Made by a program: the position numbers and the translations under genes. Under the pieces are notes generated by a model. The model was not told the DNA's origin, did not search any database, and saw only the letters and a program-made list of their open reading frames with translations. Of a stretch of DNA of 64,000 nucleotides, positions 1-64,000 are shown piece after piece. This DNA is from Sphingopyxis sp. LC363 (GTDB lineage: Bacteria > Pseudomonadota > Alphaproteobacteria > Sphingomonadales > Sphingomonadaceae), in assembly GCF_000756385.1 (NCBI RefSeq), contig NZ_JNFC01000045.1:124001-188000 (forward strand). The letters are read 5' to 3'. Position 1 is the stretch's first letter; every line of letters starts with the position of its first letter.

Positions 1-48
1 GCGTGACGTGTCGTCGGACTGTCACATATGCGCCATAGCGGAGCGCGC

Positions 49-1242
49 ATGAACCGCGTCCTATCGCTGCTGCTCGCGCTCTTCCTTCCCTTCGCCGCGC
101 AGGCGCAGGAGGATACCCGCAAGCCCGTTACCATCCTGATCTCGATCGACGGCTTTCGCGCCGACTATCTGGACCGGGGCATCACCCCCCACCTCTCGCG
201 CCTCGCCGCCGAGGGCGCGCATGGCAAGCTGCGTCCTTCCTTCCCGACCAAGACCTTTCCCAATCATTATGCGATGGTCACCGGCAAGCGCCCCGACACC
301 AACGGGATCGTCGGCAACAATATGATCGACCCGCGGCGTCCCGACGTGACGTTCAGCCTCGGCGATCCCAAGCAATCGCTCGATCCCTTCTGGTGGGATG
401 AGGCCGAACCGGCGTGGATTACCGCGGACAAGGCCGGCGTGCGCAGCGCGACGATGTTCTGGCCGGGAAGCGAGGTCGCGATTCACGAGAAGCGGCCGCC
501 CGACTGGCTGCGTTACGACAGGCATGTCGGCTATGCGCAGCGCGTCAACACGATCCTCGACTGGATGCGCCGCCCCTCAGACATTCGCCCCGCCTTCGTC
601 ACCCTCTATTTCGAGGCGGTCGACGATGCCGGGCACCGCTTCGGTCCCGACAGCGCCGAAGTGAACGCCGCGATCACCGAAGTCGACAAGCGCATCGGCG
701 ACCTGACCGCCGGCCTCGCCGCGATAGGCCAGCCCGCGCGCCTGCTGGTCGTCGCCGACCACGGGATGCGCGCGATCGACGAGAGTCGCGTGATCCAGCT
801 CGCCGACCTCGTCGACCTGCCCAGCATCATAGCGGTCGAAACGGGCCCCTATGCGGCGGTCGAGCCCGCAGCGGGCACCGACAACCGGGTCTATGACGCG
901 CTCTTGAAACCGCACGACCATATGAACTGCAACCGCCGCGAAGAGCTGCCGGAGCGGCTGCATTACGGCCGGAATCCGCGCGTCGCCGCGATCATCTGTA
1001 TCGCCGAGCCCGGCTGGTCGATCATCGCGGGCACGCCGAGCTGGCCCGTGAAGGGCGGCGCGCACGGTTATGACAATCAGGACCCCCAGATGCTCGCGCT
1101 TTTCGTCGCGAGTGGCACGGGGTTGAAGGGCGACGTCGGGACGATCGACAATATCGAAGTCTATCCGCTGCTGATGCTGCTTCTCGGCGTCGCGCCGCTG
1201 CCGGGCGACGCGACTGGCGAACTCGCCAAGCGGCTGCCCTGA
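49..1242 (+). CDS. Secreted alkaline phosphatase superfamily protein, nucleotide pyrophosphatase/phosphodiesterase (ENPP) type
   Basis: The 397-residue product begins with a Sec signal peptide (residues 1-20, ending AQA-Q), so it should act in the periplasm or outside. The ENPP signature is intact: metal ligand Asp34 in SIDGF, nucleophile Thr69 in FPTKTFPNHY, then FEAVDDAGH, VVADHGM and GAHGYDN supplying further Asp/His zinc ligands. Members hydrolyse phosphodiester or pyrophosphate bonds of nucleotides and related esters; the substrate here is unknown. An in-frame ATG at position 28 would put seven polar residues before the signal peptide, so the ATG at 49 is preferred. Its stop abuts the stop of the convergent gene at 1243. 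Confidence 0.88.
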   Translation: MNRVLSLLLALFLPFAAQAQEDTRKPVTILISIDGFRADYLDRGITPHLSRLAAEGAHGKLRPSFPTKTFPNHYAMVTGKRPDTNGIVGNNMIDPRRPDVTFSLGDPKQSLDPFWWDEAEPAWITADKAGVRSATMFWPGSEVAIHEKRPPDWLRYDRHVGYAQRVNTILDWMRRPSDIRPAFVTLYFEAVDDAGHRFGPDSAEVNAAITEVDKRIGDLTAGLAAIGQPARLLVVADHGMRAIDESRVIQLADLVDLPSIIAVETGPYAAVEPAAGTDNRVYDALLKPHDHMNCNRREELPERLHYGRNPRVAAIICIAEPGWSIIAGTPSWPVKGGAHGYDNQDPQMLALFVASGTGLKGDVGTIDNIEVYPLLMLLLGVAPLPGDATGELAKRLP

Positions 1243-1764
1243 TCAGTCGCGCAGCACCGCCATCGCGTGGATCGAAGCGGTGGGCGCATTGACGATCTGG
1301 AGCTGGTAGCGCCCCTGCGCCACGTCATATTCGACCATCTTGCGAATGCCCGAACAGGCGGGACCATGGCCGTGGGCGACCGATTTCACGGCGGCGCCGT
1401 CGCGGATGAGGTCGATCCACGCGCCCACGTCGAGCGCGACGATCAGACGCCCCGCCCGCTTCACCTCGATCGGGATCATCCCGCCGAATTTGTGGACGTC
1501 GGGTTTATGCTCGGGTGCGACGCCGTAGCGCAGGCTTTCGAACCTGTGCAGCGGCAACGCGGTCCGCGCCGCGCCGAGCGGCAACCAGTCGGCGCCGAGG
1601 TCGTCGCCATAGGCATAGATCGTCCGGCTCGAGGCATCGCGCGACCAGCCGGCGAGTTCGGGCGGGAGGACGGGCGCCGTCGGACAGGCGGGCGCGGCGG
1701 GCGCCGCGTGGGCCACCACTGGCAAGGCCGCGGCGAGCGATATGGCGATGATCCGGAACCCCAT
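1243..1764 (-). CDS. Hypothetical exported protein
   Basis: This 173-residue protein starts with a clear signal peptide (MGFRIIAISLAAALPVVAHA), indicating export. I do not recognise the family. The mature part is rich in small residues and has one Cys pair (Cys near 26 of the precursor and Cys in GPACSG) that could form a disulfide. The ATG at 1764 has a strong GGGAGG Shine-Dalgarno 7 bases upstream. That site lies inside a sequence resembling the last codons of mutL (see the repeat at 1766-1820), which suggests the gene was once translationally coupled directly to mutL. An upstream in-frame start at 1794 would remove the signal peptide from the N terminus. Confidence 0.75.
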   Translation of the reverse strand: MGFRIIAISLAAALPVVAHAAPAAPACPTAPVLPPELAGWSRDASSRTIYAYGDDLGADWLPLGAARTALPLHRFESLRYGVAPEHKPDVHKFGGMIPIEVKRAGRLIVALDVGAWIDLIRDGAAVKSVAHGHGPACSGIRKMVEYDVAQGRYQLQIVNAPTASIHAMAVLRD

Positions 1765-1765
1765 C

Positions 1766-1820
1766 CTATTTCCTCCCGAACAATTTTTCGACATCCTCCA
1801 TCGCGAGCTTCACCAAAGTC
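1766..1820 (-). repeat. Imperfect duplicate of the mutL 3' end (downstream copy)
   Basis: Bases 1771-1820 match 2171-2220, the true end of mutL, at 38 of 50 positions by hand alignment. Read on the minus strand, this copy encodes VKLAMEDVEKLFGRK then TAG, against VKLDLKNVEKLFGRK then TGA in mutL. The open frame upstream of it has no ATG and is closed about 46 codons earlier. The copy ends 1 base before the ATG of the next gene and supplies its ribosome-binding site. It is best read as a remnant left when the 104-residue orphan gene was inserted behind mutL. Confidence 0.75.
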
Positions 1821-1841
1821 ACGAACTCTTGGTCTTCAAGA

Positions 1842-2156
1842 TCAATAACCGGCAACCCAAGGCTCCGCTTCCAACGCAACCAAATCCCCACGCGCCAAGG
1901 CTTCCATCAATTCCAATAACTTGGCTCGCGGCACATTCTCCATATGTCGCGGTTCATCGTCAGCCTCGACATTCTCAAAATCAACATAGCCGTTCCGCCG
2001 AATACCCAATCCCCACTGACTCTCATGGATTAGCGACACCGATCCGTGCTCCTCATCCTCCGGCCTGTCGTCGAGTTCGTCGAGTAAATTAGGAAAGGCA
2101 GGAATCGGGAGATTAGTCTCGCACCGACCGTATCGATGATAAACGAAATAACTCAT
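1842..2156 (-). CDS. Orphan hypothetical protein, probably acquired
   Basis: A 104-residue acidic, soluble protein with no signal peptide or membrane segment; the family is not recognised. The ATG lies 9 bases after the mutL stop, so it should be co-transcribed and possibly translationally coupled with mutL. Codon use differs from the neighbours: TTA, AGT, ATT, CTA, CGA and AGG are frequent, and the stretch is visibly richer in A+T than the rest of the window. Together with the flanking mutL-tail duplication this suggests horizontal acquisition. Its size, charge and isolation resemble small immunity or accessory proteins, but I see no toxin partner, so that remains speculation. Confidence 0.65.
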   Translation of the reverse strand: MSYFVYHRYGRCETNLPIPAFPNLLDELDDRPEDEEHGSVSLIHESQWGLGIRRNGYVDFENVEADDEPRHMENVPRAKLLELMEALARGDLVALEAEPWVAGY

Positions 2157-2165
2157 ACAGATTGC

Positions 2166-2220
2166 TCACTTCCGCCCGAAAAGTTTTTCTACATTCTTTA
2201 GGTCGAGCTTCACCCAGGTC
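2166..2220 (-). repeat. mutL 3' end, the true copy of the duplicated tail
   Basis: This is the partner of the repeat at 1766-1820 and contains the last codons of mutL (VKLDLKNVEKLFGRK, stop TGA). Both copies place a purine-rich GGGNGGAA sequence just upstream of a start codon (2156 here, 1764 in the other copy). Confidence 0.75.
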
Positions 2221-3986
2221 GGCCGCCCGTGGTTGCACTGGCCCGAATGCGGCGTGACCTCCATCGTGCGGAGCAGTGCGTTCATTTCGGCGACACTCAA
2301 GGTCCGCCCCGCACGCACCGAACCGTGGCATGCCATCGTCGCGGCGACGAGTTCGAGCCGCTCGCTCAGCCCGAGCGCGGCGTCATAGCCCGCAAGATCG
2401 TCGGCGATGTCGGTGACAAGCTTGTGGCAGTCGATGGCGCCGAGCATCGCCGGGGTCGCGCGCACCATCACCGCGGCGGGACCGAAACGCTCAAGCTCGA
2501 CGCCGAGCGCGGCGAGCTGCGGCGCGGCGGCTTCGAGCCGGTCGCACGCGGGCTCGTCGATCTCGACGACCTCGGGCAACAGCAAGCCTTGCGACGGCAC
2601 CGCCTGCCCGCTCATCCCGCGGCGGAGTTGCTCGAGCACGAGCCGCTCGTGGGCGGCGTGCTGGTCGACGATGACGAGCCCGTCCTCGGCCTCGGCGACG
2701 ATATAGGTTTTTGCGATCTGGCCGCGCGCGATGCCGAGCGGATGCGCCTCGGCTCCGGGGACCGGCGCGATCGCCGGCTCGGCGCGGCCCATCGGAAGCG
2801 CATCGCGCGGCGGCGCGAAATCGACGATGCGGTCGTGCAGCAGCGCGGTCGTCCCGGCATCGGCAGCACCGAACATGGATGTGGCCGGGCTTTGCGAGTG
2901 CGCCGGGTGCGGCGCAAACAAGTTTGGCGCCGGCGGCTGCGGCGCGACCGGTTCCTGCTGCCACGCGGCGAGCGCGGCCTCGGGAGGGCGCTGGACGCTG
3001 CGGAAGCCATGCTCGTCGAGCGCGCGGCGGAGGCCCCCGACGATCATCCCGCGAATGAGCTGCGGATCGCGAAAGCGCACCTCGGTCTTCGCCGGATGGA
3101 CGTTCACATCGACCTCGCTCGTCGGCACATCGAGGAACAGCGCCACAACCGGATGGCGATCGCGCGCGAGCAGATCGGCGTAGGCACCGCGCAGCGCGCC
3201 GACGAGCAGCCGGTCCTTCACAGGGCGCCCGTTGACGAACAGATATTGATGATCGGCGATGCCGCGATTGTAGGTCGGCAGGCTGATCACCCCGCCCAGA
3301 TGCACCTCGCCGCGGTCGAGATCGATCCCGATGCTGTTCGCGGCGAGCTCGCGCTGGGTCAGCGCCGCGACGCGCGTGAGCTGGTCCTGTCCGCCCTGCA
3401 CATCGAGCGCGCGGCGCCCGTCATGCTCGACCACGAAAGCGATATCGGGGCGCGCCATCGCGAGCCGCCGCACGGCGTCGAGGCAGGCGGCATATTCGCT
3501 GCGTGCGCTGCGCAGGAATTTGCGCCGCGCCGGCACGCGCGCGAACAGATCCTCGACCATCACGCGCGTGCCCTTTGCGAGCGCCGCGGGGCCTTCGGCG
3601 ACCACCGCGCCATTGTCGACGACGCGTTTCCAGCCGTCGCCGCCCGCGACGCGGCTTTCGAGTGTCAGTCGCGCGACGCTCGCGATCGAGGGCAGCGCCT
3701 CGCCGCGAAAGCCCATCGTTACGACATCCTCGATCGCGTCCGTCGGCAGCTTCGATGTCGCATGGCGTTCGAGCGCGAGCGGCATCTCGGCGGCGGTCAT
3801 TCCGCAGCCGTCATCCTCGACTTCGAGGCGTGAAATCCCGCCCTCGGCGATTCGCACGGAAATGCGAGTCGAACCGGCGTCGATGGCGTTTTCAACCAGT
3901 TCCTTGAGCGCCGCGGCGGGTCTTTCAACCACTTCACCCGCTGCGATCCGATTTACGAGCTTTTCCGGCAGGCGACGTATTGACAT
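2166..3986 (-). CDS. mutL: DNA mismatch repair protein MutL
   Basis: This 606-residue protein couples mismatch recognition by MutS to strand incision and excision. The N-terminal GHKL ATPase domain shows ELVENAIDAGS (residues 29-39), DDGCGM and the GFRGEAL loop. The C-terminal domain carries the endonuclease motif DQHAAHERLVLE (DQHA-X2-E-X4-E) and a Cys/His-containing end (CHGSVRAG, GQCNHGRPTW). It therefore belongs to the nicking MutL class used by bacteria without MutH and Dam-directed repair. The ATG at 3986 is chosen because AGGAG lies just upstream and the protein starts at the conserved IRRLPEKLVNRIAAGEV; an upstream in-frame extension has no family support. It diverges from mreB and leads the two small orphan genes. 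Confidence 0.97.
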   Translation of the reverse strand: MSIRRLPEKLVNRIAAGEVVERPAAALKELVENAIDAGSTRISVRIAEGGISRLEVEDDGCGMTAAEMPLALERHATSKLPTDAIEDVVTMGFRGEALPSIASVARLTLESRVAGGDGWKRVVDNGAVVAEGPAALAKGTRVMVEDLFARVPARRKFLRSARSEYAACLDAVRRLAMARPDIAFVVEHDGRRALDVQGGQDQLTRVAALTQRELAANSIGIDLDRGEVHLGGVISLPTYNRGIADHQYLFVNGRPVKDRLLVGALRGAYADLLARDRHPVVALFLDVPTSEVDVNVHPAKTEVRFRDPQLIRGMIVGGLRRALDEHGFRSVQRPPEAALAAWQQEPVAPQPPAPNLFAPHPAHSQSPATSMFGAADAGTTALLHDRIVDFAPPRDALPMGRAEPAIAPVPGAEAHPLGIARGQIAKTYIVAEAEDGLVIVDQHAAHERLVLEQLRRGMSGQAVPSQGLLLPEVVEIDEPACDRLEAAAPQLAALGVELERFGPAAVMVRATPAMLGAIDCHKLVTDIADDLAGYDAALGLSERLELVAATMACHGSVRAGRTLSVAEMNALLRTMEVTPHSGQCNHGRPTWVKLDLKNVEKLFGRK

Positions 3987-4165
3987 GGCCGCTCTCCTAG
4001 CGCAGTCGAACGCAAATCGCGACCCATCCGCACAGCCCTGATCATTTTGTCCAGCCACCCTCCGTGGACGAGCCGGAATCTCCCCCTGATTGTAGCTGTC
4101 GCCGGCCGGACGCGCGGGTGAAATCACGACAGGGGGCGTGTCCGTCAGGGGCGCGGCTTCGATGA

Positions 4166-5227
<1,062 letters not shown>

Positions 5228-5247
5228 TCGGACGGTAGCGCTTCACT

Positions 5248-6153
5248 ATGGTCCGCCCGGCACATCGACGTCCGGGGCAATCCCGAAAGGCTCAGTACAG
5301 CCTGTTCGTAGCCTATGTCATAGCGGTGACTGGCGCGGTGGCAGGTCTGCTTCTGGCGATCCTGTCGGTCGTTGATCCCGTCGGCTTCGCCCAACTGCGC
5401 GTGGCGAGCCAGGAAATCACCGCGCCGATCGCGCGCGTGACGCGGTCGGTGACCGGATCGCTTTCGGGTATCGACGACAGCGTCGGCGCCTATGTCGGCG
5501 CGGGCACGCAAAACCGGCGGCTGCGCAAGGAACTCGCCGAGACGCGCCGCCAGCTCGTCGCGACCAGCTCGCTGCAGGAAGAGAATCGCCAATTGAAGGC
5601 GCTGCTCAAACTGCAGGAAACCGACAAGACCGCGCTCGCCAACGGGTATCTGCTCACCTCGACGTCGACGAGCGCCAAGCGCATCGCGCTGCTCAGCATC
5701 GGACGCAATCTCGGCGTCGCCGCGGGCCAGCCGGTGCGCGGCGCCGACGGGCTGATCGGCCGCGTGCTGACCTCCGGACCGTCAGTGTCGCAGGTGCTGC
5801 TCCTCACCGACGTCGACAATATCGTTCCCGTCCGGCGCGCGCGCGACGGCCTGCCCGCGCTCGCCAGCGGCCGCGGCAACGGCGATCTCGACGTCCGCAC
5901 GCTCAACATCGCGAACAACCCGTTCAAGCCGGGCGACATCCTCGTGACCTCGGGCACCGGCGGGCTCTATCCGCCGAACATCCCCGTCGCGATCGTGGTA
6001 AGGCGCCAGCACGACGGCGCGCTCGCGCGCCCACTCGCCGATCCGGGCAAGGTCGATGCAGTGGCGGTGCTGCGCCCCTATACGCCCGACAATATCGAGG
6101 CGCAGGGCCGCCCGGCGCCCGCGCCGCTTCCCGCCCCCGCCAGCGCGCCATGA
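5248..6153 (+). CDS. mreC: Rod shape-determining protein MreC
   Basis: MreC is a bitopic inner-membrane protein linking MreB filaments and PBP2. The 301-residue sequence has a short basic cytoplasmic start, one transmembrane helix (about residues 20-42), then a periplasmic coiled coil (about 85-125, NRRLRKELAETRRQL) followed by the beta-domain with GADGLIGRV and DNIVPVRRARDG. The C terminus is Pro/Ala-rich. It lies 20 bases after mreB and overlaps mreD by 4 bases (ATGA). Confidence 0.94.
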   Translation: MVRPAHRRPGQSRKAQYSLFVAYVIAVTGAVAGLLLAILSVVDPVGFAQLRVASQEITAPIARVTRSVTGSLSGIDDSVGAYVGAGTQNRRLRKELAETRRQLVATSSLQEENRQLKALLKLQETDKTALANGYLLTSTSTSAKRIALLSIGRNLGVAAGQPVRGADGLIGRVLTSGPSVSQVLLLTDVDNIVPVRRARDGLPALASGRGNGDLDVRTLNIANNPFKPGDILVTSGTGGLYPPNIPVAIVVRRQHDGALARPLADPGKVDAVAVLRPYTPDNIEAQGRPAPAPLPAPASAP

Positions 6154-6671
6154 AGCAGAAGGGGCCGCGCCTCGGCGAACCGGCATCGCTGTGGCGGATG
6201 CGCATCGTTCCGATCGCGAGCGTGATGTTCGCGTCGGCGGTGCCGCTGATGCTGCCGCTGATCGCCAACTCGCCGGTGCTGCCGCCGCTCGGCCTGCTGT
6301 TTTTCCTGTGCTGGCAATTGCTCCGCTCCGAAATGTGGCCGGTGTGGATCGGCCTACCGCTCGGCCTGTGGGACGACCTGTTCAGCGGCGCCCCGATCGG
6401 CACCGCGGTCGGGCTGTGGACGCTTGCCAGCATCGCGATCGCCTATTCGTCGCAGCGCATCTATTGGCGCGGCTTTTTACACGATTGGGCGATCGCGGCG
6501 CTGCTGATCGCGATCATCCAGTCGCTCGCAGCGCTGATTACCCATCCACAGGCGGACACCCGGCTGGTGCTCGGCCTCGTCGTGCCGCAGATCATCATCT
6601 CGGCGCTGCTCGTGCCGCTGTTCATGCGCCTGACCGGCGCGTTTGACAATTTCCGCCTGAAACGCCGATAA
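6150..6671 (+). CDS. mreD: Rod shape-determining protein MreD
   Basis: The 173-residue product is a polytopic membrane protein with about five hydrophobic helices and the family feature PLGLWDDLFSGAPIG in the middle. It works with MreC in the elongasome. Sequence is poorly conserved in this family, so the call rests on size, topology and position between mreC (4-base overlap) and mrdA. Confidence 0.9.
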   Translation: MKQKGPRLGEPASLWRMRIVPIASVMFASAVPLMLPLIANSPVLPPLGLLFFLCWQLLRSEMWPVWIGLPLGLWDDLFSGAPIGTAVGLWTLASIAIAYSSQRIYWRGFLHDWAIAALLIAIIQSLAALITHPQADTRLVLGLVVPQIIISALLVPLFMRLTGAFDNFRLKRR

Positions 6672-6689
6672 ACTGGTTCCAATCCGCCG

Positions 6690-8597
6690 ATGCCGAAGAA
6701 GAAGAGTCCGCCGATCACCGAAGCCTGGAGGGGCATAACCTTCACCCGCCGCGCGCTCGTCGTCGGCGGGGCGCAGGCGGCGGTCGGCGTCGCGCTCGCG
6801 GCGCGCATGACCTATATTTCGGTGATCGACAATGATCGCTACGTCCTCGAATCGGAAAGCAACCGCGTCAATTTGACGCTGATCCCCCCGCGCCGCGGCT
6901 GGATCGTCGACCGCCATGGCACGGCGCTCGCGAACAATCGCGTTTCGCTCCGCATCGACCTCATTCCCGACCGTCTGCACAACAAGGAGATGGTGCTGGG
7001 GCAGCTCCAGACGCTGCTCCGGCTCGATGGCGATGCGATGGAGCGGATCAATCGCGACCTGAAGGCGGCATCGGGGTTCCAGCCGGTCGCGGTCAAGGAG
7101 GACATGACCGAGGCCGAATATAGCTCGATCCTCGTCCGCCTGCCCGAACTGCCCGGCATCGCGCCGCAGCGCGGCTTTGCACGCAATTATCCGACCGGCG
7201 CCGCGGTCGGCCACCTGATCGGCTATGTCGGCGCCCCGAACGCCGAGGAGTATCAGAAAGCCAAGGATCCGCTGTACATCACGCCCGGCTACAAGATCGG
7301 GAAGGACGGGCTGGAGAAATATTTCCAGGAGATGCTGAAGGGCCAGCCCGGCGCGCGGCGCGTCGAGGTGACGGCGCGCGGCAAGGTCGTCCGCGATCTT
7401 TCCACGCAGCCAGACGTACAGGGCAAGACCGTCCATCTGACGATCGACGCCGGCCTGCAGGAATATGTCGCGCGGCGCATGGGGCGCGAATCGGGCGCGG
7501 CGGTCGTCATCGACTGCCACAATGGCGACATCCTCGCCTTCGTATCGATGCCGAGCTTCGACCCGAACAGCTTTTCCGACGGCATCAGCACCAGCGAATA
7601 TGCGTGGCTGCGCGCCGACGATCACCAGCCGCTGATCAACAAGGCGACGCGCGGCCTCTATCCGCCCGGATCGACGCTGAAACCGATGGCCGCGATCGCC
7701 GCGGTCGAACATGGCGTCGACCCGAGCGAGCGCCACACCTGCATCGGCGGCTACCGTCTCGGCAACCGTTTCTTCCGCTGTCTCGGCACCCATGGCAGCC
7801 TCGACATGCCGTCGGCGATCATGAAAAGCTGCAACAGCTATTTCTACTGGCTCGCGCACCGGCTCGGCTATGATGCCATGGCCCCCACCGCCCGGTTGCT
7901 CGGGCTCGGCGAGGAGTTCCGGCTGGCGGGGAGTAACCAGCGCTATGGCACCATCCCCGACAGCGCGTGGAAAATGCGGAAATACGATCAGCAATGGTCG
8001 GCGTCGGACTCGCTCAACGCGGTCATTGGACAGGGCTATGTCAGCGTCAATCCGCTCCAGCTCGCGGTGATGGCGGCGCGGATCGCATCGGGGCGCAGCC
8101 TCTATCCACGCCTCATCAACCGCGAGTTCGGGAACGAACCGCTGCCCTTCTCGCCCGAAGCGCTCGCCGTCGCGCGGCAGGGCATGGACCTCGTGGTTAA
8201 TGGCGCCGGCACAGCGGTGCGCAGCCGCCTGCCGCTCGACGGCATCACCATGGCGGGCAAAACGGGCACCGCACAGGTGCGCGGGCTCCGCACTGGCAAC
8301 GGTTCAAGCGGAACGTGGAAATTTCGCGATCACGGGCTGTTCGTCGGCTTCGCGCCGGTCGACAATCCGCGTTACGCCACCGGGATCGTGATCGAGCACG
8401 GCATGGGCGGCAGCCGCGCCGCAGCGCCCGTCGCAAGGGATTTCATGACCTATCTGTTCGACCGCGAAAAGGGAATGGAGGCACTCGAGACGCTCGAGGC
8501 CGGCTGGGGCGGGCCGATCAAGGATCGTATGGACCGCGACTATGCCGCATGGAAATCGGGCGCGTCGAGCGACCCCGAGCCCGGAGTGCCGCAATGA
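6690..8597 (+). CDS. mrdA: Penicillin-binding protein 2, peptidoglycan transpeptidase
   Basis: A 635-residue class B PBP that cross-links lateral-wall peptidoglycan with RodA. It has one N-terminal membrane anchor (about residues 22-42), a non-catalytic pedestal region, and the transpeptidase domain with all three motifs: STLK (catalytic Ser, in PPGSTLKPM), SCN (KSCNSYFY) and KTG (AGKTGTAQ). It overlaps rodA by 4 bases, consistent with stoichiometric production of the PBP2-RodA pair. The length is normal for the family. Confidence 0.96.
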   Translation: MPKKKSPPITEAWRGITFTRRALVVGGAQAAVGVALAARMTYISVIDNDRYVLESESNRVNLTLIPPRRGWIVDRHGTALANNRVSLRIDLIPDRLHNKEMVLGQLQTLLRLDGDAMERINRDLKAASGFQPVAVKEDMTEAEYSSILVRLPELPGIAPQRGFARNYPTGAAVGHLIGYVGAPNAEEYQKAKDPLYITPGYKIGKDGLEKYFQEMLKGQPGARRVEVTARGKVVRDLSTQPDVQGKTVHLTIDAGLQEYVARRMGRESGAAVVIDCHNGDILAFVSMPSFDPNSFSDGISTSEYAWLRADDHQPLINKATRGLYPPGSTLKPMAAIAAVEHGVDPSERHTCIGGYRLGNRFFRCLGTHGSLDMPSAIMKSCNSYFYWLAHRLGYDAMAPTARLLGLGEEFRLAGSNQRYGTIPDSAWKMRKYDQQWSASDSLNAVIGQGYVSVNPLQLAVMAARIASGRSLYPRLINREFGNEPLPFSPEALAVARQGMDLVVNGAGTAVRSRLPLDGITMAGKTGTAQVRGLRTGNGSSGTWKFRDHGLFVGFAPVDNPRYATGIVIEHGMGGSRAAAPVARDFMTYLFDREKGMEALETLEAGWGGPIKDRMDRDYAAWKSGASSDPEPGVPQ

Positions 8598-9700
8598 TTC
8601 CCGTCCCGCCCGCGATCCAGCGCATCCCTTGGAAACTGATCGCCATCCTCGGCGGGATCACCGGCTTTGGGCTGCTCGTTCTTTATTCGGCCGCGGGCGG
8701 CAACTGGTCACCGTGGGCGTGGCAACAGGGGGTGCGCTTCCTCGTCTTCCTCGGCGCCGCGCTTGTGATCGGGCGTTTCCCGATCCGCATCTTCGAGGAC
8801 TTCTCCTATATCGCCTATATCGGCGTGCTCGTCCTGCTCTTCGCCGTCGAACTTCTGGGTTTCGTCGGCGGGGGCAGCCAGCGATGGCTGAACCTCGGCT
8901 TCATCAACCTCCAGCCATCCGAACTGATGAAGGTCGCGGTCGTCGTCGCCCTCGCCCGCTTCTACGCCCAGTTGCCGCCCGGAAACACGCGCACCTTCAC
9001 CGCGCTCTGGCCCGCGCTGGTGATGATCGGGCTGCCCGCCGCGCTGGTGATGCTGCAACCCGACCTCGGCACCGCGCTCGCCATCTCGATCGGCGGGGTC
9101 GTGGTGATGTTCGTCGCGGGCCTCCCCTTCTGGTGGTTCGGCAGCACCGCGGTCGCGGGGCTCGCGGCGCTGCCCGTGCTCTTCTCCTTCCTGCACGATT
9201 ATCAGCAGAAACGCGTGCTGATCTTCCTCGACCCCGAGAGCGATCCCTTGGGCGCCGGCTATCACATCAGCCAATCGAAAATCGCGATCGGGTCGGGCGG
9301 TATCGGCGGCAAGGGTTTCCTCAACGGATCGCAAAGCCACCTGGACTATCTGCCCGAGGGACATACCGACTTCATCTTCGCCACCATGGCGGAGGAATGG
9401 GGGCTGATCGGCGGGCTGGCACTCTTGTTCGGCTTTTTCCTGCTGCTCCGCTGGTCGACGCGCGTCGCGCTCAAGGCGCGCACGCGCTTTGGCCAGCTGA
9501 CCGCCGCGGGCCTCACGATGACGATCTTCTTCTATATCGCGATCAACCTGATGATGGTTATGGGGCTCGCGCCCGTCGTCGGCATTCCGCTGCCGCTCTT
9601 TTCCTATGGCGGCTCGTCGATGCTCACGATCATGACGTGCGTCGGTATCATTCTCGCGATCGAAAACGACAGCAAAACCGGCAGCCGCCGCTTTCATTGA
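8594..9700 (+). CDS. rodA: Peptidoglycan glycosyltransferase RodA
   Basis: RodA is the SEDS-family polymerase that extends glycan strands from lipid II with PBP2. The 368-residue protein is strongly hydrophobic with about ten transmembrane segments and shows the SEDS signatures GGSQRWLNLGF.NLQPSELMK, LQPDLGTAL, GSGGIGGKGFLNGSQ and the C-terminal GIPLPLFSYGGSS. The ATG at 8594 overlaps the mrdA stop and has family-typical spacing to the first helix; a longer open frame upstream lies within mrdA. It is the last gene of the elongasome operon. Confidence 0.96.
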   Translation: MIPVPPAIQRIPWKLIAILGGITGFGLLVLYSAAGGNWSPWAWQQGVRFLVFLGAALVIGRFPIRIFEDFSYIAYIGVLVLLFAVELLGFVGGGSQRWLNLGFINLQPSELMKVAVVVALARFYAQLPPGNTRTFTALWPALVMIGLPAALVMLQPDLGTALAISIGGVVVMFVAGLPFWWFGSTAVAGLAALPVLFSFLHDYQQKRVLIFLDPESDPLGAGYHISQSKIAIGSGGIGGKGFLNGSQSHLDYLPEGHTDFIFATMAEEWGLIGGLALLFGFFLLLRWSTRVALKARTRFGQLTAAGLTMTIFFYIAINLMMVMGLAPVVGIPLPLFSYGGSSMLTIMTCVGIILAIENDSKTGSRRFH

Positions 9701-9812
9701 TAAAAAAATTCGGCAAGGCCATTGCCAAGGGTCTGGCACCATGATAGCGGGCCGCTCTCTTCACGACGCCAAGGGCTTTTCCGAGGCTGCGTGAGCGCCG
9801 GAAACCGGCAGT

Positions 9813-9888
<76 letters not shown>

Positions 9889-9949
9889 TTTCTCCTTATA
9901 AAAAAGGCATCCGCTTCCGGCCTTGTGGAACAATAGGAGGCCGTTCGGC

Positions 9950-10420
9950 TTGCCAACCGAAATGCCGCAAATTAAACGCAGCTTCGTGCTCTCGTCCGTT
10001 TCCTCCCGCTTTGATCGTCTGATCGGCACGCTGTGTGTCGCTTTGATGCTGTTCTATGCGGCGACTGCACCCGCCAAAGCCGCCGATCAGATCCAGCACA
10101 GCCCGGTATTCATGATCTCGCACCAGCATGGTGAGTTGGCCGATTTCGCGGTCGACACGGTGCACGATAGCCCAGCCGAACATGCGGACCATCACGACAA
10201 TGCGCCGGCGGATGACGAAAGCACGCCCGGCGACCATCTCGCCGGCGGGCATCACCACCACGGCGACACAGGACCTAACCTGCTCGTCCCCAATGCCGTG
10301 ACCGCCTCCGGTATTGCGCCGATCGGAAGTCTGCATGGGATTGGCAACGACAGGCAAATCGCGGGTCGCAGATCCATTGGCCCCGAGCGCCCTCCCCGAC
10401 CCCACTCGCTGACCGTTTGA
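9950..10420 (+). CDS. Histidine-rich periplasmic protein, probable accessory protein of the metal-efflux operon (CzcI-like)
   Basis: The 156-residue product has an N-terminal signal or anchor segment (RLIGTLCVALMLFYAATAPAKAA). Its middle is full of His and Asp/Glu (HQHGELADF, EHADHHD, GGHHHHGD), typical of periplasmic metal-binding proteins. It precedes czcC-czcB-czcA on the same strand, a position held in some systems by small regulators or metal buffers such as CzcI; that assignment is inference. Start choice: AGGAGG at 9935-9940 sits 9 bases before an in-frame TTG at 9950, whereas the first ATG (9962) is 21 bases away. The TTG start is therefore preferred. Confidence 0.65.
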   Translation: MPTEMPQIKRSFVLSSVSSRFDRLIGTLCVALMLFYAATAPAKAADQIQHSPVFMISHQHGELADFAVDTVHDSPAEHADHHDNAPADDESTPGDHLAGGHHHHGDTGPNLLVPNAVTASGIAPIGSLHGIGNDRQIAGRRSIGPERPPRPHSLTV

Positions 10421-10436
10421 GTTCCTGCGCCTCGTA

Positions 10437-10458
10437 GGCGTGGGAGGTTTTCCACGCC
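10437..10458 (+). other. Small hairpin between the His-rich gene and czcC
   Basis: GGCGTGG pairs with CCACGCC around an 8-base loop. It lies in the 59-base gap before czcC and has no following T-run. It could weaken read-through or protect the czcC message; no function can be shown from the sequence. Confidence 0.3.
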
Positions 10459-10479
10459 ATTCAGCGAGGCTGTTATCAC

Positions 10480-11759
10480 ATGTTTTCCCGATCTCGCGCG
10501 CGCTCCGGCGCGCACGCTATCCGCAGAGCCATGCTCTGCGGCGGCGTCCTGCTGGCTGCCGCCGCGCAGCCTGTTTGGGCGCAAAATTTAAGTCTGGAAG
10601 AAGCGCTGTCGCGGGTCGCGACAAGCGATCCCGCCCTGGCCGCCAACATCGCGCGCCTCGAAGCCGCGGATGCCGTCATCCTGCAGGCCGATGTCCGGCC
10701 GCGCGACGTGGTCGGGATCGATCTCGAGGATTTCGCGGGCACCGGTCCCTATTCGCCGCTGAGCCGACCGCAGACCACCGGCTGGTATGAGCGGACATGG
10801 GAGCGCGGCGGCAAGCGCGAGGCGCGTATCGGTGCCGCGCGCGCCGACGCGGCCGTCGTCGGCGCCCAGAACCGGGTTCGCCTGCTCGACCGTTTCGCTC
10901 GCGTGCAGGCGGCCTGGGTTGAGGCACTTGCCGCGGAAGCGGCGGTTCCTGTCGCGGAGTCCCGTCTTGCCGAGGTGAAACGCGTTGAACTGGAGGTGGT
11001 AAAGCGGGTCACCGGCGCACTCGATCCCTGGTTCGCTGCCGAGCGTGCCCGCACCAATGTCGCCCAAGCAGAAATCGCCGCCGACCAGGCGCGAGAGAAT
11101 GCCCGGATTGCGCGGGCCAGCCTCGCCGCATGGTGGGGCGGCGGCGGTGATTTCAAGCTCGATCCGGCCGCCCTGCTCGTGCTCGATGTCCCAGCGCCTC
11201 CCCGCAGTGGCTCGGTCGATATCGCTGTTCTTACTGCCGAGCTCAATGCGGCCGAGGCCAAGGCAAAGCTCGCCGAGACCGGCAATATCGCCGATCCCAG
11301 CGGGCGTGTCGGTCTCCGCTATTTCGGGGACGGCAACGACCTTGCGATCATGGTCGGCGGATCGATCCCGCTCGGCACCAAATCCGCGAACCGAGGCAAT
11401 GTCGTTCGGGCTCGAGCCGATCAGCGCGCGGTTGAGGCCGATATCGCGGTAGCGCGGATCGAGATCGAGCGGGAGATCGACAAACTCGTTGCCGACCGGC
11501 GCCTGATCGCGACCGAAATCAAGCGGATCGACGCCGACGTGCTCCCGAGCGCCAACCGCGCCGTCCGGCTGATTCGCGACGGTCTCGCACGCGGCGGCAC
11601 CGCCTTCACCTTCCTGGAATATGCGCAGGCGCAAGCGGCGACCAACGAAGCGCAATCGCGGCGGATCGAGCTGCTCAGGCGCTTTCATTTGCTCGGCGTG
11701 CGGCTCGACCGGCTTTTCGGTCGCCACGCGCCGCTGCTTGCCAAAATGGAGACAATCCG

Positions 11760-11763
<4 letters not shown>
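10480..11763 (+). CDS. czcC: Outer-membrane efflux protein of an RND heavy-metal exporter (CzcC family)
   Basis: A 427-residue TolC-like outer-membrane factor that provides the exit duct for divalent metal cations. A signal peptide ends near residue 35 (AAAAQPVWAQ). The rest is alpha-helical, Ala/Arg/Glu-rich and shows the repeated coiled-coil pattern of the OEP family, starting with LSLEEALSRVATSDPAL. It overlaps czcB by 4 bases. Whether the exported metal is Co/Zn/Cd or Ni is not decided by this subunit. Confidence 0.88.
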
Positions 11764-16236
<4,473 letters not shown>

Positions 16237-16247
16237 ACCCGATCCTT

Positions 16248-16279
16248 CCCGGCGCCGCTTGGCGACGCCGGGATTTTAT
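16248..16279 (+). terminator. Likely Rho-independent terminator of the czc operon
   Basis: CCCGGCG (16248) pairs with CGCCGGG (ending 16272) and is followed by ATTTTAT. It lies 12 bases after the czcA stop, before the convergent AraC gene. Confidence 0.6.
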
Positions 16280-16341
16280 GCCGCGTCGCTGGCGGGTATC
16301 ATGAAACTTCCACCGGCGCTTCTCGGAAACCACGACAGGCA

Positions 16342-17157
16342 TCACGGCAAAGGCGCAGCCGGTCCATCCTTTCCCTTTTCGCGCCGGCGCAGGTCGGTCG
16401 GCGTCGTGCCGAACCGGCGCACGAAGGCGCGCGTGAAGCTGGCGTTGCTTTGATAGCCGCAGCGATAACCGACGCTGGAGATCGGAAGGTCACTCAGCGA
16501 AAGCAGGGTGCGCGCGTGCGACAGCCGTCGCTCGCTCACCGCCTCTGCAACGGTGCATTGATACATCTCGCGAAAACCCTGCGTCAGCTTCGCCTTGCCG
16601 AGCCCCGACCGCCGCGCGACCTCCGCCACGGTCAATGGCTCGCGCCAGCTTTCGCTCACCAGCTGATGCGCGGCAGCGACGCGCTTGGCATCGATCTCGC
16701 TCAGTGACGTCTTGCCGTGAAATTCGACCATCCGATGCTCTTCGAGCGCCTCGAACAGCCGGCAGAGCAGTTCGAGGCTGCGCCCGACGCGGAGCATGCC
16801 CGCCACTTCGCTCTCCCCCTCGACCGCGACGAGCGCGCGACCAAGCTCGCGCAGGTCGGCGGAAAGATACCAGCTTCCCGCCACACTCGGCAGCAGGCCG
16901 AACATGCGCAGGCAGGCGGCGCGGCTGATCGCGAACAGCAGAATATGGCCGCCCGCTCCGTGATCGACATTCTCGCTCGCCAATATGCTGACCGCGGGTT
17001 CACCCATATCGCCGAAGCCGATGACGATCGGCTCGGGCGGCAGCCACGCCGGATCGACGCGCCCGCGCCCGACGAAGCTGGCGAATTCCGCTGATATGAT
17101 GATGGCGCGCTTATGTGTCATCGAACCTGCCAGCCTCTCCCGAACCGCCAAGGGCAT
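16342..17157 (-). CDS. AraC-family transcriptional regulator, probably of iron/siderophore uptake
   Basis: This 271-residue protein has a non-conserved N-terminal sensing half and a C-terminal AraC double helix-turn-helix (about residues 170-262: LTVAEVARRSGLGKAKLTQGFREMY and ISSVGYRCGYQSNASFTRAFVRRFG). It lies downstream of the TonB receptor and PepSY genes on the same strand. This matches PchR-like activators that sense ferri-siderophores and turn on their receptor; that role is inferred from context. The ATG at 17157 has AAGGG 6 bases upstream; ATG 17121 is an alternative. Confidence 0.82.
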   Translation of the reverse strand: MPLAVRERLAGSMTHKRAIIISAEFASFVGRGRVDPAWLPPEPIVIGFGDMGEPAVSILASENVDHGAGGHILLFAISRAACLRMFGLLPSVAGSWYLSADLRELGRALVAVEGESEVAGMLRVGRSLELLCRLFEALEEHRMVEFHGKTSLSEIDAKRVAAAHQLVSESWREPLTVAEVARRSGLGKAKLTQGFREMYQCTVAEAVSERRLSHARTLLSLSDLPISSVGYRCGYQSNASFTRAFVRRFGTTPTDLRRREKGKDGPAAPLP

Positions 17158-17220
17158 GAATCCCTTAGAGTTCGCGAAGAAACGCGTCCAGTTCGGCCGA
17201 CGACGCCTTCGTTCGCAGGA

Positions 17221-17508
17221 TCAGCGGCCGGCGGTTCCGCGGGCCGACAGGCGGTTGAGAAGCAGAACGGTGAGCAGTGCGCCGCCGCTAAGCTGCCCGA
17301 GCCATTCGATCGCGCCATAACCCCAACCGAGCGCGAGGCCCGCCACCGGATAAGCGGACAGCAGGAGGAACAAGCCGCCCCGGCGCAGACGGGCGGTCGC
17401 CCCTGCGGGGAGTTTGCGGCCCAGAAGATCGCGCTGGTGCCGGTCGCGCGCGGCGCAAAGCAGCACGAAACCTGAAAAGGCGAGCAGGAAGAGCAGAGCA
17501 TGGATCAT
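17221..17508 (-). CDS. DUF3325 family small membrane protein
   Basis: A 95-residue protein with three hydrophobic segments (LLFLLAFSGFVLLCA, GGLFLLLSAYPVAGLALGWGY and GGALLTVLLL). It matches the DUF3325 proteins that accompany PepSY and DUF3649 proteins behind siderophore receptors. The family has no established biochemical role; context suggests help in handling ferri-siderophores at the inner membrane. Its ATG overlaps the stop of the PepSY gene by 4 bases. Confidence 0.8.
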   Translation of the reverse strand: MIHALLFLLAFSGFVLLCAARDRHQRDLLGRKLPAGATARLRRGGLFLLLSAYPVAGLALGWGYGAIEWLGQLSGGALLTVLLLNRLSARGTAGR

Positions 17509-19076
17509 GCCGCCTCCACGCCCGGTATCGCATCGGTGGGCGAACGGCGCGCCATGGCTCTGCCGCCTTGCGCCCTGCCCCTCCGCGCAGCTTTCAGCGC
17601 TGCCCAACCAAAGCCGGCGGCAATAAGGATCATCGCGCCGTCGAACACGGCAAAGACGCTGTCGCCCGCGGCAAGGCTGGTGAAGAAGCCCCGATCCGTG
17701 GTCAGGGCGTTGACGACGGGCACCGACGCGAACGCAAGCGCAGTTGCCGACAATGTTTCGAGCCAGGCGTTCCGCGCGGGCCGCGCCAGCGCCCATACCG
17801 CCACCGCGCCCCAGGCGATAAACATGGTGTCGATCTCTTGGTCGCTGCGGTCGGCGATGCCGAGCGGCAGCAGGCGGTTGGCGAGGAAATAAACGGCCAT
17901 GCCGAAGGGCAGACCCGCAATCGCCGCGATGTTCAGCTTTTCGACGAGCCGGAAGCCGAAATGCGGCCGATCGGGATCGGGAAGCTTGGCGCGGCGCTTC
18001 ACCGTCCAGAGGATCAGACCCGACGCGACCATGATGCAGCCCGCCAGCCCGGACATGAAATAGAGCGCCCGCAGCCAAGGCGAGGCGAAGCGGCCGGCAT
18101 GGAGCCCGATCATCGTGCCCTCGGTCGCGGTCGCGGCGCCCGAGGGGTCATACGCACCGACCGGGACGCCCGTTACCCCGTCGAAGGTCAGCGAGCGCAA
18201 GCGAACCGACATGCCCGCATCGGGCGCGCTCGTCACGATGACCTGCGCCGAACGATCGCCGGGGTTGAGGATGCGTACGCTGCCGGCGGCGACTCCCCAG
18301 CTTCGTTCGGCGCGCTCGACGATCGGCCCGATCGGTGCAAGCGGCGCAGGCCCCGTCTTTTCCGCCGGCACGGGCCAGGGAAAAGCGGCTTCGAAATATT
18401 TGTCCTGATTGGCGTAATTGGCGGCAATGCCCCACGGCATATAGTGTGTCGCGAGGCTGACGAGGCCGGTATAGGTAATCATCAGGATGAAAGGCAGGAA
18501 CAGCACGCTCGACGCATTATGCACATCGAGCCAGCTCCGCTGGCCCTTCCCGAGCCGTAGCAGGAAGAAATCGGTCAGGATCTTCTTGTGCGTAACGATA
18601 CCGCTGAGGATCGCGATCAGCATCGCCATCGCCGCGATGCCGACCAGCCAGCGCGCCCAATACCAGTTTAGATAATGAAGATCGTAGTGGAAGCGGTAGA
18701 GGAACCATCCGCCCAGCGTCTCGCGGGCGAAGACCTTGGTCCCTGTGCCGTCGAGCCGCGCGCTGGTCGGCGCATCGGCGGGAGCCTCGGGGCCGTTCAC
18801 CCAATAAAGCTGCAGGCCGGCGGCGCGCTTTCCCGTCGAATAGATCGACCATTCGCTGCCGCCGGGCGCCTCGCGCTTCAGCCACTCGGTCGCCGCGACG
18901 AAGCCGCTCGCCCGGTCGGCCGGGACGCTCTGCACTTCGGGCGTCATCCAGCGCGTGATTTCTTCCTGAAAATAGGCCGATGTCCCCGTCACGAAGATCG
19001 CAAACAGCAGCCAGCCGAGCAGCAGCCCGGTCCAGGTGTGCAGCCACGCCATCGATTGCCGGAAGCCGCTCTTCAC
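17505..19076 (-). CDS. PepSY-associated transmembrane protein, putative ferri-siderophore reductase component
   Basis: This 523-residue membrane protein has the PepSY-TM architecture. A first helix region, SMAWLHTWTGLLLGWLLFAIFVTGT, with conserved His is followed by a large periplasmic segment and further helices including VGIAAMAMLIAILSGIVTHKKI and WLDVHNASSVLFLPFILMITYTGL. The HTW, THK and DVHN histidines fit a haem- or metal-linked reductase, as suggested for FsrB-like proteins. Start choice: GTG at 19076 overlaps the DUF3649 stop (GTGA); the first ATG at 19052 is the alternative. It sits in the iron block between DUF3649 and DUF3325. Confidence 0.84.
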   Translation of the reverse strand: MKSGFRQSMAWLHTWTGLLLGWLLFAIFVTGTSAYFQEEITRWMTPEVQSVPADRASGFVAATEWLKREAPGGSEWSIYSTGKRAAGLQLYWVNGPEAPADAPTSARLDGTGTKVFARETLGGWFLYRFHYDLHYLNWYWARWLVGIAAMAMLIAILSGIVTHKKILTDFFLLRLGKGQRSWLDVHNASSVLFLPFILMITYTGLVSLATHYMPWGIAANYANQDKYFEAAFPWPVPAEKTGPAPLAPIGPIVERAERSWGVAAGSVRILNPGDRSAQVIVTSAPDAGMSVRLRSLTFDGVTGVPVGAYDPSGAATATEGTMIGLHAGRFASPWLRALYFMSGLAGCIMVASGLILWTVKRRAKLPDPDRPHFGFRLVEKLNIAAIAGLPFGMAVYFLANRLLPLGIADRSDQEIDTMFIAWGAVAVWALARPARNAWLETLSATALAFASVPVVNALTTDRGFFTSLAAGDSVFAVFDGAMILIAAGFGWAALKAARRGRAQGGRAMARRSPTDAIPGVEAA

Positions 19077-19381
19077 AGCCGGCCTCCGACCGCGATCAGC
19101 GCCCAATCGGCGGCACCCGCGACGAGTCCGGTGGCAACGAGGCCGAGCCACAGCTTCGCGACCGAGCGGACCGCGAAGGCGGTCATGGCAAGGCCTGCGA
19201 AAATCGCAAAGGAAAGCGTGGTCGCGCCGATCGACGCCTGTGCCGCATCGCCCGGCAGAAGTCGCGCGACGAGCATGGTGAGCGCGCTCGTTACGGCATA
19301 GTTGAGCGGCACCGCGGCGACCACACGCGCCGCAATGCCGCGCGCACCCGCGCCGCGCAATTTTGGGACCGCCCTGCTCAT
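19073..19381 (-). CDS. DUF3649 family membrane protein
   Basis: A 102-residue protein with three predicted membrane helices, matching the DUF3649 family that recurs between TonB siderophore receptors and PepSY reductases. Function is unknown; the conserved neighbourhood implies a part in iron acquisition. It is separated from the receptor by 60 bases. That gap contains the dyad TGCGACTGACTCGCA and the 10-mer TCGCAATAGC, which also occurs upstream of the receptor, so it may have its own regulated promoter. Confidence 0.8.
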   Translation of the reverse strand: MSRAVPKLRGAGARGIAARVVAAVPLNYAVTSALTMLVARLLPGDAAQASIGATTLSFAIFAGLAMTAFAVRSVAKLWLGLVATGLVAGAADWALIAVGGRL

Positions 19382-19441
19382 CGCGTCCCTATCGCAAAAC
19401 TGCGACTGACTCGCAATAGCCTCGCGCCCATCCCATATGTA

Positions 19442-21538
19442 TCAGAAGCGATAACCGACCGTTCCCATCACATTGCGCGGCGCGCCGACGAAACAGTCGC
19501 CGCGCGCGAGACAGGAAGCGAAATATTTGTTGTTGAGCAGGTTCGTCGCGTTGACCGCGAAACGCCAATTGTTCCAGTTGATTTCCGCCAGCGCGTCGAC
19601 CGTCGTGCGCGATGGCGTGACGATCGACCAGACATCGCTCGTCGACACGCTCTTACCGCTATAGACGACGCCGCCGCCGAGACGCAGCTGCGCTTCTTCC
19701 GGAAGCCCGAAGGTCTTGGTCGACCAGAGCGACGCGGTGTGGCGCGGCATATAGTCGAGGCTGGTGTTGGTTTCCGACTTGAGCTTCGCATAGCCGTAAT
19801 TGGCGAGCAGTTCGAAATTGCCCGACAGCGTGTGGCTGGCCTCGATTTCGAAGCCCTTGGTGTCGAGCACGCCCGACTGGGCAGTGCCGCCGGCGGCGAG
19901 ATAGAGAACGCGGTTGCGTTCCTTGATCTTGAAAGCGGTGGCGGTGACGAGGGTATTCGGCGTCGGCTGCCACTTGATGCCCGCTTCGTACTGCGTGCCG
20001 GTTTGCGGGACATAGGGATCGCCAAAGCTGCCGTCGCCATTGTCGATGCGGCCGGCGACCGGCAGGAAGCTTTCGGTATAGCTGAAAAAGGGCGAGAAGC
20101 CCGCGCCGATCTCCCCGATGATGCCGGCGCGGAAGGTGGTGGCATTGTCCTTTTGCCCCGAAGAGCCTGTGACGCGGTCGCGGCGGGCGCCGAGCACAAC
20201 CGAGACGCGGTCGAAGAAGCGGATCTGGTCCTGGACATAGACGCCGAGCTGCTTCTGGCTTTCCGCGACGAAGTCGCCGCTGGGCTCGTAGGCGAGTAGC
20301 GCGTCGCCATCGATGTCGTAGAGATCGACGATCTCGAAACCGAAAATCCCCCGCTTTTGCACCTTGTTCCAGCTGTAATCGACGCCGACGAGCAGCTTGT
20401 GCTCGATATCGGCGCCGGTATTGAAATTGAACTGGAGATTATTGTCGGTCGAAAACACGTTCATCCGCGCGTCGCTGGCGTCGGCATAAAGGCCGATCGT
20501 CCGCCCGTCGGTGCCATAGACCGAGAAGGGGTCCTGCGGGTTCGTATAGCTGTCGGCATAGTGAGTCTTATATTCGAGGTCGCTGTCGATGTAGCGCGCC
20601 TTGAGGCTGAGCTGCACATTGTCCGAGAAGCGGTGGGTGATCGATCCGCCGCCCTGGAGCGAACGGCCGGCATAGCGGTCCCAGCCGGGCTTGCCGACGA
20701 AGGTGTAGCGGTCGAGCCGCTCGCCGGCGACGGGATTGGGGCGGAAGGTGCCGACAATCGGCAGGAATTGCGAGGTCGAGCCGGTGTCGTCCTCCTGATA
20801 GAGGCCGGTCAGCACGACGTCAGTGTCGGGGGTTGGCTGCCAGCGGATCGAGGGCGCGAACATCACCCGGTCGTCGGGGACGTGGTCGACATAGGTGTCG
20901 GCATCGCGCGCGCGACCGACGAAGCGGACGGCAAGCGTGTCGGAGGCGGCGAGGTTGATGTCTCCCAGCACTTCCTTGCGGTCAAAGCTGCCATAGACGA
21001 GGCTCACTTCGCCACGCGTGGTGAAGTCGGGCGTCTTGCTGACGAGGTTGACGAGGCCGCCGATCGACCCCTGCCCGAACAGCACCGAGGCCGGGCCACG
21101 CACGATCTCGACGCGCGAGAAATTATAGGGGTCCGACGTGATCGAGGCATAGTAGCTGAAGATGTCACGCATCCCGTCGCGGAATTGCAGCGCATCGAGC
21201 CCGCGCACGTTGAAGCCGTCGACGCGGGTGTCGCGGCCATAAGGATTGGCGAGCACACCCGCGGCATATTTCACCGTGTCGCTGATGCTGATCGCGCCCT
21301 GCGCTTCATATTGTTCGGCGGTGAAGACCTTGATCGGCTGCGGCAGTTCGGTGAGCGCAGTATCGGTCTTGGTTCCGGTATAGCCGGTGACGACGATCGC
21401 GTCCTCGCCGGCGCCCGCATCGGCTTCGGCCGCTGCGTCAGCGAACGCGGCATCGTCCGCCCCCTCGCCCGCCCAAGCCGGATTGGCGGCAAGAGCCAGC
21501 GTGGCTGCTCCGCAGAGCGCGATCATTCGGACGGTCAT
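19442..21538 (-). CDS. TonB-dependent siderophore receptor
   Basis: The 698-residue outer-membrane receptor imports ferric siderophores using TonB energy. It has a signal peptide (residues 1-23), a TonB box-like DAIVVTGY segment, and a plug domain with LPQPIKVFTAEQ, RGLDALQFRDGMRDIF and VEIVRGPASVLFGQGSIGGLVNLVSK. The 22-strand barrel ends at GTVGYRF, with terminal Phe. It resembles FpvA/FhuE-type receptors for hydroxamate or mixed siderophores. The ATG at 21538 is preferred over 21568 because AAGGGAAA precedes it and it begins the signal peptide directly. A Fur-like box lies upstream. Confidence 0.92.
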   Translation of the reverse strand: MTVRMIALCGAATLALAANPAWAGEGADDAAFADAAAEADAGAGEDAIVVTGYTGTKTDTALTELPQPIKVFTAEQYEAQGAISISDTVKYAAGVLANPYGRDTRVDGFNVRGLDALQFRDGMRDIFSYYASITSDPYNFSRVEIVRGPASVLFGQGSIGGLVNLVSKTPDFTTRGEVSLVYGSFDRKEVLGDINLAASDTLAVRFVGRARDADTYVDHVPDDRVMFAPSIRWQPTPDTDVVLTGLYQEDDTGSTSQFLPIVGTFRPNPVAGERLDRYTFVGKPGWDRYAGRSLQGGGSITHRFSDNVQLSLKARYIDSDLEYKTHYADSYTNPQDPFSVYGTDGRTIGLYADASDARMNVFSTDNNLQFNFNTGADIEHKLLVGVDYSWNKVQKRGIFGFEIVDLYDIDGDALLAYEPSGDFVAESQKQLGVYVQDQIRFFDRVSVVLGARRDRVTGSSGQKDNATTFRAGIIGEIGAGFSPFFSYTESFLPVAGRIDNGDGSFGDPYVPQTGTQYEAGIKWQPTPNTLVTATAFKIKERNRVLYLAAGGTAQSGVLDTKGFEIEASHTLSGNFELLANYGYAKLKSETNTSLDYMPRHTASLWSTKTFGLPEEAQLRLGGGVVYSGKSVSTSDVWSIVTPSRTTVDALAEINWNNWRFAVNATNLLNNKYFASCLARGDCFVGAPRNVMGTVGYRF

Positions 21539-21607
21539 GGCATTTCCCTTTTTGCGACTCAATCTCAATTAGGGGCGGCAGCTAGAGCGAATAGGTCGCA
21601 ATAGCAA

Positions 21608-21626
21608 GCTAATAATAATCGTTTGC
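21608..21626. promoter_or_regulatory. Candidate Fur box between the TonB receptor and the DUF4198-like gene
   Basis: GCTAATAATAATCGTTTGC matches the classical 19-bp Fur consensus GATAATGATAATCATTATC at 14 positions by hand count. It lies 70 bases upstream of the receptor start and 90 bases upstream of the divergent gene, so it could repress both under iron sufficiency. Alphaproteobacterial Fur sites vary, so this is a prediction. Confidence 0.5.
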
Positions 21627-21715
21627 AATAGATGGCGTTCAAGGTCACACACACCCTCCAACGGGCTGCCCCGCAGCCCCACCGCCGCTTCGGCATATTT
21701 GAAAGAGGACGCCCG

Positions 21716-22363
21716 ATGAAAAAGACCTTGGCCGTGCTGATGGCTTTCAGCTTCCTTGCGTCACCTGCCACGGCTCACGAGGTCTGGATTGAACGCGATG
21801 CGCGCGGCCCCGCACGCATCTATCTCGGCGAGCCCGCCGATCCGGTCCCCGAAGCCGGCGACCCCGAATTTTCCAAGCTGACCGCCCCGCGCCTGATCGC
21901 GGCCGAGGGCGCGAAGCCGGCGGCGCTGGTCCGTCGCGCGAACCATATCGAAGCGCCGGTGACCGGCACGGACGACGTCCGCCTGACCGACGACAATGTG
22001 TTCGCGCCATGGGAGGCCGAGGGCGGCAAATGGGAAGGCGTGATCTATTATGCGCGCGCCGGACGCACCGAAACGCGGTCGGCGCTCGACCTCGAAATCG
22101 TTCCAACCGCTGCCGAAGCGAACAGCTTCGTCGTCCACTGGATGGGCAAGCCGCTTCCCGGCGCGAAGGTGACGGTGATCAACGCCGACCGCTGGCAAAA
22201 AAGCTTCGCCGCCGACGATCAGGGCCGCATCGACGTGCCCGTGACAGGCTCCGGCCGTTACCTGCTGTCGATCTCGCACGATGTCGAGGGCGTTCGCCCG
22301 CTCGGCGGCAAAGACGTCGCGAAGACGTGCCACATTTCGACGCTGACCTTCGTCGCGCGATAG
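21716..22363 (+). CDS. Exported DUF4198-like protein next to the siderophore receptor
   Basis: A 215-residue protein with a signal peptide (residues 1-20, ending PATAH) whose mature N terminus begins HEVWIERD. This His-Glu-Val-Trp start is typical of DUF4198 proteins, often found beside TonB receptors and metal transporters and thought to bind metal in the periplasm. A later Ig-like segment (GKPLPGAKVTVINADRWQKSF.ADDQGRIDVPV) and HDVEG follow. ATG 21716 is preceded by AGAGGA; an earlier in-frame start at 21632 lacks a signal peptide. It is transcribed divergently from the receptor. Confidence 0.75.
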   Translation: MKKTLAVLMAFSFLASPATAHEVWIERDARGPARIYLGEPADPVPEAGDPEFSKLTAPRLIAAEGAKPAALVRRANHIEAPVTGTDDVRLTDDNVFAPWEAEGGKWEGVIYYARAGRTETRSALDLEIVPTAAEANSFVVHWMGKPLPGAKVTVINADRWQKSFAADDQGRIDVPVTGSGRYLLSISHDVEGVRPLGGKDVAKTCHISTLTFVAR

Positions 22364-22386
22364 GCGTTCGCCGCGATCGATTGCCT

Positions 22387-22471
22387 TGGTGCCCCTGGCC
22401 GGACTCGAACCAGCACTCCTTGCGGAACTCGATTTTGAGTCGAGCGCGTCTACCAATTTCACCACAGGGGC
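22387..22471 (-). tRNA. tRNA-Leu (anticodon CAA)
   Basis: An 85-base class II tRNA: acceptor GCCCCTG pairs with CAGGGGC, discriminator A and encoded CCA follow. The anticodon CAA is at 22435-22437 (CTCGACTCAAAATCGAG) and a long variable arm is present, as expected for leucine. Confidence 0.97.
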
Positions 22472-22574
22472 CCGTGGACGCGGAGCCGTTGCCACAAAAG
22501 CACGGTCCGCGTCCAGCGTGAATCACGGTGAAGCATATGGTTGCGCGAAACATCGCCGCCGATAAGGTGGTGCG

Positions 22575-23684
22575 ATGACCGAAAAGACGCCGGCGCCCGC
22601 CGCCTCGCCCGCCCGACCGCAGAGCAAAACGAGGCCCGTCGGCGCTCCGCCGCCCGCGTTCGGCGCAGGCCGGATCGCGGGAGCGACACTGATCGTGCTA
22701 GCGCTGGTCGGCGTCGCGCTCCTGGTGATCGAACTGACGCGGTTCTTCATGCTCGTTTTCGCAGCGGTCGTGCTCGGCGCGATCTTCGACGCCATCGCGA
22801 GCTGGCTTTGCCGCAAGATGAAGATCGGCCGCGGCGTCGCGCTGGCGCTGTCGGTCGCCGGGATCGTCGCGATCTTCGCGGGCGCCTTCATGCTGTTCGG
22901 ATCGCAGCTGGCGCGCGAGGTCGACACGATTCGCGAGCAGATTCCGCAAGCCCTGCGCGGCGTCGAAGCATTTCTCGACCGCTATGGCTTGGGGCAACGC
23001 GTGCGCGAGTTGGCCGAAGTGGGCAGCGACGATATCTCGCGCCTCGCATCGCAAGCGGGCGGCTATGCCCTCGCGGCGGGCAGCGGCATCGCCGATTTCG
23101 TGCTCGTGCTCGTCGCGGCGATCTTCCTCGCCAGCGACCCTGCGACCTATCGGCGCGGGCTGTTGCTCATGCTTCCGGCGCGCGCGGAAGAGACGGGGGC
23201 ACTGGCGCTCGACGACGCGGCGCGCGGATTGAAGGGGTGGATGGTCGGACAGGCGGTGTCGTCGCTCGTCGTCGCGGCGCTGACTTGGGCCGGGCTCGCG
23301 CTGCTCGGCGTGCCCGCTGCGGGCGGTCTCGGCCTGATCGCCGGTCTGCTCGACGTCATCCCGATGATCGGGCCGATCATCGCTGGCGTCCCGGCCGTGC
23401 TGCTCGCCTTCACCGTGTCGCCCATGACGGCGCTGTGGACGCTCCTGCTGTTCCTCGCGATCCAGCAGTTGCAGGGCAATTTCCTGCAGCCGATGATCCA
23501 GAAACAGGCGGTCGACGTGCCGCCAGCGGTCCTGCTGTTCGCGGTGGTCGCCGCTGGCATCTTGTTCGGCTTTCTCGGCGTCCTGCTCGCAGCTCCGCTG
23601 ACCGTCGTCGTCTATGTCCTTGTCCAGCGCATCTATGTGAGGACCCTGCTCGGCAAGCCGATCAGGATCGCCGGCAAGGATTGA
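22575..23684 (+). CDS. AI-2E family transporter (PerM-like membrane protein)
   Basis: A 369-residue polytopic protein with about eight helices and the AI-2E signature region near the C-terminal half (GLIAGLLDVIPMIGPIIAGVPAVLLAF and LQPMIQKQAVDVPPAVLL). Family members export autoinducer-2-like molecules or act as Na+/H+ or other transporters; the substrate here is unknown. The N terminus is a Pro/Ala-rich cytoplasmic tail of about 30 residues. It stands alone between tRNA-Leu and the convergent aldehyde dehydrogenase. Confidence 0.85.
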   Translation: MTEKTPAPAASPARPQSKTRPVGAPPPAFGAGRIAGATLIVLALVGVALLVIELTRFFMLVFAAVVLGAIFDAIASWLCRKMKIGRGVALALSVAGIVAIFAGAFMLFGSQLAREVDTIREQIPQALRGVEAFLDRYGLGQRVRELAEVGSDDISRLASQAGGYALAAGSGIADFVLVLVAAIFLASDPATYRRGLLLMLPARAEETGALALDDAARGLKGWMVGQAVSSLVVAALTWAGLALLGVPAAGGLGLIAGLLDVIPMIGPIIAGVPAVLLAFTVSPMTALWTLLLFLAIQQLQGNFLQPMIQKQAVDVPPAVLLFAVVAAGILFGFLGVLLAAPLTVVVYVLVQRIYVRTLLGKPIRIAGKD

Positions 23685-23685
23685 G

Positions 23686-25140
23686 CTATTTCTTCAGCTC
23701 CTTCGCCAGTGTCTTCGCCGTCGCCTTGCCATAGGGCGGCTTGAAGCCCGCGAGCCCCGCGACATCGAGCTTGGGCTGGCGATAGACCGCGCGCGCGTGG
23801 CTGAAGGTGCGAAAGCCGTCGACTCCGTGATAATTGCCCATGCCCGACGGCCCGACCCCGCCGAACGGCAGGTCTTCCATCGCATTGTGGAACAGCACAT
23901 CGTTGACCGTCACCCCGCCCGAGATCGTGCGCGTGAGCACGCGATCCTCCTCGCTCTTGTCCTGCCCGAAATAATAGAGCCCGAGCGGGCGGTCGTTGGC
24001 GTTCACATAATCGATCGCCTCGTCGATATTCCTGTAGGTCTTGACCGGCAGCACGGGTCCGAAGATTTCCTCCTGCATCACCTTCATGTCGTCGGTCGGA
24101 TTGCGGACGATGTGGAGCGGCATCTTGTGGCCGTTGGCGCTCGCGAAATCCTCGCCGCCCGGATTGACCTCGATCACCTCGGCACCCTTCTCGCGCGCGT
24201 CGGCGAGGTAGGATTGCAGCCGGTCATAGTTCCGGCCGTTGACGACCGACGTATAATCGTCGTTCGCGAGCAGGGTCGGATAGAGCGCCGCCGCGCCCTT
24301 CGTCACGCTGTCGATCACCTCGCCCTCCTGATCCTCGGCGACGAGCAGATAGTCGGGCGCGAGGCAGATCTGTCCCGCGTTCATCATCTTGCCGAGCGCG
24401 ACCCTCTGGCCGACGAGATCCTTGTTCGCGCTGCGCCCGATGAAGGTCGGCGACTTGCCGCCAAGCTCGAGCGTGACGGGGACGAGGTTATCGGCGGCGG
24501 CGCGCATGATGTGACGCCCGACACTGGTCGCGCCGGTGAAGATCATATGGTCGAAGGCGAGCTTCGAGAAAGCGATGCCGACCTCGGCGTCGCCGGTGAA
24601 CACCGCCATTTCGCTCTCGTCGAAATAATCGGGAACGAGCCGCGCCATCAGCGCCGATACATTTTCGGTAAACTCGCTCGGCTTGATCATCGCGCGGTTG
24701 CCCGCGGCGAGGATGCCCGCCATCGGGACGAAGACCATGCCGACGGGAAAATTCCACGGCGCGACGACCCCGACGACGCCCTTGGGCTGATAGACGACCT
24801 CGGCCTTCGCGCCGAGCAGTCCGAGCGGAAAGGTGGGTTTGCGCTTCTCGCCCTTCGCCCAGCTCGCCATGTGCTTTTTCGCATGCTTGAGCGCGCTGAC
24901 CGACGGCATGATATCGGTCATCAGCGTCTGGTCGCGGCTACGATGCCCGAAATCCTCGCTCACCGCCTTGGCGAATTCCTCGGCATGGTCGACGAGCAGC
25001 GCGACCGCACGGTCGATCCGGTCGGTGCGCACCGCAAGGCTTTCGGGCATGGCTGCGGTGAAGCTCGCCTTTTGCGCAGCAAGCACCTCGTGCATGCGCG
25101 CCGTTTCGCCGGCTAGATCCTGCTTGATCGCGGTGGCCAT
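23686..25140 (-). CDS. calB: Coniferyl-aldehyde dehydrogenase
   Basis: This 484-residue NAD(P)-dependent aldehyde dehydrogenase probably oxidises coniferyl or related aldehydes to acids. The ALDH motifs are present: PWNFPVGMVFVPMAGILAAGN, the Glu motif LELGGKSP, and the catalytic Cys in NAGQICLAPDYLL. The LAPDY sequence after the Cys is characteristic of the coniferyl-aldehyde branch. It ends 1 base from the convergent AI-2E gene. No other lignin-catabolic gene lies in the window, so the physiological aldehyde is uncertain. Confidence 0.85.
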   Translation of the reverse strand: MATAIKQDLAGETARMHEVLAAQKASFTAAMPESLAVRTDRIDRAVALLVDHAEEFAKAVSEDFGHRSRDQTLMTDIMPSVSALKHAKKHMASWAKGEKRKPTFPLGLLGAKAEVVYQPKGVVGVVAPWNFPVGMVFVPMAGILAAGNRAMIKPSEFTENVSALMARLVPDYFDESEMAVFTGDAEVGIAFSKLAFDHMIFTGATSVGRHIMRAAADNLVPVTLELGGKSPTFIGRSANKDLVGQRVALGKMMNAGQICLAPDYLLVAEDQEGEVIDSVTKGAAALYPTLLANDDYTSVVNGRNYDRLQSYLADAREKGAEVIEVNPGGEDFASANGHKMPLHIVRNPTDDMKVMQEEIFGPVLPVKTYRNIDEAIDYVNANDRPLGLYYFGQDKSEEDRVLTRTISGGVTVNDVLFHNAMEDLPFGGVGPSGMGNYHGVDGFRTFSHARAVYRQPKLDVAGLAGFKPPYGKATAKTLAKELKK

Positions 25141-25296
25141 GACCCGTCTCCCCTATGCTTGGCGGCGATGTTTGATCATGTCGCAAGGCCGGTTGCAAGT
25201 TGAAACGCTCTCCCCATCTTTGCCCTACCCCTTTCGCAATTGCAGCGAAGCCGCTAATCGGGCCGCCGACCAGTTTTCCCTACGGAGTCTTTTGCC

Positions 25297-26484
25297 ATGA
25301 CCGCCACCGATCCCGTCGTCTTCCTCTCCTATGCGCGCACCCCGATGGGCAGCATGCAGGGCAGCCTGTCGGACGCGAGCGCGACCGACCTCGGCGCGAC
25401 CGCGGTGAAGGCGGCGGTCGAGCGCGCGGGCGTTTCGGGCGACGATATCGAGCGCATCTATATGGGCTGCGTGCTGCCCGCCGGGCTCGGCCAGGCACCG
25501 GCGCGTCAGGCCGCGATCAAGGCGGGTCTACCCAAGTCGGTGCAGGCGACGACCGTCAACAAGGTTTGCGGCTCGGGCATGCAGACGGTGATCATGGGCG
25601 CCGAAGCGCTTGCCGCGGGCAGCGTCGACCTGATCGTCGCGGGCGGCATGGAATCGATGACCAACGCGCCTTACCTGCTCAAGAAGCATCGTTCGGGTGC
25701 GCGCATCGGCCACGACACCGCCTATGACCATATGTTCCTCGATGGGCTCGAGGACGCCTATGAGGCGGGCCGCGCGATGGGCACCTTCGCGCAGGACACC
25801 GCCGATGCCTATCAACTGAGCCGCCAGTCGCAGGACGACTATACGCTGACTTCGCTGAGCCGCGCCAAGGCCGCGATCACGGACGGCGCCTTTGCCGCCG
25901 AAATCGCGCCGGTGACGATCACGGGGCGCAAGGGCGATATCGTCGTCGACACCGACGAAGCGCCGGGCAAGGCGATGCCTGACAAGATCCCGACGCTGCG
26001 CCCCGCCTTTGCCAAGGAAGGCACGATCACGGCTGCTACGAGTTCGTCGATTTCGGATGGCGCCGCTGCCGTCGTGCTGACGCGTCAGTCGGTCGCCGAG
26101 GCGAAGGGCGCGAAGCCCGTCGCGCGCCTCGTAGCGCACGCCGCGCACGCACAGGAGCCCAAGGATTTCACCGTCGCTCCCGTCGGCGCGATCAACAAGG
26201 TGCTGGCGAAAGCCGGCTGGTCGATCGGCGACGTCGACCTGTTCGAAGTCAACGAGGCCTTTGCCTGCGTCGCGATGTTCGCGATGCACGACCTTGGCAT
26301 TCCGCACGACAAGATCAACGTCCACGGCGGCGCGACCGCGCTGGGCCATCCGATCGGCGCCAGCGGTACGCGCATCATCACGACGCTGATCGCCGCGCTC
26401 CAGCGTCACGGCAAGACGCGCGGCATCGCCAGCCTGTGCATCGGTGGCGGCGAAGCGACGGCTGTGGCGATCGAGCTGCTCTAA
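25297..26484 (+). CDS. Acetyl-CoA C-acetyltransferase (thiolase)
   Basis: A 395-residue thiolase that interconverts two acetyl-CoA and acetoacetyl-CoA, or cleaves 3-ketoacyl-CoAs. The nucleophile Cys91 is in NKVCGSGMQ, the His in GGATALGHPIGASGTRI, and the C-terminal acid/base Cys in CIGGGEATA. The length is typical of biosynthetic-type enzymes. Single-gene unit followed by a strong hairpin. It could serve ketone-body, PHB or branched-chain metabolism; no pathway partner is adjacent. Confidence 0.9.
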   Translation: MTATDPVVFLSYARTPMGSMQGSLSDASATDLGATAVKAAVERAGVSGDDIERIYMGCVLPAGLGQAPARQAAIKAGLPKSVQATTVNKVCGSGMQTVIMGAEALAAGSVDLIVAGGMESMTNAPYLLKKHRSGARIGHDTAYDHMFLDGLEDAYEAGRAMGTFAQDTADAYQLSRQSQDDYTLTSLSRAKAAITDGAFAAEIAPVTITGRKGDIVVDTDEAPGKAMPDKIPTLRPAFAKEGTITAATSSSISDGAAAVVLTRQSVAEAKGAKPVARLVAHAAHAQEPKDFTVAPVGAINKVLAKAGWSIGDVDLFEVNEAFACVAMFAMHDLGIPHDKINVHGGATALGHPIGASGTRIITTLIAALQRHGKTRGIASLCIGGGEATAVAIELL

Positions 26485-26506
26485 ATCGGAAACCGCGAAA
26501 AGTTGC

Positions 26507-26532
26507 ATGGCGCCGTCGCGAGACGGCGCCAT
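26507..26532 (+). terminator. Hairpin terminator of the thiolase gene
   Basis: ATGGCGCCGTC pairs perfectly with GACGGCGCCAT around a GCGA loop, 22 bases after the stop, followed by TTCG. Confidence 0.65.
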
Positions 26533-26678
26533 TTCGTCGTTATGGTCACGACAAATTGCGACAGTAATGACCTGAAAATAAACGCGGCATTCTGGGTCGG
26601 TTCAAATCGAATCGCCTAGACCATTTCTTGTCATCGGGCAGATCCCCTCCCCCTGACGGATGAAAAAGGAATGGCACA

Positions 26679-27146
26679 ATGAAGAAGACCAAATTTCTCG
26701 CCGCCGGCCTGATCGCCGCGATGATGGTTCCGGCCGTCGCGCAGGCACAGACCCGCGATATCCGCGAAGAGCGCCGCGACGTGCGCGAAGAACGCCGCGA
26801 GCTGCGCGACGCACAGCGTTATGGCGATCGCGGCGACGTTCGCGAAGAACGCCGCGAATATCGCGATGCGAAGCGCGACTATCGCGACGAGGTCCGCGAC
26901 TGGCGCCGTGATACGCGCTACCAGAATTATCGCGCGCCCTTCCGCTACCAGCAGTTCCGCGTCGGCTCGACGCTCCGTTCGAGCTATTACGCACCGGCCT
27001 ATCGCCCGGCTTGGGACAGCCGCTGGGGCGTGCCGCGGGCGGGTCGCAGCCTGACCTATGTCCGCCACTATAACGACCTTTTGCTAGTCAATACGCGCAG
27101 CGGCAAGGTCGTGCGGGTCTATCGCAACCATTTCCGGTGGCGCTAA
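26679..27146 (+). CDS. RcnB family periplasmic protein
   Basis: This 155-residue protein has a signal peptide (ending VAQAQ) followed by a helical, highly charged region (about residues 25-85) with repeated REERR/RDVREER units. The C-terminal RcnB-type domain shows YVRHYNDLLLVNTRSGKVVRVYRNHFRW. RcnB of E. coli tunes nickel/cobalt homeostasis; many alphaproteobacterial homologues have no known role. The charged repeats could form a single long helix. It is monocistronic, with a strong bidirectional terminator after it. Confidence 0.8.
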   Translation: MKKTKFLAAGLIAAMMVPAVAQAQTRDIREERRDVREERRELRDAQRYGDRGDVREERREYRDAKRDYRDEVRDWRRDTRYQNYRAPFRYQQFRVGSTLRSSYYAPAYRPAWDSRWGVPRAGRSLTYVRHYNDLLLVNTRSGKVVRVYRNHFRWR

Positions 27147-27160
27147 CCGCTAAAGACAGG

Positions 27161-27190
27161 AAGGGCCGGACGAGCGATCGTCCGGCCCTT
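27161..27190. terminator. Bidirectional terminator between the RcnB-like and SH3 genes
   Basis: A perfect 13-bp stem, AAGGGCCGGACGA with TCGTCCGGCCCTT around GCGA, gives A-run/T-run ends in both directions. It lies between two convergent genes. Confidence 0.8.
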
Positions 27191-27204
27191 TTCGTATTGG
27201 CCGA

Positions 27205-27669
27205 TCAATCGCCCCAGATATGGTCGGTCTGGATCCAGCCCTTGCGGCCCTGGACGTCGAACAGGCACCAGCCGTTCTTGCAATCGCTGATCCGGCCGAC
27301 GACGCCGGGCTGAGCGCGATAAGCGACTGCTGCGGACACGCTGGCGTCCTCGCGCATCGCGCGGATTTCGCCGGTGACGATCGCGGTGCGGGTGCGGCTC
27401 AAGAGGCGCGCCGCCATCCAGCCTTGCGTCCCGTCAGGATCCTCGACCTTGCGCCAGTTTTCATGGCGCGCGACGACCTTCACCGGCAAATCCTTGCGCC
27501 GATACTCCCACATCACGGGGACATGAGGCGACGGCCCCTTGCGCATCCGCGCCTGGTCGACGCTGATCGACGCCCAATAGGGCACTTCGACATCGGATTG
27601 GGATTGTGCGGCGGCCGGTCCCACACTGGCCATCAGCACGGCGGCGGCGAATATATGGCGGCTGGTCAT
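27205..27669 (-). CDS. Exported bacterial SH3-domain protein
   Basis: A 154-residue periplasmic protein with a signal peptide (residues 1-21) and two SH3-like repeats. The first has ARMRKGPS...VKVVARHENWRKVEDPDGTQGWMAARLL; the second ends in ISDCKNGWCLFDVQGRKGWIQTDHIWG, with a CxxxxC pair likely disulfide-bonded. Such domains bind cell-wall or protein ligands. Alphaproteobacterial homologues are usually annotated as SH3 domain proteins of unknown function. Confidence 0.8.
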   Translation of the reverse strand: MTSRHIFAAAVLMASVGPAAAQSQSDVEVPYWASISVDQARMRKGPSPHVPVMWEYRRKDLPVKVVARHENWRKVEDPDGTQGWMAARLLSRTRTAIVTGEIRAMREDASVSAAVAYRAQPGVVGRISDCKNGWCLFDVQGRKGWIQTDHIWGD

Positions 27670-27796
27670 CGCTTTGCCTTGTCAAACTCATATTCGCATT
27701 TCAACCGCTCACCGCGCAAAAGGCTGCGTTCATCCCCAGCCTTTTTTGCGCGCCGCGGCCCTTGACCGCCGTGCGCGGGCGCGCTCTATCGGCGCC

Positions 27797-28795
27797 ATGC
27801 CCGATTCATCTCGCCCCAAGCGCCCGCGCGTCATCGTCACCCGCCAGTTGATGCCGCATGTCGAGGCGCGCATGGCCGAATTGTTCGACGTCGCATTGTC
27901 GGCGCATGATCGCGCCTTTACCCGCGACGAACTCAAGGCCGCGGTCGCCGATTGCGACGTGTTCGTGCCGACCGTGACCGACGAGATCGACGCCGAGGTC
28001 ATTGCCGCGGCGGGCGAACGGCTGAAGCTGATCGCCAATTTCGGGGCGGGCGTCGATCATATCGACCTCGCCGCCGCGCGCGCCAAGGGCATCATGGTGT
28101 CGAACACGCCGGGCGTCTTTACCGAAGACACCGCCGACATGACGATGGCGCTGATCCTCAGCGTCCCGCGCCGCCTAGCCGAGGGCGAGAAATTGATGCG
28201 ATCGGGTAAATGGGAAGGCTGGGCACCAAGCACGATGCTCGGCCACCGGGTCGGCGGCAAATTGCTCGGCATCATCGGCATGGGGCGCATCGGGCTCTCG
28301 GTCGCACGGCGCGCCCGCGCCTTCGGCCTCTCGATCCATTATCACAACCGAAAGCGCCTGCCCGAAGCGATCGAGGAGGAACTCGGCGCGAGCTATCATG
28401 CGAGCGTCGACACGCTGCTCCGCATCAGCGACGTCGTCACGATCCACTGCCCGCACACCAATGAAACGCACGAGATGGTGAGCGCGGCGCGCATCGGCGC
28501 AATGAAGCCGACCGCCTACCTCATCAACACCGCGCGCGGCGAGATCGTCGACGAAAAGGCGCTGATCGCGGCGCTGCAGACGGGCCGCATCGCGGGCGCC
28601 GGGCTAGACGTCTATACGCACGAACCCGCGGTCGACCCCGCGCTGCTCGCGCTCGACAATGTCGTGCTGCTCCCGCACCTCGGCTCGGCGACGATCGAGG
28701 GCCGCGAAGCCTCGGGCGAGAAGGTCATCGCCAATATCCGTGCCTGGTGCGACGGCCACCGCCCGCCCGACCAGGTGCTGGAAGGGTGGGCCTAG
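27797..28795 (+). CDS. D-2-hydroxyacid dehydrogenase (glyoxylate/hydroxypyruvate reductase type)
   Basis: A 332-residue NAD(P)H-dependent oxidoreductase, probably reducing glyoxylate or hydroxypyruvate. The Rossmann motif GMGRIGLSVARRARAFG lies near residue 160. Catalytic residues are visible as Arg in INTARGEIVDE, Glu in GLDVYTHEP and His in LLPHLGSAT. NFGAGVDHID and SNTPGVFTEDTADMTM are typical of the GyaR branch. ATG 27797 is used; in-frame sequence upstream to 27674 has no resemblance to the family. Confidence 0.9.
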   Translation: MPDSSRPKRPRVIVTRQLMPHVEARMAELFDVALSAHDRAFTRDELKAAVADCDVFVPTVTDEIDAEVIAAAGERLKLIANFGAGVDHIDLAAARAKGIMVSNTPGVFTEDTADMTMALILSVPRRLAEGEKLMRSGKWEGWAPSTMLGHRVGGKLLGIIGMGRIGLSVARRARAFGLSIHYHNRKRLPEAIEEELGASYHASVDTLLRISDVVTIHCPHTNETHEMVSAARIGAMKPTAYLINTARGEIVDEKALIAALQTGRIAGAGLDVYTHEPAVDPALLALDNVVLLPHLGSATIEGREASGEKVIANIRAWCDGHRPPDQVLEGWA

Positions 28796-28845
28796 GGTCG
28801 CCGGTCCCGGCCTATACCGCTCTGGATTACTTTGGGCGGAGTGTC

Positions 28846-30249
28846 CTAGTCCCCCGTCAGAATCCGATCCACGAGCTGCTTCACCGTCGGGGTGAAATTG
28901 TTCGAATAAAAGGGATCAGTCTTGAAGTTGAACGCGGCGTGGCCGGCGAACATCAGATTCTGTTCGACGTCGCCGCCGTGCGCGATGTCCTGCAGCGTCT
29001 TCTGGATGCAGAAGCTGCGTGGGTCGGCGAGGTAGCCGGTCGAATAATCGTCATGGTCCTTCCACGACGAAAAGCCGCAATGCGACAAGCAGCCCATGCA
29101 ATCGGCCTGATCCTTGCGGATCATCGCCTTGTCGGGCTCAGTCACGAAGACGACCGTATTGTCGGGGGTCTTCAGCGCCTCGGTATAGCCTTCGGCAAAC
29201 CAGTCGCGCGCGCGCGCCCTATCGTGCGGCGTGACCCAGAAATTCTTGCCTTTCACACCGACGTCGAGCTGGACGATATGGTCGCCCGCTTCCTGCTTCG
29301 AATAGGGGATCTGGCGTTCCGAGCGCGCTTCGAGGTCGCGCAGGAACGGGTTGCGCACCGCGCTCGAATAGAAACCGGTCGGCGAAAAGCGATGGAGCAG
29401 CACGTCCCCGTCGTCGAGTGTGCGGAGGCGATCCTTCCATTCTTGCGGGATCGGGCTTTCCTCGGTCAGCAGCGGCCGAGTGCCATATTGGAAGGCGATC
29501 TGGCCGAGTTCGGGATTGTCGATCCAGTTTTCCCAGTCGCGCAGATACCAGACGCCGCCCGCCATCACGATCGGCACATCGTCCGAAATCCCCTCGGCGC
29601 GCATCGTGTCGCGCAGCGCCTTGACGCGCGGATAGGGATCCTGCGGCACCAGTGGATCTTCGGCGTTCGACAGGCCATTGTGGCCGCCGGCGAGCCACGG
29701 GTCCTCATAGACCACCGCGCCGAGCAGGTCCGACACCTTGTGATAGGCGCGCTTCCACAGCGCGCGGAACGCACGCGCCGAGCTGATGATCGGCAGATAG
29801 AGCACATTGTGCCGCTGAGCGATCTCGCTCAGCTTGTAAGGCATGCCCGCGCCGCAGGTGACGCCGGCGACAAGGCCCTTGGTCCGCTCGAGCACGCCTT
29901 CGAGAATCTGCTGCGCGCCGCCCATTTCCCACAGCACGTTGATGTTGATCGCACCCTTGCCGCCCGACACGTCATAGGCGCGCTCGACTTGGGCGACCGC
30001 ACCCTCGATGCCGTATTGGATCAACTCTTCGTGGCGTTCTCTGCGCGTCAACGCGCGGTAGATTTGCGGGATGATCTTGCCCTCGGCGTCATAGCTGTCG
30101 GCATTGACCGCCGAAACGGTGCCGATGCCACCCGCCGCGGCCCACGCGCCGCTCGACATATGGTTGGTCGCCGACACGCCCTTGCCGCCTTCGACCAGCG
30201 GCCAAACTTCACGCCCGCCATAAAGGATGGGCTTCAAACCTTTGAACAC
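28846..30249 (-). CDS. Nitronate monooxygenase-like flavin oxidoreductase
   Basis: This 467-residue protein belongs to the NMO/2-nitropropane dioxygenase TIM-barrel family, with the FMN-site sequences GGIGTVSAVNA, TCGAGMP, and GGHNGLSN and VMAGGVWYLRDW. It is longer than classical NMOs (about 350) because of a C-terminal extension with four Cys (DCMGCLSHCGFSS and FCIQKT) that could bind metal. The substrate is unknown. Start choice: GTG 30249 has AGAAGG 6 bases upstream and begins at conserved sequence; another in-frame GTG at 30279 is possible. It is third in a minus-strand run behind a hydrolase and a glycosyltransferase. Confidence 0.8.
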   Translation of the reverse strand: MFKGLKPILYGGREVWPLVEGGKGVSATNHMSSGAWAAAGGIGTVSAVNADSYDAEGKIIPQIYRALTRRERHEELIQYGIEGAVAQVERAYDVSGGKGAININVLWEMGGAQQILEGVLERTKGLVAGVTCGAGMPYKLSEIAQRHNVLYLPIISSARAFRALWKRAYHKVSDLLGAVVYEDPWLAGGHNGLSNAEDPLVPQDPYPRVKALRDTMRAEGISDDVPIVMAGGVWYLRDWENWIDNPELGQIAFQYGTRPLLTEESPIPQEWKDRLRTLDDGDVLLHRFSPTGFYSSAVRNPFLRDLEARSERQIPYSKQEAGDHIVQLDVGVKGKNFWVTPHDRARARDWFAEGYTEALKTPDNTVVFVTEPDKAMIRKDQADCMGCLSHCGFSSWKDHDDYSTGYLADPRSFCIQKTLQDIAHGGDVEQNLMFAGHAAFNFKTDPFYSNNFTPTVKQLVDRILTGD

Positions 30250-30333
30250 TCTAAACCTTCTCTCTCTCCGCCGGTCCACGCCTGCGAACCGGCCCCCAAT
30301 CCCGCTTGCGTAAGCGGAAATTGGCCCCCGTTG

Positions 30334-31512
30334 TCAATCGAAGCCGACCCAGCCACCGCTGAACGGCCCATAACCTTCCAGCGCGCGAGCATAGAGCTTT
30401 TCATAAGCGCCGACCATCATAGATTCGTCGAACCGTTGCACGGCGGCGCGCCGGTTCGCGGCGCCGACTTGGGCCCGCAGCGCGGCATCTTTGGTCATCC
30501 GAAGCAGTGCCGCGCGGAAAGCGGATTCGTCCGCCGCGACATAGGAACGGTTGGCGTCCGAAATCATCGCCGCGACATCGCCGACCGCCGGACTGACGAC
30601 GGGCAGCCCCGCCGCCATCGCCTCGATCACAGCGATCGGCGCCTGTTCGCTGAGTGACGAGAGCGCGAGCAGGTCGAAATGGCCGATCCAGCGCGCGGGT
30701 TCGGCCATGAAACCGGGCATGATCAGGCGGTCCGCCATCCCGCACGCCGCGGCCTCGGCGACGATCGCCGCACGCTCGGGCCCCTCGCCCACAATGACGA
30801 GCCGGACATTCGCCGGCAGCGCCGCCACTGCGCGCACGAGGCGCGGCAAGTCCTTGACCTTGCGCAGCCCGGCGACGGTGCCGATTACCACCTCGCCGTC
30901 GCGCCGCTCGAAGCCCGGGATCGGCTCCGATGGCCCCTTGGCATAGGCGGCGACGTCGATGCCGTTGCGGATCAGATGAATGCGGCCGCCCGCCTTCCAC
31001 TCATCGGTCGCGATCCGCTGAAGCAAGGTCGACGGGACGATGACCGACTGTGCGGTGCGCAGCGCCACGCGGCGGAACAGATTGCGTTTCCAGTTGCGCC
31101 GGACGCTTTCGTCCTCGTTGAACCCGTCCTCGTGATGGATCAGTTCGGGCATGCTGCGCCACCGGCGCGATACCTGGACCCGGCGCGCCATCACCCCGTC
31201 CATCGCGCCCCAATTATAGCTCAGAACCAGCTCGAACCGGGTCATATAATCCGCAAGTTCACGGTAGCGCGCGAGCGACGGCTTGCCGTGCAGCAGCGGC
31301 GCATCCTCAGGAAAATCGACGACAATCCCCGCATCGATCGCGTCGCGCGCGCCGAGCGCGTCGGGCATCGCAGACAGGATCGTGTGATGCGCCCGATCGC
31401 CCATCAGGTTCATCAACCGGACGGCGCGCGCCTCCTTGCCGCCGAGCGAAAAGCTCGAATGAAGGTGCAGGATACGGATCGGCCAGGGCGTGTCGGGCTC
31501 GTCGGCGCTCAC
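30334..31512 (-). CDS. Glycosyltransferase family 4 protein
   Basis: A 392-residue GT-B fold enzyme with the N-terminal acceptor-side start IRILHLHSSFSLGGKEARAV and the C-terminal GT4 donor-site region: VIVGEGPERAA, IMPGFM and the EX7E-type stretch SEQAPIAVIEAMAAGLPVVSP. It should transfer a sugar from a nucleotide donor to an unknown acceptor, in the cytoplasm or at the membrane. The GTG at 31512 overlaps the stop of the upstream hydrolase (GTGA). The close relatives I recall are PEP-CTERM/exopolysaccharide transferases, but no polysaccharide cluster is adjacent. Confidence 0.85.
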   Translation of the reverse strand: MSADEPDTPWPIRILHLHSSFSLGGKEARAVRLMNLMGDRAHHTILSAMPDALGARDAIDAGIVVDFPEDAPLLHGKPSLARYRELADYMTRFELVLSYNWGAMDGVMARRVQVSRRWRSMPELIHHEDGFNEDESVRRNWKRNLFRRVALRTAQSVIVPSTLLQRIATDEWKAGGRIHLIRNGIDVAAYAKGPSEPIPGFERRDGEVVIGTVAGLRKVKDLPRLVRAVAALPANVRLVIVGEGPERAAIVAEAAACGMADRLIMPGFMAEPARWIGHFDLLALSSLSEQAPIAVIEAMAAGLPVVSPAVGDVAAMISDANRSYVAADESAFRAALLRMTKDAALRAQVGAANRRAAVQRFDESMMVGAYEKLYARALEGYGPFSGGWVGFD

Positions 31513-32444
31513 GCTTGCGGAAGCTCCACGACCCATGCGTCGATCGCCGCGCGGGCTTCGGGCTCGTCCATCGTCGGCGCATGGCCGACCCCGGGCACCT
31601 CGACCAGCCGCGCCCCCGGAAGTTCGGCCGCCATCTTCGCGCTCGCCGGCCGCGCCAATATGTCGGACAGTTCGCCGCGCAGGATCAGAAGCGGAATGCC
31701 GGCGAGCGCGCGATAGGCCGGCCACAGGTCGACACCCGCATCGCCGCCATTCGGGACGCGCAGCGGCGCTGCGATTTGCTTGTCGTAATCGGTGACGATC
31801 CGCCCCTCGGGGGTCAGCTTGTGCGTACGCTTGGTCAGCCGCAGCCAGTCGCGGATATCGTAGGCGGGATAGACCGCGCCGTTGAGCTCGGCAAAGGCGC
31901 GCGCCGCGTGAATCCACGTCGGCTGGCTGCCGCCCGCGCCGATATAGTCGCGGATGCGCTCGATCCCCGCGGTCTCGAGTTCGGGGCCGACATCGTTGAG
32001 CACCGCGCCGACGATCCGGCCGGGCAGCGTCGCCGCCATCAGCATCGCGACGAGCCCGCCGAGCGAGGTGCCGATCGCCGCGAACCGCTCGATCCCCAAC
32101 TCGTCGAGGAGCGCGACGACATCCTGCACATAGGTCAGCGGAACATAGGTCATCGGATCCTTGGCGTAAGCGCTGTCCCCACGCCCACGGAATTCGATGA
32201 CGATCACCTTGCGATATCGCGCCACATGCGGCGCCAATTCCTCGAAATCGCGGGCGTTGCGCGCGAGGCCGGGCATGCACAGAACCGGCGGCAGGACCTC
32301 GCTGCCTTGGGGGCCGACATAGACGCGCGCGTGCAGGCGGACGCTATCATGCGACCACCAATATTGGTCCGACCAGTCGCTGCGGTTTTCCTGCTGGGCC
32401 AATATGCCACGTCCCCTTGTTTGTCTCGCTATTGCCTCGCACAT
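31509..32444 (-). CDS. Alpha/beta hydrolase
   Basis: This 311-residue serine hydrolase shows nucleophile elbow GTSLGG, oxyanion region MPGLARNARDFEELAP, and catalytic His in GVGHAPTMDEP near the C terminus. An Asp in LRGELSD is a plausible third residue. The substrate is unknown. Start: ATG 32444 is used, but AGGGG with an in-frame TTG at 32402 10 bases further gives a shorter N terminus beginning LAQQENRSDW. Overlap with the glycosyltransferase gene indicates co-expression. Confidence 0.85.
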   Translation of the reverse strand: MCEAIARQTRGRGILAQQENRSDWSDQYWWSHDSVRLHARVYVGPQGSEVLPPVLCMPGLARNARDFEELAPHVARYRKVIVIEFRGRGDSAYAKDPMTYVPLTYVQDVVALLDELGIERFAAIGTSLGGLVAMLMAATLPGRIVGAVLNDVGPELETAGIERIRDYIGAGGSQPTWIHAARAFAELNGAVYPAYDIRDWLRLTKRTHKLTPEGRIVTDYDKQIAAPLRVPNGGDAGVDLWPAYRALAGIPLLILRGELSDILARPASAKMAAELPGARLVEVPGVGHAPTMDEPEARAAIDAWVVELPQA

Positions 32445-32556
32445 CCCGTGTCCGGGACTCGGCCCCGTCTACCACGCCGGGCGGCGCAAGCAATGCGCGG
32501 TGCCCGTGCCGCACAGGTTGCCGCAGCCCGCTTTCGCCGATAAGACGCGGGCGACC

Positions 32557-34002
32557 ATGAGCGAGCCTTTGATTTCCTTCGAACCCGCAACCGGCGAAGA
32601 GCTCTGGCGCGGGCCGGTCAGCGACGTCGATGCCGAAGTCGAAATCGCCCGTCGCGCCTGGCCCGAATGGGCGTCCAAGCCCGTCACCTTCCGCACCGAA
32701 ACGCTGCGCCGCTTCGTCGACCGGGTGAAGGCCGAGGGCGAGGCGCTCGCCGACCTGATCGCGCACGAAACGGGCAAACCGCTATGGGAAGCGCGCACCG
32801 AAGTCGAATCGGTCGCGAACAAGGTCGATATTTCGGTCAAAGCCTATGCCGAGCGCACCCCCAACCGCCGCATCGAGGGCGCGATGGGGCTGCGCAACGC
32901 GGTACGCCACAAGCCGCACGGCACGCTCGCCGTGCTCGGCCCCTATAATTTCCCCGCGCATTTGCCCAATGGCCATATCGTCCCGGCGCTGATCGCGGGT
33001 AATTCGGTGGTTTTCAAACCGTCCGAAAAGACCCCGGCGGTCGGCGCGAAGCTCGTCCAACTCTTTCACAGCGCGGGCGTGCCGCAGGAAGTGCTGCGCC
33101 TCGTGATCGGCGGCCCCGACACGGGCAAGGCGCTCGCGGGGCACGAAGGCATCGACGGACTGCTCTTCACCGGCTCGGCCCGCACCGGGCTTGCGCTCAA
33201 CCGCCAGTTCGCGGGCCAGCCGGGCAAGATGCTCGCGCTCGAAATGGGCGGCAACAACCCGATCGTCGTGTGGGACACCGCCGACATCCGTACCGCGGCA
33301 ATCCTCGTCGTCCAGTCGGCATTTCTGAGCGCCGGGCAGCGGTGCAGCAATGCGCGGCGGCTGATCGTGAAGGACGGCCTCGCCGATGCGCTGATCGACG
33401 AGGTTTGCAACATTGCGAACCGGCTGATCGTCGATCACCCGCACGCCGATCCCGCCCCCTATATGGGCCCGGTGATCGACAATGAAGCGGCGGACGGCCT
33501 CACCGAAAGCTTTCTGATCCTGATGTCGAACGGCGGCCAGGTGATCCGCCACATGACGCGGCCGGTCGCGAACCGCCCCTTCCTGACCCCGGGCATCATC
33601 GACGTGACCGCGATGCGCGAACGCCCCGATATCGAGCTGTTCGGCCCGCTATTGCAAGTCGTCCGCGTCGGCACCTTCGAGGCGGCGATCGCCGAGGCGA
33701 ACAACACCGCTTTCGGTCTGTCGGCGTCGCTGATCGGCGGCACGCCGCAGCTTTACGACCAGTTCTGGGCCAATGCGCGCGCCGGGGTGATCAACTGGAA
33801 CCGCCCGACCAACGGCGCCTCGTCGGCGGCCCCGTTCGGCGGCATCGGCCTGTCGGGCAATCATCGGCCGAGCGCCTTCTATGCCGCCGACTATTGCGCC
33901 TATCCGGTCGCAAGCTCGGAAAGCGATGCGATGCGCGCCGCGATCGGCGTGGGCTTGCGCGATCCCGAGGGATCGCAGCTGGTGACGAAGAAATATCTGT
34001 AA
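32557..34002 (+). CDS. astD: N-succinylglutamate 5-semialdehyde dehydrogenase
   Basis: A 481-residue NAD-dependent aldehyde dehydrogenase of the arginine succinyltransferase pathway. AstD hallmarks are GPYNFPAHLPNGHIVPALIAGN, LEMGGNNPIVVWD (Glu motif) and the catalytic Cys in SAGQRCSNARRLIV. No astA, astB, astC or astE is nearby, so the gene is an orphan here and the pathway assignment relies on family similarity. ATG 32557 starts the conserved sequence; the in-frame extension to 32404 is not family-like. Confidence 0.88.
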   Translation: MSEPLISFEPATGEELWRGPVSDVDAEVEIARRAWPEWASKPVTFRTETLRRFVDRVKAEGEALADLIAHETGKPLWEARTEVESVANKVDISVKAYAERTPNRRIEGAMGLRNAVRHKPHGTLAVLGPYNFPAHLPNGHIVPALIAGNSVVFKPSEKTPAVGAKLVQLFHSAGVPQEVLRLVIGGPDTGKALAGHEGIDGLLFTGSARTGLALNRQFAGQPGKMLALEMGGNNPIVVWDTADIRTAAILVVQSAFLSAGQRCSNARRLIVKDGLADALIDEVCNIANRLIVDHPHADPAPYMGPVIDNEAADGLTESFLILMSNGGQVIRHMTRPVANRPFLTPGIIDVTAMRERPDIELFGPLLQVVRVGTFEAAIAEANNTAFGLSASLIGGTPQLYDQFWANARAGVINWNRPTNGASSAAPFGGIGLSGNHRPSAFYAADYCAYPVASSESDAMRAAIGVGLRDPEGSQLVTKKYL

Positions 34003-34010
34003 CCCTATCT

Positions 34011-34083
34011 CGTCATGCCGGACTTGATCCGGCATCCATTCCGGCAACGAAGTGATGAACCCTGGATCAAGTCCGGCGTGACG
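34011..34083. repeat. 73-bp intergenic element with 20-bp inverted ends
   Basis: Its first 20 bases (CGTCATGCCGGACTTGATCC) and last 20 are inverted repeats with 19 of 20 matching. The middle carries CATTCCGG. It resembles the small palindromic elements scattered between genes of many alphaproteobacteria. It lies between astD and cobA and may also form a hairpin in mRNA. Confidence 0.7.
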
Positions 34084-34165
34084 AGTCATTGGGTGCAATT
34101 TTACCTTCACCACCGTCAATAAAGCCTGCTTTGCCAATCGCGGCCCGCGCGATCATCTATCCTGC

Positions 34166-34963
34166 ATGGCAAAGACTCTCCCTCCTGCGGGCAAGCTCTG
34201 GCTCGTCGGCGCCGGTCCCGGCGATCCCGACCTGTTGACGCTACGCGCCGCGCGCCTGCTCGAAAGCGCCGATCTCGTGGTCCACGACGGGCTCGTTGGC
34301 GAAGGCGTGCTCGCGCTGATTCCGGCGCATGTCGAGCGGATTTCGGTCGCGAAGCAGCGCAGCCGCCACACGATGAAGCAGGAGCTGATCAACGAATTGC
34401 TGGTGCGCGAGACGCTCGCCGGCAAGCAGGTCGTGCGCCTGAAAGGCGGCGATCCCTTCATCTTCGGCCGCGGCGGCGAGGAACTCGATGCGGCGCGCGA
34501 AGCCGGTATCGCCTGCGAAGTCGTCCCCGGTATCACCGCCGCCGCAGGCTGCGCCGCGCAGGCCGGCCTTCCCCTCACACACCGCGAGGATGCGAGCGCG
34601 GTGAGCTTCGTCGCCGGCCAGTGCAAGGACCTGACCGATCAGGATTGGTCAGGGCTCGCGGGACACGGCCGCACGCTCGTCATCTATATGGGCCTCGCGA
34701 CCGCGCACGCCATCGCCGACAAGCTGATCGCCGACGGCGTCTCGCCGGGCCTCCCCGTCGCGGTCGTCGAGCGCGGCACCACCAAGGATGCCCGTGTCCT
34801 CCGCACGCTCCTCACCGATCTCGGCGACCTCGTCGCGCGCGAACAGATAGCGAGTCCGGCGCTTATCATCGTCGGCAAAGTCGCGGCGCGCGCCGACGCG
34901 CTCGACTGCCTCGGCGCACCCGGCGTCGCCGCAAAGATAGAAAATATAAGGGACTTCACATGA
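34166..34963 (+). CDS. cobA: Uroporphyrinogen-III C-methyltransferase (siroheme synthesis)
   Basis: This 265-residue SAM-dependent enzyme methylates uroporphyrinogen III to precorrin-2. Family motifs: VGAGPGDPDLLTLRA at the N terminus, VVHDGLV, VRLKGGDPFIFGRGGEE, VVPGITAAAGCAA and YMGLA. It lacks the CysG dehydrogenase/chelatase part. Its position at the head of the sulfite-reductase operon says it supplies siroheme to CysI. The stop overlaps the next ATG (ATGA). Confidence 0.93.
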   Translation: MAKTLPPAGKLWLVGAGPGDPDLLTLRAARLLESADLVVHDGLVGEGVLALIPAHVERISVAKQRSRHTMKQELINELLVRETLAGKQVVRLKGGDPFIFGRGGEELDAAREAGIACEVVPGITAAAGCAAQAGLPLTHREDASAVSFVAGQCKDLTDQDWSGLAGHGRTLVIYMGLATAHAIADKLIADGVSPGLPVAVVERGTTKDARVLRTLLTDLGDLVAREQIASPALIIVGKVAARADALDCLGAPGVAAKIENIRDFT

Positions 34964-35256
34964 AATTGCTTACGGGCAACGACCTTAAAACAGGATTTGT
35001 CACCTGGTGGACCGGCAGCGACTGGTCACTCCATATCGAGGACGCCGCCGACGTCGGCGAGCATGGAGAAGCGATCCTCGCCGCCGAGGAAGGCGCGCGC
35101 CGCGTCAACGCGCCCTATATCATCGCCGGCGAGCAAACCCCCGAGGGGCCCCGCCCCGCGCACATCAAGGACCGCATCCGCGCGTTGGGCCCGACCGTGC
35201 GCCCCGACCTGACATTGAAACCCGCCGATCCCGCGGCCGGCGACTGGGTGATCTGA
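34960..35256 (+). CDS. DUF2849 family protein of the sulfur-assimilation operon
   Basis: A 98-residue soluble protein, KLLTGNDLKTGFVTWWTG...DWSLHIEDA, matching DUF2849, which is found between siroheme methyltransferase and sulfite reductase genes in alphaproteobacteria. No biochemical function is established. Strict association with cysI suggests an accessory role, for example in assembly or electron delivery; that is inference. It is joined to cobA by a 4-base overlap and to cysI by a 1-base gap. Confidence 0.85.
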   Translation: MKLLTGNDLKTGFVTWWTGSDWSLHIEDAADVGEHGEAILAAEEGARRVNAPYIIAGEQTPEGPRPAHIKDRIRALGPTVRPDLTLKPADPAAGDWVI

Positions 35257-35257
35257 C

Positions 35258-36889
35258 ATGTACAAATATGACGAATATGATCATGCGATGGTCGAAGCGC
35301 GCGTCGCCGAATTTTCGGACCAGGTACGCCGCCGCCTCGCGGGCGAGATCACCGAGGACCAGTTCAAGCCGCTGCGGCTGATGAACGGCCTCTACCTCCA
35401 GCTTCACGCCTATATGCTGCGCGTCGCGGTGCCCTATGGCACGCTCGACAGCCGCCAGATGCGGATGCTCGCGCATATCGCGCGCAAGTACGATCGCGAT
35501 TACGGCCATTTCACCACGCGCCAGAATATCCAGTATAACTGGATCAAGCTGGAGGATGCGCCCGCGATTCTCGAAGAGCTCGCATCGGTCGAGATGCACG
35601 CGATCCAGACCAGCGGCAATTGCATCCGCAACATCAGCTCGGACCAGTGGGCGGGCGCCGCAGCCGATGAGATCACCGATCCGCGCCCGTGGGCCGAACT
35701 GCTCCGCCAATGGTCGAGCTTCCACCCCGAATTCAGCTATCTGCCGCGCAAGTTCAAGATCGCTGTCATCGCCGCCGACGAAGACCGCGCCGCGATGCGC
35801 CTCCACGACATCGGCATCCAGATCGTCGAGAAGGACGGCGTCCACGGCGCCGCCTTCTACGTCGGCGGCGGCATGGGCCGTACCCCGATGATCGCGCCGC
35901 TGATCAAGGATTTCGTGCCGCTCGAGGACATGCTGAGCTATGCCGAAGCGTGCCTTCGCGTTTACAACCGCTACGGCCGCCGCGACAATATCTACAAGGC
36001 GCGGATCAAGATCCTGATCCATGAACTCGGCGCCGACGAATATCGCCGCCAGGTCGAGGAAGAGTGGGCGCATGTGAAGTCGCTCGGCATCGACCCGCCG
36101 AACGCCGAGTTCGACCGCATCGCCGCGCAATTCGCGCCGCCCGCGCTCGACGCGTCGGCACCCGATGAAATCGACCGCAGCGATCCCGATTTCGCGGTCT
36201 GGCTCGACCAGAATGTCGCCGCGCATAAGGTGCCGGGCCATGCGATCGTCAACATCAGCCTGAAGCCCGTCGGCGGCATCCCCGGCGATGCGTCATCGGC
36301 GCAGATCGACCTGATGGCCGACCTTGCCGAGAAATACAGCCACGACGAGCTGCGCGTCACCCACGCGCAGAACATCGTGCTGCCGCATGTGCGCAAGGCC
36401 GATCTCTACACGATCTGGCAGGCGCTCGACGCCGCCGGGCTCGCGACGCCGAACCTCGACCTGATCAGCGACATCATCGCCTGCCCCGGGCTCGACTATT
36501 GCAGCCTTGCCAACGCGCGCTCGATCCCGGTCGCGCAGAAGATCGCAACGCGCTTCTCGGACCTCGACCGCCAGAAGGAGCTCGGCGAGCTCAAGCTCAA
36601 GATTTCGGGCTGCATCAACGCCTGCGGCCATCACCACGCCGGGCACATCGGCATTCTCGGCGTCGACCGCAAAGGCACCGAGAATTACCAACTGCTGCTC
36701 GGCGGATCGGGTGCGGAGGATGTGTCGCTCGGCACGATCACCGGTCCCGGCTTCGACGAGGACGGCATCGTCGACGCGATCGAGCGTGTCACCGACAAAT
36801 ATCTTGCCGAACGGACCGAAGGCGAGCGCTTCGTCGACACTTTCCGCCGTGTCGGCATGGCCCCTTTCAAGGAGGCGATCTATGGCTGA
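35258..36889 (+). CDS. cysI: Assimilatory sulfite reductase, siroheme/4Fe-4S hemoprotein
   Basis: The 543-residue enzyme catalyses six-electron reduction of sulfite to sulfide. Two ferredoxin-like half domains alternate with siroheme-binding domains, including FTTRQNIQYNWIKL, TSGNCIRNIS and VGGGMGRTPM. The 4Fe-4S/siroheme cysteines are in CPGLDYC and SGCINACGHHH. The nitrite and sulfite reductases share this fold; neighbouring cobA, DUF934 and cysH favour sulfite. No cysJ flavoprotein is present in the window, so the electron donor may be ferredoxin or encoded elsewhere. Confidence 0.92.
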   Translation: MYKYDEYDHAMVEARVAEFSDQVRRRLAGEITEDQFKPLRLMNGLYLQLHAYMLRVAVPYGTLDSRQMRMLAHIARKYDRDYGHFTTRQNIQYNWIKLEDAPAILEELASVEMHAIQTSGNCIRNISSDQWAGAAADEITDPRPWAELLRQWSSFHPEFSYLPRKFKIAVIAADEDRAAMRLHDIGIQIVEKDGVHGAAFYVGGGMGRTPMIAPLIKDFVPLEDMLSYAEACLRVYNRYGRRDNIYKARIKILIHELGADEYRRQVEEEWAHVKSLGIDPPNAEFDRIAAQFAPPALDASAPDEIDRSDPDFAVWLDQNVAAHKVPGHAIVNISLKPVGGIPGDASSAQIDLMADLAEKYSHDELRVTHAQNIVLPHVRKADLYTIWQALDAAGLATPNLDLISDIIACPGLDYCSLANARSIPVAQKIATRFSDLDRQKELGELKLKISGCINACGHHHAGHIGILGVDRKGTENYQLLLGGSGAEDVSLGTITGPGFDEDGIVDAIERVTDKYLAERTEGERFVDTFRRVGMAPFKEAIYG

Positions 36890-37283
36890 GCGCGACGCGG
36901 TTTTCCCGCCCGAACCCCATGCGCTCTACGAGGCGCATCGCTATTCGCCCGCGATCCGTTCCAACGGCTTCCTGTTCGTGTCGGGGCAGGTCGGCGCGCG
37001 GCTCGACGGCTCGCCCGAACCCGACCTTGCCGCGCAGGTGCAGCTCGCCTTCGACAATCTGAACGCGATCCTGAAGGCCGCCGGGTCGAGTTTTGAAGAG
37101 GTCGTCGACGTGACGCTGTTCATGATCGATCCCGACCGGAATTTCGACACGATCTTCCCGGTGCTCGGAGCGAACTGGGGCGGAAAACCCTACCCGAACA
37201 TCACTGCGGTGGGCGTGACATGGCTGTCGGGCTTCACCTTCGAAATCAAGGTGATTGCGCGCATTCCGGGAGAAAGCGAATGA
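36882..37283 (+). CDS. Rid-family (YjgF/YER057c/UK114) protein inside the cys operon, lacking the RidA arginine
   Basis: A 133-residue protein with the chorismate-mutase-like Rid fold: SNGFLFVSGQVG, AAQVQLAFDNLNAILKAAGSSFEEVVDVTLFM and FEIKVIARI. RidA deaminates 2-aminoacrylate and other enamines using an Arg (Arg105 in E. coli, ARSCVEV). In my alignment that residue is Ile107 (PNITAVGV), so it is not a canonical RidA and may have another ligand or activity. It overlaps cysI by 8 bases and DUF934 by 4, so it is firmly part of the sulfur operon. Confidence 0.85.
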   Translation: MAERDAVFPPEPHALYEAHRYSPAIRSNGFLFVSGQVGARLDGSPEPDLAAQVQLAFDNLNAILKAAGSSFEEVVDVTLFMIDPDRNFDTIFPVLGANWGGKPYPNITAVGVTWLSGFTFEIKVIARIPGESE

Positions 37284-37693
37284 CCGATACGGCCCTTCAA
37301 TCGGGTGAGGAACCCTGCGTCACGCTCGACGCTTTCCTGTCGCAATCGAACGCGACCGCGGTGCGGCTCGAGCCCGACGAGGATGCGCGCGCGCTGATCC
37401 CGCATCTGGACCGGCTTGCGCTGATCGAGGTCGCCTTTCCGAAGTTCCGCGACGGTCGGGGCTATTCGTCGGCGCGCATCCTGCGCGAGGCGGGCTATAC
37501 CGGCGAACTGCGCGCTCAGGGCGACGTCCTCGTCGACCAGATCGCCTATATGAAGCGCTGCGGCTTCGACACATTCGCGCCCGAAAAGGCGCTCAATCCC
37601 GCCGATGTCGAGGCGGCGCTGTCGCGCTGGCCCGAACATTATCAGGGCGCCGCCGACGGTGCGGTGCCGATATGGAAATTAAGGCATGGCTGA
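37280..37693 (+). CDS. DUF934 family protein of sulfur assimilation
   Basis: This 137-residue protein has DUF934 hallmarks: LIEVAFPKFRDGRGYSSARILREAGYTGELRAQGDVLVDQI and MKRCGFDTF. The family is found only with sulfite reductase and APS/PAPS reductase genes; its activity is not established. Overlaps of 4 and 8 bases with its neighbours place it in one translationally coupled chain. Confidence 0.9.
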   Translation: MTDTALQSGEEPCVTLDAFLSQSNATAVRLEPDEDARALIPHLDRLALIEVAFPKFRDGRGYSSARILREAGYTGELRAQGDVLVDQIAYMKRCGFDTFAPEKALNPADVEAALSRWPEHYQGAADGAVPIWKLRHG

Positions 37694-38489
37694 CGTGAAA
37701 CACTCTCTCCCCAAAGCCGGCGAAGACCGCACCCGCGACCGCATCGACGTCGCGCCGCGCTTCACGCAAGCCGACGTCATCCGGCTCAACAATTTGTTCC
37801 GCGGCCAGGACGCCGCCGAAGTCGTCGCGAGCGTGATCGGTGCGGGCCTGCTCGGCGAAACCGGGATCGTCTCCAGCTTCGGGGCCGAAAGCGCGGTGCT
37901 GCTCCATCTCGTGGCGCAGACTGCGCCCGGCATGCCGGTTTTGTTCCTCGACACCGGCAAGCATTTCCCCGAGACTCTCGCTTACCGTGACGAGCTGGCG
38001 GCGAAGCTGAATCTCAACATCGTCAACCTGACCCCCGATGCCGAAGACCTCGCGCAAAAGGACGCGACCGAGCTGCGCTGGTCCTACGACCCCGACGGCT
38101 GCTGCGAAATCCGCAAGGTCAAGCCACTCGAAAAGGCGCTGACCGATTTCGACACCTCGATCACGGGCCGCAAGGGGTTCCAGTCCGCGACGCGGCAGGG
38201 GCTCGCGCGCTTCGAGCTCGACGGCTCGACCGGCCGACTCAAGTTCAACCCGCTTGCCAACTGGACGCGCGAGATGCTCGACGATTATTTCGCCGCGCAC
38301 GACCTACCGCGCCACCCGCTGGAAGCCGAAGGCTATCCGTCGATCGGCTGCTCGCCCTGCACATCGAAGGTCAAGCCGGGCGAAGACCCGCGCTCGGGCC
38401 GCTGGCGCGGCTGGGACAAGACCGAATGCGGCATCCATAGCGAGGTCACCCCGATCGACGACGATCCGGCGAACGATCCGGCGTTCTGA
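37686..38489 (+). CDS. cysH: Phosphoadenylyl-/adenylyl-sulfate reductase, 4Fe-4S type
   Basis: A 267-residue reductase converting APS (or PAPS) to sulfite with thioredoxin. It carries the Cys139-Cys140 pair and Cys222-x2-Cys225, which bind a 4Fe-4S cluster in APS-type enzymes, plus the redox Cys248 in TECGIH. The nucleotide loop is SSFGAESAVLLHL. The full Cys set suggests APS as preferred substrate. It is the last gene of the operon; the ATP sulfurylase genes are not in the window. Downstream is a dispersed repeat. Confidence 0.9.
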   Translation: MADVKHSLPKAGEDRTRDRIDVAPRFTQADVIRLNNLFRGQDAAEVVASVIGAGLLGETGIVSSFGAESAVLLHLVAQTAPGMPVLFLDTGKHFPETLAYRDELAAKLNLNIVNLTPDAEDLAQKDATELRWSYDPDGCCEIRKVKPLEKALTDFDTSITGRKGFQSATRQGLARFELDGSTGRLKFNPLANWTREMLDDYFAAHDLPRHPLEAEGYPSIGCSPCTSKVKPGEDPRSGRWRGWDKTECGIHSEVTPIDDDPANDPAF

Positions 38490-38494
38490 CCCTT

Positions 38495-38599
38495 CCGTCG
38501 TCCCGGCGAAGGGTGTTCAGAGGCACGTGACTCTGAAACACGATCTCACCGTTTCATCATGTCGCGACGCCGAGACCCCGGCCTTCGCCGGGGTGACGG
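38495..38599. repeat. About 105-bp dispersed intergenic repeat, copy 1
   Basis: The ends CCGTCGTCCCGGCGAAGG and CCTTCGCCGGGGTGACGG form an inverted repeat. A core GTGTTCA followed by GCACGTGACTCTG (38523-38535) is shared exactly with the copy at 60125-60227, which lies in the opposite orientation. It separates the convergent cysH and dnaB ends. Confidence 0.75.
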
Positions 38600-38615
38600 C
38601 GGTTTTCAGTGGCCC

Positions 38616-40127
38616 TCACTCATAATCGTCATACGCCATGCTGTCGTCGGCGAGGTCGCTGAACTTGGTCGTCTTCGCCTCGAAGTGCAGGCGCACCTTG
38701 CCGGTCGAACCGTGACGCGATTTGGCGACGATGACTTCGGCGAGGCCGAAGACACGCTCCATCTCGGCCGCCCATTCCTCATGCTGTGCGTGGATTTTCA
38801 CATCGTCGCCCTCGACCGGGCGTTTGGGCTCGCGCGCCGCGACATAATAATCCTCGCGGAACACGAAGAGCACCATGTCGGCGTCCTGTTCGATCGAACC
38901 CGATTCGCGAAGGTCGGAAAGCTGCGGGCGCTTGTCCTCGCGGCTTTCGACCTGGCGGCTGAGCTGCGACAGCGCCATCACAGGGACATTAAGTTCTTTC
39001 GCCAAGGTCTTCAGGCCGCGCGAAATTTCCGAAATTTCCTGCACGCGGTTGTCGCCGCTCTTCGACGAGCCCTGCAACAGTTGTAGATAGTCGACCACGA
39101 TGAAGCCGATGCCGTGGCGGCGCTGCAACCGGCGCGCGCGGGTGCGCAGCCCCGCGATCGTCAGGCCGGGCGTATCGTCGATGAACAAGGGCAGCGTCTG
39201 AAGCGCCTGCGCCGCGCGCGATAGCTGCTGGAACTGCTCCTTGCTGATCTTGCCCATGCGCAGCGCTTCGCCCGACACCCCCGATTGTTCGGCAAGCACG
39301 CGCGTCGCGAGCTGGTCGGCCGACATTTCGAGACTGAAGAAAGCGACCTTCGCGCCCATATTCTTCTCGGGCGGGATGCCGTCTTCCTCGTCGCGGCGCC
39401 AGCGTTCGGCGGCATTATAGGCGATGTTCGTCGCGAACGAGGTCTTGCCCATGCCGGGACGGCCGGCGAGGATCATCAGGTCCGAATTGTGCATGCCGCC
39501 GATCTTGGCGTTCATGCTCGCGATCCCCGTGGTGATCCCCGAGAGGTGACCTCCCGAATTCAGGGCGCGCTCGGCCGCCTGCAGCGCGGTCAGGCTCGCC
39601 TGGCTGAAATTCTTGACCGACCCCATCTCGGCCTCGCCGCCCGCAACGCGGTAGAGCGCGGTTTCGGCCTCCTCGATCTGCGCCTGCGGGTCGACGCGTT
39701 CGCTGGTGTCGAGCGCATTGTCGACGAGCGTGCGCCCAACCCCTGCAAGTTCGCGAAGCAGCGCGAGATCGAAAATCTGCCGGGCAAAGTCGCGCGCGCC
39801 GATCAGACCCGCGCCGCTGCCGGTCAATTGCGCAAGATAGCCGACCCCGCCCACCGCCTTCATCGCCTCGTCGGCCTCGAAATAAGGTTTCAGCGTCACC
39901 GGTGTCGCGATGCTGTTGCGCTCGATGAGCGCCATCGTCTGCTGAAAGATGCGGCCGTGAAGCGGTTCGAAGAAATGGTCGGGGGTCAGCGCGACGGGCA
40001 AATCTTCGACGACTCGGTTGTCGATCAGGATCGCGCCAAGGAACGCGGCCTCGGCCTCGATATTACGGGGTAATTGGCGTTCGTCCCCGGTGTTGGCCGG
40101 GGTCGGGATCAGGGCTAGCTCAGGCAT
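38616..40127 (-). CDS. dnaB: Replicative DNA helicase
   Basis: A 503-residue hexameric helicase that unwinds DNA at the replication fork. It has the N-terminal primase-interaction domain (NIEAEAAFLGAILIDNRVVEDL) and the C-terminal RecA-like domain with Walker A GRPGMGKTSFATN, Walker B FIVVDYLQLLQGS and the arginine-finger region DLRESGSIEQDADMVLFVFR. Start: ATG 40127 has GAAGG 5 bases upstream; ATG 40139 is possible. No intein or insertion is present. It diverges from the UPF0262 gene. Confidence 0.96.
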   Translation of the reverse strand: MPELALIPTPANTGDERQLPRNIEAEAAFLGAILIDNRVVEDLPVALTPDHFFEPLHGRIFQQTMALIERNSIATPVTLKPYFEADEAMKAVGGVGYLAQLTGSGAGLIGARDFARQIFDLALLRELAGVGRTLVDNALDTSERVDPQAQIEEAETALYRVAGGEAEMGSVKNFSQASLTALQAAERALNSGGHLSGITTGIASMNAKIGGMHNSDLMILAGRPGMGKTSFATNIAYNAAERWRRDEEDGIPPEKNMGAKVAFFSLEMSADQLATRVLAEQSGVSGEALRMGKISKEQFQQLSRAAQALQTLPLFIDDTPGLTIAGLRTRARRLQRRHGIGFIVVDYLQLLQGSSKSGDNRVQEISEISRGLKTLAKELNVPVMALSQLSRQVESREDKRPQLSDLRESGSIEQDADMVLFVFREDYYVAAREPKRPVEGDDVKIHAQHEEWAAEMERVFGLAEVIVAKSRHGSTGKVRLHFEAKTTKFSDLADDSMAYDDYE

Positions 40128-40255
40128 GGCGACCTTCATGCGGTGCCGCTTCGGACGGCGCAACAGGTGATGCCGGACAGGCTATCATAACTGTGGGTTG
40201 CTGTGAATAAGTCGCCCTTGCCCTTCGCGGCGCGCCAAGTAGAAGCACAGGCAGC

Positions 40256-40753
40256 ATGAGCGACGCAGCCCCCTCCAAACAGCGGATCATTTCGGTCGAG
40301 CTCGACGAAGGGTCGATTGTCTGGCGCAATCCCGACGTCGAGCAGGAACGCCGTGTCGCGATTTTCGACCTGATCGAGGATAATAAGTTCGTGCCGCAGC
40401 GCGGACATCCCGACGGCTATGCCGGACCCTATCGTTTGATGCTGCGTGTCGAGGACGGCCGGCTGATCTTTGAAATATCACGCGAAGATGGTTCACCGCT
40501 CGAGGCGATCATCCTTGGCCTCGGGCGCTTCCGCCGTCCGATCCGCGATTATTTCGCGATTTGCGACAGCTATTATCAGGCGATCAAGACCTCGACCGCG
40601 CAGCAGATCGAGACCGTCGACATGGCGCGCCGCGCGCTGCACAATGAGGCGGCCGAGATGCTGATGGACCGGCTCGACGGCAAGATTGCGGTCGATTTCG
40701 ATACCGCACGGCGATTATTCACACTGATCTGCGTGTTGCACATCAAGGGCTGA
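40256..40753 (+). CDS. UPF0262 family protein
   Basis: This 165-residue soluble protein matches UPF0262, a family restricted to alphaproteobacteria. Recognisable stretches are RRVAIFDLIEDNKF.P, GPYRLMLRVEDGRLIFEI and ALHNEAAEMLMDRLDGK.AVDFDTARRLFTL. No function is known. It starts a plus-strand run with a GH25-like protein, cytidine deaminase and dCTP deaminase, and lies 2 bases before the next gene. Confidence 0.88.
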   Translation: MSDAAPSKQRIISVELDEGSIVWRNPDVEQERRVAIFDLIEDNKFVPQRGHPDGYAGPYRLMLRVEDGRLIFEISREDGSPLEAIILGLGRFRRPIRDYFAICDSYYQAIKTSTAQQIETVDMARRALHNEAAEMLMDRLDGKIAVDFDTARRLFTLICVLHIKG

Positions 40754-40755
40754 CG

Positions 40756-41511
40756 ATGAAGGCGGGGGCAATCAGGGGCGGCAAGGCGGCGCAGGCCGCG
40801 GCGGCGTGGCGCGCAAGGGTCGCACGTCTGCTGCGCCGGATCGGCGCCGCCATCGTGCTGCTGCTCCTCGCTGCGGGCCTCGCGCTGTGGTGGGCGGCGC
40901 GCTGGACGCCCGACCGCGCCATCTATCCGACGCAGGGCGTGACGATCGACGCCGGAAACGGCGACGTTCATTGGGGCTCGATCAAGGCCGCGGGCGCCGA
41001 ATTCGCCTATATCGCAGCGACCGACGGATCGGGCGGAATCGACGCGAAATTCGCCCGCAACCTGGCCGAAGCGCGCGACGCTGGGGTGCAGGCGGGCGCG
41101 ATCCACCGCTATAGCCTCTGCCAACTCGCGACCGATCAGGCCGCCAATTTCATCCGCCATGTCCCGCGCCGCGCCGATATGCTGCCCGCAGTGGTCTGGC
41201 TCGATTATGACGATCGCTGTCCCGACCGGCCGACGCGCGCGCTCCTGCTGTCCGAACTTGCGACCTTCCTCGCCCAGATCGAGGCGCATATGGGCAAGCA
41301 GAGCCTGATCGCGCCCGGGCCGGCGTTCGAGAGCGATTACAGGGTGACGGGGGGGATCGCGCGCACGACCTGGCTGCGCCGCGACTTTTTCGAACCCGAT
41401 TACGGCGCGCACCCCTGGGCTATGTGGCAGGCGAACGACTATGTCCGCCTGTCGGGCGCCAAGGGCACCGTCGGCTGGAACGTGCTGCGCCCGCAAGGAG
41501 AGATGCAATGA
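40756..41511 (+). CDS. Membrane-anchored glycoside hydrolase family 25-like protein
   Basis: A 251-residue protein with a basic N terminus, one transmembrane anchor (about 30-48) and a periplasmic domain that reads as GH25 (lysozyme): AGAEFAYIAATDG, FARNLAEARDAGVQAGAIHRYS, LPAVVWLDYDD and HPWAMWQANDY. In typical GH25 enzymes the catalytic pair is Asp-x-Glu (hLDhE). Here that position reads LDYD (residues 149-152), and the N-terminal GIDVS-type Asp appears shifted (GVTIDAGNG, 61-69). Muramidase activity is therefore doubtful. It overlaps the cytidine deaminase gene by 4 bases. Confidence 0.75.
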   Translation: MKAGAIRGGKAAQAAAAWRARVARLLRRIGAAIVLLLLAAGLALWWAARWTPDRAIYPTQGVTIDAGNGDVHWGSIKAAGAEFAYIAATDGSGGIDAKFARNLAEARDAGVQAGAIHRYSLCQLATDQAANFIRHVPRRADMLPAVVWLDYDDRCPDRPTRALLLSELATFLAQIEAHMGKQSLIAPGPAFESDYRVTGGIARTTWLRRDFFEPDYGAHPWAMWQANDYVRLSGAKGTVGWNVLRPQGEMQ

Positions 41512-41957
41512 CCGAGACCCGCGACACCTTGATCGACGCGGCGCGCGATGCGGCAAACCGAGCCTATGCGCCTTATTCGGGTTTCCATGTCGGTGCAGCG
41601 CTGCTGCTCAAGAATGGCGATGTGGTGACGGGCGCTAATGTCGAGAATGCGAGCTATGGCCTGACCCTCTGCGCCGAAAACGCGGCGGTCGCCAAGATCG
41701 CCAACGAAGGCTGGATCGGCGAACTCGCCGAGGTCGCGATCGTTGGCGGCCGTCCCGACGGCGACGCGCTGATCGGCAGCGATCCGGTCCATCCGTGCGG
41801 CCGCTGCCGCCAAATCCTCAACGAGGCGGCCGAACGGTCGAAGACCGACATTCTCGTCCATTGCGCCTCGGGCGATGGCAAGACGGTAAAGAGCTATAGA
41901 CTCTCCGAACTGCTTCCCGCCGCTTTCGGGCCGAAGGATTTGGGGCTCATCGACTGA
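41508..41957 (+). CDS. cdd: Cytidine deaminase
   Basis: A 149-residue zinc enzyme of pyrimidine salvage converting cytidine and deoxycytidine to uridine forms. Zn/active-site motifs are CAEN (about residues 53-56) and PCGRCRQIL. Substrate-binding GFHVGAALL and [10 protein letters not shown] are present. The length fits the tetrameric class. It overlaps the GH25-like gene and precedes dcd by 38 bases, a sensible pairing of pyrimidine deaminases. Confidence 0.93.
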
Positions 41958-41995
41958 CCGCTTGCGCAATACCCGCAGGACCGACAAGACAAGCC

Positions 41996-42550
41996 ATGAG
42001 CATTCTTTCCGACAAATGGATTCGCGAAGCCGCCCGGACGCAGGGCATGATCGAGCCGTTCGTGGAGGCCCAGCGCCGCGACGGGTGCATCAGCTATGGC
42101 CTCTCCTCCTACGGCTATGACGCGCGCGTCGCCCCCGAATTCAAGATTTTCACCAATGTCGACAGCGCGGTCGTCGATCCCAAGGATTTCGCGTCGAACA
42201 GCTTCGTCGACCGCGAAACCGACGTCTGCATCATCCCGCCGAACAGTTTTGCGCTCGCTCGCACAGTCGAATATTTCCGTATCCCGCGCGATGTGCTCGT
42301 CATCTGCCTCGGCAAGTCGACCTATGCGCGCTGCGGTATCATCGTGAACGTCACCCCGCTCGAACCCGGCTGGGAAGGCCATGTGACGCTCGAGTTTTCG
42401 AACACCACCCCCCTGCCCGCCAAAATTTACGCCAATGAGGGCGCGTGCCAATTCCTCTTCCTCAAGGGCAACGAGCCGTGCGAGACGAGCTACGCCGACC
42501 GCGCGGGCAAATATATGGGGCAGAAAGGCGTGACGCTTCCCAAGCTTTGA
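41996..42550 (+). CDS. dcd: dCTP deaminase
   Basis: This 184-residue trimeric enzyme makes dUTP from dCTP for thymidylate synthesis. Family motifs are [12 protein letters not shown], the active-site region [30 protein letters not shown] (catalytic Glu in the last element) and QFLFLKG. The length is slightly under E. coli Dcd (193). Confidence 0.95.
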
Positions 42551-42591
42551 TATCGCGGCTTCGCTATCGCGCTTGTCCTCGCGGCGAAAAA

Positions 42592-42605
42592 TGATAACGT
42601 TCCCA
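42592..42605. promoter_or_regulatory. LacI/GalR-type operator-like dyad upstream of the GH5 gene
   Basis: TGATAACGTTCCCA is an imperfect palindrome centred on AACGTT, the central CpG pattern of LacI-family operators. It lies 26 bases upstream of the ATG at 42631, where a repressor would block transcription. No LacI gene is in the window. Confidence 0.4.
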
Positions 42606-42630
42606 AAAATCAAAAAATGGGGATGAGGTC

Positions 42631-44430
42631 ATGAAATTCCGAACGGTCACGCTCGCTCTCACCGCGCTGCTCTCCTCCGCCACCGCGCACGCCGAAGGCT
42701 TCCTCAAGGTCGAGGGCACGCAGATCGTCGACGGATCGGGCAAACCGGTAATCCTGCGCGGCATGGGGCTTGGCGGCTGGATGTTGCAGGAAGGCTATAT
42801 GCTGAAGCTCGGCGAGGTCGGGCAGCAGCACAAAATCCGTGCCAAGCTCGTCGAACTGGTCGGCGAGGAGCGCACCGCGGCCTTTTACCGCGCCTGGCTC
42901 GACAATCACACGACCAAGGCCGACATCGACCAGATGGCGAAGTGGGGTTTCAACTCGGTACGCCTGCCGATCCATTTCGACCAGCTCACCCTGCCCGCCG
43001 ACAAGGAACCCAAGCCCGGTGAGGATACATGGCATGAAGAAGGTTTCCAGCGCATCGACCGCCTGCTCGAATGGAGCAAGGCGAACCGCATCTGGCTGAT
43101 CCTCGACCTCCACGCCGCGCCCGGCGGGCAGGGCAATGATCTCGCCATTTCCGACCGCGATCCGGCGAAGCCGTCGCTGTGGGAGAGCGCGGAGAATCAG
43201 CGCAAGACCGTCGCGCTGTGGAGTAAGCTCGCTTCCCGATACAAGGACGAGCCGTGGATCGGCGCCTATGACCTGATCAACGAGCCCAACTGGAGCTTCG
43301 CGACCCCCGGCAAAGGCAATGGCTGCGACGAGACCGAGAATAAGGCGGTGTGGGCGCTGCAGCAGCGCATCACCAAGGCGATCCGCGACGTCGACCCAGA
43401 GCATATCGTGATCATCGAGGGCAATTGCTGGGGCAATAATTACAAGGGCCTGCCGCCCGCATGGGACGCCAATATGGTGCTGAGCTTCCACAAATATTGG
43501 AACCGCAACGACGCGGCGAGCATCGCTGAGATCAAGGCGCTGCGCACCCGCACGAACCGCCCGATCTGGCTCGGCGAGTCGGGCGAGAACAGCAATGGTT
43601 GGTATCAGGGCGCGATCGCGCTCGTCGAGGGCGCGGGCATTGGCTGGAATTTCTGGCCGCTCAAGAAAATCGGTTTCAACCAGCCGCTCGAGATCACGCC
43701 CGGCGATAGCTGGATGAAGATCGTCCAATGGATGACGGCCAAGGGCTCGAAGCCGGCCGCCGATGAAGCCTTCGCCGCGATGATGCAGCTCGCCGAAAAC
43801 ACCCGCTTCGACAACAACATCCCCAAGCCCGACGTCATCGACGCGATGCTCCGTCAACCGCACGACCCGGCCCATCGCGCTTTCAAGTCCCGCACGCTCG
43901 GCGCAAAGCCGCTGACCATCGCCGCCGCCGACTATGATCTCGGCCCGCCGGGCGCCGCCTATCACGATAGTGTCGACGCCAATTATCATGTCGCGACCGG
44001 CGGCGAGCGGACGCCGTGGAACAACGGTACGACCTATCGCAACGACGGCGTCGACATCGCGCGCGAACCCGATGGTACACCCTATGTCACCGATTTCGTC
44101 AGCGGCGAATATATGCGCTACAGCGCCGACGTCGCCCGCGCGGGGCGCTGGACCGTCAGCGCACGCGCGCGCTCGGCCAAGGGCGGCCGCATCGGCATCG
44201 ACGAACGCGGCGTCGCGATCCCGCACGGGACGGCATGGCAGACCATAACGCTCGCCGATGCCGACCTGCCCGCCGGGCCCGGCACCGCGACGCTGCGCGC
44301 GTTCGATTGCAGCGACTGCGAGATCGCCGAGATCGTCTTCACGCCGCGATGGCCGGAACCCAATGCTCCCATGTGCGTCCTCTTTGCACAAGCGGAGGGG
44401 CGTGCAGTGGAGGATGTCTCATGTCCATGA
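42631..44430 (+). CDS. Secreted glycoside hydrolase family 5 enzyme with C-terminal carbohydrate-binding domain
   Basis: A 599-residue protein with a signal peptide (residues 1-21), a GH5 TIM barrel (about 25-400) and a C-terminal beta-sandwich like CBM6/35 (about 430-570). The acid/base is Glu218 (DLINEPNW) and the nucleophile Glu316 (WLGESGENS). RGMGLGGWM near the N terminus is typical of endo/exo-beta-glucanases. It should cleave beta-glucans or related polysaccharides outside the cell; exact specificity is unknown. The region past about 580 extends into an overlap of 10 bases with the DoxX gene. An operator-like dyad precedes it. Confidence 0.86.
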   Translation: MKFRTVTLALTALLSSATAHAEGFLKVEGTQIVDGSGKPVILRGMGLGGWMLQEGYMLKLGEVGQQHKIRAKLVELVGEERTAAFYRAWLDNHTTKADIDQMAKWGFNSVRLPIHFDQLTLPADKEPKPGEDTWHEEGFQRIDRLLEWSKANRIWLILDLHAAPGGQGNDLAISDRDPAKPSLWESAENQRKTVALWSKLASRYKDEPWIGAYDLINEPNWSFATPGKGNGCDETENKAVWALQQRITKAIRDVDPEHIVIIEGNCWGNNYKGLPPAWDANMVLSFHKYWNRNDAASIAEIKALRTRTNRPIWLGESGENSNGWYQGAIALVEGAGIGWNFWPLKKIGFNQPLEITPGDSWMKIVQWMTAKGSKPAADEAFAAMMQLAENTRFDNNIPKPDVIDAMLRQPHDPAHRAFKSRTLGAKPLTIAAADYDLGPPGAAYHDSVDANYHVATGGERTPWNNGTTYRNDGVDIAREPDGTPYVTDFVSGEYMRYSADVARAGRWTVSARARSAKGGRIGIDERGVAIPHGTAWQTITLADADLPAGPGTATLRAFDCSDCEIAEIVFTPRWPEPNAPMCVLFAQAEGRAVEDVSCP

Positions 44431-44936
44431 TCGCCGTATTTTTCGGCCGCCTGTTCATCGCGGTGATTTTCATCGTGTCGGGGATCAACAAGCTGATCCA
44501 TGTCAACGATACCGACGCGATGATTTCCGCCGCTGGCCTGCCCGCCGGGCTCGCGATTCCGACCGGCCTTTTCGAACTTGTCGCGGGCGTCTGCCTTGCG
44601 CTCGGCATCGCGACGCGGCTGTGGTCGATCCTGCTCGCGGTGTTCGTTCTCCTGACCATCCTCTTTTTCCACCGCGAGTTCACCGACCCGATGCAGGCGA
44701 TGGCGGCGATGAAGAATCTCGCGATCGCGGGCGGCCTGCTCTGCCTCTTCGGCTATGGCAACACGCGCTGGAGCTATGATGCGCTGCGCCAGCGCCGCCG
44801 CGACGAACTGGCGACGCAGCGCGCACAGCAGCACGCGACCGACGCCGAACTGCGCGCCGCGCGCGCCGAAGGTCGCGCCGAAGCAGCGGGAGCGCCGGTG
44901 GTCGTCGAAAAGCGTCGCCCCTTCTGGCGCCGCTAG
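44421..44936 (+). CDS. DoxX family membrane protein
   Basis: This 171-residue protein has four hydrophobic helices (FFGRLFIAVIFIVSGINKLI, LPAGLAIPTGLFELVAGVCLALG, LWSILLAVFVLLTILFFHREF and MKNLAIAGGLLCLFGYG). A charged cytoplasmic tail rich in Arg/Ala/Glu (about 125-171) follows. DoxX-like proteins are redox-linked or quinone-associated membrane proteins of mostly unknown function. The 10-base overlap with the GH5 gene indicates co-transcription. Confidence 0.85.
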   Translation: MSMIAVFFGRLFIAVIFIVSGINKLIHVNDTDAMISAAGLPAGLAIPTGLFELVAGVCLALGIATRLWSILLAVFVLLTILFFHREFTDPMQAMAAMKNLAIAGGLLCLFGYGNTRWSYDALRQRRRDELATQRAQQHATDAELRAARAEGRAEAAGAPVVVEKRRPFWRR

Positions 44937-44978
44937 ACCTTCGCGCTTGGCATCGCCGCGCGTCTGCGCTAGCCTTCA

Positions 44979-44996
44979 CTTAACGTTTACGTAAAG
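44979..44996. promoter_or_regulatory. MerR/LiuR-like operator dyad upstream of the enoyl-reductase gene
   Basis: CTTAACGTTTACGTAAAG is an 18-bp palindrome of the form CTTnACGTnnACGTnAAG. Such ACGT-ACGT dyads resemble sites described for the MerR-family regulator LiuR of branched-chain/fatty acyl-CoA catabolism. It ends 13 bases before the ATG at 45010, right at the ribosome-binding site GGGAGGG. Confidence 0.5.
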
Positions 44997-45009
44997 GGAG
45001 GGTTTTGCC

Positions 45010-46179
45010 ATGGCGTCCCGCGATTTCGACATCGTCGTCTACGGCGCGACGGGCTTTACCGGCCGCCTCGTCGCCGAATATCTCGCGCACCACTACAAGG
45101 GCCGCAAGGACGCGCCCAAATGGGCGATGGCGGGCCGCAGCCTCGACAAGCTGGCCGAGGTTCGCGGCCTTATCGGCGCAAGCCCCGAAACGCCCCTGAT
45201 CGTCGCCGACGCGAGCGATCCCGCGAGCCTCGACAAGATGGCGCAAAGCACGAAAGTCGTGCTGACGACGGTCGGCCCTTACCAGCTTTACGGCAGCGAA
45301 CTCGTCGCCGCCTGCGTCCGCGCGGGCACCGCCTATGCCGATCTTTGCGGCGAACCCGGCTGGATGCGCGAAATGATCGACGAACATGAAGCCGCGGCCA
45401 AGGCATCGGGCGCGCGCATCACCTTCAGTTGCGGTTTCGACTCGATCCCCTTCGACCTCGGTGTCCTCTTCCTTCAGGCCGAAGCGGTAAAGCGCCACGG
45501 CAAACCCGCACCGCGCGTCAAGGGCCGCGTCCGCAAGATGGCGGGCGGCGCCTCGGGCGGCACGATCGCGAGCCTCACCGAAACATTGAAGGCGATCGCC
45601 AAGAAGCCCTCGCTTGCGCTGCTGCTCAAGTCGAGCTTCGCGCTGACTCCCGGCTTCGAGGGACCCTCGCAGCCAACCGGGCTGATCCCCGAATATGACG
45701 GCGCGACCGGCACATGGACCGCGCCCTTCGTCATGGCGCCGATCAACACCAAGAATGTCCACCGCACCAATTTCTTGGTCGGCCACAAATGGGGCGAAGA
45801 TCTGGTCTATGACGAGATGGTGATGACGACGATCGGCGACGCTGGAAAGGCGATGGCCGAAGCGATGGCGAAGGCGAATCCTTTTGGCGAGTCGACGCTC
45901 CAGCCCGGCGAGGGCCCGAGCAAGGAAGAGCGCGAGAAGGGCTTCTACGACATCCTCTTCATCGGCGAATATCCCGATGGCACCACCGTTCGCGCGAGCG
46001 TTCAGGGCGACCGCGACCCCGGCTATGGCTCGACCTCGAAGATGCTCGCCGAAACGGGGATGGCGCTGCTCGAAAACAAGGGCGCGGGCGGTGTGTGGAC
46101 TCCGGGCGCGCTGCTTGGCGATGCGCTGATCGCGCGGCTGACCGCGAATGCAGGCCTGACGTTCCAGATCGAGGACTGA
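45010..46179 (+). CDS. Trans-acting enoyl reductase-like / saccharopine dehydrogenase family oxidoreductase
   Basis: A 389-residue protein with an N-terminal Rossmann motif (VVYGATGFTGRLVAEYLA, residues 9-26) and the family sequences AMAGRSLDKL, TTVGPYQLYGSELVAACVRAGTAYADLCGE and FSCGFDSIPFDLGVLFLQ. The mycobacterial relative Rv2953 is a trans-acting enoyl reductase in lipid synthesis; bacterial homologues may reduce acyl or other unsaturated substrates. The gene leads a two-gene unit with a thioesterase, so an acyl-CoA or lipid role is plausible. Confidence 0.8.
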   Translation: MASRDFDIVVYGATGFTGRLVAEYLAHHYKGRKDAPKWAMAGRSLDKLAEVRGLIGASPETPLIVADASDPASLDKMAQSTKVVLTTVGPYQLYGSELVAACVRAGTAYADLCGEPGWMREMIDEHEAAAKASGARITFSCGFDSIPFDLGVLFLQAEAVKRHGKPAPRVKGRVRKMAGGASGGTIASLTETLKAIAKKPSLALLLKSSFALTPGFEGPSQPTGLIPEYDGATGTWTAPFVMAPINTKNVHRTNFLVGHKWGEDLVYDEMVMTTIGDAGKAMAEAMAKANPFGESTLQPGEGPSKEEREKGFYDILFIGEYPDGTTVRASVQGDRDPGYGSTSKMLAETGMALLENKGAGGVWTPGALLGDALIARLTANAGLTFQIED

Positions 46180-46186
46180 AGACGAG

Positions 46187-46987
46187 ATGACAAGCTCTCC
46201 CAGCGCGCTCGACGCGCTGCTCTCCACGCTGCGCGTCGATGGCGATGTCGCAACCGCGCATATCGACGAAGGATGGATGCAGGGGCGCACCGCCTATGGC
46301 GGGATCAGCTCGGCGGTCGCGCTAGCCGGCGCGATGGCGCTCCACCCGACCGAGACGCCGCTTCGCTATGCGCAGATCAGCTTCATCGGTCCCGTCGGCG
46401 GCGACTGCACCGTCGAGACGCGCGTGCTGCGCCAGTCGAAATCCTCGCTGTTCATCGACGCGGGGGTGTCGAGCGATCAGGGCTTCGGCACCGCCGCGGT
46501 CTTCGCCTTTTCAGGCGATCGCCAAAGCCATCTCGATCACAATCGGCTGGCGATGCCCGATGCGCCCGAGCCCGCAACGCTGGCGCCGGTGCCCGAACAT
46601 CATGCGCGCCCGTCCTTCACGCGCCATTTCGACATGCGCCCGACGACCGGCCCGCGCTTTGCGTGGAAAAGCGAGGTCGGCGAATATCTGACCTGGGTGC
46701 GCTTCGTCGAGGAGCCCGCGTGCCATCCCGCGGTCGCGCTGCTCGCGATGGGCGACGCGCTGCCGCCCGCCGCGATGGCGCTGTTCAGCCAGTTCGGACC
46801 GATCAGTTCGATGAACTGGACGGTCAACATGCTCACCGGCGCGCCGAAAACCGACGATGGTTGGTGGCTGCTGTCGGCAAAGACCGGCTATGCCCGCCAC
46901 GGCCTGTCGGTGCAGGACATGATGCTGTGGAACCGCGCCGGCGAACCGGTCCTCAGCGGCAGCCAGGCGATCGCGATCTACGCCTGA
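46187..46987 (+). CDS. Acyl-CoA thioesterase-like protein (double hot-dog)
   Basis: This 266-residue protein matches the thioesterase-like superfamily of TesB type: GWMQGRTAYGGISSAVALAGAM in the first hot-dog, RYAQISFIGPVGGDCTVETRVLRQSKSS, and a second hot-dog ending LLSAKTGYARHGLSVQDMMLWNRAGEPVLSGSQ. It should release free acids from acyl-CoAs; chain length is not known. It lies 7 bases after the enoyl-reductase gene. Its stop overlaps the end of the convergent histidine kinase by 10 bases. Confidence 0.85.
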   Translation: MTSSPSALDALLSTLRVDGDVATAHIDEGWMQGRTAYGGISSAVALAGAMALHPTETPLRYAQISFIGPVGGDCTVETRVLRQSKSSLFIDAGVSSDQGFGTAAVFAFSGDRQSHLDHNRLAMPDAPEPATLAPVPEHHARPSFTRHFDMRPTTGPRFAWKSEVGEYLTWVRFVEEPACHPAVALLAMGDALPPAAMALFSQFGPISSMNWTVNMLTGAPKTDDGWWLLSAKTGYARHGLSVQDMMLWNRAGEPVLSGSQAIAIYA

Positions 46988-48348
46988 ACGGGCAATGCAA
47001 TCACTGCATCGAGTCCGCCACCGGGGCGGTTGGACAAGGTCAGCGAGCCGCCTTCGCCTTCCGCGATGTCGCGCGCGATCGACAGACCCAGCCCCGCGCC
47101 GCCGGTCGCGCGATTGCGCGACTGTTCACCGCGGGCAAAGGGCTCGATCAGCGTCCGGATCTGTTCGTCGGTCAGGCCGGGGCCGTCGTCGGAGACCACG
47201 ATCCGCGCGGTCTCTCCTTCGACGCGAACCGACAGGCGCGCCCGCCCGCCATAAGCCACGGCATTGTCGGCGAGGTTGCGCAACGCGCGCTTGAGCAGCA
47301 TCGGCCGCGTCAGCACGGCGACATCGGCAACGTCGGCGATCGCGACGTCCTGACCGCGTTCCTGATAGTCCGCCGCCAGTTCGCCGATCAATTCGCGAAG
47401 CGGAATGCGCTCCTGCGCTTCGGTTCCCGCACCCGAGCGCGCGAGCGCCAAAATGTCGCTCAGCATCGCGGTCATTTCCTCGATGCTTACGATCATCTTG
47501 CCCCGCAAGGCCGCGTCCTCGATCTGCTCGACGCGCACCCGCAAGCTTGCGAGCGGGGTGCGCAGGTCGTGTCCGACGGCACCGAGCATCCGGTCCTTGT
47601 CGGATAGCATCGTCGCGATCCGCGCGCGATAGGCGTTGAAGGCGGCGATGAGGTCGCGCATGTCCGACGGCCCCTCCTCTTCGAGCGGGGTGGCGTCGCG
47701 TAGCGCGGGGTTGGTGCGCGCGGCGCGCGTCAGGTCGCGCAAAGGCCGTGCGACGCGCCACGCGATCAGCAGGATCGGGACGAGAAGAAGGAGGTAGAGC
47801 GAGAGCGTCTGCCAGACGAGAAAGCCCTGCAACCGGTCGCCGCCGACCTGAATCCGGCTGCGCACAGCGACATAGCGGCCGTCGATCTTTGCCGAGACGA
47901 CGACGATCCGGCCCGGGAAACCCGATCTCCCGCGAATGCCGGCACGGGGCACGCGCGGCCGGGCGGGCAAGGCCCAGGCATGGACCGCCTCGGCCCGGAC
48001 ATCGGCATCGTGCAGCAGGCTCGATACATAATCGGCAAGGTCGGGAATCGGCTTCGCGCCGGCCGGAACCGGGATCGGGATGTCTGAAATCACCTGTTTG
48101 GGATTTCGCTCGCGGCCGCGCCGTTCGTCGTCCCGGTCGTCGCGGCGTCCCCGCAGTTCGCCGCGCCGGTCGCGCTCGACGGCGTCGACGATCCGTGCGA
48201 CCGCCATCCCGCCGCCATGTGCAAGGAACTGCTGCCTCTGCCCGCGCACGAGCAGCGCAAAGTTGATCGCCTGCGCGACGAACAGCATCACCGCTACGGC
48301 AAAGACGAGCTGGCCGACAAGACTTCTCGGCCACAGGCGGAATTTCAT
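46978..48348 (-). CDS. Sensor histidine kinase (EnvZ-like)
   Basis: A 456-residue inner-membrane kinase with two transmembrane helices (about 12-34 and 186-206), a periplasmic sensor loop between them, HAMP, HisKA and HATPase domains. Motifs: phosphorylated His in GAVGHDLRTPLASL, N-box LRNLADNAVAYG, G1 DDGPGL and G2 GGAGLGLSIA. The sensor loop contains an extraordinary Arg/Asp-rich stretch (about residues 57-84, ERDRRGELRGRRDDRDDERR). It overlaps the response regulator gene by 4 bases. An EF-hand gene lies upstream on the same strand; a cation-related stimulus is an inference. Confidence 0.9.
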   Translation of the reverse strand: MKFRLWPRSLVGQLVFAVAVMLFVAQAINFALLVRGQRQQFLAHGGGMAVARIVDAVERDRRGELRGRRDDRDDERRGRERNPKQVISDIPIPVPAGAKPIPDLADYVSSLLHDADVRAEAVHAWALPARPRVPRAGIRGRSGFPGRIVVVSAKIDGRYVAVRSRIQVGGDRLQGFLVWQTLSLYLLLLVPILLIAWRVARPLRDLTRAARTNPALRDATPLEEEGPSDMRDLIAAFNAYRARIATMLSDKDRMLGAVGHDLRTPLASLRVRVEQIEDAALRGKMIVSIEEMTAMLSDILALARSGAGTEAQERIPLRELIGELAADYQERGQDVAIADVADVAVLTRPMLLKRALRNLADNAVAYGGRARLSVRVEGETARIVVSDDGPGLTDEQIRTLIEPFARGEQSRNRATGGAGLGLSIARDIAEGEGGSLTLSNRPGGGLDAVIALPVQA

Positions 48349-49079
48349 GTGGCGGGACCCATGCGCTTGACCTCGCAGGCGAGCGTATAGCCGCCGCCCC
48401 ACACGGTCTTGACGATCTGCGGATGCGCGGCGTCGATTTCGATCTTCTTGCGCAGTCGGCTGACCAGATTGTCGATCGCGCGGTCGAAGATGTCGGCCTC
48501 GCGCCCGCGGACGAGGTCGAGCAGCCGGTCGCGGCTCATCACCTGGCGCGGATGCCGGACCAGTGCATGGAGCAAATGATATTCGCCCGACGACAGCGCG
48601 ACTTCCTCGCCGGCTTCGTCGACGAGCACGCGCTCGACCTCGCGCAGCACCCATGGCCCAAAGGCATAGCTGGTGCCGTTGCTGTCGAGCGCCCGCCCGC
48701 CCGCCTGCGTCCGGCGCAGCACGGTGCGGATACGCGCGACCAGTTCGCGCGGGTTGAAGGGTTTGACGACATAATCGTCGGCGCCGATCTCTAGCCCGAT
48801 GATGCGTTCGGTATCCTCGGCGCGCGCGGTGAGCAGGATGACGGGAATGCTGCTCGTCTCGCGCAGATGGCGGGTCAGCGATAATCCGTCCTCGCCGGGC
48901 ATCATGATATCGCTCACCACGAGATCGACTGTCTGCGCACGCAGCACCGAGCGCGCCTCGGCGGCGCCGGCCGCGTCGACGACGGTAAAGCCCTGCGCGG
49001 TCAGATATTCGGCGAGCGGCTCGCGGATCGACGGTTCGTCGTCGATCAGCAGGATGCGTGGCGTATCGCTATCGGTCAT
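48345..49079 (-). CDS. OmpR/PhoB-family response regulator
   Basis: The 244-residue regulator has a receiver domain with phospho-acceptor Asp57 (DLVVSDIMMPGEDG), Thr84 (ILLTAR) and Lys106 (VVKPFNP), and a C-terminal winged-helix DNA-binding domain (SSGEYHLLHALVRHPRQVMSRDRLLDLVRG and RAIDNLVSRLRKKIE). Such regulators usually bind tandem repeats about 10-11 bp apart, as found upstream of the neighbouring EF-hand gene. ATG 49079 is used rather than 49109 because family alignment begins there. Confidence 0.92.
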   Translation of the reverse strand: MTDSDTPRILLIDDEPSIREPLAEYLTAQGFTVVDAAGAAEARSVLRAQTVDLVVSDIMMPGEDGLSLTRHLRETSSIPVILLTARAEDTERIIGLEIGADDYVVKPFNPRELVARIRTVLRRTQAGGRALDSNGTSYAFGPWVLREVERVLVDEAGEEVALSSGEYHLLHALVRHPRQVMSRDRLLDLVRGREADIFDRAIDNLVSRLRKKIEIDAAHPQIVKTVWGGGYTLACEVKRMGPAT

Positions 49080-49102
49080 CTCTTTTCCGTCAAATGCTAG
49101 TT

Positions 49103-49132
49103 CGCCCACCGGCCCGTGGGGGCCGGTGGGCG
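49103..49132 (-). terminator. Strong hairpin downstream of the EF-hand gene
   Basis: CGCCCACCGGCC pairs perfectly with GGCCGGTGGGCG (12 bp) around a 6-base loop. It lies 83 bases past the EF-hand stop and 24 bases upstream of the response-regulator ATG. There is no good T-run, so it may be an attenuator or the end of the EF-hand transcript. Confidence 0.5.
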
Positions 49133-49214
49133 ATAGCTGGCAGGGACCGGCGGCAAAGGCAATGCCGGGAGGGGGGATGGCCTGTCGTTACCAAAAAGAC
49201 CCCTGCCAAATCGC

Positions 49215-49814
49215 TTATTCGCCGGCGGGAGCCGCCGGCGCCGCGCCGCGCTTGGCGCGCCATGCACCGCGCTGCGCCTTGCGTTCCTCGGGCGTCACCT
49301 GACCGTCCTTGTTCGCATCGGCGGCATCGAAGCGGGCGAGCGCCGCCGTCTGGAGTTCGGCCTGGCTGATCGCCTTGTCGCCGTCGGTATCGACCTTGCC
49401 CATCATCATCATCATGCTACGATGGCCGCTGCGCTTGCCATGGTGACCGCGCATGGCGTGGCGCTTGCCGTCGCCGGCTTCGCCCGCCGCGGCGCGCTTT
49501 TCGCCGCGCTCGGCGCGTTTGGCCGCACGGTCGGCACCATGCTGGTCCCATTCGGCCTTGCTGATGCTGCCATTGCCGTCCGCGTCGAGCTTGGCGAACA
49601 TCTTCGCCTGCCGCTCGGCGCGCTTGGCGGCGCGGTCGGTCGCGTCGAGCTTGCCGTCCTTGTTGGCATCGAGCTTGGCGAACATCTCCGCCGCCCTGGT
49701 CTGCACCTCGGCGCGGGTCTGCGTCGCGTTCCGATCGCCGCTGCCGGGAGCGGCAAGGACGGGCACGGCGATCAAGGCCGCACCCAGCGTCAAAATCGTG
49801 ATCTTCCTGTTCAT
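49215..49814 (-). CDS. Exported EF-hand calcium-binding protein
   Basis: A 199-residue protein with a signal peptide (residues 1-21) and four canonical 12-residue EF-hand loops: DANKDGKLDATD (49-60), DADGNGSISKAE (77-88), DTDGDKAISQAE (142-153) and DANKDGQVTPEE (166-177). Between them are basic Ala/Arg-rich linkers and a His/Met-rich segment (residues 116-139, including five consecutive Met). It should bind Ca2+ in the periplasm; the His/Met stretch could bind Cu or other metals. It lies upstream of, and on the same strand as, the two-component genes and has a 10-bp tandem repeat in its promoter region. Confidence 0.88.
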   Translation of the reverse strand: MNRKITILTLGAALIAVPVLAAPGSGDRNATQTRAEVQTRAAEMFAKLDANKDGKLDATDRAAKRAERQAKMFAKLDADGNGSISKAEWDQHGADRAAKRAERGEKRAAAGEAGDGKRHAMRGHHGKRSGHRSMMMMMGKVDTDGDKAISQAELQTAALARFDAADANKDGQVTPEERKAQRGAWRAKRGAAPAAPAGE

Positions 49815-49911
49815 GCAATGAACTCCTTCGAGGGACCTTTGCGGGGAGAGCCGCGTCCCAATGAAGGCGTTTTAGGCGCGATTTGTCCCAGCCCGGTGCC
49901 GGATGACCGAA

Positions 49912-49931
49912 AAAATGTCGCAAAATGTCGC
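49912..49931. promoter_or_regulatory. Perfect 10-bp tandem repeat upstream of the EF-hand gene, candidate response-regulator site
   Basis: AAAATGTCGC occurs twice head to tail with no spacer. A 10-bp period puts both units on the same DNA face, as in OmpR/PhoB-family binding sites. It lies about 98 bases upstream of the EF-hand start at 49814. Confidence 0.5.
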
Positions 49932-49967
49932 AGAACGGGCGCGCCGTTCATGAGGGCGCAAGCAGAA

Positions 49968-49998
49968 GGGGCCGGCCGCGCCAAGCGCGACCGGCCCC
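49968..49998 (-). terminator. Hairpin terminator of the small membrane protein gene
   Basis: GGGGCCGG pairs with CCGGCCCC with inner CGCG/CGCG pairing. It lies 26 bases beyond the stop at 50024; the minus-strand run after it is CCTTCTGCTT. Confidence 0.5.
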
Positions 49999-50023
49999 GA
50001 TCTGGTGCTCAATTCCCGGCTTG

Positions 50024-50254
50024 TCAGGGACTGACAGGCGAATCCTCGTCATTATCGGCAACGAGGATGATCGCGCCGACGCCGACCAGCAGGCCGACCA
50101 AGCCGATGATCCAGCTCGAATTGCCCTCAAGCTCGCTCGCGCCGTCGACGACCGAAGCCGCGCGCGGGGCGCTCGCTGCGGCCGACGCCGCGACCGGGGC
50201 TGCGACGACCGACAGGGCCGCAAAAGATATCGCCGTTTTCTTGAATATATTCAT
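50024..50254 (-). CDS. Small exported single-helix protein
   Basis: A 76-residue protein with a signal-like N terminus (residues 1-27, TAISFAALSVVAAPVAASA), a short Ala/Ser spacer and one C-terminal membrane helix (NSSWIIGLVGLLVGVGAIILVADN) with an acidic tail. Similar small proteins are common in sphingomonads, without known function. GGAG precedes the ATG at 50254. Upstream is GGATC-N17-CGTT, one base from the EcfG promoter consensus. The in-frame extension to 50338 lacks a ribosome-binding site. Confidence 0.7.
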   Translation of the reverse strand: MNIFKKTAISFAALSVVAAPVAASAAASAPRAASVVDGASELEGNSSWIIGLVGLLVGVGAIILVADNDEDSPVSP

Positions 50255-50468
50255 CTCATTCTCCGTCGCTCGACATGTCCCTACCCCCCGAGTAACGACC
50301 GAGCGACCGCCATTGATCCGCGTCCAGAGGCCATTCATCGTGGAAGTCGGACGGGTCGACCGGCCGAGGCCGCGTCGCGGCAGCGGAAAGTTTCACAATC
50401 GCGTCAGCATGTTGCGGCAGCAACCTCACATCTCTACGCTCCCGTCGCATGACAGGAGGGAGACTCGC

Positions 50469-52286
50469 ATGACCGACACGACGCCCGATAGGCGGACCAT
50501 CCTTGCCGCGATGGGCGGCCTTGCCGTCGTCGGCATCGTCCGCCCCGCGGCGGCCGAAGCGAGCGCCGACGCGCGCCTCGATGCGCTGCTCTCAGCACAG
50601 TTCGAACAGGGACTGCGCGACGAGCCGACGCGCGCAACTTCGCTCGGGATCGATACCGGCACCCGCGCCGCGCTTCGGGCCCAATTTCCCGACTGGTCGT
50701 CCGCCGCCCGCGCGGCGCGGGCGCGCCAGATCGACCGCGACCTCGCCGCAGTCCGCGCGATCAACGCCGACACGCTCGGCGACGCGGCACGAATCGCGCA
50801 CGAGAGCGCCGAATTCGACCTTGTGGCGCGCCAGCGGCTGGCGCGCTTCACCTATCATACCGGCGGCTTCGGGCATCGGCCCGGCCCCTATGGCGTCACC
50901 CAGCTCGGCGGCTTCTACACCGGGGTCAGCACCTTCCTCGACAGCCAGCACCCCGTCGCGACAAAGGCCGACGCCGACGCCTATATGGTGCGGCTGCAGG
51001 CGATCCCGGCGCTGTTCGACGCCGACACCGAAATCGTCAAGACGAACGCCGCGATGGGCGTCATCGCGCCGCACTTCATCATCGACCAGGCGCTGCAGCA
51101 GCTTGGCCGCCTGCGCGACGGCGACGTCGCGGGCAAGACGCTCATCGCGTCGATCGCGAAGCGCAGCACGGAAATCGGCCTTTCGGGCTATGGCGAGCGC
51201 GCCGCCGCGGTCTTCGCAGGCCCGATCCGCGCCGCACTCACCCGCCAGATCGACGCCCTGACCGCGCTGCTTCCCCGCGCGGGGACCGCCGCCGGCGTCG
51301 CGCGCCTGCCCGACGGCGAGGCCTATTATGCCGCGACGCTCGCGCAGCATACGACGACCAGCCTCGGCGCCGCCGAAATCCACCGCATCGGCCGCGAGCA
51401 GGTCGCCGACCTTACCTCGCGGATGGACGAACTGCTCAAATCGCAAGGTTATACGAAAGGCAGCATCCGCGACCGGCTGAACGCACTGGCCAAAGCCGAG
51501 GGGCAGCTGTTCTCCAATAGCGACGAGGGGCGCGCCGAAATGCTCGCCTATCTCAACGGCTTGCTCGTCAAGGTGCGCGAGCGGCTACCGCAGGTGTTCA
51601 GCCATATGCCCAAGGCGCCCTATGAAATCCGCCGCGTCCCGCCCGAGATCGAGATCGGCGCGCCCGGCGGGTCGGCGCAGGCGGGAACCCCCGACGGTTC
51701 GCGCCCGGGCATCTTTTTCATCAACCTGCGCGATACCGCGGAATGGCCGCGCTACACGCTGCCCACCCTCGCCTATCATGAAGGCGCGCCGGGGCATTTG
51801 TTCGAAGGGGCGCTGAAGTTCGAGGACAGCGAGTTGCCGCTCTATCGCCAGGCGGCATCGGTCACCGCCTATGGCGAAGGCTGGGGTCTCTATGCCGAAC
51901 AGGTCGCCGACGAGCTTGGGATGTATGACGACGATCCGCTCGGCAAGATCGGCTATCTCGCTTCCTATGCCTTTCGTGCGTCGCGTCTCGTCGTCGACAC
52001 CGGTCTTCATTCGATGGGGTGGAGCCGCGAGCAGGCGATCGACTATATGGTCGAAAATTCGTCGAACTCGCCGAGCGCGTCGCGCACCGAGATCGACCGC
52101 TATATCGTCTATCCGGGGCAAGCCTGTTCGTACAAGGTCGGGCAGATCGCGATCAGCCGCGCGCGCGACGCGGTGTCGAAGCGCCCCGGCTATGACATCA
52201 AGCGGTTCCACGATGTGGTCTTGGGCGCCGGGCGTATCCCGCTCGCGGTGCTCGAACGCCGCGTCCTTGCCGCCTTTCCGGCCTAG
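50469..52286 (+). CDS. DUF885 family metallopeptidase-like protein with Tat signal
   Basis: A 605-residue protein whose N terminus carries a twin-arginine motif (DRRTILAAMGG) and hydrophobic segment ending PAAAEA, predicting Tat export. The DUF885 domain has the hallmark HEGAPGH (about residue 437), a likely zinc-binding HExxxH variant, with EGWGLYAEQ and RYIVYPGQACSYKVGQ further on. Family members are presumed peptidases; the substrate is unknown. The same reading frame stays open upstream to 49422, but that part lies antisense to two real genes; ATG 50469 follows GAGGGAGA. Confidence 0.85.
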   Translation: MTDTTPDRRTILAAMGGLAVVGIVRPAAAEASADARLDALLSAQFEQGLRDEPTRATSLGIDTGTRAALRAQFPDWSSAARAARARQIDRDLAAVRAINADTLGDAARIAHESAEFDLVARQRLARFTYHTGGFGHRPGPYGVTQLGGFYTGVSTFLDSQHPVATKADADAYMVRLQAIPALFDADTEIVKTNAAMGVIAPHFIIDQALQQLGRLRDGDVAGKTLIASIAKRSTEIGLSGYGERAAAVFAGPIRAALTRQIDALTALLPRAGTAAGVARLPDGEAYYAATLAQHTTTSLGAAEIHRIGREQVADLTSRMDELLKSQGYTKGSIRDRLNALAKAEGQLFSNSDEGRAEMLAYLNGLLVKVRERLPQVFSHMPKAPYEIRRVPPEIEIGAPGGSAQAGTPDGSRPGIFFINLRDTAEWPRYTLPTLAYHEGAPGHLFEGALKFEDSELPLYRQAASVTAYGEGWGLYAEQVADELGMYDDDPLGKIGYLASYAFRASRLVVDTGLHSMGWSREQAIDYMVENSSNSPSASRTEIDRYIVYPGQACSYKVGQIAISRARDAVSKRPGYDIKRFHDVVLGAGRIPLAVLERRVLAAFPA

Positions 52287-52294
52287 AAAAGAGT

Positions 52295-52324
52295 AAGCCC
52301 CGTCGCATTTCTGCGGCGGGGCTT
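52295..52324 (+). terminator. Hairpin terminator of the DUF885 gene
   Basis: AAGCCCCG pairs with CGGGGCTT, extended inward by TCGC/GCGG, 8 bases after the stop. The following run is CCCTAG, so it is only moderately terminator-like. Confidence 0.5.
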
Positions 52325-52431
52325 CCCTAGACTTCGTCCGAAGACAGAAGTCAAATTCCACTCTTTCTTTCGATCGAGCAGGTAAATGAAACGCGGCGGA
52401 TCCCGGATGGTTCCCGCCGCGCCGAATCTTT

Positions 52432-52605
52432 TTAACTTATCTTGCGCGCCGCGGCCGAGCCGAGGATCAGGAACAGCACGACGAGCGCGAGGCCGACGAA
52501 GAACAGGATCTTGGCGACACCCGCCGCCGCACCCGCGACGCCGCCAAAGCCGAGCACCGCGGCGATCAGCGCGATCACGGCGAAGATCAAAGCCCATTTG
52601 AACAT
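52432..52605 (-). CDS. DUF1328 (UPF0391) small membrane protein
   Basis: A 57-residue protein with two transmembrane helices ([22 protein letters not shown] and [20 protein letters not shown]), the standard DUF1328 layout. The family is widely stress-induced but functionally undefined. GGAGAC precedes the ATG at 52605; an in-frame extension to 52644 is not family-like. A perfect EcfG-type promoter lies about 120 bases upstream. Confidence 0.85.
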
Positions 52606-52725
52606 CTGTCGTCTCCTTGCATTCGTTGCATTCGCGCGCGCCACCGGCTTCGAAAGCGCAAGGCTTTCGAGGGGGAAACGGCCGGTGGCCGCGCCTCAAA
52701 TATCTGATAGTCGATACGAATGCAG

Positions 52726-52750
52726 AACGACGGCGGCGCGCGAAAGTTCC
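52726..52750 (-). promoter_or_regulatory. EcfG-type general stress promoter of the DUF1328 gene
   Basis: On the minus strand GGAAC is followed after 16 bases by CGTT, an exact match to the alphaproteobacterial EcfG consensus (GGAAC-N16/17-CGTT). Transcription would start near 52718 and give a leader of about 110 bases. Confidence 0.65.
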
Positions 52751-52829
52751 TGCCATCCGGCAGATAGCCCCTTGCCTACCCAGCCCGCGATGCATTTATG
52801 CTGGCATCGTTCGAGGGAGTTTCACGCCT

Positions 52830-53327
52830 ATGTCATCGCCGCACCGGCTGTTTGCCGCCGCCGCCGCCACCTTGTGTCTATCCGCCGCAGCCCACGCCCA
52901 GCCGACCGACGCTGCGCCGATACAGGGCACAGCATATCTTAACCTGCAAATGACAGCGCTCGCCGAACGCCATGGCGCCGACGGATGGCGCGTGACCCCA
53001 AGCGGGCTGCGCTGGCGGCGCGTTGCAGGCGACGGCAGCGGCGCCCACCCCGGCCCGACCGATGAAGTCACCGTCCATTATGTCGGCACCTTCGTCGACG
53101 GCCGCGAGTTCGACAGCTCGGTCGCGCGCGGCGAACCCGCCACCTTTCCGCTCAATCGCGTGATCGAAGGCTGGCAGGAAGGCGTCCAGCTTATGGGCGT
53201 CGGTGACAAGGTCGAATTCGCGATCCCCTGGCAGCTCGCCTATGGCCCCGACGGAAAGGGCCCGATTCCGGGCGGCGCGACGCTGCTGTTCTCGGTCGAA
53301 CTGCTCGGCATCGAGCCCGCGGGCTGA
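52830..53327 (+). CDS. Exported FKBP-type peptidyl-prolyl cis-trans isomerase
   Basis: This 165-residue protein has a signal peptide (residues 1-24, ending AAHAQ), a short linker and a single FKBP domain: GSGAHPGPTDEVTVHYVGTFVDGREFDSSVARGEPATFPLNRVIEGWQEGVQLM and IPWQLAYGPDGKGPIPGGATLLFSVELL. It should speed proline isomerisation during periplasmic protein folding. ATG 52830 is chosen because GAGGGAG precedes it and the signal peptide starts there; the frame is open further upstream to 52617 without family support. Confidence 0.88.
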   Translation: MSSPHRLFAAAAATLCLSAAAHAQPTDAAPIQGTAYLNLQMTALAERHGADGWRVTPSGLRWRRVAGDGSGAHPGPTDEVTVHYVGTFVDGREFDSSVARGEPATFPLNRVIEGWQEGVQLMGVGDKVEFAIPWQLAYGPDGKGPIPGGATLLFSVELLGIEPAG

Positions 53328-53343
53328 TTTTCAGGGAAAGGCC

Positions 53344-53417
53344 TGGAGCGGGTAGCGGGAATCGAACCCGCCTAGCTAGCTTGGAAGGCTAGAGCATTAC
53401 CACTATGCTATACCCGC
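53344..53417 (-). tRNA. tRNA-Gly (anticodon TCC)
   Basis: A 74-base cloverleaf: acceptor GCGGGTA pairs with TACCCGC, discriminator T and encoded CCA. The anticodon TCC is at 53383-53385 (CTAGCCTTCCAAGCTAG). TTGACG at 53463-53458 on the minus strand could be its -35 element, without a convincing -10. The 257-base stretch from 53418 to the next gene otherwise holds only the gcd leader. Confidence 0.97.
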
Positions 53418-53674
53418 ATCGCCAAGGCCGGCGGCGATTGCCATTTTGATCGGCCGCCGTCAAGCGCGCCATTGCCATTCCGTTCCGTGTCCTAGCCCAC
53501 ACGGACCCGACGCATCATTCTTCCGAGCTATGCGTTGGAGGCAGTGACCGGCCCCTTCGCGCACCGGCAGGTAACGATACGAAGGAGGGCGTTCGACGGA
53601 CGTCGCCCGATGCCTTGAAACAGGGGTGCGGCAGCGCTCGCAGGAACAATCGCTGCATCAAAAGGAGGCCCCCG

Positions 53675-56071
53675 ATGCGCCGACTGCGCCAGATTTTCCC
53701 CGCCCCTCTCCTCCCCCTGATCACCGGACTGATGGTGGCGGCGATCGGCCTCATCCTGCTGATCGGCGGCATCTGGCTGACGGCGCTCGGCGGGTCGGCC
53801 TATTATCTGATCGCCGGCGGTGCGATGCTGGCGGCCGGCCTGCTGCTGATGCGCGGCCGGATATTGGGCGGCTGGATTTACGTCGCGGTCGTATTTTGCA
53901 CGCTGATTTGGGCATTGTGGGAAGTCGGCGGAAATGGCTGGGCGCTCGTTCCGCGCGTCGTCGCGCCGCTCATACTCCTCCTCCTCGTGATTTTCGCGAT
54001 GGCCGCGCTCTCCGCCCGGCCGCGCCGCTGGCGGCTGGCGCTCGCAGGGAGCGGCCTTGTCGTCCTCGTCGCCGTGGCGAGCGGCACTATGCTCGGCTTG
54101 CTCAACAGCCCCCGGCCCCTGGAGAAGCTTCCGGCGAGCCGCTGGGCGATGGCCGATCCCGCGCTGATGCGAGCGGGCAGCGACTGGCCGGCCTATGGCG
54201 GCACCTACAGCGCCCGCCGCTATTCGCCGCTGACCCAGATCACGCCGGCCAATGTCGGCAAGCTGGAGCGCGCGTGGCTGATCCAAACCGGCGATCTGCC
54301 TTCGAAGGCGGCGCATGGCACCTATGGGGCCGAAAATACGCCGCTGAAGATCGGCGACAGCCTCTATGTCTGCACGCCCAAGAATATCGTCCTCGCGCTC
54401 GATCCGGCGACCGGGGGGCAGCGCTGGCGCTTCGACCCCAAAGTGTCCGACGAGGCGATCCCCTATACAGCCGCCTGCCGCGGGGTGAGCTATTATGCGT
54501 TGCCCGGCGCCGCTGCGGATCAGGCCTGTGCGCGGCGGATCATCTTCGGCACGCTCGACGCGCGGCTGTTCGCGATCGATGCGGCGACCGGACGGCCGTG
54601 TCAGGATTTCGGCACCAATGGACAGGTCGATACCAAGATCGGCATGGGCAAGACCTCGCCGGGCTATGTTTCGATCAATTCGCCGCCGACGATCGTTCGC
54701 GGCATCGTCGTCACCGGGCATCAGGTGCTCGACGGACAGAGCCGCTGGGCGCCGTCGGGGGTGATCCGCGGCTATGACGCGGTCACCGGCAAGCTCGCCT
54801 GGGCATGGGACATGATGAACCCCGACTGGAGCGGCTATCCGCCGCCGGGAGAGGCATGGGCGCGCGGGACGCCGAACATGTGGACGATCGCCTCGGGCGA
54901 TGAAGCGCTGGGCCTCGTCTATCTGCCGATGGGCAACGCCGCCGCCGACTATTATTCGAGCCTGCGCCGCCCGGCCGAGAATGAATATGCGACCTCGCTC
55001 GTCGCACTCGACGTGACGACCGGCAAGCCGCGCTGGCATTTTCAGGCGGTGAAGAAGGACGTCTGGGATTATGATTTCGGCGCGCAGGCGACGCTGATCG
55101 ACTATCCGGGCCCCGAGGGCGCGATCCCCGCGCTCGTGCTGCCGAGCAAGCAGGGCGACATCTATATTCTCGACCGGCGCACCGGGCGTCCGCTCACCCC
55201 GGTGGGCACGATCGAGGTCCCGGGCGGCGGGGTCGAGCCGGCCGAGCGGTCGCCGACGCAGATCGTTTCGCTGTGGCATAGTCTCCGCATGCCCGACCTC
55301 ACCGAGCGCGACATGTGGGGCATGTCGCCGATCGACCAGATGATCTGCCGCATCCAGTTCCGCAAGGCGAGTTACAAGGGTTTCTACACCCCCCCGACGA
55401 GCGAGCGCCGCTCGATCGAATATCCGGGCTATAATGGCGGGACCGACTGGGGCGGCATAGCGGTCGACCCGGTCCGCGGCGTGATCGTCGCCAATTACAA
55501 CGACATGCCCAATTATGTCCGCCTCGTGCCGCGCGCCGAAGCGAACAAGCAGGGTTGGGCGCCGCGCGATCAGGCGCGCGGCGAGATCGGCGGCGCCGAG
55601 GGCGCGGGCGATCCGCAGGCCGGCACCCCCTATGCGATAGACGTCAACGCGGGCTGGCGCCTGCCCTTCACCGGCCTGCTCTGCAAGCAGCCGCCCTATG
55701 GCGGAATCCGCGCGATCGACATCGCGACCGGCAAGACGATCTGGGACCGCCCGTTCGGTACCGCGCGCACCAACGGGCCGTTCGGCATCCCCTCGATGCT
55801 GCCGGTCACCATCGGCACGCCCAACAATGGCGGCGCGGTGGTGACGGCGAGCGGGCTGATCTTCATCGCCGCGGCGACCGACAATCTGATCCGCGCGATC
55901 GACCTCAGAACGGGAAAGACGATCTGGTCCGACGTTCTGCCCGCGGGGGGACAGGCGACGCCGATGATCTATGAGGCGAACGGCAAGCAATATGTCGTCA
56001 TCTATGCCGGCGGCCATCATTTCATGGAGACGCCGATCGGCGATGAAGTGATCGCCTACGCGCTCCCGTGA
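53675..56071 (+). CDS. gcd: Membrane-bound PQQ-dependent glucose/quinate dehydrogenase
   Basis: A 798-residue quinoprotein that oxidises aldose sugars (or quinate/shikimate) in the periplasm and passes electrons to ubiquinone. Five N-terminal membrane helices (about residues 8-140) precede the eight-bladed beta-propeller (from DWPAYGGTYSARRYSPLTQI) with the typical W-motif repeats ATGGQRWRFDPKV, TGKPRWHFQ and NGGAVVTASGLIFIAAA. ATG 53675 follows AAAGGAGG; the in-frame TTG at 53615 is not supported. No PQQ biosynthesis genes are in the window. It overlaps the following CDF gene (GTGA). Confidence 0.92.
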   Translation: MRRLRQIFPAPLLPLITGLMVAAIGLILLIGGIWLTALGGSAYYLIAGGAMLAAGLLLMRGRILGGWIYVAVVFCTLIWALWEVGGNGWALVPRVVAPLILLLLVIFAMAALSARPRRWRLALAGSGLVVLVAVASGTMLGLLNSPRPLEKLPASRWAMADPALMRAGSDWPAYGGTYSARRYSPLTQITPANVGKLERAWLIQTGDLPSKAAHGTYGAENTPLKIGDSLYVCTPKNIVLALDPATGGQRWRFDPKVSDEAIPYTAACRGVSYYALPGAAADQACARRIIFGTLDARLFAIDAATGRPCQDFGTNGQVDTKIGMGKTSPGYVSINSPPTIVRGIVVTGHQVLDGQSRWAPSGVIRGYDAVTGKLAWAWDMMNPDWSGYPPPGEAWARGTPNMWTIASGDEALGLVYLPMGNAAADYYSSLRRPAENEYATSLVALDVTTGKPRWHFQAVKKDVWDYDFGAQATLIDYPGPEGAIPALVLPSKQGDIYILDRRTGRPLTPVGTIEVPGGGVEPAERSPTQIVSLWHSLRMPDLTERDMWGMSPIDQMICRIQFRKASYKGFYTPPTSERRSIEYPGYNGGTDWGGIAVDPVRGVIVANYNDMPNYVRLVPRAEANKQGWAPRDQARGEIGGAEGAGDPQAGTPYAIDVNAGWRLPFTGLLCKQPPYGGIRAIDIATGKTIWDRPFGTARTNGPFGIPSMLPVTIGTPNNGGAVVTASGLIFIAAATDNLIRAIDLRTGKTIWSDVLPAGGQATPMIYEANGKQYVVIYAGGHHFMETPIGDEVIAYALP

Positions 56072-57039
56072 ACGACATGGCCGGAAGCAAGCGCATCGGC
56101 CATATCAAGGGCAATATCGTCCTTTACGGCGCCCTGTTCGCCAACCTCGGCATCGCCGTCGCGAAATTCATCGCCGCGGCGGTCAGCGGATCGTCGTCGA
56201 TGCTGTCGGAGGGCGTGCACTCGCTCGTCGACAGCGGCAACCAGCTGCTGCTGCTCTATGGCCAAGCGCGCGCGAAACGCGCTCCCGACAGCCGCCATCC
56301 CTTCGGTTACGGGCGCGAGCTTTATTTCTGGGCCTTTGTCGTCGCGATCCTGATCTTCGCGATCGGCGCGGGCATTTCGGTCTATCAAGGGTGGATTCAT
56401 ATCCACGATCCCGAACCGCTGCGCGACCCGACGATCAACTATATCGTGCTTGCGGTCGCATTTCTGCTCGAGGGCACCTCATGGGCGATTGCCGTGCGCG
56501 AATTTGACGCGGGGCGCGGCGAGCTTGGCTGGTGGCAGGCGGTCCGGCGCTCGAAGGACCCCGCCGGCTTCATCGTGCTGTTCGAAGACAGCGCGGCACT
56601 CGCGGGGCTGATCATCGCCGCCGTCGGTATCTGGCTGAGCCACGCCACCGGCGACGCCCGCATCGACGGCATCGCGTCGATCGCGATCGGCCTGATCCTC
56701 GCCGCCGTCGCGATATTGCTCGCGCGCGAGGCGAAGGAGCTGCTGATCGGCGAGGCCGCCGATCCGGCGCTGATCGATACGATCCGGCGCATCGTCGAAG
56801 CCCATCCCGAAATCAGCGCGATCAACCATGTCCGCACGATCCACACCGCCCCCGATTCCATCTTCGTCGCGGTCAGCGCCGATTTCGAGGATGCACTGCG
56901 GATGGGACGGGCCGAGGCGCTGATCGAAGTGATCGAGGGCGAGTTGAAGGCAGCGTCGCCGCTGATCAGCTCGATCTATATCCGGCCCGAGAAGCGCGAG
57001 GATGCGGTCGTCCAATATGCCGGCGGGTCGCCGGCCTGA
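56068..57039 (+). CDS. Cation diffusion facilitator family metal exporter
   Basis: This 323-residue inner-membrane transporter has six helices and the CDF metal-site residues in helix 2 (SEGVHSLVDSGNQ, His and Asp) and helix 5 (FEDSAALAGLII, Glu and Asp), plus a C-terminal cytoplasmic regulatory domain (VRTIHTAPDSIFVAVSADFED). It likely exports Zn2+, Mn2+ or Fe2+ by proton antiport. Start: GTG 56068 overlaps the gcd stop; ATG 56077 is equally possible as neither has a strong Shine-Dalgarno. Confidence 0.86.
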   Translation: MNDMAGSKRIGHIKGNIVLYGALFANLGIAVAKFIAAAVSGSSSMLSEGVHSLVDSGNQLLLLYGQARAKRAPDSRHPFGYGRELYFWAFVVAILIFAIGAGISVYQGWIHIHDPEPLRDPTINYIVLAVAFLLEGTSWAIAVREFDAGRGELGWWQAVRRSKDPAGFIVLFEDSAALAGLIIAAVGIWLSHATGDARIDGIASIAIGLILAAVAILLAREAKELLIGEAADPALIDTIRRIVEAHPEISAINHVRTIHTAPDSIFVAVSADFEDALRMGRAEALIEVIEGELKAASPLISSIYIRPEKREDAVVQYAGGSPA

Positions 57040-57060
57040 CGGCTACCCACTACAGGTTGC

Positions 57061-57543
57061 TCACGCCTTGGCCGCCATCTCTTCCGGAATCAGTTCGCGC
57101 AGCTTCGCGATGGTGCTTTCCGCGTCGCGGTGGTGGACGAAGATGCCGCCCGCGCCTTCCCAGAGGCGCGCGTGCTTTATCTGATCGTCGACGAGAATAT
57201 CGCCGCGCTGCGCATGGTTGCGCTTGTCGACCGCCATCACGGTCAGAATCTGCGTGCCGGGGAAATGCCGGGCCGCCCAGCGGATCTTCTGCGGCGCCGC
57301 CCAGGCGCCGCGCGGCAGGCCAGTCAGGATCACGGGGATGAGGTGGCGAACCGCGGCGAACAACTCTTTCGCATCGGGCATCAGCGGCAGCGTGCCGTAG
57401 AAATCGGGATGGCGCGCGATCTCGCGCCAGAAGGCCGCGATGCCGTGGCGCTTTTCATAGATGCGCGGCGGCATGTCGAGCAGCTTCGTTGCGCCGCGGT
57501 CGAAATCGGCCAATACGCCGTCGCAATCGAGATAGAGTTGCAC
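57061..57543 (-). CDS. HAD-family 5'-nucleotidase, deoxyribonucleotidase C (NT5C) type
   Basis: A 160-residue HAD phosphatase with the nucleophile motif LDCDGVLADFD (Asp6, Asp8), motif II in VILTGLPRG and the C-terminal acidic motif GDILVDDQIKHARLWEGAGG. It should dephosphorylate (deoxy)nucleotides or another small phosphate ester. The start is GTG 57543, the only one in frame near the motif. It lies 3 bases after the predicted 2H phosphoesterase gene, so the two are co-transcribed and may act on one pathway. Confidence 0.82.
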   Translation of the reverse strand: MQLYLDCDGVLADFDRGATKLLDMPPRIYEKRHGIAAFWREIARHPDFYGTLPLMPDAKELFAAVRHLIPVILTGLPRGAWAAPQKIRWAARHFPGTQILTVMAVDKRNHAQRGDILVDDQIKHARLWEGAGGIFVHHRDAESTIAKLRELIPEEMAAKA

Positions 57544-57546
57544 CCG

Positions 57547-57921
57547 TCACCCCTTCCAGCGCGCCGGCTGGAGCGCGATCCGGACGCGATCGACGGCGAT
57601 CCAGCCGGACGCGGCGATCACGTCGTTGCTTTCCTTCGCCGCGCGCCCTTCGCCGAGCGACCAGGTGATATGGAAATGGCTGCCGTCGCCGCGCGCGGTC
57701 GTGCCGTCGATTTCGACGACGAGCGCCTGGACGCCCGCGCCGTCATCGGCTTCGCCGACGATATAGGCCTCGGTTTCGGTGGGAAGCGACGTGTCCGCGT
57801 CGGTACCGAAGCGGAACGTGACATGATCCGCGATAGGACGTTCATAACTCGGCGGAAAGCGCGCAAGCAGCCGGTCGCGCTCTGCGGCGTCGATTTTCCA
57901 GCCGGCGATCGTCCTTCCCAT
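57547..57921 (-). CDS. Predicted 2H-like phosphoesterase
   Basis: The 124-residue protein contains two His-hydrophobic-Thr motifs, HVTF (His33) and HITW (His84), about 50 residues apart. This spacing and form match the 2H phosphoesterase superfamily (RNA ligase/cyclic phosphodiesterase-like), which acts on 2',3'-cyclic or 2'-5' phosphodiesters. I do not recognise a closer family, so the assignment rests on motif reading. It is directly upstream of a HAD nucleotidase. ATG 57921 is chosen; longer in-frame sequence upstream looks non-coding. An inverted repeat (57972-57988) lies about 50 bases upstream. Confidence 0.7.
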   Translation of the reverse strand: MGRTIAGWKIDAAERDRLLARFPPSYERPIADHVTFRFGTDADTSLPTETEAYIVGEADDGAGVQALVVEIDGTTARGDGSHFHITWSLGEGRAAKESNDVIAASGWIAVDRVRIALQPARWKG

Positions 57922-57971
57922 TGGTGAACATGTCCTCAGTGTCGGCCCCTCGCCCGACGAACGAACGGAGC

Positions 57972-57988
57972 GGGCGCAAGTTGCGCCC
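57972..57988. promoter_or_regulatory. Perfect palindrome upstream of the 2H/HAD gene pair
   Basis: GGGCGCAAGTTGCGCCC has 8-bp perfect arms with a 1-base centre. It lies between the Q-rich gene and the 2H gene start at 57921. It could be a repressor operator; the binding protein is unknown. Confidence 0.35.
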
Positions 57989-58015
57989 AGCGCCGCACCG
58001 CTTTTCGCAACAAGG

Positions 58016-58036
58016 GGTCCGCCAGAATGGCGGACC
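58016..58036 (-). terminator. Hairpin terminator of the Q-rich gene
   Basis: GGTCCGCCA pairs with TGGCGGACC around a 3-base loop, 24 bases after the stop at 58061. The minus-strand continuation is CCTTGTTG. Confidence 0.55.
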
Positions 58037-58060
58037 TCCTCGGGCGTATCGGGGCGCCGG

Positions 58061-58426
58061 TCAGTCCGGGTTCTGGCGCGCCAGATCCTCTTCGTCTTGC
58101 CATCCTTCGGCAGGCTGTTCGGCGGACTGGCCCATGCTGCCGGGCTGCGCGTCCTGCTGGCTTTCGCCGGCAGCTGTCTCGTCATCCTCTTCCATGCCTT
58201 CGCCGGAGAGCGGCGCGATATTTTCACCGGGGCCGCGGCCTTGATCGATCGCCTGGCCGCCGGTCGGATCGGCGCCGCCGCGATTATTGTCGAGCTTGTC
58301 CTGCTGCTCCTGGTCCTGCTGCTCCTGTTGGCGGTTCTGCTGACCGCCGCCGCCTTGCTGGGTTCCGTCCTGCTGCTGGGCTTGCCCGGGAGCGCGGCCC
58401 TGGCCGTCGTCCTGCTGATTCTGCAT
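58061..58426 (-). CDS. Low-complexity Gln-rich hypothetical protein
   Basis: A 121-residue, apparently disordered acidic protein. Residues 1-45 are dominated by Gln (QQDDGQG, GQAQQQDGTQQGG, QQNRQQEQQDQEQQD), the rest by Gly, Asp, Glu and Gln. No domain is recognised. GAGGAT lies upstream of the ATG and a hairpin follows the stop, which favours this strand. The opposite strand reads as a Leu-rich hydrophobic frame that is probably an artefact of the CAG/CTG complement. Confidence 0.55.
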   Translation of the reverse strand: MQNQQDDGQGRAPGQAQQQDGTQQGGGGQQNRQQEQQDQEQQDKLDNNRGGADPTGGQAIDQGRGPGENIAPLSGEGMEEDDETAAGESQQDAQPGSMGQSAEQPAEGWQDEEDLARQNPD

Positions 58427-58541
58427 GTCTTTATCCTCTTCCTCTTCGCCCGATGAACCGGGCGAGGAAAAGACGCGCCAGCCGCGCCGAATGTGCCGGG
58501 CCGAAACGCTAACCTGCGTCAAGACCGCGCGTGGACACGCC

Positions 58542-58566
58542 GGAACTTCCCCCGCTTCCGGACGTC
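58542..58566 (+). promoter_or_regulatory. EcfG-like promoter (near match) upstream of the BON gene
   Basis: GGAAC is followed after 16 bases by CGTC, one base off the CGTT consensus, 69 bases before the ATG at 58635. Confidence 0.4.
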
Positions 58567-58634
58567 ACTCTGGTGCCGGGGGGCTGTCGACCTTTGCGGC
58601 AGCCTGACCGCCCGACCGACAATGGAGATGGAAA

Positions 58635-59423
58635 ATGGACAGGTTCGACGACCGAACGCCCCTCTGGGATTATCGCGACAACAGCATTCCCGACGACGGT
58701 GGCGGTACAGCGGGTTGGAACCGCGGCCGCGCTGAGGATACTGCGCGCGGCTATACCGCGATCGAGGAGGAGGAACGTCGTGGCGGACGCGGACGAGAAG
58801 CCCGCCGCGAACAACCCTATCGACGCGACGAATGGGATGATCGCCACGCGGGCGATCGGCATCCCTCCTATGGTGGCCGCGAAAGCGCCCGGCCCACCTA
58901 TGAAAGCGACGGCGGCCGCTCGCGCTATTACGACGCGGTCGGTGAAGCGCGCGGCGGGCGCGGCGAACGCCCCGGCTCGCTGTGGCCGAGCGAGTTCGGC
59001 TATCCCGCAGCCCGCGGCTACTCGCCCTATGGTGAGGGCCCAAGGTCGCGCCGCGCCGACTATGACGACGACGATCGCGGCTTTTTCGAACGCGCCGAAG
59101 ACGAAGTCATGTCGTGGTTCGGCGACCGTGACGCGCGGCGCCGCCGCGAGCAGGATCATCGTGGTCGCGGCCCCAAAAATTATGCCCGGTCGGACGAGCG
59201 CATCCGCGAGGATGTGAACGACCGCCTCACCGAAGACGTCTGGCTCAACGCCTCCGAAATCGACGTTGCGGTCGAGCAGGGCGAGGTCACGCTGTCGGGC
59301 ACCGTCGAGGACCGCCGCGCCAAGCGCCGTGCCGAAGACTGCGTCGATGCGATTTCGGGCGTGAAGCATGTGCAGAATAATCTGCGCTACACATCGGGGG
59401 TGGTCAGTCCAAAACTGGATTGA
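58635..59423 (+). CDS. BON-domain protein with disordered charged N terminus
   Basis: This 262-residue protein is divided into a long Arg/Asp/Gly-rich, apparently disordered part (about 1-185), including a DEVMSWFGDRDARRRREQD segment seen in stress-associated BON proteins. A C-terminal BON domain (about 188-252) follows: DERIREDVNDRLTEDVWLNASEIDVAVEQGEVTLSGTVEDR and ISGVKHVQNNLRY. BON domains bind membranes or lipids and are linked to osmotic stress (OsmY). No signal peptide is evident. It is followed by a strong terminator. Confidence 0.85.
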   Translation: MDRFDDRTPLWDYRDNSIPDDGGGTAGWNRGRAEDTARGYTAIEEEERRGGRGREARREQPYRRDEWDDRHAGDRHPSYGGRESARPTYESDGGRSRYYDAVGEARGGRGERPGSLWPSEFGYPAARGYSPYGEGPRSRRADYDDDDRGFFERAEDEVMSWFGDRDARRRREQDHRGRGPKNYARSDERIREDVNDRLTEDVWLNASEIDVAVEQGEVTLSGTVEDRRAKRRAEDCVDAISGVKHVQNNLRYTSGVVSPKLD

Positions 59424-59426
59424 AGG

Positions 59427-59453
59427 ACGGCGCCGCCGCGAAGGCGGCGCCGT
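59427..59453 (+). terminator. Terminator of the BON gene
   Basis: ACGGCGCCGCC pairs perfectly with GGCGGCGCCGT (11 bp) around GCGAA, followed by TCGCTTA, directly after the stop. Confidence 0.65.
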
Positions 59454-59563
59454 TCGCTTAACCTGGGATAAGCGCTGCCAAATCAACCGCGCGTTTACGA
59501 TCCGGCCATGCAACTCCGCGCGGCGGAAAGCGTCGATCCGGAAGAACAGCGAAGGATGAAACC

Positions 59564-59845
59564 ATGGCAAGCGCAGCACAAAGACATTCGGGATTGGGAA
59601 AGATTCTGGCGCTGGGGACGCTCGGCGCGCTCTTCTGGTTTACCCGCAAATCCGCGTCCCAGACGGCTAAGGGAGAACGGCATAGCGCGGCGTTTGCCGA
59701 CGGCGAAACCCAATCGGAGAATTTCGACCAGACGCGCTCGGCGGGTCCGGACGGCATGCGCGACGACGTCAAGCGCCCGTGGGAAAGCGTCGATCAGGCG
59801 TCAGATGAATCCTTTCCCGCAAGCGACCCGCCGGCGACCTATTGA
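59564..59845 (+). CDS. Small stress-type protein with DESFPASDPP tail
   Basis: A 93-residue protein with a short hydrophobic N-terminal segment (LGKILALGTLGALFWF) and a C-terminal WESVDQASDESFPASDPPATY. That tail recurs at the ends of many small alphaproteobacterial proteins, often stress-linked; its role is unknown. GAAGGATG lies upstream. It is followed closely by another small gene on the same strand. Confidence 0.7.
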   Translation: MASAAQRHSGLGKILALGTLGALFWFTRKSASQTAKGERHSAAFADGETQSENFDQTRSAGPDGMRDDVKRPWESVDQASDESFPASDPPATY

Positions 59846-59855
59846 GGCGGCGGCG

Positions 59856-60122
59856 ATGCCGGACGCTTCCCCGAGGACCAGCTACAGCCTTCAATTTGAG
59901 GACGACGGCGTCGGCCTTGCCAAGCGGATGGAGTTCGAAGCCGCGAGCGCGAGCGTCGCGCTCGAAATCGCCGAGCGGGAATGCGACGGCCGCTGGGCGC
60001 TGCTTGCTTGCGACGGCCAACCGGTCTGCCGCGTGGGGCACAACGGGGGGACATGGACGATTGCCCCTGCACTTCCTCCGACGTGCCGGGAAGAAACCCA
60101 AAGCCTGATCAAATCTCGCTGA
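59856..60122 (+). CDS. Small hypothetical protein
   Basis: An 88-residue soluble protein (start MPDASPRTSYSLQFEDDG) with a central ASASVALEIAERECDGRWALLACDGQPVCRV that looks like a compact alpha/beta fold. Similar small proteins occur in sphingomonads beside stress genes, without known function. It begins 10 bases after the preceding stop with GAGGCGGCGG as a ribosome-binding site, so it is probably co-transcribed. Confidence 0.65.
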   Translation: MPDASPRTSYSLQFEDDGVGLAKRMEFEAASASVALEIAERECDGRWALLACDGQPVCRVGHNGGTWTIAPALPPTCREETQSLIKSR

Positions 60123-60124
60123 AT

Positions 60125-60227
60125 CTTCATCCCGGCGAAGGCCGGGATCTCGCCGTTTCAACCTGACCCAGCGGCGAGATACTCTTCCAGAGTCACGTGC
60201 ATGAACACCTTCCGGCCGGGATGACGG
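60125..60227. repeat. About 105-bp dispersed intergenic repeat, copy 2
   Basis: The inverted counterpart of the element at 38495-38599: same outer palindrome (TCATCCCGGC and GCCGGGATGA) and the identical 13-base core CAGAGTCACGTGC (60188-60200, reverse complement of the core in copy 1). It fills most of the 148-base gap before the GH130 gene; nothing else is seen there. Confidence 0.75.
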
Positions 60228-60270
60228 ATTAAAGGGGGCGACGTTTCAGTCCACCAATTGCCCTCTTGTC

Positions 60271-61389
60271 TCAAAGACCAAAATACGACTTGGGGATATG
60301 GGTGATGCGGCAGGCTAGGTCAGCCTCGCCCGACGCGACGATAAAATAGTCGCCCGCGTCGGCGATGCCGGTCGTGAAGACGACGTCGCGCACATACATC
60401 TTATCTTCGAGCGACCGCGTGAGATCGGGGTTTGCCTCGAGCAGCGGCTGATGCGCGCTGTAGAGACAGCGCGACGGGTCGTCGGGATCGAGCAGCGACC
60501 AATAAGTGCGATAGATGCCGACGATCTCCTTCGGCTCGACGCCGTGCCATAAGGTCAGCCAGCCGCGCTCGGTCAGGATCGGCGGGGTTCCACCGCCCAT
60601 CCTTGCGGTCGCGACGGTGTCGGCATGCGGTCGCAGCCCCGGCTCGCGCCGCGGCTTCCAATGCAGCGTGTCGGGCGAGGAAGCGAGATTGATTGACGGA
60701 CCCGCGCGCCATTGGCTCCCCGGCGGATAGGTGAAATAGAGCGCGCCGAGCGGCCGCGTCTGCGCCCAATAATGGCCGGCGATCTTTCCTTCGAAGATCA
60801 GCATATCCTTGTTCTGATGATCGAGCACGATGTCCTCGAAGCGCCAGCGGAGGCCGTCGTCGGATCTGTAGAGCGTCGTCGAATGACGCTCGGGGCTGAC
60901 CGAGCAGCTCGTCATCAGCCAGCGGTCTTCGACCCGGCTGATCCGCGCATCCTCGACGCCATAGCATTGAAAGGAAGCGTGCGGCGCGACGGCGCGGTCA
61001 TAATGCACCGCGACCAGCTCCAGCCCGTCGGGAGTCAGCTCGATCGGCAGCAGCCAGGAAAGCGAGGTCAGCGCCATGACCTGCCAGCTGCCGCCGTGTA
61101 CGAGGAACTTGCGGGGGTCGGCGGTATCGCACAATTCGAGCGGCCAGGCATCGCGGACATAGCGTCCCTCGTCCCAGCGGATGCTGTGGACATGGCCGTC
61201 CGCCACCGGCTCGCGAAGCGCTTCCGCGACGCGCACGAGCATCAGCAGATTGCCGCTCGGCAGGCGCGCCAATCCCGGATTGAAGGCGCCGAGGACGAAG
61301 GTTTCGGCATCGAGATGGCCGGCGAGCGGCGACCGCGACAGATCGACGTCGTCGGGACCGAACACCAGCCGGTCGACTGCGAAATCCAT
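60271..61389 (-). CDS. Glycoside hydrolase family 130 protein (beta-mannoside phosphorylase type)
   Basis: A 372-residue five-bladed beta-propeller enzyme. GH130 sequences are recognisable: FNPGLARLPSGNLLMLVRVAE, YGVEDARISRVEDRWLM, and NKDMLIFEGKIAGHYWAQTRP, which contains the catalytic Asp region. Family members phosphorolyse or hydrolyse beta-mannosides; the substrate here is unknown. No signal peptide, so cytoplasmic. It is downstream of the flavoprotein and cinA genes on the same strand; a second GH130 gene lies 2 kb further upstream. Confidence 0.85.
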   Translation of the reverse strand: MDFAVDRLVFGPDDVDLSRSPLAGHLDAETFVLGAFNPGLARLPSGNLLMLVRVAEALREPVADGHVHSIRWDEGRYVRDAWPLELCDTADPRKFLVHGGSWQVMALTSLSWLLPIELTPDGLELVAVHYDRAVAPHASFQCYGVEDARISRVEDRWLMTSCSVSPERHSTTLYRSDDGLRWRFEDIVLDHQNKDMLIFEGKIAGHYWAQTRPLGALYFTYPPGSQWRAGPSINLASSPDTLHWKPRREPGLRPHADTVATARMGGGTPPILTERGWLTLWHGVEPKEIVGIYRTYWSLLDPDDPSRCLYSAHQPLLEANPDLTRSLEDKMYVRDVVFTTGIADAGDYFIVASGEADLACRITHIPKSYFGL

Positions 61390-61451
61390 GACCTTCTCCT
61401 CGGCTGGACCGATGCGGAATCAAGCCCCGAACCGCGGCAATGTTCCCGGCT

Positions 61452-62393
61452 TCAGTCCTGATCCGCCATCAGATGGCCTTCGGCTTCGCGCAGCCAGTTG
61501 TGAAGCCGCGTCGCCGCCATCGCGCCCTGTCCCATCGCGACGCTGATCTGGTCAAGCCCGGCGACGACATCGCCGGCGGCATAAAGGCCGGGAAGAAGCC
61601 CGTCGGAAAAGGCATGGAAGGGCATGCACCCGGCGTCCGCGTCGTCCGCCAAGAGGCCGAGGGCTGCTGCCAGTTCGTTGCGCGGGCGCGATCCAAAGGC
61701 CGGATAGAGAATATCGAAGCGGCGCGCGACCGGCTCACCGCGCATCTGGACGGCGATATCGCGGCTGTGGGCGACGAGCCGTTCGACGTGCCTCTCCAGA
61801 ACGATCACGTCGCTTTGAGCAAGCTCCTCGCGTTGCGCGTCGCTGAGCGCCACCCGCCATTTCGGGATCAGCGTCACATGCCGCGAAAATTGCCGCAGGA
61901 ACATCGCTTCGGCGGCGCCGTGGAGGTCCGATCCGAGCACCGCGATCCGCTCGTCCCGATGCTCGAAACCGTCGCAGATCGGGCAATAGCGCAGCACACC
62001 ATCACGCACCGCCGTCATGTGATCGCCCTCGTCGAGCCGGGCGAGATTGGTATCGACGCCGGTGGCCAGAATCACGCCGCGGGCGGCGATGGCCGCGCCG
62101 TCTTCAAGCGTCGCGCGATAATGACCCGTCGCGCGCTCGAGCGCCGCGACGCGGCCGAAGACGATCTCGGCGCCATAGCGGAGCGCATGGTCAGTCATCC
62201 GCTCGATCAGTTTCTTGCCGACGATACCGTCGGGAAAGCCCGGGACATTGCGCGTGCGCGGCACCCACAAAGCGCGTGCCGTCCCGTCATGGACGACGCG
62301 GACCCGCCGCTTGAACCGGGTCAGATACAGGGCGGCGGTCAAGCCCGCGGGTCCAGCGCCGATCACCAACGCATCGACGGGCGACTCATCCAT
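61452..62393 (-). CDS. FAD-dependent thioredoxin reductase-like oxidoreductase
   Basis: This 313-residue protein has an FAD dinucleotide motif (VIGAGPAGLTAALYL, residues 10-24), an NADPH-side motif (VLGSDLHGAAEA), a redox-active CPIC (Cys137/Cys140, in CPICDGFEH) and the C-terminal GLYAAGDVVAGLDQISVAMGQGAMAA. It resembles thioredoxin reductase but is probably a sphingomonad paralogue with another disulfide partner. The ATG shares one base with the cinA stop (TGATG). Confidence 0.86.
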   Translation of the reverse strand: MDESPVDALVIGAGPAGLTAALYLTRFKRRVRVVHDGTARALWVPRTRNVPGFPDGIVGKKLIERMTDHALRYGAEIVFGRVAALERATGHYRATLEDGAAIAARGVILATGVDTNLARLDEGDHMTAVRDGVLRYCPICDGFEHRDERIAVLGSDLHGAAEAMFLRQFSRHVTLIPKWRVALSDAQREELAQSDVIVLERHVERLVAHSRDIAVQMRGEPVARRFDILYPAFGSRPRNELAAALGLLADDADAGCMPFHAFSDGLLPGLYAAGDVVAGLDQISVAMGQGAMAATRLHNWLREAEGHLMADQD

Positions 62394-62896
62394 CAGTCGG
62401 CGACAGTCGCGTTCGGCACCGCTTCACACAGCATCGTCAGCGCCTCGGCGACCGCGACGTCGAGCACGGCACGGCGGCCGATCTCGCCGAAATGGCATGT
62501 GCGGCTGAGGATCCCTCGCCCATGTACCGCGCAGGCGAGATGGACGAGGCCGACTTCCTCGTCGTCCTCCTGCGGGCCGCAAAAGCCGGTGATCGCGATC
62601 GCGACGTCGGCGCGGCTCTTGTCGAGCGCGGCCTCGGCCAGCGCCGCCGTCACACTGGTGCCAACGCCCTGCGACCGTTCGGCCAAGGCGCGCGATATAC
62701 CGAGCATCTCGCACTTGGCGTCGACCGAATAAACGACGTAGCCGCGCTCTAGATGCGATCCGAGCGCACTGTGGCCGGCGAGCGCCGCAGCAAGCTGGCC
62801 GCCGGTGCAGCTTTCCGCCGTCGCGAAACGAATATCGCCGTCGGCAACGCGCCCGGCCAGTTCTGCAAGGCGCGCGCCGATGGGATCGGAACTCAT
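62393..62896 (-). CDS. pncC: CinA C-terminal domain protein, probable NMN deamidase
   Basis: The 167-residue protein corresponds to the stand-alone CinA C-terminal domain. Motifs: TAESCTGGQLAAALAGHSALGSHLERGYVVYS with the catalytic Ser/Thr region, ALAEAALDKSRADVAIAITGFCGPQEDDEEVGLVHLA. PncC enzymes turn nicotinamide mononucleotide into nicotinic acid mononucleotide in NAD recycling. It lies between the hemerythrin gene (2-base gap) and the flavoprotein (1-base overlap), so these three are co-transcribed. Confidence 0.85.
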   Translation of the reverse strand: MSSDPIGARLAELAGRVADGDIRFATAESCTGGQLAAALAGHSALGSHLERGYVVYSVDAKCEMLGISRALAERSQGVGTSVTAALAEAALDKSRADVAIAITGFCGPQEDDEEVGLVHLACAVHGRGILSRTCHFGEIGRRAVLDVAVAEALTMLCEAVPNATVAD

Positions 62897-62898
62897 GG

Positions 62899-63390
62899 CT
62901 ACATCGTCACGAGCGCGGCGGGCGGCAGCCCCGCCGTTTCGGCCTGGCGCTTCAGTTCCTCCTTGCGCGCGAGCAATTGTTCGCCGAGCGCGTCGAGATC
63001 GACCTCGGCCGCGCGCGCCTGCTGGAACATATTGTCGTGCTGCTTTTCCTCTTCCTTCACATGGTGCTTGATCTCTTCGGACAGCACCGTGACCTTGGCT
63101 TCGAAATATTCGTCAGTGGGCCCCGACGCCAGAATGTCGTTGATCAGCACCTTCGCACCGTCATGTTCGACATAGGCTTCCTTCAGAAGATCGTCGTCGA
63201 CCTTGCCCTTCAGCGCCGGATAGAAGACCTCTTCCTCGATCTGCGCGTGGATCTTGAGTTCGGTGCAGATTTGCTCGGCGATCTTCGCCTTGCGATCGGC
63301 GCCGCTGGCTTTCTCGAATTCCTCGAACAAGGCTTCGACCGAGCGATGGTCGGCGGCGAGAATATGAGTGGCGTCGGTATCTTGCGGCAT
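62899..63390 (-). CDS. Hemerythrin HHE-domain protein
   Basis: This 163-residue four-helix protein has the non-haem di-iron ligands expected of hemerythrin-like domains: His15 (ADHRS), His48 (KIHAQIEEE, with Glu nearby), His76 (EHDGA) and His109/His110 (KHHVKEEEKQHD). Such proteins bind O2, NO or iron, or sense oxidative stress. ATG 63390 has AGGAG 7 bases upstream; the in-frame extension to 63501 is not family-like. A weak EcfG-like promoter (GCAAC-N17-CGTT, 63424-63449) lies upstream. Confidence 0.86.
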   Translation of the reverse strand: MPQDTDATHILAADHRSVEALFEEFEKASGADRKAKIAEQICTELKIHAQIEEEVFYPALKGKVDDDLLKEAYVEHDGAKVLINDILASGPTDEYFEAKVTVLSEEIKHHVKEEEKQHDNMFQQARAAEVDLDALGEQLLARKEELKRQAETAGLPPAALVTM

Positions 63391-63522
63391 GATGGTCTCC
63401 TGTCGAAACAGCCCCCGCCGTTCAACGCGCCGCCGTTTCGGGAAGTTGCCGAAATCGAAGCCCGGTAAAGCTTTTCCATCGGCTTTTATAACTTGCGGCA
63501 ATATTAGGGCGATGTGCCCCCG

Positions 63523-64000
63523 CTAAACCATCAACCGGAGCAGGTCGGGCACCGTCGTCGTCGCGAAGCCGATCGCGCTGTCCGATATGCCATAGGGAAT
63601 GAAAAGCTCATTCCCGATCGCGAGCGCGCCGCAGGTATAGACGACATTGGGGACATAGCCCTCGCGATCGCTTTCGGCGGCCGAAAGGATCGGACAAGCG
63701 GTGCGTCCCAAAATCTTCGAAGGGTCATCCTTGTCGAGCAGCGCCGCGCCGAGGCTGTATTTGCGCATCGCGCCAACGCCGTGGGTTAGCAATATCCACC
63801 CCTCGTCGCACTCGATCGGGCTGCCGCAATTGCCCATCTGGACGAATTCCCATGGAAAGGCGGGGCTCAGCAGCGGCTGTCCCTCGTCGTCCCAATCGGT
63901 CAGGCTGTCGGACGCGAGCAAGGTGATATTCTTGCCGTCCTGCCGCCCGACCGTCAGATAGCGGCCGCCGACCTTTCGCGGAAACAGCGCCATGCCCTTG
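63523..64000 (-). CDS. Glycoside hydrolase family 130 protein, C-terminal part (cut by the window edge)
   Basis: The reading frame runs out of the window at the 5' side; 159 complete codons are visible. GH130 features: GMALFPRKVGGRYLTVGRQDGKNI (catalytic-site region), GNCGSPIECDEGWILLTHGVG, YSLGAALLDKDDPSKILGR and GYVPNVVYTCGAL. It is a different branch from the GH130 at 60271. Its substrate is unknown; the missing N-terminal part and its neighbours lie beyond 64000. Confidence 0.82.
   Translation of the reverse strand, partial: KGMALFPRKVGGRYLTVGRQDGKNITLLASDSLTDWDDEGQPLLSPAFPWEFVQMGNCGSPIECDEGWILLTHGVGAMRKYSLGAALLDKDDPSKILGRTACPILSAAESDREGYVPNVVYTCGALAIGNELFIPYGISDSAIGFATTTVPDLLRLMV

Follow-up and report, generated by a model that had tools for sequence, protein, structure and literature searches.

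The 3' end of mutL in Sphingomonadaceae is a recurrent point of insertion: comparison of related genomes shows that small units of DNA have entered precisely at the end of the gene, replaced its last codons and brought mostly different cargo from one genome to the next. We propose that these units are non-autonomous cassettes that insert at the mutL 3' end via a site-specific recombinase, a reading to which we assign a probability of roughly 0.6.

The locus described here lies in a window of 64,000 nt from Sphingopyxis sp. LC363 (Table 1), in which the initial annotation had reported a mutL tail duplicated around an inserted gene. The duplication is real. Positions 1771-1820 and 2171-2220 are identical at 38 of 50 bases, and a repeat search within the window returned the pair of tails as 51 nt at 76% identity. 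On its own strand, a 52-nt mutL-tail query finds its second-best match at position 1769 (39/52). No further site there scores above 27 and none on the opposite strand above 28, and shuffled windows (100, one strand, shuffled in blocks of two bases) reach at most 30. The reading frame is also kept as had been described, with the left copy encoding VEKLFGRK-stop and the right copy closing the open mutL frame. The left tail ends 1 nt before an ATG of the exported-protein gene, for which GGGAGGAAA is a plausible ribosome-binding site; the same role proposed for the right tail is less convincing because GGCGGAAG sits further from the ATG of the 104-aa ORF. The cassette, originally put at about 345 bp, measures 400 bp from core to core, and GC content is 51% in positions 1821-2170 versus 65% across the window. 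The exported protein has no match in Pfam or NCBIfam (queried in NCBIfam without its first residue).

Table 1. Features of the LC363 mutL locus. Coordinates are positions in the 64,000-nt stretch of NZ_JNFC01000045.1 (124,001-188,000), Sphingopyxis sp. LC363 (GCF_000756385.1); the mutL start (MSIRRLPEKL) was picked by eye.
Feature	Position	Strand	Basis
mutL, working copy	2166..3986	-	ORF; Pfam MutL_C and DNA_mis_repair
core GGTGAAGCT, proximal junction (attL)	2206..2214	-	sequence comparison
insert-encoded mutL end (LDLKNVEKLFGRK-stop), left cassette end	2166..2205	-	comparison with 14 native references
cargo ORF, 104 aa, function without assignment	1842..2156	-	ORF
right cassette end, up to distal core	1815..1841	-	sequence comparison
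core GGTGAAGCT, distal junction (attR)	1806..1814	-	sequence comparison
displaced native mutL end, stop codon 1766-1768	1766..1805	-	46/48 identity to genus-type tail
exported-protein gene, directly after mutL in the empty state	1243..1764	-	ORF; congener loci

Relatives of LC363 retain the uninterrupted site. mutL was found in 79 of the 80 congener genomes searched, and its stop codon lies 1-2 nt before the exported-protein gene in 16 of the 29 congener loci read; of the other 13, seven have other DNA between the two genes and six lack the exported-protein gene in the part read. When the LC363 flanks are joined at the common core, 61-67 of 70 nt from the core match in all seven relatives compared, versus 41-45 of 70 nt for the unjoined site, and each of these seven empty-site relatives has a single tail. 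The two LC363 tails have different origins. The left tail and its junction (1766-1814) represent the original mutL terminus (46/48 against the genus-type tail) and not the C terminus of an unrelated protein family. The right tail (2166-2214) is an in-frame replacement carried by the insert: at 11 positions it departs from the 14 native references whereas the left copy agrees with them, no position shows the opposite and two are ambiguous. The final 12-13 codons of the working LC363 mutL are derived from the insert. These comparisons bear out the history first suggested for the locus, in which mutL was directly followed by the exported-protein gene until an insert arrived that supplied a new mutL end and pushed the original downstream, leaving the restored target and displaced fragment characteristic of islands at gene ends. 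At five loci (L010, L011, L012, L014 and L023), other genes separate mutL from the exported-protein gene and no second tail was recognized; at two others (G048:C121 and G063:C1:809236-809840), the mutL match is split into two pieces, reflecting a frameshift or an assembly error.

The insertion is no isolated case but belongs to a recurrent class. A degenerate 27-base tail pattern was scanned over 675 distinct genomes (614 belonging to the family, 61 outside it), with up to two mismatches in 80 congeners (76 matched at least once) and up to one mismatch in 397 family members (363 matched) and 397 members of the order (383 matched). Tail scans together with inspection of downstream DNA identified double mutL tails in 19 of the 614 family genomes, representing 10 genera, a lower bound because both tails needed to be nearly intact, and a count that leaves out genomes with two matches on opposite strands or on different draft contigs (for example, G344 and G345). 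None of the 61 genomes of other families had a double tail. Five of the carriers are from the same genus (G000, G013, G062 and G077, plus G032, recognized from its downstream DNA), and 14 are from nine other genera (G092, G126, G169, G232, G314, G324, G361, G418, G440, G455, G527, G534, G555 and G602). Both single-tail relatives and two-tail genomes with other cargo exist. The tails are 400-1,498 bp apart in 18 units and about 2,204 bp apart in G418, assuming the overlap between its two contigs that 1,179 identical bases point to. All of the 18 proximal tails compared retain [VI]E[KR]LFGR[KH]-stop. A multicopy element was considered and rejected: one right-end motif was detected in two genomes among 80 congeners and in one among 397 family members, as a single copy at mutL. 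Extra single tail matches in G002 and G049 correspond to unrelated DNA beside what appears, by eye, to be a tRNA.

The cargo is small and mostly different from unit to unit, with the longest ORF per unit spanning 32-323 aa across 18 units and reaching 330 aa in G418. Seven of 18 cargo proteins scanned against Pfam reach a family cut-off (the G418 protein was scanned over 300 of its 330 residues), and the families represented are DUF2971, DUF6386, Abi_alpha, PilZ, HWE histidine kinase with PAS, glyoxalase-like and PNPOx; matches to MerT and NrsF are weak and below cut-off. PADLOC, applied to 10 cargo proteins, returned one with PDC-S47 matches. Given this range of families, our guess is that the cargo is accessory and in part concerned with defence. 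The 104-aa protein of LC363 has no match in Pfam, PADLOC, NCBIfam or PHROGs. Its sole relative among 80 congeners (57%) is encoded away from mutL (L002, 1501-1812), partial relatives occur on 2 of 72,556 plasmids, and its predicted structure (pLDDT 55.5, pTM 0.43) is too poor for a structure search.

Units at this site have also moved between genomes. G013 and G440 belong to different genera, and their inserts are 93.1% identical over 492 nt, compared with 75.0% for their mutL flanks and no similarity downstream; judged by these identities, the comparison shows that one unit was transferred between genera. Conversely, G232 and G534 belong to one genus and their mutL genes are 93.3% identical, yet their inserts have no similarity. 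The cargo of G314 and G555 is alike in parts, at 73-78%.

We suggest that the mutL 3' end serves as an attachment site in Sphingomonadaceae. Each cassette would carry at one end about 13 codons that open with a block like ACNTGGGTNAAGCT and could serve as the C-terminus of MutL, and recombination at this block would insert the cassette, exchange the last 12-13 mutL codons for the cassette version and push the old end downstream. The enzyme responsible, most likely a tyrosine recombinase, would act in trans and could come, for example, from a phage with the same attachment site. The initial annotation had likened the LC363 insertion to the mark left by integrases with gene-terminal attachment sites, while noting that no integrase was visible. 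The regenerated target and displaced fragment agree with that view, but the units do not encode a recognizable integrase: no recombinase family was found by Pfam in the LC363 cargo or in 18 cargo proteins of other units (the cargo of G013 and G062 was not scanned separately, and that of G169 was scanned in part). The failure to recognize a recombinase in any of the units favors an enzyme acting in trans over its loss in LC363 alone.

A link to phages is suggested by one viral contig of 22.9 kb, the only match to the core-plus-tail pattern. Its first 60 or so bases correspond to a distal mutL junction and are followed by phage tail and lysis genes, so that the units have an attachment site in common with this one phage contig, as phage satellites do with a phage. 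(Four viral scans yielded 0, 1, 1 and 0 stretches, and both matches are to the same contig.) A second record, from an isolate judging by its number, starts just inside the junction and encodes a 200-aa protein identical to the query. An integrase was not seen in the phage ORFs read, in regions that exclude the far end of the first contig. A search of GTDB contigs for relatives of a phage protein confirmed 0 of 40 candidate stretches, and a strict left-end pattern matched no stretch there. A blastn search for a plasmid attP produced 181 records, none with at least 80% query coverage, which were taken as chance.

The phage contig, ending as it does in a mutL junction with the same core, would also be expected if the units were relics of larger, integrase-bearing elements (a prophage or conjugative element) that inserted at mutL and were later reduced to one or two genes. 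We consider this unlikely, since none of the 19 units exceeds 2.2 kb, the same-strand double matches followed up included no pair of tails at prophage distance, and one small unit is common to two genera at 93%, indicating that it moved at its small size or that the loss came first.

How the inserts are joined to mutL bears on whether a dedicated recombinase is involved. In the 17 of 19 units for which same-genus references were available, foreign sequence starts at the block ACNTGGGTNAARYT (codons TWVKL) or immediately after it in 11, with the first foreign base at column 20-28, and later in six (G013, G032, G324, G418, G527 and G555), with the first foreign base at column 34-56. Exchange at the core is consistent with 122 tail positions over these 17 units, against 36 that show the opposite and 65 that are ambiguous; some of the contrary positions fall in visibly decayed distal copies (G032, G077, G169 and G527), and five units (G000, G232, G314, G361 and G440) fit core exchange without any contrary site. 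The right ends have letters in common outside the mutL match: among 20 rows (19 units plus the phage contig), G occurs at -11 in 17, A at -5 in 16, C at -4 and T at -2 in 15, and T at -15 and -12 in 13. Binomial figures calculated for these letters take no account of kinship among the rows. Of the common letters, the LC363 right end retains those closest to the core (A, C and T) and lacks the others, including the G at -11. TTA occurs, by eye, 6-9 nt past the new stop in 12 of 19 left ends and is absent in LC363. Terminal inverted repeats, as expected of a transposon, were not found in 18 units (mean z 0.04 versus shuffles).

The six later junctions keep alive the alternative, raised in the initial annotation, of a recombination-based insertion. 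Incoming DNA, acquired for example by natural transformation, could recombine homologously through its 40-50 nt mutL tail with no dedicated recombinase; the near identity of the two tails in G092 and G324 fits this explanation, which also predicts the constant left edge of the distal copy. Further observations do not sit easily with site-specific exchange: despite their common cargo, G013 and G440 diverge over the last 50 or so nt before the core at their right ends and in the 13 nt beyond it, and the mutL match of G602 runs left beyond the core. The letters missing from the two LC363 ends and the lack of double tails in the 61 genomes of other families also count against it. We nevertheless regard homologous recombination as quite improbable, as it does not predict the switch at or just past the core in most units or the letters common to the right ends, and on its own it leaves the frequent carriage of a mutL end by inserts unexplained. 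We therefore favor site-specific insertion of cassettes by a recombinase.

An inverted copy of the mutL bases preceding the core lies 33-59 nt past the new stop at the left ends of the G361 and G062 units, and also at the left ends of G020 and G065, where a second tail was not found. Among 25 left ends, the inverted copy outscores every one of 60 shuffles in four, and the same mutL place is involved in nine.

Capture of integron gene cassettes at a secondary site by an integron integrase is very improbable despite the size of the units, their mostly small single ORFs, their varied cargo and the resemblance of the mutL core GTNAAGC to GTTRRRY: no integron integrase exceeded the cut-off in 20 genomes (including 15 of the 19 carriers, the four later-found carriers being outside the test), the 19 right ends show no more folding than shuffles do (mean z -0.36; lowest, G555 at -2.31 and G169 at -2.05), and an attC would leave the carried mutL end unexplained, so membership among integrons was rejected. 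Left ends gave a mean folding z of -0.92 (G314, -4.19).

Motif-flanked small genes also occur elsewhere in some genomes. At L162 (G092:C56:124500-133000), positions 700-7400 contain 15 copies of a GTCYG...CSACCC...GCGGACATT motif between small orphan genes (uncontrolled scan, up to four mismatches), and the orientation of the copies reverses where a 208-aa tyrosine recombinase (Pfam E 2.9e-19) is encoded; this locus looks like a gene-cassette array. The motif has 26 exact places in 11 of 27 genomes, occurring within or beside the mutL units of G092, G126, G378 and G418 and in gene-sized pairs elsewhere in G125, G455 and G602. A related pattern matched seven times in the loci versus none for a reversed control. 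In G602, a 404-aa phage-type integrase adjoins motif-flanked small genes (L155, 2249-3463).

No report of cassettes at the mutL 3' end in Sphingomonadaceae was found in the open-access literature searched. Close parallels include islands of the type detected by Islander, in which the insert restores the split target and the displaced fragment marks the far end, whereas the mutL units target a protein gene, are 0.4-2.2 kb and contain no recognized integrase. Islander targets tRNA and tmRNA genes and requires an encoded integrase (PMC4383910); a search of this design would overlook units of 0.4-2 kb in which a protein gene is restored. SpyCI of Streptococcus pyogenes is likewise mobile DNA at mutL, but it enters the 5' end and disrupts the gene (PMC4701971), while the Sphingomonadaceae units replace the 3' end in frame. 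The integron-like elements at rulB in Pseudomonas also occupy a recurrent, site-specific hotspot in one protein gene with variable cargo; they differ in being 9-16 kb, with three predicted recombinases and a 3-bp repeat, and in apparently not restoring their target gene (PMC4542609). Integron gene cassettes, like the mutL units, are small, mostly single-gene and dependent on an enzyme from elsewhere; the mutL units differ in having no integron integrase over cut-off or folded attC signal and in carrying a gene end. It is possible, and we put it forward tentatively, that the mutL 3' end acts as a gene-capture platform, integron-like in effect but without an integrase, at which recombinase-less, mostly single-gene cassettes, each bringing a working MutL C-terminus, would be exchanged between genera by a phage-shared recombinase.

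A simple test for double tails finds such small units, and among the small genes that they carry is one with a relationship to abortive infection. Together, our data suggest that mobile DNA has time and again exchanged the C-terminus of a mismatch-repair protein without breaking its reading frame.
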